Shown piece by piece: positions 1-64,000 of a stretch of DNA of 64,000 nucleotides. A program made the translations under genes and the position numbers. The stretch's first letter is position 1, and each line of letters opens with the position of its first letter. The stretch covers positions 2,805,001 to 2,869,000 of the forward strand of contig NC_087392.1 in NCBI RefSeq assembly GCF_963675165.1. The letters are read 5' to 3'. A model generated the notes under the pieces. That model did not search any database and was not told where the DNA came from. It saw nothing but the letters and a program-made list of their open reading frames with translations. This stretch comes from Halichondria panicea. Its lineage: Eukaryota; Porifera; Demospongiae; Suberitida; Halichondriidae.

Positions 1-838
1 ACTGGAACGATCTCTTGAGCAAACAGGTTATCCTTTTGCGACTTTTCAGTTCTTTGTTGCGACACCGCAGCAAATTGGTCTTGGTCTTCCCTGGAGATAT
101 TGAATTGCTTAGCCACATTCTCAGCAGTGATCCCCATATGGTAACCATTGAAGGCGTCAGTGAGACCGTCTTTGATCATTGTGTCCACAAGAGAAGCGTC
201 CCCAAATTTGACTCCATTTCTCATGTGAAGACAGTGAGCTGACTGCAGCAAAAAAGACAAAGGAATAATTATGATCAAGGGTGGGCAGTAAATTTAACGT
301 CGATCAGACAATAAATTCTCATCTCATTTGAGAGTTGAAAACATCATTGATTCAAATGTCTACTACCACCTCACCACAATTATTAATAACCTCTAACCTG
401 ACTCATGCTCTCCTGTCCTCCTGCTACCACCAACTTAGCATCCCTGCTCCGAATGGCCTGGAATCCCATTGCAACTGCTTTGAGTCCCGACCCACACAAC
501 ATGTTGATGCTTGTTGAAGGCACTTCTTTGGGCACTCCAGCTTCCATTGACGCTTGACGAGCAGGATTTTGACCACAGCCTGAGAGATTTTTGCAAAGAT
601 GGTTAGGTCTATAGCTTACTAGTAAAACCACACACACATACATACCTGCAGTGAGAACTTGGCCCATGCACACTTCGGACACATCCTCTGGCTTTATGCT
701 GGCCCTCTTCAGCCCCTCTCTAATGGTAATGGCACCTAAAGAGTGAGCTGGTAGGGAAGACAGACCACCATTGAGGGTGCCTATGGGTGTCCTGACTGCA
801 CTCAAAATGTAGACTTCTTGATCATGTGAGAAAGACAT
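1..838 (-). CDS. ACAT2: Acetyl-CoA acetyltransferase (thiolase), 5' part only
   Basis: This enzyme condenses two acetyl-CoA into acetoacetyl-CoA, or runs the reverse thiolysis. Three exons read on the minus strand: 838-646, 579-398 and 242-1, with phases that join cleanly. The start is [12 protein letters not shown], directly followed by the thiolase N-terminal SAVRTPIG motif. There is no obvious mitochondrial targeting leader, so the cytosolic ACAT2-type enzyme is preferred over ACAT1. Exon 2 carries [10 protein letters not shown] with the nucleophilic cysteine and then GGQESMSQ. Exon 3 contains the loop region with [14 protein letters not shown]. The C-terminal half, with the CxG and GHP motifs, lies outside the window. 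The start is 269 bp from the divergent NDUFB4-like gene. The family call is certain; the paralogue is inferred. Confidence 0.93.
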
Positions 839-1017
839 AACTAGAATCTAGATCTAGTATCACTTTACAGCCCTTGCAATGAAGTTTGAAAAATGGGCTT
901 TACAGGTAGGTGATATGAATTTTCTTCACTGGAATCATCAGATGAGATGGGAGCTGAAAGATGCACACATGGCCTGCAACAGTTTGATCACACCATGCAG
1001 AATGATCGAACCGGGAG

Positions 1018-1091
1018 GGTTCACTAAGTGGGCTCTAAATAAGACATAGTCATAGGTCTAATTAGAGCCCACTTAAGTACTTAGCTGAACC
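1018..1091. repeat. Imperfect hairpin upstream of NDUFB4
   Basis: The left arm at 1018-1037 (GGTTCACTAAGTGGGCTCTA) pairs with the right arm at 1063-1091, which contains TAGAGCCCACTT and ends GCTGAACC. The loop is about 25 bp and the right arm has a short bulge. It sits immediately 5' of the NDUFB4 start codon at 1108, so it may be 5'UTR structure or a tiny fold-back element. Confidence 0.6.
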
Positions 1092-1107
1092 TGAAGTTGG
1101 GAGATTG

Positions 1108-1555
1108 ATGGCAGCCAACCAGTATCCTAAGCTAGTTAAACGTCCAGCAAAGCCACCAGAACAATGGGGAAGAATTGATGTAAATTTTAGTTGACCTACT
1201 AAAGTAATCTAGCCCTATTTATAAATGTCAGAATTGTATTGCTCGTTTCGTAATTGTTGCACTCTACACTAATGCCCCTTTTCAACCTGTGAATGAGGTT
1301 AGGGTAGCTATATCATTTTGGTAGACATTAAAGGATTATCACAAGTCTACAATTTCTTTCCAGCGTTCTCAAGCCATTGAGAGATGGGGGAGCATGCGTG
1401 AGACTACGAACAAGCACTTCAAACTGACTCCCAAAACATCAGCCTATGGTATTCTGTGGGCTGGACTGGTCCCGTTGGCACTCCTTGCTCTTATCAAATG
1501 GGACACAAGACGCAGAGATATAAAGAAAGGTGTAAAGCCAAGAGAACATTTCTGA
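1108..1555 (+). CDS. NDUFB4: NDUFB4-like complex I accessory subunit
   Basis: This is an accessory subunit of mitochondrial NADH:ubiquinone oxidoreductase (membrane arm). Two exons, 1108-1179 and 1364-1555, join in phase 0 to give 87 residues. The N-terminal part is basic and proline-rich (MAANQYPKLVKRPAKPPEQ). It is followed by RSQAIERWGSM, then HFKLTPKTSAYG, one hydrophobic segment (ILWAGLVPLALLALI) and a charged tail ending KPREHF. The order R-x-TPK-S/T-x-x-G, single membrane helix, charged tail matches NDUFB4 from memory (the human protein has FRPTPKNSLMG in this place). It is shorter than the ~129-aa vertebrate protein, mainly at the N-terminus. It is divergent with the thiolase and convergent with the next gene, stops 203 bp apart. 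Confidence 0.7.
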
Positions 1556-1757
1556 ACATCATTGTAACTGTCAGTGTAGCTATTTCATTAATTTTATAAT
1601 AAGTATGAGTGGATGTATCGAAGCCAGCACTTAGCCTAAGTCTAGGCACACCGTAAAAATATAATTATATCAATGTGATTATATTTCTGTTAAAAACAAA
1701 AATTGCTATAGCTAAAGAAATTTATTCAGGGATCGTACAGTTATCAATAATTTATCT

Positions 1758-3700
1758 TCATTTCCTTGAGAATGTTGTGTCGTTTGACATAGAGCGTCTA
1801 ACTAAACTCCTCAAGCTCTGTTCAAACTGCTCCGTGGAGTCTCCTCCCCTCTCACTCACACTCATCTTTTCCAACTCCACCTGCAGCAACTTCAGTTCAT
1901 CCTGTAATTTTTTTTAATGATAGCTTGAAGAAAGATACAAATTGCTCCTGGTAATATAAAACATTTCCGTAGTGTGTTTTGCGACAAGGATTACACTAAT
2001 GCACATCAACTGTATATTCTACTCACTTGAGCATTTTGATACTCAGCTGATATCTCTTGCCGTTTAGTCTGCATGTTCGACAGCTGTTATAAAAAACATA
2101 ATGAACAAAAATCATGGCAGGTGTCTTACTTGAGTCGTCGTTAACTTTGATTCTAGTGTTGTCTGTCTCAGCTCAAGAGTCCTGTAATCATGGATTTATT
2201 GTAGCCTTCCACCATATACATTATTAGGCATCTCACTCGATTTCCTTTGCTCCAGTTTTGTTCACTTCTACTATTTTTCCTTTCCTCTCCTTCTCTGTTT
2301 TCACCAGCTTAGCTGCAGTGCATTGGTTCAGTTTCTTCAACTGCTCAACTTCTAACTGCAACTTCTCCTTTTCCGTGTCCCCTTTTTCTTCACTAACCAA
2401 CCCATGGACAGAAGACTGGACTTCGCCCCTCAAGCGGTCAACATCGCTGTGGATATTCTTGGACTCATGCTCTTGTACCTCTTTCTCTTTTGAAACATTA
2501 TTTGGGGCTTTGTTGAGCTCACCAGCTTTTGCCTGACGATGAGCAGATTGAGTTTAGAATTATGTACCAGCATAGATATATTTAAGTCTTACTCTGAGCT
2601 CTGTGAGTTGCTTCAAGTGTTCTAAGTAGGCCAAATCATTGTCTGTACACCGGAGCCCAGGTAGCTTAGAAACGCCTGGCGACAAGGTGGCTGTAACAAA
2701 AACAGTGATTGTATATACGGGATAAAACGTGACTGAAATTTATATACACAATATATACACCTGTGACAAGAGGTGAAGCTGTTGATGTTATAGCTGCCGT
2801 AACCTCCCTACGTGGCGATTCGGCCCTAGTGAATCGTGACAAAGGGTGTGTTGGTGTCTTTATTCGCCTGGGTGTGCTCATATTTATATTCAGACAAGGC
2901 TGGACCTGAAATTGCTGGAACTGAACAGATGTGGACAACAATGCCTGGGTCTCGATCGGAGTGCGCGGTATCTCCCAATTAGTTGGAGGAGGACCCATAT
3001 TGACATCTCTGTCACATGCATTGGTAGAGCTCTTCTGCTCAGAGGTTGCTGGGGGTGACCGCTGAAGGGATCGCTTTGGAGTGAAGCATACATCCTGAAC
3101 CTCACGCAAAACACCTCCTACGTGGAATGATGTTACAGAATCTGACTTTAAAGGAGTGCATATCACAGTTTCGTTGCCGGATAATGTGTGTAATGGATCA
3201 TTTTCGGTGTTTGTTTTTTCTGTGCAGTGCTGAGCAACGGACGTAGGAGACCTGCGCAGACCTCTCTTAGGAGTAAAACAGTCAGCTTGGTAGGACTGAA
3301 AGGAGGCTGACTTTAAAGGAGTGCATGTCACAGTTCTGCTGCTGGATAGTGTGTGTAATGGATCATTTTCGATGTCATTGTTTTCTGTGCAGTGCTGAGC
3401 AGCGAACGAAGACCTGCACATAGGAGTAAAACAATCAGCTTGGTAAGATTGAAACGAGGTTGAATCTGAAGGAGTGCATGTCACAGTTTCGTTGCCGGAT
3501 AGTGTGTGTAGTGGATCATTTTCGATGTCGTTGTTTTCTGTGCAGTGCTGAGTTCGAGTACGAGTAGAGGACGAAGGAGACCTGCGCAGACCTCTCTTAG
3601 GAGTAAAACAGTCAGCTTGGTACGACTGAAAGAGATTTACAGCTATAAAATTGACAAGGAACTAGAAACAACTCACCCTCGATAGTGGACTAGTGCTCAT
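1758..3700 (-). CDS. Repeat-rich coiled-coil protein with repeated FTPKR sites
   Basis: Not recognised as a named family. Seven exons (3700-3677, 3625-2761, 2690-2593, 2532-2237, 2181-2130, 2083-2027, 1901-1758) sum to 1536 nt, giving 511 aa. The start MSTSPLSR is chosen because a consensus donor follows it and the acceptor at 3626 keeps frame. The N-terminal half has three to four ~55-residue repeats, each with SYQADCFTPKR, QHCTEN, ENDPLHTLS and a CTPLKS-like end. These carry many S/T-P sites, several of the TPxK/R form preferred by cyclin-dependent kinases. The C-terminal third is charged heptad-like sequence (EKEKLQLEVEQLKKL, ELRQTTLESKL, DELKLLQVELEKM) consistent with a coiled coil. A cell-cycle, centrosome or spindle role is only an inference from this architecture. 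Confidence 0.72.
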
Positions 3701-3915
3701 GACTACTTTTTCAGCTGTTGGTTTGCACCTACTGATAACACTCTTTCAAATTTGATGTTCCCGGTAAATTTGCCTAATCAGCATTCACATGTTAATACGT
3801 ATTTTTCCCACATTGAACGAATAAAAAATTTAATGGTGAAACATAAGTATTATAAATAATTACAATCAAAAAATACAGGCTATGGTCATAGGGGTCAATC
3901 GTGTTACTGTGTGCT

Positions 3916-7746
<3,831 letters not shown>

Positions 7747-8061
7747 TGTGTCATCTACATATAAAAATACAATCCAGGTGACACAATTTGTGGATATTGG
7801 AGATAATTTAATAGACTTAGGAAGCTTTAATACAAGAAACCAGGTAACTTACAGATAGGAGAAGGTAGGAATACAATGATCACACAATATGGCTCTATGC
7901 GCTCTAGCTCTATCGATTATCCTGGCCTTCGCGCCGTTTTTATAATTAATGGAATGCCACGTGGGTAAGAAGAATTTATTCACACCTGCTGACAATTGGA
8001 GCAAACTACGCATGCGCATTGTAATGTGCTCCCCTGATTGCCCAAGACAGTTCGGGAAAAG

Positions 8062-13113
<5,052 letters not shown>

Positions 13114-13325
13114 GCATCACTGAATCACATAACATACATGTATCATTTTTACACAATAATTATACACACATCATTATTGCTACATGTATTTTAATTGACA
13201 GAATGACTATTACGTTTGAGGGTAATTCTTGTTAGAGTAAAAATTAACTGATGTCTCATTTTGCGGTAGAAAATTTAATGTGCTAAACAAACACTGCTAA
13301 TAAAATATAATAATTCACTATAAAA

Positions 13326-14825
13326 TCAGTTTCTGATATCCCTAGTGGCACTAGGTACAGTCACTTTGAGGCCTTCCAAGTCTTTGCCCACCAGAATCTG
13401 ACAGCCCAGCCTAGACCTGGAATTAGAGATACGAGCAAAATGTTACTGATCTGATTCAGATGAACACCGTGCTGTACTATATAATTATAATTATAGATCT
13501 ACCACATAAATGCTGAACATGCATGCACGACTTGTGCAGTCACGTTTAACTATTATACTGTACATGTATTTATAGCGAGAGGTCGAAACTTAAAGGTGGG
13601 GGATTATCTGTAATGAAAAGAGGATGTTCATGTCATCTGTTGATTTCCTAAAGCCATACTAGACACTAGCTATATTGCAGCAGGATAGTGATGCAACTAC
13701 AATAATCCGGTCACTCTTGGGACAGCTGGAGTCTAGCGAGGTGGCTGCATTTCAGCCACAGCTAAAAGGTGATCCTACTACTTTGAATCTACGACTAATT
13801 TTGCAGTTCTGTCTCGAGGATATAATTATAGGATAACGAATCATTATAATTTATTATGCTCTCTATTTAAGTGTAATCTTTTATCTGCCAAACCACACCC
13901 AAAACGTCATATCTGGCCACATTAAACGTATACAATTACATTGGAAACTTATATTGAGGCAGCCAGAACTGACAATTAGCGAGAGTCTACTGTACAGTGG
14001 AAACGCTGAATAAACGACACGTTGGGAGAAGCACTTATAAGGAGGTGAAATATGGAGGCCAAAATAATGGTGCCATGAAAGAGTGTAGGCGTTGTCTGCA
14101 TGGTCCCTGTTGCGAGGGGTCCATTATAATTTTAGCTGTTAAACCAGTGGTATAACTAATAAGTAGTATAGTGGGTTATTTTTTAGGAGAGCACAAATAT
14201 TTACCCACGAATGAAGCGATCATTGATCACCTTTCCTACAGTGCACATAACAGCCACTGACTGAATATTGCTCAACAACGAATTACCCGCTATACGGTAT
14301 TCAATACACACGATTGTTTGCATACGTGTCGGTAGGATGGTAGGCAAGGTCCAACATGTCTTGCTCTTCCTCCGTCAGTGGGTCCAAGATTTTGTCAAAC
14401 CACTCAGGGTCCAAGATGAGGTGACAAGTGGAGCAGGACAGGGTGCCTTCACAAGCACCCTCCACGTCTATATCAAATTCTTTGGCTACTTCCAGAAGGG
14501 TGTCTCCTATTTTAGCTTGGACTGTGTGTACGTCCCCGTCTCTGTCAGTAAAGATGATCGGTACACTACAGAGAGATGGGAGGAGAGATATATATAGAGC
14601 AATATATCTGTGTATTTAATACCACTTTACTTACGTTTTCTTGGATAGGCTGGGCAAACTGCTACTAAATGATCTAAGCAGAATAGTTGAACGTTCCTCT
14701 ATACAATGAGAGGGCCTGACCATACTGCTGCTCGATAATACTGACATTGCTCTCATTGTAGGCAGCTGTAGACTGGGTAGTAGCAGGGAACTTCTGCTGA
14801 GAAAATTTCTGAGGATATTCGTCAT
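13326..14825 (-). CDS. FDX1: Mitochondrial [2Fe-2S] ferredoxin (adrenodoxin type)
   Basis: Electron carrier between ferredoxin reductase and mitochondrial P450 or Fe-S assembly partners. Exon 1 (from 14825) encodes a leader rich in S, R and L with few acidic residues (MTNILRNFLSRSSLLLP, LRSFSSSLPSLSKK), as expected for matrix import. Exon 2 (to 14326) holds the fold and three cluster cysteines in CEGTLSCSTCHLIL, then LTEEEQDMLDLAYHPTD. Exon 3 (13416-13326) supplies the fourth cysteine in SRLGCQI and ends DIRN. The phase-2 junction rebuilds DTSRLGCQ exactly. The DMLDLAY...SRLGCQ spacing is closer to FDX1 than FDX2, but the split is hard to call in non-bilaterians. It is convergent with MCM8, stops ~213 bp apart. 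Confidence 0.93.
14163..14300. mobile_element. Short MITE of the TATAGCG family in the ferredoxin intron
   Basis: Left end AGTATAGTGGGTTATTTTTT (~14165) and right end ATTACCCGCTATACGGTATT (~14281-14300) are inverted copies of the end sequence seen at 28475-28652. The body is ~138 bp and non-coding. Confidence 0.55.
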
Positions 14826-15066
14826 TCTTAGAGGTAGATCTAGACTTAAGTGTGACTCTCTAACTTATAAAGCAGGCTAGGCCTAGCATCTACTATCTAT
14901 GCTAGCATGCGCTATGCAATGATGAAACTTGCACTGTTGTATTATTTTATAATAATACCCACCATGCAATCGACCTATGACATAATTATTGACCTTATGA
15001 CTTTTTAGTAATTAATGACGTAATGATAGAAAAGATGTGATAAAAGACAAAACCACAAAAATAAGC

Positions 15067-17497
15067 CTATCTGTTTGCCAGCTTATTCCAATAAGTGTCT
15101 GCCCAGTCTTGTGCTTTCTGTATGGTGGTCTTTGGGGCTGTAAGACTTTCTGAAACTTGTTGGACAAGGTTAGGATTAGCTCTCAGGAACCTCTCAGCAT
15201 CTCGTACCAGTTGCTCCAACTTGTCAGGGTTGCTCTCATCAATCAGTATGTCCTCACTGAGCTCAGGCTGGAACCGAAAGTAGGCAGAGGCTGGGAGCAC
15301 ATCTTTGAGAATAGTGTGAACAGCTGCATATTTAAGTATTACTTCAATGTTGAATTTAATAAGTAGGGGGGGGGGGGGGGGGGGGTTGTGTCAAAATTAT
15401 TATAAAAATCAGTCGATGTGTTTACACAGTCTACCTTATAAAACAGTCTATCTTTATAACAGCAGTCGATGTTTATAAGCAACTATAATTATCATTAGTC
15501 TTTTGTAGTAAGTCGACCATTACTGATACGATTTAATTTCGTTAACTGGAGAAGGTATGGGGGGGGTGGGGCTGCACAGAGCAAGCTTTAACCAATTGAC
15601 CTTAGTTCATTAAGGTCACTCATTGGATTTCTCCAGCCTGCTCTGTGCAGCACCCAACATTGACTTGATCTTAGAAACATCAAAAGAAACATCAACTCTT
15701 AGTAAACATCGGCTCCTTTTAGTTTTATACAGCATCTATTTTGGGATTTTAACACAAACGGCACCCCATAAAATATCACTGTGAGACCAGCGTGACAAAC
15801 CTTCTGTGTCAGTAGCACTGGCCACAATCTTGGTGAGCTTCTCCTTCAGAGAAGTGCTTGGCTCTTTTTTGCCAGCTGGTCTCTTGGTGTAGAGCCCGGT
15901 ACCCAGAGAGACAATGCACTGAATGGGGGTAGACTTGCCCCATAGGAGACGTGCCTCATGCAGCGCTATGCCACATGGGTTGTTAGTGAGTATACCGCCA
16001 TCCTATGAAAAACAAGGGAGTACATAATGTAACAGCTGTATGCACCAATAACAGCACGTGTAATAATTACCTGTTCTCACCTGGTGTACATAGGGACCAA
16101 TTCGGACCTCCTCAAAGTAGCCTGGAGCAGCAGTGCTGGCCATGAGAGCCTCCCATCCAATTACATCACTTGAACACAAGTAGTGGACATTCTCGGCATT
16201 GTTAGGATGATGACGGTAGTTGGTAAAGAGGAAAGGCTGAATGACTGGCCGGTTGACAATGGTGGAGACCACAGAGAGTCTAGGTACGTCTTTTAGTCGT
16301 GAGGTCTCATACATCAGATTGTCTGCCTCATCGTTGGTCCTGTACATAATTATAGAGAAAGTAATAACTATGTGGAAAACATGTACCGCACAGATAGTTA
16401 TCTAAGTATAATATTAATTTGATGCACAAAAGTTACCTGATGATTCTCTGAAGCAATTTGCCATCGTAGAAAGCATGTGTGAGAAAAAGCTGAGATATTC
16501 CCAACAAATTGTTCATTTTGAACACCTTGGTGCTCATCTCGTGGTACATGCTCTCTACTTCCACTATAGAAGCCTTCTTAATACAAAGGAGGGCAGCGAC
16601 GAGGGCCCCAGTGCTGGTTCCACACACATAGTCAAACATTCGGTGAATTGGGAGACGGCAAACCTCCTCCAAGTGTTTGAGAATGGCTATAGGGATAAGA
16701 CCCCTGGTATACAGGTGGGAAACAAAGGCATAAACATGGTGTTTTGGAATGTGTTTGGTCAGCAGTATACCGTATAGTGATTTCGAGGGTATAAAATTAA
16801 TGTTCGTGGTTTTCGCGGATTAAGTTACTCAGAATTTAATATCGCATGCAGGCTGCTTATTCTGCGAAAATTAAATCTATAAAAACCTTTCTAGCGGTTA
16901 TTCCGCGAAAGTTTATACCCTTGTATGTATACATTGTATTAAAAGTATGAACACTGAACAACGGGACACACTGAACACTCAATATGCTGAAGAAGCATCA
17001 CCTGTAAAGTTTAACTATACCAAAGCATACACAGACACTCACCTTGTTCCTCCTCCATCTATGGACAGTATCCTTAGCCCCCTACCAGCGTATGGAGGAG
17101 CATACCCGAGGAGAGAGAGAGCCATTCTGGCCTGGGCCTCCATCTCCATCTGTCCACAGTTACTCAGCTCAACAAGTGTGGGTACTACTCCGTTGTCCCA
17201 TACCTCTCGAGCACACTCCGGATCTTTTTGAAGCTGAACCACAAACTTACCCAACTGGTCAAGATGGCGAAGATTTTTACTGCCTGAAGGAAATGTTTTG
17301 AGCTCATTACACAACAAGGTTATGGAGCTTGAAGGATCCGGCGAAGTAGACAGAAAATTATGGTTGAATTGCTTGAACACACAACGTGGATACGCAGACA
17401 GTTTTCTCATAAAATTGATGATTTGTTTTGGAATAGGTCCAGCCATAGTTCTATAAAATTCTCTAGGTGGAAAGCCAGTCAAAATAACTTCTATCAT
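15067..17497 (-). CDS. PNPLA8: Patatin-like phospholipase, PNPLA8/iPLA2-gamma type
   Basis: Calcium-independent phospholipase acting on membrane phospholipids; vertebrate PNPLA8 works at mitochondria and peroxisomes. Five exons are read from 17497. The N-terminal ~130 residues are a helical region (LRHLDQLGKFVVQLQ, ARMALSLLGY). Then comes the oxyanion loop RILSIDGGGTRG across the junction 17043/16703, followed by the catalytic serine in CGTSTGALVAALL. SVVSTIVNRPVIQPFLF and ASTAAPGYFEEV follow, then the catalytic aspartate in DGGILTNNP, and IVSLGTG, SATDTEAVH and ASAYFRFQPELSED, ending NKLANR. The order matches PNPLA8. It is shorter at the N-terminus than the vertebrate protein and shows no clear targeting peptide. 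It is divergent with the STI1-like gene, starts 308 bp apart. Confidence 0.92.
15363..15386. repeat. Poly-G tract in a PNPLA8 intron
   Basis: An uninterrupted run of about 24 G on the plus strand, 3' of the last coding junction. Such tracts are unstable and can form quadruplexes; the exact length may be uncertain in the assembly. Confidence 0.9.
15551..15660. repeat. Nested palindrome / small fold-back in a PNPLA8 intron
   Basis: Outer arms GGGCTGCACAGAGCAAGC and GCCTGCTCTGTGCAGCACCC are complementary. Inside them CCAAT...ATTGG and the 22-bp palindrome at 15597-15618 (TGACCTTA, then TAAGGTCA) pair again. The entire ~110 bp could fold on itself. It is non-coding. Confidence 0.65.
16765..16935. 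mobile_element. MITE of the TATAGCG family in a PNPLA8 intron
   Basis: Starts AGTATACCGTATAGTGATTT and ends with CCGCGAAAGTTTATACCC. Internal arms GTGGTTTTCGCGGATT and ATTCTGCGAAAATTAA are partly complementary. It shares the CCGTATAG end and the GCGAAAATT blocks with the other family members. Confidence 0.6.
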
Positions 17498-17805
17498 TCA
17501 TGGCTTAGCCAGAGGGAAACCCAGTCCCCAAAGTAAGGACAAGGCCGCTGGTCTTGTTCTTGTTGCTCCTTGACTCTCTCAGTCTCTGATGATATTGGGA
17601 TCTCTTCTTCTATTTCGTGTATCAATTTTTGCAATGGGCGCCGGCTCCACCTCAGGCATTGCCAATCGACTAACCTTTTTGTGATCTACTGAAATGACGA
17701 TCACGTGCCAAATTGTTATTGACGCTATGAAAAACTGCACTTCTATTAGAAAAAAGGGCACTTCCTAGCACTAAAGTGTTTTTCTTTGATTCTCTGGCTA
17801 AGTGC
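17498..17805. promoter_or_regulatory. Putative bidirectional promoter, PNPLA8 / STI1-like gene
   Basis: The 308 bp between two divergent start codons must hold both 5' UTRs and promoters. No TATA box can be assigned with confidence. A CACGTG-like TCACGTGCC sits at ~17701. Confidence 0.5.
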
Positions 17806-19008
17806 ATGGATCATACAGATGAAGGTAATTACTGTACTGATTACATGTGCCTCCATAATCATTTTCAATTGGCTTGCAGGTGAAATTCCTCCATTGGAGG
17901 ACATGCCTGATGACCTGGATAGGTTGAGAACTAGAGACACTTCTGTAATACCAAAATCTACACGGAAGAAACAGGTAGCTAAATCACCAAAAAAGAAGAA
18001 GCAAGCACAAGGTGAATTTGGTGGATTCAAAAGAGGCTTTCTCAATCCTAGTCCGTCTGATCAAGTACCTAAGAAAATATCGCCAGTAAAGAAGCCAAAT
18101 ATAAAGCCAACTACAAGCACAGAAAAGGAGAGTAAAACTTCAGGTAAAGATGACGTTCCTCATATCAAGCCAAAGTCTAAAGTGTCTGGTCTGGAGCTAC
18201 CTGAAGTTCAAGAAGCCATGAAAGATACCTTCCCTTTTCTAGAAAAAAACGGTTGGTCAGATTTGTATTCTGTGAATTACATTTCAGTATTCAGTTAATA
18301 CAGATTGGTTAACTGAAGACCTACTTTCTAAGGTTGAGAACCACTCTAATCTCTCCAAAGTGTTCCAAGACCCCAACCTCAGTCAGATCCTTGTGGAATT
18401 TCAGAAAAACCCACAAAAAGCAATGGCAGCAGCCCAAGACAACAAAGAAGTATGTCTTTTTGTCTATGATTTCTCCATCGTACATTCACACGTACTTTCA
18501 TACACGAATTTGCATTTGTACAAGAATAAACTACACAGAGAGGAATTTCAATACACATCCATTTTATGTTGGTGGTCTTCTCTTCTCATATCATATTCTA
18601 GCTCGTTTTTTCCCGGTCACAGATGAAAGGATTCCTACAGGATTTCTGTGCTTTAATGGGTGACCATTTTACAGAACTAGCTGACCAAGAGGAGAAGATA
18701 ACTCCAACTGCCGAGGCAGCTCCACTAATTACAGAGGTCAAAGAGCCATCGCCAGAGGATAAAGTTAAAGAGATTTTGTCCAAACCTGAAATTAGAAAAT
18801 TACTAGAAGACAGGGAAGTTCAGAAACTATTGCATCTGCTCAAAACCAACCCTGATGCAGCTCATAGGTGAGTGATCAAATTAATGTTTGATGTTAACGT
18901 TACACTATTGTCTCTTGCCGCCACAGTATGTCACAGACAGCTAACCAGGCATTGCAAGAGAAGATTAAACTCTTAATTCAGAATGGATTGTTAGCCATGC
19001 AACCTTAA
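17806..19008 (+). CDS. STI1-like-repeat protein of unknown function, 287 aa
   Basis: No family name recognised. Five exons (17806-17824, 17880-18251, 18304-18449, 18623-18867, 18927-19008) sum to 864 nt and join in frame. The start is MDHTDEGEIPPLEDMPDDL, split by a 55-bp intron. A lysine-rich, disordered stretch follows (TRKKQVAKSPKKKKQ, KKISPVKKPNIKP) that could act as a nuclear localisation signal. Two helical segments then resemble STI1/chaperone-binding repeats: FQDPNLSQILVEFQKNPQKA and VKEILSKPEIRKLLEDREVQ, each with the D/N-P and short-helix pattern seen in Hop/Hip-type cochaperones. Between them is MKGFLQDFCALMGDHF. A cochaperone or ubiquilin-like adaptor role is an inference from these repeats. 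It is convergent with the giant receptor, stops 162 bp apart. Confidence 0.75.
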
Positions 19009-19169
19009 CAGTTTCGTGTGTCTATTTAATAATAATTTTTATGGCACTTTTTTAACTGAAACATAATAATTACATAATTATACAAGCAGCGACAACAATA
19101 ACTATATCCATGACAAAACACAACTAGGTATATAATGTATGCGTGTTTCTATTTACTGGTTCAATACTT

Positions 19170-22100
19170 TTATTTTTTTGGCCTCGGTGGCAGCGGAATC
19201 TCGTTGTACTCAGATTCAATGGCAGGGGAAAACTCGCCAGCTGTAGGCAGCTCCTCATATAGAGATTCCTCAATGGGTCCTCCCATTGGTTCTATATAAA
19301 TGTCATCATCTGCAACAGCTGGCGGCTGGTGAACGGGACTAGTCGGAGAAAAGGATGCGCTCGAGAGGGATTTTTGTAAGGGGGTCTCAGGCAGAGGTGT
19401 TGCTGATCTCTTCTTTGGTACTGGTCTGGATGGAAGCTCTGGAGGCTTGTCAAATACACCTGAGAACCTTTTGCTGTCTCGGATAGGTTCATCTCTTGAT
19501 ATTCTCTTGTATTCGACGGCCTGTGCAACAGCTGTTTCAGTATCCTCATATAAATCTTCATCCAAAAGGGGGGTTTTGTCATCTGGTTTTGGAGGGAGGG
19601 GGGCTGGGCCACTGCTACTACTTGTTGGCATGGATTCAGCATCATCGTAGATCTCATCAATGTGTGTATTGTTGTGTTCGATGGGTGCTGGGGCCATTAT
19701 AGAATATTCTTCATCAGCCACAGCTCCAGGATTCATAAGCACTTCTTGCACATTGGCATCCATGCCTTCGTACACATCATCATCTTCCAGATGTGCTGAG
19801 GGAGATGGTGGTATGGGGGGAGGAGGTTTTGAGTCCTTTGTAGCTGGCTTGTACGTTACAGGTAATGGAGGAGGTTCCTCAGATTTTGCTGTTTTTCTTT
19901 CACTTTTTGGTGTAGGCACAGAATAACGTGGTTCTGACTGCATATCATTGTAGAGCAGGCCCGAATTTCGATCACTCTTCTTAAGGCTGTTCGAATTAGC
20001 CTCATTCATTGCTTCAGCAGCAGGAATGACTTCTGCCCCTCTGTTAGCGATGGCTCCTTCTCCATCTTCTAAAGAAGTGATCCTTGTGTCACGATATCCT
20101 AGCTCAATAGTATCGTCACCACCCTCGTCTACCTTGTAAGAATATCCACGTTTCCTTTGGTGCACTATGTATACTACCAGGACTACAAGAACAATCAGTA
20201 CAATGACAAGAACAATTATGAATAGGGCAATAGCACCTCCTTCAGCTGCCAATGCACTTCTCGACGGTATGCAATCTATTGACAAGGGACCTGTACAACC
20301 AATCTCACAAGTGCTGTGACAAATCTCACACTCGTTTGTATTATCATCAGCATAGAATGTGTAACTATTATTAACATTAGGACAGGCGTTCAAACATTCT
20401 CCATTCAGCAGTGGTATTGAGTTGTTACTTCCGGGAATAAGCCTGCAACCTTTGCAATCAAATGCTGTGGGACCATCACATCCCCCAGTGAGTGAGCAAG
20501 TGCTACTGCAAGGCTGACAAACCCTCACTGAATCCTCATAGAATGTCAGTCTTGTGGGGTCTGGGTTACATGTAGCCACACACTTCTTCCTTCCGTTTGG
20601 GAAAACAAAAGACGCACCCGTACAGTTTACACAATCGAATGGAGACAATCCACTGCATCCTTCCAAGCATTGGTTATTACAGGGGGCACACAAGTTACTT
20701 TCACCCTGAAGCAAATATAGTCTTGGGCAGTTCTCTAAGCAAGAATCTTGAGATATACCATCCATCAAGGTGATTGAAACAAACACATTTGAGCAATTTC
20801 TGCAATCGGTTGAGTTTGGCCCAACACATCCGTTTTCTATAGCGCACTGACTATCACATGGTACGCATCTTCGGAGTTCATCTTTGTATGTTCCAATTGG
20901 ACATTCATCGATACATGTCTGGTTTTGCGAGTTGAATACATTAGCACAGCCGCCACATTCTGTTGCACTTGGTCCAGAGCAGCTCAAATTGCGGTCACAC
21001 TGAGTATTACATTGATAGCAGAATATACCAGCAGTGCCATTTTCTACACCAACTCGCTGATACTCGTCTAATTCACATGCATCTCTGCAGAACCTTAGCT
21101 CACCCAATGTTGACACATTCGCACAGGAAGGCACACATTGTACATTATCGGTAGAGTTTCCTAGTTCAAGTGCAAAGTTTTGACAAGTGAAACAATCGGT
21201 CGAATTGGGTCCATCACACGTTAAGCACTCCGGATCACATGGTTGACAGTTGATAGAGTTTCCAAATTGTCCTTGAGGGCATTCATTTCTATATTCCCAG
21301 CCATTAACTACAACTGTGATTGCACCAGTATCGGATTCTAGTCGAACATCGCCAGTCATTTGTTGCCCATTGGCATTGAAACCGGCATTGAATTGTACAG
21401 CTGTGTCATTTGATAGAATATTTTCAGCAGGGATGGACACGAGACTAGCTGATGAAATTCGTGTACCGCCACCGAGCAAATTTGTACCAATAACCTCTAC
21501 TTGCGTGTTTCCAAAACCGCTTGGTGGTACAACTGCATCGATCGAGCTCTGATTAAGGAACAACCATTCGATATCTTGAAAAAGAATGCCTCCAAAGTTT
21601 GAGATCAAAGTAATATCGGATGTATAGAATGAAACTGGAGAATCAGGCTGTCCGACTCGAGCAATAATACTTGTGGAAGTGCTGCTGATAACACTCAACA
21701 TTACATCATCCATTAAAGCACCGCTCACACTATTTCCACCCGATAGCAATCTTTGCCCAGTGATAGTGACCATAGTCCCCCATTGTCCCTGGCGTGGCTG
21801 AATGTCTGTCACTGTTCCTTCTTCCACGTAACTCCAACCGTCCACCCTCCTCACATAGGCTCCAGTATCGGATATCAGCACAACGTCTCCAAGCTGAGCT
21901 CGTGGTATTGGATTGGCAGACATATTGGCAGACACTTGTACCGCATCATCAGTAGGCACTTGAGTAAAAGCAGCTTGGATTCCTGCCAGAAAGACAGCTT
22001 GAATACTACTTCCTCCACCAAGCAAGTTTTCACCCCTGATGGTCACTTGAGTTCCAGTTTGTCCTTGATCAGGAGTTACACTGAATATAGCTCCTTCTGA

Positions 22101-25100
22101 AATGTAAGTGAAGTTGAAGTCACTGACAGACATGGTGTTGAAATGGGAAATCATTGTCACTGGTCCACTGAAGGAGTGTGGAGCAGATGGGCGACCGGCT
22201 CTCACTAAAAAGGTGCTCGGGAAACCAGAACTCAAAGAGTCCACAATTCTCATTTCAATAGTGGCCTCTACACCAGCTAGAAGTATTCGACTAATTCCTT
22301 CTCCATTGTGAAAGAACGATCCGTCAATGGTCACTCTTGTTCCATTTTGGCCTATTTGTGGCATGGCGTTCATTACTCTCCCAGGTGTAAGATAGGTGTA
22401 GGCAACATTTGAAGACGATTCAGTTACAGCACCAGTATTAGAGATCACTTGAACATTGCCGGGGGATAGTGCTGTTGCAGTTTGGCCAGCAACTACTTGT
22501 ATCAAATTGTCAAAGTTGGTCACAATACTCTGTACAGGAACATTGTTTAGAAGGACTGTCTCAGCTCTGTCTCCACCACCAAAAAGATTTGTTCCTGAGA
22601 TCGTTACTATAGTACCCATTCCTCCTTCATCCGGACTTACAGAAGTGATTTCGCCAGGAACAATATACCTCCAGCTGTCAGGAATAGTATAATCTGCCCG
22701 TGTGTCTACCCTGTAGCTAATGTCACTAACATTTGTTTGCATTAGTGAATCACCTGCCGATGCGACTATCTCAAAATCAGTTGCAGTAATTATCGTGGCT
22801 GATACATTTCCAAATAGAATAGAGTCTACGGAGGACCCTCCAAGAAGAAGGCCTGTGCCATTTATAGACACTCTGGTTCCTCTTTGCCCTTGCTGTGGTC
22901 CAACAGAGTATACTCGAACCTGCACGTATGTGAAGCTAAACGGTAACTCAGAGGTGTATGTGGCACTATCTTGAGATACAATTACAATAGGGCCAACGAG
23001 AGCCTGTGACGTTGAATTCCGTTGCTCGGTGATCTGAACCTGCAATTCAGTATCTGTTTGAGATATGATTGTCGTTTCTATACTTGCCAGATATACGTTT
23101 GTCACAGTTAAGCCTCTTCCTGCTTGAAAGTTTTCTCCGTTGATGGTGACTACCGAGTTGAAGTAGCCTTGCATGTTTCCGGGTGAGATGGAAGAAATTT
23201 GCACAGGATCAACATACGTCCATGCATTGACAATTATCAACTGTGTTGAGTCCAAGAAATTAATTACAACATTTCCTGTTACAGGACTACTAGGATTTGT
23301 CGCATCAGTCTGTACGGTTACTGTGAGTGTACCAAGTGCGAAGGAGAAATCAATGACTGGATAGCCAGAAAACGTAACATTCTCTACTATTGGATATGGA
23401 GCATCTCCTGGGAGATTGATAGTCACAACAGTTCCGTTTTGCCCAGACGATGGTAACACAGCACCACTGCTCACTATGGGGTAATATCTCCAAGCATTGC
23501 CAGCTAGCCCGAATTGCCGCCCATCATTGGTTTCTATTACAATCGTTCCAAATTGGCCGTCAGCAGGTCCTGCTCCAGCGACGACAACAATCTCGTCATT
23601 TGTAGCATTGTCCAGTATACGATTAACTGGAATTCCAGCAAGGTATACTTGTGTAATATTAAGATCTCCAATGAGATTTCTCCCAGATATTGTAACCACT
23701 GTGTTTTCGGATCCAGCGATAGGAAATACTGACTCCACTATTCCAGGAGTTGCGTTGTATGTAAACGTAATCTGGGGATTGTACACGATTTCGCCTGTAT
23801 TGTAAACTATCTGCACAGGCAACTGCTCTCCAGCATTGTCCGTCGACTGATAAACTCCTGCAACAAATTCAATATACGAAGAGTTTATAATTCTCGCTTG
23901 TGAAGATCTAGTCCGACCAACAATCACCATCACACCAACGTCATTGGCCAAAAGAGGAAATAGGTTCATTCCTATGATTGAAATAGTGTCTCCTGAGAAA
24001 GCTGTGCTTGGAGTGATAGAGTCCATCTGACCAGGTGGAGAGTAGTTCCAAGCATTCTCAAGCTCCAAGAAGGAGCCAACGGATGATGTCACTCTTACGA
24101 AGTCATTTTGTGTAGCAATTGGGGAGATTCCGACACGAACAGTGATGTCATTGTTAGTACTGGTGACCACTGTTGCTGGAATGTTTCCAAACATTACCGA
24201 GGCAATGGTGGAGCCGTCACCTGGGAAGCCAAGCAAATTAATTCCAGATATCTGCACTATTGTGCCGTTATTTCCAGTCGATGGGGTTACTGTGTCTATT
24301 TCTGCAATATAGTATGTAAATGTTGTGTTATTATCACTCGTGACAACCACTCCTAGATTGGTAATAATTTCTGCCGGTCCTGTACCATTAGCAGGCATGC
24401 TCACAAGATCAGGAAAGAAACCTGCTCTGCATACGACAGTGTTTCTTGTGGACATTATTACGTCTGCAGGAATTCCAGCTAGTATGCACTGCTCAACTAT
24501 TCTTCCGGAAGATCCCAGTAAGCGCATTCCTCGTAAAGTAACATCAATACCTCTTTGACCAACAGAGGGTTCTATGTTTGAAATACTACCAAGCTCCCTG
24601 TATGTCCAGAAAAACAATTCAATGATTCGTGCTCCAGTATTGATAATAATCTCAACATCACCAATTGTATCAGGTCCGCCAGCTTGAGCTATGACAGTAA
24701 CGGTCTCGCCAGTAAATGATTGAACAATTGCTTCCACTCCAGCAAGAAGCACTCGTTCTACATTCATACCTCCTCCCAACAGATTGGTTCCTCTGATCGT
24801 CACACGGGTTCCTGTTGTTCCAGAGTTTGGTTCTAGCCTATCGATTTGCCCTTCCTGCAAATATTCGAATTGCATAGTCGAAGTGATGACAGCACCAGTA
24901 ACGAGGGTGATTTCAACAGGGCCTGACTGTAAGTTTGATGAAGCAGCCGCTACAGTGATCAGAGAATTACTTGCAGTTCCTTCCAAGTCAGCTTGCACAC
25001 CTGCTATTGTTACTTGCTGTACTTCTTCACTTCCTTGTAAGAGGTCAGTTCCCGTGATTGCTACTAAGGTACCAACTTGCCCGGAGGCAGGACTCACTGA

Positions 25101-28100
25101 TAGTATAACTCCTGGTCGTACAAGTGCGAAGCCATTTAGTCGACGTGCAATCGCTCCAGTATTACCTGTCAAAAGAATGTCTCCTGTAGATGGAAACAAT
25201 GTGGATGTTGCTGGATTGTCTACAATTTCGACCGTCACACTTTCGTCACTACTTAACACGACATTTGCGGAAACTCCAGCTAGCATTGCAGAGTCTATGG
25301 TAGTTCCTCCCCCAAGCAAATGTTCTCCTTCCATTACAACTCTTGTGCCTTTTTGCCCGACAGTTGGTGTGATGCTGTAAATTGCTCCTTCAGGAAGGTA
25401 CGTAAAGCTATTAGGCAATCTAGCCACAAGTCTCTGGGGATTCTCAATTGCCACATCAGCCATAAACATACCGGCTCTCTTTGCCCTCGGTACTCGTACA
25501 GTAATTCTGTTGCCGGTTATTAAACTAACTATTTCAGCATATTCATCATCGATTGTTGCCGTCAATCCTACTGCTACGTCGAATTGAGGAGATGCTGGTA
25601 CAATGATATCTATTTGAGTTCCTTCTCTTCCTGACGTTACACCGGGGAGAGAAATAGATAGCTCCACAAATCTGAAAAACATACCACTAACAAAAGATCC
25701 ATCACTTGCAGTTATCTCGATTTCAGCTAGCATTGGATTAACAGTTGGAGCAGTACCCACAATCACTGATATCTCTGTTACTGTTGAAGTTACAATTCGA
25801 GAAACTGAATTTCCACCTATTGTAACACTAGTTAACTGGGCATTGCTTGGAAATAAGGCTGATCCTCGAATTAGAACTCCAATCCCCTCAGCCCCCTCAT
25901 CAGGGCTAATATCAGAAATAGATCCTGACTGTTCGTATGTAAAGTTCGTTGTAGAGGTGATCGTAGCTCCTGTATTGATTGTCAACTGAATTGGTCCTTC
26001 ATCTAGATCTAGTCCTGGTCCAACCACAATTATAATTTGGGAATTATCGAACGAGTTGATTGTTGCAATAATTCCAGCAACCGTAATCAAGGTAATGGAA
26101 TCTCCATATCCAAGCAAGTTTTGTCCAAGAACAATTACCATAGTTCCCTCTCGACCAGTTGTAGGGGAAAAGCTGTCGATGATTCCAGAACTTCGATGAG
26201 TATAGTTACCTCCTAGAACAATGGCTCCAGTATCCGCCATTATGAATGCTTGGCTGGGAGTGGCAGTAATTGTACGAGTATCAATACTGCCCATGATAAC
26301 ATCAATCCTCGTATCAGATGAACTTGAAATTATAGTTTCCACACCATCCACTAAAACTTGGATTGCAGCACCCCCACCACCTAGTAGGTTAGTGCCAGTA
26401 AGAGTCACTCTAGTGCCGTCTTGGCCTGTCGGAGGCTGTATATCATTCACCATGCCTTGTACTAGGTATGTCCATATTGGAGCAGATTCCACAATTGACG
26501 AGGTGTCGGAAGTAATTGTTACTACTACAGGAGTGTTTTGGACAATGTCTGTATTGGTCTGGATACGTACTCTGATAGAAGTGTTGAGCGATTGAGCATG
26601 GTCTATGATTGCTGGAGTATTTCCAAACATGACACTTGTGATATTGTTTCCATAGCCGAATAAGTTCATGCCACTGATAGAAACTGTATTAAATAAAAGA
26701 GGGAAAACATGTCAAAATGTGATTGGAAAGGTCAGGGTTAGTGAAATATTCACGAAGTGAGATAAACCCATGCAAGGGGAGATTCATTCAATGCTGTGTG
26801 CACATATGGAAACCGTGAATAGAGACAAAACTAGAATCGTGCATCATACCACATTATTGATACGGTCAGGAATCATTAGTCATGTTATTTCCTTTCCTTC
26901 AACCTGGCAACTACTCATGAATTTCCACAAACAACACATTCATCACTATTATACGTACATACTAATCGCAAGCACTCACCAAATGTTCCACTTTGTCCCT
27001 CATTTGGCAATATTTGACTGATTGAACCTCGAACACGGAACTCAAATACATCAACTCCTCTCACTTCAGCTCCATTATCAGAGAATAAAACAATATCTGC
27101 TATACTCGGAATGCCATCAGAAGCTCTCAATGTAACTAGTGTGTCAGTCGATTCAACTAATGTCGCATCCAATCCACCGACAGTTGCACGATCGATGGAA
27201 GCTCCATAGCCGAATAGATTACTCCCTGTGATTGTTAAGAGAGTGCCAAACTGCCCAAATGTCGGAGAGACGTTGGCTATCTGACCAGGAGGCTCATAGG
27301 TCCATGTTTGAATGGTCGAGGAAACAGAATGCCTATCATCGAAAAGGTCTTCAACAGAGATTATAACTGCCCCTTGCAGACCATTTATCGTGTCATTTAC
27401 TGGCTCGGCAGCTCGTACAATGATTTCCGAATCGGATAAACTCATAATAGTGGCCATAACACCATTGAGCATAACAGTAGTTGTTGGCATGACATAACCA
27501 GACAAAAGAGCTGTTCCTCTAATAGTCACAATTGTTCCTGGCTGACCTCTCGACGGAATCACTTCTTGAATTTCGGCAAACGTGAAATTTGTTGTAGATT
27601 GCACAAGTGCTCCTGTATCTGCGACCACATCGACGACACCAGTTGTGGAAATACCAGTTGAAGATGGGACTTCTACAGTAATGCATTCATTGCCTGGTAA
27701 ACCAGAAAATGCAAAGGGTGTTGCCGAGACAACAGAGCTGGAAATTCCAGCGAGAGATACTTCTGAGATTGTTAGCCCACCTCCAAGTAGTCGACTGCCA
27801 CATAGAGTGACGTTACCTCCTTCTTGAACAGCTGGAGGAATAATATGAGAGATGAATCCATCGTCAAGGTGTGTCCAAATGTTTTCCAGAAAAGTATACG
27901 GTCCGTCGTAGTCGATACTATTTATATTTTGTGTTGTGTTGATGCTAATAGAAACTATTCCTGGCGATCCACTGTTTGCACTAAGTTCAATCATATTGTC
28001 ACTCGAGCTTACGATTTCAGCAGTCATTCCACCGATAGTCACTTGAGAGAGAGAGATAAAAGTTCCCCGTCCAAGTAAATTAGATCCAGTGATTACAATT

Positions 28101-29498
28101 CTAGTGCCCCTTTGTCCACGGGAAGGTGTTACAACAGCATTGCTAGTTTGTACGAAAAGAGCGAACCGCGTTGAGACCGCCAAAGTGAACATTTGATATT
28201 GTGTTGAAATTACAACATCAGCAGCATCATTTGTGGTAATAAACTCAGGAAATCGAGCAACAAAAGATATTCTCGTTGTCTCAAGGAGCTCCAATGAAAC
28301 GCCACCAACAATAACTTCGTACATAGTGTTGTTGTCGCCACATGAGCTTGGTAAGCATGTGCCCCGTGCTGTGGCAATAGTTGTACCTGGCTGAGCTTGG
28401 AGTACGACTGCAAGGCTAAGAACAACTGAAAGAGATTGGAAAGGGACATAGTTAGTTAGTGTGTCAGTAAAGTACTGTATAGCTGGTTATTTTTGCGGCA
28501 CGAATTTTCGAGGATTGACCCAGAAAGCACACGAATAATTATACCTCTCTACTGTAGGCGTGTGCATGGTTATTTGAACCTCTATCCTCAAAAAATTAGT
28601 TTTGGGCGATCCGTGAAAATTTTGTGCCCCAAAAATAACCCGCTATACGGTATTATGAGACAAAACGTTTGAAGAGCATGTTTCCTGCCAACTTGCACGT
28701 AGTTGCTAGTTTTAAGACAGAGTGGATATTATGACACACCGTGCATGGCATAATTATATCTGATATATAAATAACTATAATAACTATAATAACTAATAGT
28801 ATAAATAACTATCGCACCCACTTGATGCTGTCTCTGGGATATTATGACACACCGTGCATGGCATAATTATATATAAATAACTATAATAACTAATAGTATA
28901 AATAACTATCGCACCCACTTGATGCTGTCTCTGTCAACACAAACATACAGCTCCATGCAAATTTCCAATTTCACAATCAAGTGGTAATGCACAGAAAGAA
29001 TGCATAGAGATCTAGCTGAATTGGCCAAATCCATGGCAGACTGCAAAAATAACTCTAGAGCAGTAGCTAGACCTACAACTCACTCGTGTCATGTAGAGAA
29101 ATGGTCAGTTCCACAGTAGAACAAGATGAGTTTGCTGGAATTATCCTTACTCTTGCAGGATTGCCTCCAGAGCGAGATGGTAAGGGGGGATTAACAGATA
29201 GCCTGAAGGTTACTGTTCTTTCATCAATAATCATCATGCTAGCCAGTTGTATTCTTTCAAGAGACAAATCCAGCTCCACGATAATATCAACAACCTGGTC
29301 CAGTCTCTCTCCTGTGATGGTGTACAATGTGCTCAGAGACTCATCAGTTCCTGTTGTACCAGAGGGCGGGTCTAGGCTGCTCACCACTGGCTGCTCTACT
29401 GAGCTGCATGTTTGAGCATTCCCTGAGTCCAGAAGCAGAATTACGGCAACAATATAAAGTAGACTCTTCAGTATGTACAGCCTTGCTGTAGAAGCCAT
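19170..29498 (-). CDS. Giant IPT/TIG-repeat transmembrane receptor, ~3124 aa
   Basis: Three exons (29498-29084, 28425-26980, 26683-19170) sum to 9375 nt. The start MASTARLYILK leads straight into a signal peptide ending SGNAQ. About 24-25 IPT/TIG immunoglobulin-like domains follow, each opening with a P-x-x-G-x-x-GT-x-V-x-I-x-G-x-NLLGGG pattern (for example DIQPPTGQDGTRV, SVTPDQGQTGTQV). Next comes a cysteine-rich furin-like region (~21290-20270; CLTCDGPNSTDCFTC repeats with many N-glycosylation sites). A single ~22-residue Val/Ile/Leu membrane helix lies near 20165-20240, and the cytoplasmic tail is ~330 residues. The tail is rich in PxxP and tyrosine motifs (DDVYEGM, EEYSIM, DEIYDDA, DDIYIEP, SLYEELP, SEYNEIPLPPRPKK) and has no kinase domain. 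It is probably a cell-surface adhesion or recognition receptor signalling through SH2/SH3 proteins; the ligand is unknown. Confidence 0.88.
28475..28652. mobile_element. MITE of the TATAGCG family in a receptor intron
   Basis: Best-preserved copy: left end CTGTATAGCTGGTTATTTTTG, right end CAAAAATAACCCGCTATACGG, with inner arms GCACGAATTTTCG and GTGAAAATTTTGTGC. Length is ~178 bp and it is non-coding. Confidence 0.75.
28724..28933. repeat. Tandem duplication (113 + 97 bp) in a receptor intron
   Basis: Copy 1 (28724-28836) and copy 2 (28837-28933) both start GGATATTATGACACACCGTG and end ACTTGATGCTGTCTCTG. Copy 2 lacks part of the internal ATAACTATA microsatellite. The high identity implies a recent duplication. 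Confidence 0.88.
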
Positions 29499-29739
29499 TT
29501 CTTGCAATGCAAAATCAATCACAAAGCTTTTACTGTAAAGCTTGTGTTGGTTGTAGATTTGTAGATCTAGCATACGCCCATCTTTCACAAGCCCCATGAA
29601 TATGATTAAGATGGGTGGGGCTCAGCAAATTGACCACAAATTCCTGTGTGCTCTTGTGATTTTCCTCCCAGGGTTTTGTGTTGCCGTTCTATCTAATTCT
29701 TTTTGAGCTCTGCTTTTCGTTTTTCAGCATTCAACAATA
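29499..29739. promoter_or_regulatory. Putative bidirectional promoter, receptor / basic proline-rich gene
   Basis: Only 241 bp separate the two divergent start codons. A TAGATCTAG palindrome lies at ~29562-29570, as it does upstream of several other genes here. Confidence 0.45.
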
Positions 29740-31665
29740 ATGGCGTCAAGTTCTTCTACGGAAGCAGCAGTCAACATTGATGAGATACGAGAAAGAAAAC
29801 CAGGTAGGTAAAAGATGGGCAGACTAGATGTATTAAAATAGCAAGAACTTTACAGTAGGCTAGACAGTAATTATTATTATTCATAATGTTTCAGGGACCA
29901 AGAAGGCCACCACCACTACGACTGGCCCAAAATCTGTGAAACCATCTTCGTCTGCTGGGACAACCAAGGCCTCTCTTGATGACAAGATGGCTAAAGCTAA
30001 ACGCCTTAAGGAGCAGCAAGAAGCTGAGCGTAAGAGGAAGCTGGAAGAAAAACAGGCCCGGGAGGCACAAAGGCTGGAAGCCATGGCGCAGAGGAGGCGA
30101 GAATTGGATGCAAAGAAAGCATCAAAATTAGGAACTGCAAAACCGAAGACAATGGATGCGAACGAAAAACCTGAAGGTGGTGTTACATCGAAACCAAAAG
30201 CAACTGCTCCTGTCTCACGCGTGCGTTCAGGAAGTACAAAAACAGCAACCAGTATTCCCAAAGCAACGACAGCTAGAGAAGTGAAAAAGCCAACCAGCAC
30301 CCGAACTGTTACTGCAAAAGCTACTACCAAACCTACAGTCAAATCAACAGTGACTAAACCACCAACCACTAAATCGACTGCTACTTCTAAGCCAGCAACC
30401 AAACCAGCTTCTTTGCCTCGGCCTGGTTCAACACGAATTGCTGTTGGTGCTCGAACGACTGGTGCTTCTAAGACTACTGCCAAACCCAATGCTGTCAAAT
30501 CAGGCCTCAAAAAACCGTCCTCGACAAAGACCGCCGATGTGAAAACATCTCGTACCAAGCCCTCGTCTAAGACCACCAAAGACAGTCCCACAAAGACGTC
30601 TGCTAAATCAGCTAAACAGGACAAAAAACAAAACGAGGAGGAGAGCCATGTGGACGATCAGGTTGTAGGTGATGTGGAGAATGAGCGTGTAACCAGTGTA
30701 GATCCAGACAATGCTGTGATCCGAAGTGATGCCTTTGTTGAATCCAGTGTGGATCCAGACAATGCTGTGATCCAAAGTGGTGACTCCGTTGAAACCAGTG
30801 GATCTCCTTTGTCCAAGCATGTGTCTCAGTCTGTGCCAGCCATCACACCGAGCACTGCGAGTCGTGTGGGTCAGATCATCGCATCTCAAACCTCTCTTAG
30901 TAAGGATCTTCAGACCCGGCTCCCCCATGCCGCTGTGGTCGGGAATACAGAGGAGACTGGAGAACCGCAACCTATGGATGAGACAAGTGAAGAGCCAACA
31001 CCTGTCGAACCAACTGAAGGTATATAATTATATGTACATGTATTTTGTCTGACAGCCTGATTGAGTAATGGGTGCCTGAAAATGTGTATTTTGTACACCG
31101 GAATGTTGAACTGTAGCTGCTATTCCTTATACTGTGTAACTAAGATCCCACGTGACTTTATTAAAACTATTGGCTGACATTACTTTCTTTTTCTCTTATG
31201 TACACACAAACAGACAACGAACCTCGCCTGGTGAGAGTGTCGAGCCCTGGGCCAGAGCTGACCCTCCCTGATGAGTTTGGAGCAGAGTGGAAGAATGAGA
31301 AAGACTTGCAGGCGACCAAAGAAGAGGAGACAAGGACTGAGAGAAGAAAGGTGTGTCTGTTGTGTACACATTCAGTGTGTGATTGGTTGGCAAGCATCCT
31401 TATGTACTGCACTTGAATGGGAGTCCATTAACTACACAATCAGTGTTGTGGCATCTTATTCAATTACATCCTCAATGGCTACACGAGTTTTTTTTGAGAG
31501 AGAGTAATCCGTGCTGTGTAGTTTTGTACGCATGCATGTATATATACCTTCTAGAAATTTAATGTGACTCATGCTGACACTTCATTATTTTGACTGCATA
31601 TACACATGTATTGGACACACCCATGTATGTAGTAGTACAGCATACTACACCCATGTACACGCACG

Positions 31666-31714
<49 letters not shown>

Positions 31715-31719
31715 ACACA

Positions 31720-31788
<69 letters not shown>

Positions 31789-33446
31789 GCACACACACAC
31801 GCACACACATGTAGAGGGTAGATGTGATTATGATGAAGACTAGAGCTAGGGGAGAAGAACTAGGAATGCAGGTACCGGCTAGCTGTAGAATCCTTGGATT
31901 ACCGAGCTTCTTTAAGTCAACATAGAGTTGCTAAACTATGTTGCATTCTTGGAATCAGTGTTAGCGTTTCCTGTTGCAACTGCCTCTGTTGACAGTAAAT
32001 AGAAACACTAATAAGTAAACATTATGGTTAAAATGTACTCTTTGTACATTGTAGGAAATTTCTCTACTGTCAACCACACCCTCTCCATCTGATGTCACAG
32101 CAGCTGAACAATTTGATGCAAGAGAAACACTGACAGCTCAGGACTCGTTTGAGTTTAGAGGTGATATTCCTCAGGATGTGCTGCCTGCAGACAACCAAGG
32201 AGACGATTATGTAACGTTCGATGTTGATGGTTCTGAAGTGTCAGTCTCAACGCCTCCTTCCGAGTCACCTTCCACTCCTACGCCATCCACACCCCCACCT
32301 GATAAACTGTCTTCACTGCCACCCTCCTTATCACCATCAGAGGCACCCTGCACACCTCCACCTGAGGAACGATCCACGTCGCCAACTGAAGCACCAACCT
32401 CACCGCCCCCGGAGGCACAATCCACATCGCCAACTGAGGAACCAACCTCACCACCACCTGAGGCATTGTCCACACCTACACTTGAGGAACGATCCACGCC
32501 GCCAACTGAGGAACCAACCTCACCGCCACCGGAGGCACGATCCACATCGCCAACTGAGGAACCAACCTCACCGCCACCGGAGGAGGCACGATCCACATCG
32601 CCAACTGAGGAACCAACCTCACCGCCACCGGAGGCACGATCCACATCGCCAACTGAGGAACCAACCTCACCTCCACCTGAGAAATTGTCCACACCTACAC
32701 CTGAGGTACCGTCCACACTGCCACCTGAGGCACCATCTACTCCCCCACCTGAGGCACCATCCTCGCCGTTGCCTGAGGCACCATCTACTCCCCCACCTGA
32801 GTCACCATCCTCGCCGCTACCTGAGTCACCATCCACACCACCACCTGAGGAACCAACTTCACTGCCACCTGAGGCATTGTCCACACCTACACCTGAGGTA
32901 CCATCCACATTTCCACCTGAGGCACCGTCTACTCCCCCACCTGAGGCACCATCCTCGCCTCTACCTGAGATACCATCCACACCGCCACCTGAGGTGCCAT
33001 TATCGCCCCAACCAGCTGAGGCACTATCCGAATCGCCAACTTCACCTCTGCCTGATGCTTCACAACCAGATTCACCGGCCCCAGAGGTCCCTTCCTCGCC
33101 ACCACCTGACACACTAGTGGAGGATATCGAAGATAAAGATGATCCTTTAGTCTCATTTGACGAACAGACCTCTTCTGACGTTCTATTGATGTTACCCGAG
33201 GATAATGAATCAGAGTTGCAGCAGATGATGGATGACACTTCTCGAAGAATTGACAACATGGAAACCAAACCTGTTGCAGAAGATCGTGTTATTACTGGTG
33301 ATCTTCTTGGGTTTGAACCGTCCCCCGAAACTGCTACTCAACCGAATATTTCGGACAATCCGTTCGATCTTAACCTCCTAGCAAATCAATCCGAAACGAC
33401 TGACCACCTGTATTTTGGGGACGGAGAAGAAAAAAATCAATACTAG
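29740..33446 (+). CDS. Basic, proline-repeat protein with endocytic-type motifs, 905 aa
   Basis: Four exons (29740-29803, 29895-31019, 31214-31350, 32055-33446) sum to 2718 nt and keep phase. There is no single named homologue. Order: a short acidic start; a highly charged helix (KRLKEQQEAERKRKLEEKQA, residues ~50-95) like the MAP7/ensconsin-type microtubule-binding helix; a long Lys/Thr/Ser/Pro-rich basic region; two ~20-residue copies around SVDPDNAVIQSGD; and about 30 units of an 8-12-residue proline repeat (PSTPPPEAPSS, PTSPPPEARSTSPTEE). The acidic C-terminus carries GDLLGFEP and DNPFDLNLL. DLL and NPF tripeptides are ligands of clathrin/AP2 and EH domains. A cytoskeleton-to-endocytosis linker is inferred, not shown. 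Repeat number is likely polymorphic. Confidence 0.8.
31661..31809. repeat. (CA)n microsatellite
   Basis: About 150 bp of nearly pure CA dinucleotide with scattered CG and CC interruptions, in the third intron of the basic proline-repeat gene. Reading frames through it on both strands are artefacts. Confidence 0.98.
32340..33020 (+). repeat. Degenerate minisatellite encoding PPEAPST-type repeats
   Basis: Coding minisatellite with 24-33-bp units such as CCACCTGAGGCACCATC. Several larger blocks (for example the ATCCACATCGCCAACTGAGG units at ~32420-32650) are nearly identical, indicating recent unequal exchange. It encodes the proline repeat of the gene above. Confidence 0.9.
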
Positions 33447-33595
33447 TGAATAATGTGAATGTGTTAAATAGTTTTACATAGGATTCAATCAAATGTGTGT
33501 ATGCTGACAAAGTAGATACAATTTCTTATGATCACCCCTTCTTAGATTTCTTCCTGTATCATTATAAGTTGAGTTACCTGCAAACGAGGGCGGCT

Positions 33596-33657
33596 AAAAT
33601 TAAATGTAAACCGTAATAGCCGCGAAAATGTTGTACCTCGATAATAACCTACTATAA
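33596..33657. mobile_element. Remnant of the TATAGCG MITE family
   Basis: Contains AACCGTAATAGCCGCGAAAA and ends ATAATAACCTACTATA, weakly matching the family ends. It lies directly upstream of the first GH31 gene. Confidence 0.4.
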
Positions 33658-33708
33658 AATCTGCTTGTGCATGCCAAAATCAGTTAACCGAACAAGTCAC
33701 TTGCAAAA

Positions 33709-39573
<5,865 letters not shown>

Positions 39574-39817
39574 ATAGGACACACAACTAATGTGTATCAA
39601 AACTGTGAACTTATGACATGGTTTGTAGCTAGGTAGTAGCTATGCCTTTACAATGTGATTGTCCATGCATAGTAGATCTAGATCCATGTTTGTACCTGAG
39701 TTCAGCTACTGAATACAACCAAGTGAACATGTGATCATAATAATTATTTAGCTGCATGTAGACTCTAGCTACAGGCTACAGTATAGATCTAGATCTAGTA
39801 AAATCTACTCTACCAAG

Positions 39818-42800
39818 ATGCTAAAGCCAGTGTCCATTCTCTGTGCTGCTCTATTGGTGGCTACAGCTGCGCATGGGCAAACCTGTCAGCCTGACCAGCA
39901 AAGGAGTGACTGCGGTTAGTAGAATCTCTGTGCATGTGATGGCTGACTCCATCCATCACATTGATGAACAAAATAATGTGCATGTCATGATGTATGTACT
40001 TCTGTACAGGCAAAGTTGGTACTACTCAGGCTCAGTGTGAGAGCAGTGGATGCTGCTGGAGCCCCAAAGATGTATGAATTATGACTATAACTTAAACTAT
40101 AATATTTTCTATTAATCTATAGCTTGTTTTGTATTCTATAGTGAATTGATCTGCACCCACTTATGCAGAATCAACCCTGGTGTTTCTACAAATCTGGTGG
40201 TCCAGTGAACAAGTTGTGTAATGCAGATACCTCACGAGTAGACTGTGGTATGTGTGCCTTAACTAGATCTAGCAAAGCACTCTGAAACATGTTTTCTCTG
40301 CCACTTTTGAATTAGGTAGCGTAAACGTAATGTTGGTAAGAATCAACCCTATAAGTGCACGCCTTTGTCGGTGTTCTTGCATGTGTTTGCAGGCAGAGAA
40401 GGCACAACTGAGGAGGATTGTCAAAACCATGGATGTTGTTGGCAACCCAAACAGGTTAGATCCATTTGAATTGAACCCGCTTACATTATTTTTATATACT
40501 GTCTCTATATAGGGTGCATCGTATTGCTTCTTCCCCAGTCCTGCGTATCTAGTGCAAAATGTGACGAGCACAGCAACTGGAGTCAAGGTGCACCGACCAC
40601 ATACTTCTTTGCGACCTAGCTAATCATCGTATTCACTATCTAGGTTTCCTTGAAACTGAGTGGAGCGAAGTACACTTCTTCTGGCAGAGCTGCCTCGCCT
40701 ATTTCCCTATTGGTGTTTGAACTCTGGCAAGAGACCACTGAAAGGCTGCATTTCAAGATTACTGACCCAAACAATAAACGTTGGGAAGTTCCAGAAAGGT
40801 TAAGCAACCAGAGCTTTTACCATTTATGTCTGATATAATCATCATTATAAAACTCACACAGTTTTCTACCTGTCCCTACTCCACCGTCTTCCCCTCCATC
40901 GGATACACTATATACCTATGTTGTGGCACCTGTTGGCAGCGAGTTCTCTCTAACTGTGACGAGGTCAGTTAACTCAGTATGCATTGTGTTGAGCATTGTT
41001 GTCATACTATATACGGTTAGGAAAAGTAACAAAGAGACAGTATTCAGCACCTCATCAGCAGGATTGCGTAAGAAATTATAATAATTATAATAATGCTTAA
41101 TTAGAATGTTGCATCACACTGCAGTATACTTCTCTGATCAATATCTGTCTATTGGAACAACTCTTCCGCAGAACTACAATCTGTATGGACTTGGAGAGCA
41201 CAAAGCAAAGCTCAGATTGGAGTATGTTATTATGAGTCAACGAAAGCATATCACTAGCTGTGTAACTTCTGTCTGTGTGCATAATTGTGTAGGAAGGCAA
41301 CATACACACTCTGGACTTATGATGTTGCTACACCCAAGGGTGTTAACTTATGTAAGAATCCTGTGTTTGTGCTATATATGCACTAAGTTGCTGTCATTTA
41401 CTTCAGATGGCTCCCATCCATTCTACCTCGACCTTCGAACTGATGGCACTGCCCACGGAGTGTTTCTCAAGAACAGCAATGGCATGGATATTGTGCTTGA
41501 AGACACATCACTGAATTATCGCGTGATTGGAGGTAGCTTACAATTTAAAGCTAGCAGTATTCTTATTAACCTTATAGGAGTGCTTGACTTCTACATCTTC
41601 CTTGGACCAAGCCCTGAGGCAGTGATCCAGCAGTACCAGGAGGTGATTGGACGACCACACATGCCTCCATACTGGGCTCTAGGTTTCCACCAGTGTCGCT
41701 ATGGGTACAATAATCTACAGGAGGTTATTGACGTTGTGAACAATTTTCATGCTAAAATGGTAAGTCATTGAGTCCGTGATGTTATCATTTATCATTGCAT
41801 ACGTTGTTAGATACCTCTGGATACTGCCTGGGTGGACATTGACTACATGGACAATGTAAGTTGCATGCATGGTAATGATTGTGGAGTCACTTATAATTAT
41901 TATTGCAGTACAAAGACTTTACTGTTGGCTCAAACTTTCCTGTGGATAAATTGCAAGCATTTGTGGCCCAACTTCACCAGAATGGACAGCATTTCGGTAT
42001 AACTATACACATGCCTTATAAATAATATCGAGTGTCGAATGCGTGGTTACAAGCCCTATTGTATTTTTAACTATTGCAAATTGCATGTGCATGCTCATTC
42101 TCTTTGCATAACTTACACTTCGCAATCGAAAAAACCTCGCATTCAAAACCTGGTATGTACAGTATTCCAATTTAATCAGTGACCTCCCACCCAGTTGTGA
42201 TTATTGATCCTGGAATCAGCAATGCCCAGAATTACGAGCCCTATAGCTACGGACTGAGTCAGGATGTGTTCATCAAGGACAGCAACAACAAAGTCTTTAT
42301 AGGGAAAGTTTGGCCTGGCTACACCGCTTTTCCGGACTTCCTAAACCTGAACACTCACAAATACTGGCAACATGAGGTGTGACAAAATTTCAGTACGGTT
42401 CACATGTAATCTACCCCCTAGCTGTGGTATACTTCTCAAGCCAACATTTCATGTATACATGCACCAGATCGGTGGTTTCTTGAAGCTTGTTCAAGTAGAT
42501 GGACTGTGGATTGACATGAATGAAGCAAGCAACTTTTGCAATGGAGCATGTGACTCGCAATCCACGTCTAAGAATGTCAGCAGGAAGGGTACTGCTGGGT
42601 TTGACCCTACTGATCCACCGTACCAGATTAACAACCAGAATTCCAAGCAACCTCTCAATATCAAGACATTGGATATGAATGCAATGCACTATGGAGGAGT
42701 GCCAGAATATAATGCACACAATCTCTACGGTGAGTGTACTTAATTACATAATCGCATGTTGTCTTATTATTCACTATGATTCGTACAGTGATTAGTCGCG

Positions 42801-45218
42801 TATCAGTAATTGCACGTCGTCAAGGCAGTAATTGCACGTCGTCATTAACGACGTGCAATTACTGCCTTGACGACCGCACGTTCGAATAACGGCCGCGGCA
42901 AATTTTTTTTACTGAAACTGCAGCTAAAAGTGTCCTTAAAACTGCATCACAAACGATTAACAAACAATAGTATGGCTACTCGTGCAATAAGGGATTAATA
43001 GCACTCATAACAAGCACTGGCATGCAAGGTTAATATCACTCGGCTACGCCTCGTGCAATTAGTATCCTTGCCATTGCTTGTTACTCGTGCTATTAATCCC
43101 GTATTGCACTCTTAGCCATACTATTAATAATATTATTGATTATGCCAAATATTAGGGTTTACCGAAGCCATAGCTACTTGCTCTGCCCTTGAGTCCTTAA
43201 GGCCAGGTGTTCGTTCCTTTGTTCTCTCTCGGTCCACGTTCCCTGGCTCAGGAGCACATACAGCCCACTGGACAGGTGACAATACGGCCACGTTTGAGGA
43301 CATGTACTGGAGCATTCCAGGTATCCTCAGCTTCCAGATGTTTGGTGTTCCACTGGTCGGCTCGGACATTTGTGGATTTATTGGTGAGTATGATTGTTGG
43401 ATATAATACATGCACTGATACACTCTGAACAAAATGTCCCCACTATTCCCCCTTTTTTGACTCTACGTAGAATTTCTAACAGTTTAATAATGTTTAATAA
43501 TGTCACAAAATGCTACCGGATCTGGAATAAATTGTGTATACACATGAAGGTAATACAAACGAGGAGCTATGTGGAAGGTGGATGGCACTGGGGTCTTTCT
43601 ATCCATTCTCGAGAAACCATAACACAAAGGGAGCAAATTCTCAGGAACCATACCGATGGGACTCTGTGGCAGCAATCAGTCGCAAGTACCTGGGTATCCG
43701 TTACTCCCTCCTTCCATACTACTACACACTGTACTACAAGGCCCATAGTCCAGTCGACAAAATAAATCCACCATCTGCCACTGTGCTAAGGCCATTGTTT
43801 TTCGAGTTCCCTCAGGACCAAAGCACGTACTCCATTGACTGGCAGTTCATGGTGGGAAAATCCTTGCTACTTAGCCCACAGCTGCAACAAGGTATCTATG
43901 GCAGTTCATGTATAATGTTGACTACTTTTTATGCTGAGCTGTTAAAACTTTGAAACTACTTTCTACCTTGTTTAGGGGGAACAAGTGTGAGTGCGTACTT
44001 CCCTGCTGGTCAGTGGTTTGATTGGAGTACTTTCCAACTATTCTCTGCTAAGGGCAAAGAAACAAAGACAATCAACACACCAATTGATCACCTACCAGTA
44101 CGTTAGGTCTTTGATAGCTCGTTTAGCACCACCTGCTATTACTTCTTGTGCAGATCCATGTTCGAGGAGGGTCAGTGATTCCTCTTCAAAATGGCACTGT
44201 TCTCAACACTACCATGGGAAGGATGCAAAACTTCTCCCTCCTGGTGTTCCTTGATAGCAGCATGGAAGCAGATGGCGATGTTTTCCTTGATGATGGCACG
44301 AGTCTTGATATAAAAGAGTAAGATTTTGACGTGTAAGATACGTGTGAATGTCATCTCGTCAGTGGGTAAACCTGGTTGACTAATTACTTAACACGGTGGT
44401 AGCTTAAATACAGAAATACTTATGTATGGTATGTACGTGATCAGAGATTTTCCACTTGTAGGTTCACGTATGTTCAGTATACTGTGACCAAGAACATGCT
44501 GACCAACAAAATGACTGGAACGGTATGTATGTACGTAGCTTGTTGGGTAATGCTTGTGTTATACAGGATTTCATACAGAAGGGGGGGGGGGGGCGCCCTG
44601 GGATTTCCCACCCCTAGCCGAAATCCCCCTAGATCTCTGAAAAATTAATGATGTCATAAAACAAAACGTTTGACTTTTCTCTTTAAAAATGTCTACAATC
44701 TCGACTAGACTATATAGTAAAATTTATGGTTTGAAGCACACAAAAAACCCAAATTGCACCTCAGATAACCATTCCTCCAAAAATTTTCCGGGGAAGGACC
44801 CCCAGACCCCCCTCAATTAAACGTTTCCCCTTACCAGCTAAAAATCCTGTATTAAACCCTGTGTTATGTATAGTGGTGCATGTGAACGTTATAGTCTTTT
44901 GCAATTTGTGGTACATGTATATATGCCAACAGCTTGTATAGTACAATCTAGGGTTGCCATGGACTCATTTCCTCTCAGAGGCTTCTGTAGACGCTGAAGT
45001 GTGTACCACCCCTTGTTAATTTACATATACAGGATTATGCATCAAAGGCACATCTTCCCCCACTGAGTAAGGTGACTATCACAGCAGTGTCCAGACCCAA
45101 CAAAGTGACTGTCAATGGAATGCAAGTGGGCTTTGCATACAACACTGACTCGCAGTCGTTGATTGTTACTGGCCTAAATATCATGATGGATGCAGCACTC
45201 AGTCTAGTCTGGGCCTAA
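39818..45218 (+). CDS. Secreted trefoil + GH31 alpha-glucosidase B (three trefoil-like units)
   Basis: Paralogue of gene A, 245 bp downstream in the same orientation. The start MLKPVSILCAALLVATAAHG is a signal peptide. Trefoil-like modules KVGTTQAQCESSGCCWSPKD, then QPWCFY, and REGTTEEDCQNHGCCW with a modified end (SYCFFPSPAYLV) come next. GH31 follows: [66 protein letters not shown], nucleophile DGLWIDMNEASNFC (~42505), GFDPTDPPYQINN, HNLYG, acid/base region HWTGDNTATFE and VGSDICGFI. RYSLLPYYYTLYYKAH and FPQDQSTYSIDWQFM lead into beta-rich C-terminal domains, ending LSLVWA. No in-frame stop was seen between the catalytic residues. One intron contains two fold-back repeats and another a GC-rich element. 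Confidence 0.9.
42816..42874. repeat. Perfect 27-bp-arm hairpin
   Basis: Arms at 42816-42842 and 42848-42874 are exactly complementary around the loop CATTA. The left arm is part of a 22-bp tandem duplication beginning CAGTAATTGCACGTCGTC. It lies in an intron of GH31 gene B. Confidence 0.92.
42966..43125. mobile_element. 160-bp fold-back MITE
   Basis: Ends AATAGTATGGCTACTCGTGC and GCACTCTTAGCCATACTATT are complementary, and the pairing continues inward (GGGATTAATAGCACT with CGTGCTATTAATCCC) almost to the centre. It may be flanked by a TTAA/ATTAA-like duplication. Non-coding, in an intron of gene B. Confidence 0.8.
44562..44858. mobile_element. Possible non-autonomous element with ATACAGGATTT ends
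   Basis: ATACAGGATTT at ~44562 and AAATCCTGTAT at ~44848 form inverted ends around a segment with a G13 tract and C-rich blocks, in an intron of GH31 gene B. No target duplication could be fixed. Confidence 0.4.
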
Positions 45219-45866
45219 TTTATATGCTCTAAAAAAAATTTGAGTGTTGTGTGAGCAAAAACGATTTTTAATTTTGTGCAGTTTATTTGTTTATAGGCTT
45301 AATGGAACATAAATTTGTACATGTGCTTTATTTTATTGTGTCAGCAAAGTATTTTATAGTGGATTGTTGTGCACTTTGTATCGCAGTTGTGACTAGCGCC
45401 AGCCGCCATGAGACTAGATTGGTAGAGTAGAACCAAAAAATGTGCTGTCAAGTTGAACTAGATTTCTGTAAGCCATTATTTTAGAAAAACAGCCACCGTT
45501 GAAATGTTCTGAGTCCTGACCAGAGAGACATGTATGATTATTTATGCAACCAAGCAATATAATATGAAGAAAATCTGACCCCTGACATAATTATATTCTG
45601 ACGATCAAAATAGGTAATGTAATCATTATGAGCGAAATGTCCAAATATCACATAAGCTTACTAACTTTAGAAAGGGAATCTTTTACAGTAGTCCCCCTCA
45701 TCTACATGTACGCATAGATTTTACAGTAGATCTAGACTAGTCATAGAGACAACTCAGCCATGTACTGTGTTAATTTCCACTCATGTATAATTATAATAAA
45801 AATGTATGGTAAAAAAGTAGTAAAATGTTGCGTAAAAATGTTATTAATAATATTGATTAAAAAATA
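45219..45866. other. Intergenic region between convergent genes
   Basis: AT-rich DNA with several AATAAA/ATTATA-like stretches that could serve as polyadenylation signals. No ORF, RNA gene or clear repeat was found here. Confidence 0.6.
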
Positions 45867-48800
45867 TTATAAGTCATCATCGGTTTCTTCAGTGTTTTCA
45901 CTAACGACAGCTATCGTTATGATAATCACATCTGTTGATTTAAAATGTTGTACCTGAGCATGAGAGAGAAATTGCTGGAAAAATCGAATACCTCTTCTTT
46001 CAATTGATTGTTCAACAGTCGGAATTACGCTAGCAGTAGAATTGGGGTCAACTAGCTTCACGACGATCCTAGTGACTGGCAATTTACTAGGTGGTTCGTC
46101 CAAACAATCAATGGAAAGGGTCATGTATTTTCCTGCATCACCCCCTATTCCGTGCGGGTGAAGCATTGCTTTGAAGCTTCTCTTGTAATGGTCATAGAAC
46201 TGTTCACTTTCAACTTTTGAATGTGACTGGGTCAACCATATTTGTAGTTTCTTAACCTTTATTTGCCAAAACAAAAGCCCTTTTCTTGAAAATTGTTTCA
46301 CCTCACGCCGACCTCGAGTTTTACGTACAGAACTATGAGAGTTTGCAGTAGTGTTGACTAATGAAGGACGGCAAATATGCATGTTTTCAGATTCAGGGGC
46401 GTGTAAGACCTCACAATGTCTTGAAGGAGGAGAGGGGAAATTGGAGGTTCCACCAGCTTCTACGTCTGAAAGCAATTGTAATATAGTCAGTGCATACCAG
46501 ATAACTTCTCAAAAATGACACTAGCCTCCTCGGGACAACTAAATCAAGACCCACACAAGATTCATAAGCCCAGATAAATTATTCTTTTCATCTCTTCGAT
46601 TCTTAGAAGGTAAAATGCCTTTATGGTAGAGTAGACATAGACAAGACAACGTTTGTTGACATTAAAAAGCTAGGTATACAATCATCTAACACAAAAATCA
46701 ATGCCTATTCTCAACTATATCTTTAGTACCTAAATTATTCTTTATCTATGCATGCAGGGCCTACACGAGAATTACACACACTGCGTCAGTATACCTACCT
46801 TCAAAGAACAGTTTTTTGTTCACTTGCTCCAACTCATGATTAGTCTCCAAGGGGACCAGACCAGCAGAGCCTGAACGACTAAAATTTCTTTCGTCACTTA
46901 TGTTGAATGAGGGTATTACAGGTGACACCCTGCCAGGGGTTACAGGTAGACTAGATGGTTTTCCTAAGTTTTTGGAGGCTAAAGCAAGCTTGAGGTTACT
47001 AGTCACAAGCTTAGCTGATGCAAGGGCATCTCTCAGGCAAGTTGGAAGATTTACAGAAGAGTTCGGAGTAGATTGAGCAGTGATAGAACGTTGTGTCTCA
47101 TGTGATACAGTAGAAATTTGTTTTACAAGGGATTCCACATTGCTTATGATACATTCAATAGAAAGTCGAAAGTCTTGATGCGACACACTCCGATGAACAG
47201 GTGGCATTGACGATGTTCGAATACCTATTGTAGTAGCACATTCGTGGACACCTATTTCACTAGGTATACTGTGAGATTGGTGAAGAGTTGGTTGTGTCAG
47301 ATCTCTCTCTATAACATCAACAGGAATATTCATAGAGTTGTAATGGTTTCCACGTGCTTGCCATCTTCGAGAATTTTCAGAACTCGATTTACTCCTCCTT
47401 AAATCACTTTCTTGAACTGATGTACATTCCAAACTTGATTGAAGTTCACATGATCCTGAATATTGGACAGAGACAATGAATAAAATCCTTGTTGTTGATA
47501 CGCAAGCATTGTGCCAAGGACCACGAAGCAGTGTCAACCCTCGCACACATACTAGAGTCGCCTACGATGTGCTAAACTTTGTTATCTGATAAATAGGCCT
47601 TGGTGGATTTTGTTTCCTATAAATTATAGCTTTTCCCCTTTTTATCGACTTAATATTATGCTGTATTAATTGTATCGTATACCGTATAGCGTAATTTTCG
47701 TGGGGTAAAATACTCGTTATTTTTGTGGGTAAGCTGACCTCCACAACATTTTCCCCACGAAAACGTAGGCTTTCTGCAGTGCAGGCAAACAACATTTTTT
47801 ACTCATGAAATCACGTACCACATACATCTAGTAGCCAGCTGTTTACTGACAGGAGTTTCTCATTAGTACCTATTTTTCTCTTCAAAGCCAATAAGGGGGT
47901 ATTCCCTATGCTCAACAGCACCTATTTTAGACTGGAGACCACGCCCTTTCTACTTGCGGGAAAGGGACTGGCCAAGTGAATATCAATGATTCGTCCCAAC
48001 GGAATATAAGTTACGTCATATGTGGCCTCGGTCCCAGGCTGGGAACGAAGCTACATCACATGCTGTAAGCTACACTTATCCTGTTCCCAGGCAGTTTTTT
48101 CTTATAATTATAGAACGGATGTTGAAAATATGGCCTGGTGTTGGGACGTGGTCAGGAACCGGAAACAAAACAAAAGCAGAGATTTTGCTTCCAGAGGCAT
48201 AGTACCCTAAAGTTTCCGTAAAAAATGTAATGTCTTATTGCTATCAATTGGGTAGTTGGGTGCTTTTGTTGGACTATGGTAGGACCAACGCTGCACTTGT
48301 CGACAGGAGTGTTGTTCTTCAAATGTGTAAAATCTCTGATCTTGTTTCCGGTTCCTAACCACGCCCTGTACCAGGCCTAGTTGGCAACCTCTGACCTAGT
48401 GTTATTTCAGCACACAGGGAAACCATTCCTCTTTCCCTGAACCACTTCCGCAAAATTTGGGACACACAATGAAGACTCGTTGATAGACACTTTCCGCAAG
48501 TAGAAAGGGCGTGATCTATTTGCTATTATAAGCAAAATCTGACAAGGCCTATCGATATATACAATCATAACGATAGTTTAACTTTACCAAGATATTCATC
48601 CACAAGCTTTGCACAGTCTTCCCTAGATATGTCCTTAAGAGCTTTCATGAGGCCATCCAGACTCTCTGGAGAGAACACACCCTTTCCTTCAAGAGCAATC
48701 AGTACTCGCAAAGAAAATGCAGTATCATATGTTGTACCTACTTCGTAATACCATGCTGGCAAGTCATACATGTACGCAAGCCGAAGAGCATTCTCCTTTC

Positions 48801-48966
48801 TTAGACGATCTGATATGTCTCCTACAAGTTTCCGATAACCTAAGTACCTGGTACTGGTTTCAATAACAGCCTGCCTTGGTAGTGTTTGTGATCCATATGA
48901 CGACTGAGCACCCAGGTTCACATCAATATTCGCCATGGATTGTTTTGGTAGCCTGTGTTCGACCAT
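45867..48966 (-). CDS. DED-linker-MATH (TRAF-C) adaptor protein, ~544 aa
   Basis: Three exons (48966-48588, 47455-46799, 46465-45867) sum to 1635 nt. Exon 1 encodes a six-helix death-effector-like domain: YRKLVGDISDRLRKENALRL, then LPAWYYE, SLRVLIALEGKGVFSPESLD and GLMKALKDISREDCAKLVDE. The pattern of LxxLLxxIxxxLxxEE..L and ALE-x-G-x-SPE-x-LD-x-L fits FADD/caspase-8-type DEDs. Exon 2 is a ~220-residue Ser-rich linker. Exon 3 is a MATH/TRAF-C domain: FKAMLHPHGIGGDAGKYMTL, the D-PP-SKLP turn, RGIRFFQQFLSHAQVQ and STDVIIITIAVV. No RING or TRAF zinc finger is seen. An alternative start is at 48936. The likely role is a scaffold joining death-fold and TRAF-type complexes in immunity or cell death (inference). 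Confidence 0.78.
47680..47766. mobile_element. MITE of the TATAGCG family in an intron of the DED-MATH gene
   Basis: Begins with ACCGTATAGCGTAATTTTCG. The internal right arm is CCCCACGAAAACG, and GTTATTTTTGTGGG is also present. Shortened copy, ~87 bp. Confidence 0.55.
47938..48515. mobile_element. Fold-back element with two blocks of inverted repeat
   Basis: Outer arms ACGCCCTTTCTACTTGCGG (~47941) and CCGCAAGTAGAAAGGGCGT (~48494) are perfect inverses. A second, ~48-bp inner pair begins GGCCTGGT (~48133, with GGAACCGGAAACA inside it) and is matched on the other side near 48340-48380 by TGTTTCCGGTTCC. The element is about 578 bp. No target duplication could be defined. It lies in the first intron of the DED-MATH gene. 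Confidence 0.75.
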
Positions 48967-49234
48967 AGATAGTAGTATGGTTCGACTTACTAACGTACTT
49001 AACTTGTGGTCTTGATCTTGGGGATGATGATTTTACTATGTTGGGCGTGGCCAACACACCAAGCTGTAAACACCTTTGACCCTGGCCGATTTACAAGAGC
49101 TACCGTATTGATCTTTACCCTATACTCTGCACACAGGCTAGGGCCGGCCAGGGGTCTCCATCACGTACCATAGTTATTGGTTATTGCATGGTTATAGTAT
49201 CTATGCTCTAGCTATAGATACGAAGATTTAATAT
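48967..49234. promoter_or_regulatory. Putative bidirectional promoter, DED-MATH / ZC4H2
   Basis: 268 bp separate two divergent start codons. No TATA box can be assigned with confidence. Confidence 0.45.
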
Positions 49235-50440
49235 ATGGAGACACCAGAAAAAGATGGTCAGGATGGGGGTGATCAAGTCAGACTCCTCATGGGATTAGTT
49301 TCTCTCAAAGAAATCAGGTGAGTGTTGAGCAGATTTCATCACTCTCTTTACCGTGTGTTCTGTATACATGTAGAGATCATCAACATACTTTGCAGCAGAT
49401 GCGTGGCAAACTTGAGCGTTGCTATGGCGACTACACAGAATGCAGAGATTTTGCCATGCAATGTGGTGCTGAGCTCAGCAAGTTGGAAGGTGAAAGGTTG
49501 TGTCTGCAGAATCGACAGCAACAAATTGAGGCCGACATGATCCAGGTGCTTTACGTCTATTATCTATGTTTATGTTAAATATTATGTGGGGTACATGTAC
49601 TTTATTTTTTTTATGAATGATAATCACATATCCTGTGACGTCTATATTTCTTTGTTTAGATGACAGACCTAAAAAAGGAACTAGAAACTGCATCTACCCA
49701 CTGTGTAATGTCTGCACCCACTGAACTGTACAAAGTATTAGAAGAGCAGGTAATTTTCATTATTAAATTTTGTTCGATTCTGGCATTGATAGTGATACAC
49801 TGACATAACAGGTGAATGAGAAGAGAAAAACACTGGGTATGGAGATGTTACCTGAATGTGAAGCCTTCTCAAAGCTTTCCAGCGATTCTATGTATGTACG
49901 CTATACATCATGTACATGTATGTATACTAGCTATACCGTATAAAACACCTTTGCGAATGAAACCCTTTGTGATCTAACTATAGCCTTTTGGCATGGATTG
50001 TGTGTCATATATACCAGTACTAGTATAGGTCAAGTGATCAACACTCGCAAAACATTCGGTAGGTAGTACCATATTAATCACACAGTTTCCACCACATCGC
50101 TTCAATTATATTATTTTCTGTCTCTAATACTACATTGTTAGTGTACTATGATCATCCACAGAATAACATCGTCTTCTAAACAAAAGAGACACTTTCGCCA
50201 AAGTAATTCACATGGCAACAGCAGAGCACACCCCTATTCCAGCACAGCGGTCAAAGCAGGTCCTTCTTACAAGCAGTGCCCTAAATGTGATCAGCTTATC
50301 CCCAGGAATGCAGTAATTTGCTCAAACTGCCACTCTTTATGCAGTCGACCTGGTCATGTGAGTCTTCTAAAGTTTGATTACATCATAATTAAGACAACTA
50401 TTTTTCTTCCATTTAGAGTACTGGCAAGAATCGATTGTGA
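49235..50440 (+). CDS. ZC4H2: ZC4H2 zinc-finger protein
   Basis: C4H2 zinc-finger protein; in vertebrates a nuclear/cytoplasmic factor for neural development that works with RNF220. The start METPEKDGQDGG is followed by LLMGLVSLKEIR, matching the LESIKEIR region near the vertebrate N-terminus. A coiled-coil middle spans several short exons (QMRGKLERCYGDYTECRD, SKLEGERLCLQNRQQQIEAD, MTDLKKELE). VNEKRKTLGMEMLPE corresponds to the vertebrate ALRMTLGLQRLPD segment. The zinc finger is CPKCDQLIPRNAVICSNCHS with SRPGH after it. A last tiny exon gives STGKNRL and TGA at 50438. The basic tail is shorter than in vertebrates. It is convergent with the CNG channel, stops only ~56 bp apart, so the 3' UTRs very likely overlap. 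Confidence 0.88.
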
Positions 50441-50495
50441 ACCCCATTTTGAATTAATGGTTATTAATAATTTCACCCACATCAATAACAATAAA

Positions 50496-52439
50496 TTAAA
50501 ATTGAGATGAAAGTTTTCGTATTCTCTCTGTGATGCTGTACAGTTTGGAGGATGCTGTGGGAGGTGGTTCATCACTATTGGGTACTTTGTAATTGTGTGA
50601 TGCTTTAACTTCTTGTAGTACTTGAGTGAGTAGTTCTTCTATATGATTCATTCGGGTGTGTAAATGACTTACTCTATCTGAAACTGTTTGTGCTTGCAAT
50701 GTTGTAGAGTAATCACTTATATTACTAGTGGTTGAAGAAGTTGAAAACCTTCGTTCGGGTAATAAATCTAATGAGCTTCCTTCAGCTTTGATTTCATCGT
50801 CATTATCATGGTACGAGTTTTCTTTGATTGAGACATCTTGACTCAATCTCTTCATACCTTTAGCGATTAGTGTCTCCATTGTTTCGGGGTAGTCCTTGAG
50901 TACATCCAGTAAGTCGCTCTGCGAGAGGCAAAGAAGAGTGGAAAATCCAACTGAACGAACAAACGCTGTTCTTCGACGATGGCTCTTGCCTGTACCGAGG
51001 TTTAATACGCTTATTTCACCAAAGTATTCTCCATGTATCATCTCTTTCAGCACCAATCCATCTTCCTGTGCCATCACCTCGAGCTTCCCGATATTAACAA
51101 TGTACATCTCTCTTCCCACATCTCCCTTCCTACAAACATATTCCCCAGGAGAATAGACTTGGGTCCTCAATCTGACAACTAACTCCCAGAGTAACCCTGG
51201 TTCACACACTGAGAAGAAATCGACCTTTTTAAGAGTTTCGAAGTGGACATAAATACCTATTTCTGCTTTAAGCTTATCTGGAAGGGTATTTAGGACATGC
51301 TGATCATCTACTGGGTGGCCGTGTGTCCAAAGATAGTCAAACCATTTAATCACTTTTTCTCGCAAATGTTCAGGCACACTCGTCTTTTTCATGTAGACTT
51401 TAATATTGTCCATTTTGGTCTGGAATTTTGCTTTGTTTTTCTGTGTGTTTGCAATGATATTTCCTACATTCCCCACAAGTGTAGCAAACATTAGGATTCC
51501 GATTAAATAGTCGAATATGACAAATATGTACTCTACATTTGTTTGAGGGTGGGGTAGGTCTCCAATAGTGGTCAGAGTGAGAGTAGACCAGTACAGAGAA
51601 TAGATGTACTGCCGAGAGACCTCACCCCAGTGGGCAGATTCTGTTGTGTTCCAGGCTGGATAAACCCAGCTGTCAGATCCAAAGCCTATCCATTGACTGA
51701 GGCTATAGTAGATGCATGCATTCCAATGAATGATTGCAACCATGTTGTGTAGGAGGAACACAACACGTGAAACATTTGGAAAGTGAGAGCGGCTCTCAGT
51801 ACGATCAAAAACACTTTTCAGCCTGTAGAGTTTTAACAGTTTGGGTAAATGCAAGTACAGAGGTGGACAAGACAATTTCATTAGTATGTAAATCCAGTCC
51901 ATTGGAATAGCTGAGATTACATCAATATAGAACTGCCAGCTTTGAGTGTAGCGGTTCATCATGTTATCAGTATCATCTTCCAGAATGCCGTCTTTCAAAT
52001 AGCTTGTTCGGCTCTGAATCATTACATCAGTCACATAGATGATGCCACAAAGAAAGTCTAGCAACCACCAAACATACCAAATTTTTTCAACACCAGGAAA
52101 GGAAATTCTTGCTATTATAGACCAAGTGAAATAGACTACTGCCACCCCTACAACCAGCAACCAGTTGTAGGTCTTGGTACCAGTTGGATCAAGGAAAAAT
52201 GCAGGATTAGATCTAGATCTCGATGGTTTTTGGTGGTTTTGATGAGACTTGCTGAATAGATCTTTGGAGCTCAGAGGGCTGTATTTTGTAAAAAATTCTT
52301 CCCTTTGCTTGGACTTACTAGCACTGAACTTTCTTCTGTGCACAGAGCTAGAACTTTGTGGCCCTGGAGCATCCCCTGGAGGGCTGCTGTTCACTGGACT
52401 GCTCACAGAAGGTGGCATCATGCACGTAGTATTGTCCAT
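50496..52439 (-). CDS. Cyclic-nucleotide-gated cation channel, intronless, 647 aa
   Basis: CNG-family (CNGA-like) plasma-membrane channel opened by cAMP/cGMP. It is one uninterrupted exon. The first ~75 residues are basic and Ser/Pro-rich, followed by S1-S6. S4 is reduced in charge (PKLLKLYRLKSVFDRTESR). The pore helix is YSLYWSTLTLTTIGDLPHP, where vertebrate CNGA channels have TTIGETPPP. S6 is YLIGILMFATLVGNVGNIIA. The C-linker follows (MKKTSVPEHLREKVIKWFDY). The cyclic-nucleotide-binding domain has YSPGEYVCRKGDVGREMYIV, GEYFGEISVLNLGTG with the phosphate-cassette FGEIS, and RRRTAFVRSVGFSTLLCLS. A C-terminal helix (VSHLHTRMNHIEELLTQVLQ) could be a multimerisation coiled coil. The absence of introns beside intron-rich neighbours suggests an old retrocopy. 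Confidence 0.95.
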   Translation of the reverse strand: MDNTTCMMPPSVSSPVNSSPPGDAPGPQSSSSVHRRKFSASKSKQREEFFTKYSPLSSKDLFSKSHQNHQKPSRSRSNPAFFLDPTGTKTYNWLLVVGVAVVYFTWSIIARISFPGVEKIWYVWWLLDFLCGIIYVTDVMIQSRTSYLKDGILEDDTDNMMNRYTQSWQFYIDVISAIPMDWIYILMKLSCPPLYLHLPKLLKLYRLKSVFDRTESRSHFPNVSRVVFLLHNMVAIIHWNACIYYSLSQWIGFGSDSWVYPAWNTTESAHWGEVSRQYIYSLYWSTLTLTTIGDLPHPQTNVEYIFVIFDYLIGILMFATLVGNVGNIIANTQKNKAKFQTKMDNIKVYMKKTSVPEHLREKVIKWFDYLWTHGHPVDDQHVLNTLPDKLKAEIGIYVHFETLKKVDFFSVCEPGLLWELVVRLRTQVYSPGEYVCRKGDVGREMYIVNIGKLEVMAQEDGLVLKEMIHGEYFGEISVLNLGTGKSHRRRTAFVRSVGFSTLLCLSQSDLLDVLKDYPETMETLIAKGMKRLSQDVSIKENSYHDNDDEIKAEGSSLDLLPERRFSTSSTTSNISDYSTTLQAQTVSDRVSHLHTRMNHIEELLTQVLQEVKASHNYKVPNSDEPPPTASSKLYSITERIRKLSSQF

Positions 52440-52785
52440 CTTTTTTAATTCAGTTGTTAACTGTACTAGTAACTTGATGTTCTGTTTTGTTTGGCTCCAA
52501 ACTTTTTTATGCAGCAGTGAGCTGACTCCCCCGCTTTTACAATAATTGTTTCAAGACCGATTTGTCTCTAAAATAACGCTAGGACAACAACGTTGAGGTA
52601 GCCTCGACCCCAGGCCGCACTTCATCAGTTGAAGTAAGTATAATTTATAATTATATAATTATTGTAATGATGAGCTACAAAATAAGTAAAAGTAAAAAGG
52701 TTGATAATATAAAAAAACAGTTAGTTACGTTCTAGGTGTCCCTCGATAACCTGGACCTCGATTGGCTCAAGGAGTACATCCTTAG

Positions 52786-52832
52786 TAGTCGAGCGCCGCC
52801 GCCCAACGGTAGAGGGCGATGGCGCCCGACTA
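52786..52832. mobile_element. 47-bp hairpin insertion with 9-bp target duplication
   Basis: GC-rich fold-back: TAGTCGAGCGCCGCCGCCC and GGGCGATGGCGCCCGACTA pair with three mismatches around AACGGTAGA. It is flanked by CATCCTTAG at 52777-52785 and 52833-52841 (11 bp if the shared TA is counted). This looks like a minimal element consisting only of its two ends. Confidence 0.8.
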
Positions 52833-53129
52833 CATCCTTAGCTGGTATGTTTCTTGATGACCTGGCACCACCTGGGTACCCCTAATTGCCATATAAATGG
52901 ATGCTCTTAGTAGAGCGAAGCTCAACTGGCATCGTATCTACCCTATCATTGTATTGTAGGGTACATCTCTCTTCTCACTGAGCATGGATGACAGTCTCTT
53001 GTAGAATGTTGTTTCCATGCGCGTGCATGCTGCCACCAGTAGATGAGAGGACTAGTGGTGTGAAGGTTCAGTCTTCCACTTCCCGAATATGCTATTCATA
53101 GTGGCGTTTCTTTTCTAGCTCATGTCGTC

Positions 53130-54630
53130 TGTATCTGTAGATGCTAGAGAGGTTTGCTGATTCGATTGAGCACTTGGGCACTAGATATGGCTATTTCCCC
53201 AAGGCCTCTAAGACATTGGCTAATAACCAAAAGCGACTTTCTCTCAACTGCCACCACACTATTTCAAGACACAGAAGTCAGAAACACCACCAAAGGCAGA
53301 CCGTACCTAGGATCGCCCATAGAAACGGAGGAGTTTATACGCAGCTATACTTCGGAGAAAGTTAATGATGGGGCACAGGAACTGGAGCTCCTTGCTACAT
53401 TTGGCAAGACCCAGCCTCATGCTGCATACTCTGCCCTCACACATGGCCTAACCTCCAAGTGGGCTTATTTAAGCCGCACCACCCCAAACATTGGCCCAAT
53501 GCTGCAGCCACTAGAGACAAGGATAAGGTCCATCCTCACCCCCACCCTCACAAACCGACCACCCCTGAACGATTACGAGAGAGAACTTTTTGCCCTGCCA
53601 GCCCGGCTTGGAGGCATTGGACTGACTGTTCCAACTAGACGTTTTCAGGAAGAAAATGTAGCTTCACTAAAAATTACTTCGCCAGTGTTTGAAGCAATTC
53701 TAATCCATGACCAGACTGATATCATGTGTAAACAAGACACGTGCAAAAAAGAAACTCGCACTCAGAACCGTCAGAAGATGGAAGACCAAGCCTCGACTCT
53801 CAAGGCATTCCTGCCTAGCTCTCTAAACAGAGCTATGGCCCTTGCATCGGAGAAAGGTGCGTCTAGCTGGCTACCTATATTGAGGAACAGGCTTCACCCT
53901 CCATAAAGGTGCATTCCATGATGCACTGGCACTGAGATATGATTGAAATCCATCACAAACTTCAACCAATTGTGCCTGTGGGAAGTCTTTCACTATTGAC
54001 CACGCTTTTACTTGCCCGAAAGTTGGGTTCCCCATACTCAGACATAACGAAATCCGAGACCTTACAGCTGACCTACTAACTGAATTTTGCCACGATGTAA
54101 GCGTCGAACAACCCCTGACAGGAGAGATGCTCTCAGGTGCTTCCTCTATCAGCCAGGATGGGTCCCGGCTGGACATTGCTGCGAGTGGGAGGTCACCACG
54201 AGAAAACGTACTTCGACATCAGAGTGTTTAACATCAGAGTGTTTAACTCTCATGCCCCTTCCAACGTGGGTACCAATCCCTACAAGAAACATGAAAGAAT
54301 AAAGAAGAAATGCTTATGAACAGCGTGTCCGAAAGGTGGAGCATGCCACCTTCACCCCAATCGTACTTTCAGCAACTGGTGATGGCCAAAAAAGCAGAAA
54401 CGTTCTACAAGAGACTTGCCTCCCTCCTTGCAGCAAAATGGGATAACCAATATAACACCACACTGGCATGCATGGATTTGTTGCAGACTTTGCTTCTCTT
54501 TATTAAGATCAGCTATCAGATGCATCAGGGGCACGCTGGTCAAGATGCATGCGGCCACGCTCTGAAATCGCCTGAGTCTCTTGTCCTAGTGAGAGCTGAG
54601 TCAGGTATTAACCCAACTCAGTTCTAATTG
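53130..54630 (+). pseudogene. Decayed reverse-transcriptase retroelement fragment
   Basis: Similar to the C-terminal part of a reverse-transcriptase polyprotein widespread in invertebrates (recognised from pattern, not searched). It reads YGYFPKASKT, GRPYLGSPIETEEFI, TQPHAAYSALTHGLTSKWAY, LPARLGGIGLTVPT, a zinc-knuckle-like CACGKSFTIDHAFTC and RHNEIRDLTADLLTEFC, then FDIRVFN and HAPSN. The frame is broken by a TGA at ~53932 and by later stops and frameshifts (~54090-54340), and the N-terminal catalytic part is missing. An in-frame 15-bp duplication lies at 54216-54245. The superfamily (non-LTR or tyrosine-recombinase type) was not decided. Confidence 0.7.
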
Positions 54631-55179
54631 TACATGCATGTAGCGTTAATCATTTATTTTTACTACTTGTGTTAATCGTGTACAGGTTTATTTTTACTGT
54701 TTAATTTCTTTAATTTCTTTGTGCTTTGTGCTTTCACTTCTTAAAAAAAAATTCCAGGCCGCACTGAAGATGCTTGTTGAGGCCGTGTGAAGGAGGCTAG
54801 TAGGGCAGGAGTCATTTGCTACTAACCTTCGAAATACCACGCAGCAGAAGAGCCATGCCAGCCCAGCTGGCAGAAGGACACATCAGCTGAATCGCATACA
54901 TACATGGATGATTGTTCTACATCTGACTGTACATGTATCTTTGCTGCACTTATTAACTTGCAGGCGCAGGCTGCGCTTGTTGGCACACCAAAATTTTCAA
55001 TCGGCGGGATTCGAGACTATTGTCGACCTTGCGTTATTTTAGAGACAAATCGTCTCCACAACTCCTTTGTCATAAATTTTTTCTGGTGCTGTAATTATAT
55101 CAATTACAGTAATTCTATCCATGCTATCTGTGGATTGAAATTGAGAAACAGGAATACGAGAGGAATATCACCTTTCAAA
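54631..55179. other. Retroelement tail and promoter region of ZMPSTE24
   Basis: AT-rich DNA with a TTTAATTTCTTT duplication near 54701, then CCAGGCCGCACTGAAG (~54754), which partly repeats sequence at ~52613 on the far side of the retroelement and could mark its boundaries. No gene was seen. Confidence 0.45.
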
Positions 55180-58100
55180 ATGGACTATCTTTATCCTTGT
55201 ATGCTGTTTGTGTGGGTAGCATATCTGTGGGAGACATACCTTCAATGGCGACAAGTAAGATCAAGCACACCTATTTATGTCACGCCATGCAATCTAGATA
55301 TATCTCCTAGCTATTTGATATCAATCTCTTGGTATAATATGGTATTGATGTGAAATTCGCTCTCCAGCACTGTGTGTATAAGACGTCCACTGTGGCTCCA
55401 CCTGAGGTGGTGGGCATGATTGACCAAGACACCTTCAGCAAGAGTCGACTCTACCAGTTGGACAAGAGCTTTTTCTCCCTTGTACAGAACTTTGTCAAAC
55501 AAATCGAGTTTCTTGTAAGTTTTGTCCGAATGTGGTCTCAATTAAAACAATGTGTGGGAGGAAATGACATGTGGGAAATGTACACATTCCTTGAATTTCC
55601 TTCAGGTATTCATTGTTCTTGGTGCTATCCCATATGCCTGGAGCCTTGCTGGGTCATGTGTAGAACTACTAGGGTATGATCCTGCTCAGGACCAAGAGGT
55701 GATTCCCTCAAGCTTATATGTAATGTAGCTCATAAACTATATCACATCATTTGGGTGCACAGTTTCCTGGTATGAATGGCTACAAACTGTCCGTACTGTG
55801 TGCATACATATTTCTGGGGCAGTTATTATGTACCAATGCACAATGCACACATTGCTGTTTCTATACCCTTCAGATAAAACAAGCAGTGGCTTTCTTACTC
55901 GTGGTTCAAGTATACTCCACTATCTCTGATATACCATGGAGTTTGTATTCTATTTTTGTCCTCGAGGAGAAGCATGGATTCAATAAGCAGGTAGGACAAT
56001 TTCTTAGGTTTAGGTTGTAATAGAATACTCCCGTATCAGTAACTGTGTGAATGTGTACAAATGTGTTCCCACATTTTTCAATAATGTAATCAATTACATT
56101 AATTAATTTCTCCAGACTATTGGATTCTTTGTTAAAGACTCAATCAAGAAGTTCTTACTTCAAGCTGTTCTCAATCCGTCCATCATGGCTGGTCTCATTT
56201 TCATCATCAAGTGGGGGGGAGAGTACTTTTACCTATACGCCTGGGTATTTGTCCTCATTGTGTCACTTGTGAGTCACAGGGTTAATTCCTGAAAACTAAC
56301 AAATGCTAATAAGACCAAAAAATTTTATTCCGGCTCTAAAAATGTTTTGCGAGTGATGCGAACGAGTCAAATCAGTACAATACTTTGCAATAAAAATTAT
56401 GATATAACTTTTACGATCAGGCAGAGATCATAATAGCATACAAGTAACTGTAATCTTGTGTTTGCATTGTCATAAGCACTTGCAAAACTTAATTCATGCT
56501 CGCAAAACATTGCAGCACACCCTTTAGGTAGTTTCAGGTGTTTACAGCTTGTAGTATAATCATAATAACAGTGAACTATACCCATGTTTTGATAAGCGTA
56601 TTGATTCTAACCATATCCATAACCCCTGTCAGGTGATGATCTTTATTTACCACGATTACATTGCCCCCCTCTTTGACAAATATACTCCTCTTCCGGATGG
56701 AAATTTGAAAACTGCCATTGAAAACCTCGCCTCAACTCTCACATTTCCTCTCAAGAAACTTCTCGTGGTGGAAGGCTCCAAAAGGTGTGCGTGACTTCCG
56801 AGAGTTAGTTATGTAGTGTACATGTAAGCTAACCATTTGATGTGGTCACTACCAGTATTGCTTCCACAACAGATCGGCACACAGTAACGCATATTTTTAT
56901 GGATTTTGGAAGAGCAAGTGTATAGTGTTGTTTGACACTCTCCTGGAGGAAGGTATCCTTCCCAAGACACAGGAGGGCATGCCGAGCAAAGAGAAAGAAG
57001 ATGTGACCAATAAGGGAGAGGAGGGTGTGGCTACTGAGAAGGGAGCAATGTTAAATGAGAGCAAGAATGAAGTAAAGGGGTGCAATACTGACGAGATATT
57101 GGCTGTTCTGGCTCATGAGCTGGGGCACTGGAAACTTAGTCACAACTTAAAGAACATTGTCATTGCTGAGGTAGGTCGAGCTACATATCTTACTGTCATC
57201 AACAGGGTCATTTCGCCCAAACTTTATATATGCTCTGCTCACATACATGTAACTCTGAGACAATCATATGCAAACACATGCACACAAACAGGTAAATCTT
57301 CTTGTGATTTTGTTCATGTTCAGCTACTTCATGAACCAGCAGGACCTCTACACCAGCTTTGGGTTTTCTGACTCCCGTCCCATTCTCATTGGGTTCATTC
57401 TCTTCCTTCAACTCATCTTCCTACCTTACAATGAGGTGTGTAGGAATTGTTGTTAGCAATACTGCCTTTGTCATTAGACACCGTACTGACTAGGGGTTGG
57501 TATATTATGCTCGAGATGTTACCTATTATGCTATTCTTTTATGCTCAAGTTAACACTTTTCAAATCGCCTATTCCCATAATTATTATTCCTCCAAAGCAC
57601 AACATTACCCCATGTCGTCGCACAAGTAACATCAAACTATAAATAATTGCCATGACTCTATCTATATACACTATGATATACATGTAGAATGCCAAGGAGA
57701 TAATCATTCACCAAAATAATGTTAAGGGTGCTGGCCCACCTACGCCCACACACTGTTGCTAAGGAAAACTAACTATGAAACTGCTGCCAGTAGATACATG
57801 GGTCCTTCACTATACTTAAAAGCACTATCCTACTAGTGCCTACCTCAAGAATCAAGAAGAAATATCACCCAGAAGAGGTACAGCAAGCCATTTTTAGTGA
57901 ATAGCTAAAAATGGTTCCGCTTAGAAAACCACTAGTGCTAGGGACTTGGTTTTTATATCATTTTATGCTGTTTGAAATGCTTTTCAATATTACAGAACGT
58001 TTTTTTAGAAACATCCTGTGTTGTTCAATTTATAGACTTTTTTTGCTGTGACACACCCAGTTTAGAAAAATCTAGACCATATATGGATCAAACCTCTCTG

Positions 58101-58977
58101 TAATGTTGTTAACATGACATCATGGGTTAACTATGCTAAATATAGGCCCTATCCTGCACGTGGAACTCCCAGATCGAACGTTTTAACGCTTACCCTCTAC
58201 AGTAATGGCTAAATAACTCGCAAATGAAAGCCACGCCCCCAAATGATATTGCGGTAGTATGGTAGTACAGTGTACGTGCGAGCGCAGCCACAACTAATGA
58301 GATATAATGCGCACGCAGTGATTGTAAACATTGCGTGTGCAATTATTGCAGCCATACTATCTGCATTCTTGTGGTTAAATGTTATCAATTTGTTACTATG
58401 GGTCAGCACCCTTAAATGTTTATACAATGACTCGTACTGACCTGTATTTCTGTAAAATTAAACCTGCCTATTATTCTCATAATTGGTGCCTATTATGCCA
58501 GCATAATTCTCTCCAAAAAATGTACCTATTATGCTCAAAGTTATGCTAGCATAATCTACCAACCCCTAGTACTGACACTGTATGCCCTTGTTACCCCTTA
58601 TTTGAGCTCGCTTGCATGGGATATGATATCGTGGAATTTTGTTTAATGGGATCTCTATATATATAGCTGGTCTCAATCAGCAGAAGTATGTATACTTAGA
58701 AACGTTGATGGGGTAGGCTTGCCAGTTGTTATCATTGTTCATGCACATGCAGGTGCTCTCCTTCCTGCTTACTCAGCTGTGTCGAAGGTTTGAGTACCAG
58801 GCCGATGCTTTTGCCCGGGAGCTTGGTAAAGCGAGTCCACTGAAGTCAGCGCTCACCAAGCTACACAAGGACAACCTTTCCTTTCCCATAGCAGACCCTC
58901 TCTACTCTGCCTTTCACCATTCTCATCCCACATTCTTGGAGAGAATCAGAGTGCTAACTGATAAGAAGCAGGACTGA
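55180..58977 (+). CDS. ZMPSTE24: CAAX prenyl protease 1 (ZMPSTE24/Ste24p)
   Basis: Multi-spanning zinc metalloprotease of the ER/nuclear membrane that removes the AAX tripeptide from prenylated proteins and, in vertebrates, processes prelamin A. The start [20 protein letters not shown] begins in the first membrane helix. Further exons give [47 protein letters not shown]-like [14 protein letters not shown] and [39 protein letters not shown] follows, then the zinc-binding HELGH in [15 protein letters not shown] (~57110). The third zinc ligand lies in [15 protein letters not shown], and the protein ends LTDKKQD at 58977. A hydrophilic insert rich in Glu/Lys ([14 protein letters not shown]) precedes the active site, as in animal orthologues. 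A 1.3-kb intron between the last two exons holds nested transposons. Confidence 0.96.
57491..58568. mobile_element. hAT-like non-autonomous element (1078 bp)
   Basis: Inverted ends TAGGGGTTGGTATATTATGCT (first 20 bases shown in part: TAGGGGTTGGTA) at 57491 and TACCAACCCCTA ending 58568 match over ~21 bp with one change. Exact 8-bp direct repeats GTACTGAC flank it at 57483-57490 and 58569-58576, the target-duplication length of the hAT superfamily. Subterminal CCTATTATGCT motifs repeat at both ends. No transposase ORF. Confidence 0.9.
57726..58411. mobile_element. piggyBac-like non-autonomous element nested in the hAT-like one
   Basis: Ends GGGTGCTGGCCC (57726) and GGGTCAGCACCC (to 58411) are inverted copies, and both are flanked by TTAA (57722-57725 and 58412-58415), the fixed target of piggyBac-type elements. 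It is 686 bp without coding capacity. Being inside the hAT-like element, it inserted later. Confidence 0.82.
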
Positions 58978-59473
58978 TGCGTGTGTGTGTGTGTGTGTAT
59001 GTTATTGCTTTACTGCTTTTGTGCACATGCATCACATTGGTTATTTGACAGGGCGGCTTGTTGCAACCTGCTCTGTAAAGAGTGATCTTTTTAACATAAT
59101 TGGCTGCCTTACCCACGTGGCCAAGATCTAGACTAATAGGACCCATGATTGTACTCTGTACCTGTACATGTAGAACATAGCCGTAATTTTGTGATCTAGA
59201 TACGTGTCATAAACTAACAAAGCGCAAGCTTGTCCCTTCTTATAATTACATGCCAAAGACACTTCACAGAGAAGCACAATTATGTGTGTGTGTGCTCCTG
59301 GTATTTATAGAACTACTTCTCTTACCTCATTAACCCAAATTAATAGAGGGCGGCTTGTTTTCAAACTGCTCCAGGTTGTATTGATTTTTGGTAACGATCG
59401 TTCATACAGGAGCCCATTATGGCATACGCCGCCTTACCCACGTGGCTCTTCTCTGGCGAGATAAAATTTCAAG
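58978..59473. repeat. Duplicated ~80-100-bp segment between ZMPSTE24 and BCD1
   Basis: The segments near 59050-59125 and 59345-59450 both contain GGGCGGCTTGTT at the start and GCCTTACCCACGTGGC at the end, with the middle diverged. The second copy abuts the BCD1 start at 59474, so it may include promoter sequence (CCCACGTGG is E-box-like). A (GT)n tract lies at 58980-58998. Confidence 0.6.
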
Positions 59474-61027
59474 ATGGATGGAAATCAGCTGTGTGAAGTT
59501 TGTCATCAACAAAGTCACAAGTATAAATGCCCTGGATGTGCCAAAAAGTCCTGTAGGTAAGTGCAAAACGGTAGCCCTATACTCAGGATAACTTCACTTG
59601 TATATAGCATGCATTCATTGAATGCATGCTACATTTCAGTTATCCTGAGTGCAAGAGAACAATACCCATTTCATTTCACGTAGTACATGCGTAACGAACC
59701 TGAGTGGATCAGCATGAATGTATCGTTTGGAATTACGTATGATTATCATGTACAGTGTGGAGTGTGTCAAAAGGCACAAGGTAGAGTTTGTGTGTTCTGG
59801 AAGGAGGTGCAAGTCCAGCTTTGTTAAGCTGTCAAATTTCAATGACAATCAGCTACATTCAGGTTTGTAGGCCTACCTTCATTAATAATTTGTTAAGGAT
59901 GCTAGAGCGAGATTATGTGGCACAGTATGTATCAACCCTTCATTAGACTATTACTTCTTGGAGGATGTGTCGCGATATGTTGACTCTACACTTCGAGAGC
60001 GTATCCAAAGCAACAAACACCACAAGGATTCTAATCAGATATCTCAACAGGTAACGACCCAGTAGTATAACTAAATTTAGTTTTATGAACTGTATATATC
60101 TAGATGCACTGGTTGAGGGTACATGCTGGTAGACGTTCAATCCACTTTCTTTCTCAACCTCCTGGAATGGCTAAGCACAAAATCAACCGCTCAAAAACAA
60201 TTCGAACTAAAGAGTAAGTGGAAGTAATATTGGGGTGTCTTATGTGATTGAAATAGCACTCCGTGTTTCTTATAATGATATAGTGGTAAATGGTCAATTT
60301 GTTGGACAGTACGACTCATCTTTAGAGACACAGACGTTGACTGTATTGAGCACAAGTAAGTTGCTTCTTGAATCAAGTGTCCCTGAGTACTTATTGTTTG
60401 CTCTGCATAGTGTACCTGAGGGCGTAGTACTAGTAGATCTGCTGAACAGGTTTGTACATCCGACAAAAAGCGATCCTATCCTCAGACACAGGTGGGTTTG
60501 TTTGCTGTCATGATTAAGCTGTTAAGCACTGCTCCATACCATATAGGTTGCGGCTGTATTCACAAGAAGATGGCATGCACCAACTGCAAGTCTTACTTAA
60601 AAATGAAACTTCTCCTATAAATTCAAGGTTAGAGGTGATGTTTAGAAATTTGGTTTGGTGTACTAAATGCATGGTATTGACGACTGTTAATTCCTGATTT
60701 TACAAATGTATATACATAACCACATGTACTACCCCCAGCAATGAAGTATTGGATATTCAGAAGACACTTTGTGACAATTTTCAAGACAAAACTATTGTGG
60801 AATTTCCTGTCATGATCATCGGGAACAAAGATACGCACACTTCACCTGTAGAAAATAGCCCTGTCAATAACAGTAAAAGTCCTCTTTCTGAGGCTAGCCC
60901 AGTGATCATGGATATAAGTGAAAGTCCAGTTGAAGTGCACAGTGATTGGTCAGACTATGAGGAAGGGGAAGTGCGAGAAGCTGTGTCCTCTCTCCAGCTT
61001 ATTGCTCAAGAATATGGCGATGACTAG
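59474..61027 (+). CDS. ZNHIT6: Box C/D snoRNP assembly protein BCD1
   Basis: Assembly factor for box C/D snoRNPs, acting in the nucleus with the R2TP/NUFIP machinery. The start is MDGNQLCEVCHQQSHKYKCP. The HIT zinc finger is CEVC, CPGCAKKSC, SVECVKRHKVEFVCSG over exons 1-2. The following SSFVKLSNFNDNQLHS and DYYFLEDVSRYVDSTLRERI correspond to the FLEDV region typical of ZNHIT6/BCD1. Next are LRVHAGRRSIHFLSQPPGMA and KINRSKTIRTK, then a domain with LETQTLTVLSTSKLLLESSV, VPEGVVLVDLLNRFVHPTKS and RLRLYSQEDGMHQLQVLLKN. The acidic C-terminus is SDWSDYEEGEV...EYGDD. Its length and order fit a compact BCD1. It is convergent with the oxidoreductase gene. Confidence 0.88.
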
Positions 61028-61494
61028 TGTAAAACAATGTAGGCTTTTTATAAGATTTGTTTTTTGGTTGAATGATCAATTTCTAAGTTGTAGCAACTTT
61101 TGTTGCTTAGTGTAAGTGAAGTGTGTGTCATTCTCTGTCTCCACACAATGTCATGTACATGTACATTATAGTTACGGCATTCACTGAACCTTGTAGATTA
61201 TGTTTGATGAATCAGGCAATTTATTTCATAATGGCGGTTTTTGATCATGCATCGATTCCAGGCCGCGAAGAGAAAAGCACAGCATGGTATCAGATACATT
61301 TTTTTGCCGATCCTCACCTGATAGGCCAAATTAATGTCCACCAATAATTATACATGCCAGACGATAACTAAATACTAGTAAGGCACTGCATTAGACCTAT
61401 GCATTCAGATCGAGATTACACCAGCTGTGTTGTTCAGCTCTTCAACCTGAGGCTCACATTTATGATGTAATTAGAAATTATATACACGCATTTG
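61028..61494. other. Intergenic region between convergent genes
   Basis: Holds the 3' ends of BCD1 and the oxidoreductase. No ORF or RNA gene was recognised. CCAGGCCGCGAAGAG at ~61259 recalls the motif at 52613 and 54754. Confidence 0.5.
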
Positions 61495-62869
61495 CTAGCT
61501 CACTTCACTCTGACTACTAGTGTCAAACAAATTGTCCAGTGTTGTTTGTTCCCATTTTCTAGTGCGCACAGACTTGTACACTGCTTTTGCTACTAGAACT
61601 TCCCCAAGTGCTTCCTTGCAGCTATCCACACCTCTTTGTCCTTTGTGGATGGCCTTTAGAAACTCCTTCATTTGCTGTGAAAACCCTTTGTTGTATCCAC
61701 CAAGAGAGTCAAAACGTTTTCCTTCTGAGTTATTTATAGTTATAACACTCATCCCTCCCGAAAAATCACCGTCGATTGTGATTTCACCCTGAAACAACAG
61801 AGTGTATGTCAATCACATTATCACGATTCACCTACTGTTAGATTAGCTCCACCTTTTCTCCAAATATTTGGAAGAATGGAAGTGGATGCATAGGAATACC
61901 GTTTCTATGGCAATACAGAGAGGCTGTGATCCCACTTGAGAATTGGAGGAGAACACTAGCTAGAATTTCACCTGTACGCTGCTGCAAAGGGTGACACACC
62001 ACACCAACTACTTCCTTGACATCCCCAAACCTATAACATTAAAAGAGAAAATACAGTGCAAGCTCCCAATCGACCTCTATGCAATACATATTCTGTTACT
62101 AAACATACCAGGTCCTTAACGGCCTGACCCAATGAGTGGCTCCATCCATCAATACACCTCCTCCCACTTTCTCACGGTCACATCTCCAGTCATCCTCTGC
62201 CGTAGTACCAAAGGTAGTATTGAACGCACTGCAAGCTGATTCCCAGTAGTTAGCCTTCGCAAACAATGGCTGCCCTATTTCACCAGATTCAATCAACTCC
62301 TTCGCTTTTACCACCTGCAGCATTCCACCATGAATCAAGCCTTAGTTTTTTTTTTATAGTTTACCTCAGGCCAATAAGCAGACTGTTCTCCAATCATAAG
62401 CACTGCATCTGCCTTTTCAGCCACCCTCATTAGTTCGACACAGGAGGAAAGAGTGTGAGCAAGTGGCTTCTCAAGTAGTACGTGCTTTCCTGCCAGCAGG
62501 CACTCGGTGGTGTATGGCTCATGAAGGTGATGAGGGAGCATGATTACAGCAGCATCAAACTGTCCCCAGTGCAAACAGTCAGCTAAAGACGTGAAAACCT
62601 GTATTGAACACATTGAGCACGGAATGACAGTGTTGGCTAATTAAAGTGTCCATTGCAATGCTTTACTTTGTAACTATGCAGTAGCGATCTACCTTGCAAT
62701 CAGACACCTTTGGGAGAGATGCAACTAGCGCTTCAGCTGTGTCCAAGTTCTTGTCCACAGCCCCACAAACACTATAGGCATAGCCACTCTCTTGCAATGC
62801 TCTTAAGTGGTGTCTAGCAATGAGGCCACAACCAACAAAGACTAGTCTCACAGTTTCCCCACTTGCCAT
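61495..62869 (-). CDS. Gfo/Idh/MocA-family NAD(P)-dependent oxidoreductase
   Basis: Family of dehydrogenases acting on sugars, inositols and related polyols; the substrate of this one is unknown. The start at 62869, MASGETVRLVFVGCGLIARH, shows the Rossmann GxGxxx(H) nucleotide loop. Next come DAAVIMLPHHLHEPYTTECL, the family signature HVLLEKPLAHTLSSCVE, MIGEQSAYWPE, VVKAKELIESGEIGQPLFAK and the catalytic-region GGGVLMDGATHWV with histidine. The C-terminal beta-sheet domain includes ITASLYCHRNGIPMHPLPFF and GYNKGFSQQMKEFLKAIHKG, and the end is SSQSEVS at 61495. Several short introns are present. It is divergent with the CNNM-like gene, starts 240 bp apart. Confidence 0.93.
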
Positions 62870-63109
62870 CGGTTTAACACCAGGTACGTATTATTCCTCC
62901 CCTTTTCAGTTTTGGATCCACTCATGAGTCATGACTGTTGTCAGCTTTATCATGATCATGATCTCACCGATCTCTTGCATCACACTTGAACTCGGGATCA
63001 GATCAGATGACCATTACCTTTTATAATTATTAGCTGTAGACAGAGCTAGCTAGAGAGCTGTAGATCTCAAAATTGAAAAGAACATACGTACATCTACACA
63101 TACGTACAC
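62870..63109. promoter_or_regulatory. Putative bidirectional promoter, oxidoreductase / CNNM-like
   Basis: 240 bp between divergent starts. Contains TGACTGTTGTCA-like palindromic and TCATGATCATGATC tracts, and TAGATCTC at ~63061. Confidence 0.45.
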
Positions 63110-64000
63110 ATGGAAGAGACAGTTTTATGTTACTTTGAAGACCCTGAGAATTTGACTGTTGTGTGCAATGGTGTCCAATACAAAGAAGAGGATATCATTG
63201 AACCTTCAGATTTCCTGTTCTGGTTGTACCTTATCTTGTATGGGGCATTGGTTTGTTTTGCTGGTGAGTCAGACTCTGTACACAACTTAACTCACTCTGC
63301 AAAGCATACCATAGCTACTTGCATACAAGTTCCCTCAGTACAATCACTAACACGTCCTCCAACTTTGAAGTAGAACCGTTACAGTCTGCTGCAGCCAGAG
63401 CCACTAGTTTAATTGAGCAGTGTTCGACGTCGTCCTTTTTTTCTCCAAAATCTCAACGTGACCCGATTAGAGCCTCGCTTCGCTCGGAATTAATAAAAGG
63501 AAAATTGTACCAGGAATTCATTAATAAGAGGAGTATCTAATTCCCACGTACATTCCATTCTACATCTAGGACTGAATACGTGTACCGTAACGTGATTTGT
63601 ACTACAACTGCCATAGTTACAAAAATTTACTTGGCGCTCAATTGGAGGTAAAATTTGGACTTAGCGCTTCTATTAGGGTGGCGCTGTACCCATTCCCTTG
63701 ACTGTGGTTCGCTGGATAGTCATTCGTGCTCGTGACGATGCTACCTTAAAATCACTATCGCCGTTATTACCCCTATGCGTTATTATTCCTGTACTTATGT
63801 ATGGCTAGCTATACACTGTATATACACCGTTTTAACCTACTCCTTGAATTGGTTGTTATGCAATAGAGCTGTGGCAATAGTGCTTACAAGTTCCTCATAA
63901 TGTGTATCTAATGGTGCGCATTCCTTCTATTCAGGTCTGATGTCAGGCCTGACGATGGGTCTGCTCTCCCTGGACATCATGTCTCTTGAGGTGCTCAAGA
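63110..64000 (+). CDS. CNNM-type metal transporter (DUF21), 5' part only
   Basis: Membrane protein of the CNNM/ancient-conserved-domain family, linked to magnesium homeostasis. Exon 1 (63110-63264) gives MEETVLCYFEDPENLTVVCN, a short extracellular stretch and the first helix FLFWLYLILYGALVCFAG. Exon 2 starts after the acceptor near 63934; the split glycine codon rebuilds FAGLMSGLTMGLLSLDIMSL, the hallmark of the DUF21 transmembrane domain, and continues EVLK to the window edge. The intervening ~670-bp intron holds no coding exon that keeps frame. The extracellular N-terminal domain is much shorter than in vertebrate CNNM2/4, which agrees with DUF21-only family members. CBS domains would follow outside the window. 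Confidence 0.88.
63265..63933. other. Long intron of the CNNM-like gene
   Basis: Contains a stretch with GCCTCGCTTCGCTCGGAATT and other GC-rich blocks that resemble repetitive DNA, and an open frame at ~63319-63540 without recognisable homology or splice continuity. Nothing else seen. Confidence 0.45.

Follow-up and report, generated by a model that had tools for sequence, protein, structure and literature searches.

The window analysed here is a stretch of 64,000 nucleotides from the sponge Halichondria panicea (C16:2805001-2869000 in the genome of 131 Mb and 39 contigs that was searched). On its minus strand lie three exons which, when joined in frame, encode a protein of 544 amino acids with a predicted death effector domain (DED) close to the N-terminus, a long Ser-rich linker, and a predicted MATH domain close to the C-terminus (Table 1). 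Both introns of this DED-MATH gene are of the GT-AG type and interrupt the frame in phase 1. The stop-to-stop frames around exons 1, 2 and 3 are 155, 266 and 213 codons long, and the chance of finding each of these frames, taken singly, judged from base composition alone and uncorrected for how many frames were inspected, is about 9e-5, 1e-7 and 3e-6, respectively. The linker, which occupies residues 128-412 and reaches into exon 3, consists of Ser and Thr at 22.8% of its positions. A plasmid search with exon 1 gave no match. The exon joins are predicted, on the basis of the sequence itself and of a second gene that was found on contig C14 and is described below.

Table 1. Coordinates of the DED-MATH gene and of neighbouring features in the window
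Feature	Position	Strand	Remarks
Exon 1, coding part	48588..48966	-	In-frame ATGs at 48966 (first) and 48936 (second); phase 1 donor GTAAAG from 48587
Death effector domain (DED)	48592..48837	-	Residues 44-125 of 544 aa
Exon 2	46799..47455	-	Bulk of Ser-rich linker; no Pfam domain; phase 1 at 5' and 3' ends
Exon 3	45867..46465	-	End of linker, MATH domain, stop codon 45869-45867
MATH domain	45912..46229	-	Pfam match, residues 425-530
AATAAA polyadenylation-like signals (two)	45282..45337	-	From 45337 and 45287, downstream of stop; consensus matches only
Coiled-coil-like gene	49230..50300	+	Limits by eye
Glycosyl hydrolase family 31 gene	41094..45218	+	End near 45218 by eye
Cyclic-nucleotide-gated or HCN-type channel-like frame	50496..52550	-	684-aa single-exon open frame; reading by eye
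Open frames of 2513 and 523 aa	19170..28486	-	IPT/TIG-like repeats followed by Cys-rich repeats and a membrane segment; reading by eye

The gene is arranged head to head with the coiled-coil-like gene, and the short gap between the two may be a shared promoter. A frame within the latter gene matches the zinc ribbon family UPF0547 (E 4.3e-4, below the cut-off). On its other side, the DED-MATH gene faces the glycosyl hydrolase gene tail to tail; the family 31 match of the latter falls in the frame 41094-41771 (E 3.7e-9).

When the isolated N-terminal domain was compared with Pfam, the DED model matched with an E-value of 4e-5, at 24.2 bits, which is below the cut-off of 35.9; the Death model gave only 0.15. 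A single-sequence search of PDB with the DED was weak (cFLIP, E 0.12), and a two-sequence DED profile matched cFLIP strongly (E 5.2e-7). The predicted fold is a six-helix death fold. It may lie nearer to DEDs than to death domains, CARDs or PYDs, but one apparent death domain ties with the best DED matches; among its structural matches are chains of FADD, PEA-15 and cFLIP. At the RxDL site of the E/D-RxDL motif, to which part the comparison was limited, the window protein has REDC and the C14 protein has RKDL.

In exon 3, Pfam MATH_2 matched with an E-value of 1.8e-4 (22.2 bits, below the cut-off of 32), and none of ten reversed or shuffled copies matched MATH. The predicted fold is a MATH beta-sandwich of eight strands, in which any helices are short; it is closest to MATH domains, and only MATH chains occur among the matches listed. 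SPOP is a closer match than TRAF, but the gap is small, about two Z units. Exon 3 alone gave only chance matches to PDB sequences (best E 0.23), and a two-sequence exon 3 profile gave no match there. We also built two MATH profiles from the sponge genome itself, one from 19 TRAF-like MATH domains (30 loci were taken, 11 of which contained a stop in the reading frame used), and another from 23 more varied MATH domains; among the matches listed, the best of 4000 shuffles was not exceeded by the window domain or by that of C14, so that these profiles leave the MATH call unsupported. Alignment of exon 3 with the own-genome MATH alignments by hhalign gave probabilities of 0.2% and 2.6%, which speaks against MATH, weakly so given the two-sequence query. 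SPOP groove residues are not evidently conserved in this domain, as judged by eye, which is no real test. Because the Pfam scores for DED and MATH are both under the curated cut-offs, the two domain calls rest on agreement among several tests. On that basis, the initial annotation, which read a DED-like domain in exon 1 and a MATH domain in exon 3, joined in frame by a Ser-rich linker, is upheld: the splice joins are consistent with one three-exon protein, the DED is supported by Pfam, the two-sequence PDB profile and the predicted fold, and the MATH domain by the MATH_2 match and the predicted fold, though the own-genome MATH profiles disagree.

That same disagreement could be taken as a sign that the RRM-like TRADD-N, rather than MATH, makes up the C-terminal domain, in which case the protein would have the known DED-TRADD-N architecture of the DEDD2 type. 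Such an order of domains is described in cnidarians, Crassostrea and Branchiostoma, and Death-like domains together with TRADD-N in Amphimedon, in the part of PMC8195603 covered here. We consider this reading very unlikely. MATH_2 matches window exon 3, whereas Pfam, searched up to E 10, gave no TRADD-N model in the two copies (window protein, C14 exon 2, window exon 3). The eight-strand model with its short helices, matched by MATH chains only among the matches listed, also stands against it. The NCOA6_TRADD-N profile was silent in the genome and in the controls alike, and its silence thus does not show that TRADD-N is absent from the genome.

A genome search with window exon 3 found a match at C14:4348243-4348512 (E 0.10), and a DED family search found a match at C14:4346682-4346900 (E 4.1e-9). 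The two are on one strand, 1.3 kb apart, with a Ser-rich open frame in between. The gene rebuilt from them has exons at 4346628-4346919, 4347162-4347872 and 4347974-4348542, encodes 523 amino acids, and has both introns in phase 1. Its DED is above the Pfam cut-off (E 7.7e-11), and its exon 3 domain is identical to that of the window gene in 34 of 91 columns (E 2e-7 in a single comparison). Genome searches with the two exon 3 queries gave two matches and one match, and when six-frame open frames of 76 loci, most of 3.1-3.6 kb, were screened for more copies of exon 3, the window and C14 genes alone rose above noise. A second gene of like design indicates that the pairing of DED and MATH is no accident of assembly, and we take the C14 gene as the strongest evidence that the architecture belongs to a true gene family with two or more members. 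It also bears on the thought that exon 1 and exons 2-3 belong to two adjoining genes, or to a pseudogene. The joins are predicted from sequence alone, and both domains score under their Pfam cut-offs, as such a reading would have it; the in-frame joins, the consensus splice sites, the long open frames and the repetition of the three-exon, phase 1-1 layout on C14 make it highly improbable.

One result on the DEDs fits this family less well. Among six proteins compared, the window DED is closer to DEDs of a cluster on contig C8 (E 7e-11 and 1e-8) than to the C14 DED (E 0.011), and the C14 DED was absent among the 12 matches of a genome search with the window DED. Exchange of the first exon may be the source of this mismatch, or else C14 may have diverged faster. 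The C8 cluster, at 614-633 kb (L005, L008, L009, L012, L037 and others), comprises eight DED matches, several of which are among the closest relatives of the window DED; by eye, some of its frames continue into helical stretches, with Ser/Pro-rich neighbours containing Tyr motifs.

Genome-wide, there are 32 DED matches (E up to 1), 33 caspase matches (E up to 0.001), and 309 MATH candidates, of which no fewer than 150 scored as matches. At C10:859830-862894 and C10:2921362-2923384 (L016, L017, L020), tandem DEDs and a caspase exon share a strand and lie at most about 2 kb apart; by this exon proximity, the two loci are candidate caspase-8-like layouts. On C8:3343776-3345521 (minus strand, L006), a DED exon is about 0.8 kb upstream of a same-strand Pkinase match (E 2.3e-37), possibly a candidate DED-kinase protein. 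Dense runs of MATH domains occur at C12:6.21-6.59 Mb, C3:7.30-7.42 Mb and C14:2.31-2.51 Mb. According to PMC8195603, MATH expansions are lacking in organisms in which TRADD-N has expanded.

Other domains were sought in the 544 residues by Pfam. As the initial annotation had stated, there is no RING, zinc finger or caspase match at E up to 10, and BTB gave no Pfam match either. SPOP is built as MATH-BTB, and TRAF as RING, zinc fingers, coiled coil and MATH. These proteins have the MATH fold in common with the window protein and are the best structural matches of exon 3; they differ from it in that BTB, RING and zinc finger were not found here by Pfam, and the N-terminal partner is a DED. As to TRAF membership, the RING and TRAF zinc fingers that would precede the MATH domain are missing (Pfam, 544 aa, E up to 10), and no coiled coil of the TRAF trimer type is visible there by eye.

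Among single-DED proteins, FADD, DEDD, DEDD2 and PEA-15 (PMC4558505) resemble the window protein in combining one DED with a non-catalytic remainder, but a MATH domain is mentioned for none of them in the part of that source covered here. The closest precedent comes from another sponge: at the N-terminus, most of the Amphimedon proteins concerned have between one and three Death-like domains plus TRADD-N, and MATH is among their C-terminal domains (Kaur et al. 2021, PMC8195603, in the part covered here). Like the window protein, they join a death-fold domain and MATH in one sponge chain; unlike it, they have TRADD-N after the death-fold domains, whereas Pfam, by sequence profiles only, found none in the window protein or C14 exon 2. 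Since MATH is listed in those proteins, the sponge theme of death fold plus MATH is already in print. A literature search, covering few subscription journals and preprints, found no DED-MATH or DED-TRAF pairing by name, and PMC2575513, PMC2246300 and PMC12909245 have neither TRAF nor MATH as a whole word in their main texts. The "novel wiring" suggested earlier is thus to be narrowed: the general theme is published, and what appears new is the variant in which TRADD-N is undetected, the Ser-rich linker is long and both copies have one two-intron layout, of which these searches found no description.

We favour, with a probability of roughly 0.6, the reading that the protein is a RING-less DED-MATH adaptor of an animal. 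Its DED would join DED assemblies, candidates for which are the two or more loci where tandem DEDs lie close to a caspase exon; its MATH domain would use the usual MATH groove to bind short peptides from another protein; and the flexible linker would let a single molecule span both. The adaptor would take a MATH-bound client, such as a receptor tail or a regulator, to a caspase-8-type platform, or conversely the platform to that client, and would itself have no ubiquitin ligase activity. The suggestion that a single adaptor links death-fold assemblies to TRAF trimers stands as far as the RING-less DED-MATH anatomy is concerned. TRAF trimers arise from the coiled coil; contact with them is unsupported, because no TRAF-type coiled coil is visible by eye and the fold is closer to SPOP than to TRAF by that small margin.

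The same architecture would also suit a decoy, in which the lone DED would cap DED filaments or dilute them, the way PEA-15 or FLIP-type proteins are believed to act, and the MATH domain would do no more than place the protein. The presence of one DED and no effector domain by Pfam, the fold matches to PEA-15 and cFLIP, and REDC where RxDL is expected are all in line with this. We regard it as a less probable account, given that the MATH-type exon 3 is kept in both copies, which suggests a client; activation and inhibition of caspases are not separable by sequence. Returning to the adaptor reading, its broadest form is doubtful: a small, old sponge family of dedicated DED-MATH adaptors that would pass caspase-8-type DED assemblies directly to MATH-bound partners of ubiquitin/TRAF pathways. 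Vertebrates make this link through TRADD and TRAF2, which are separate proteins.

To our knowledge, mammals keep death-fold assembly and MATH peptide binding in separate proteins. If transcripts and binding bear the adaptor reading out, the sponge protein would be a natural one-chain bridge from one to the other, small enough for tests in standard cell lines; if true, it would also give a measure of how far early animals mixed death-fold and MATH parts.
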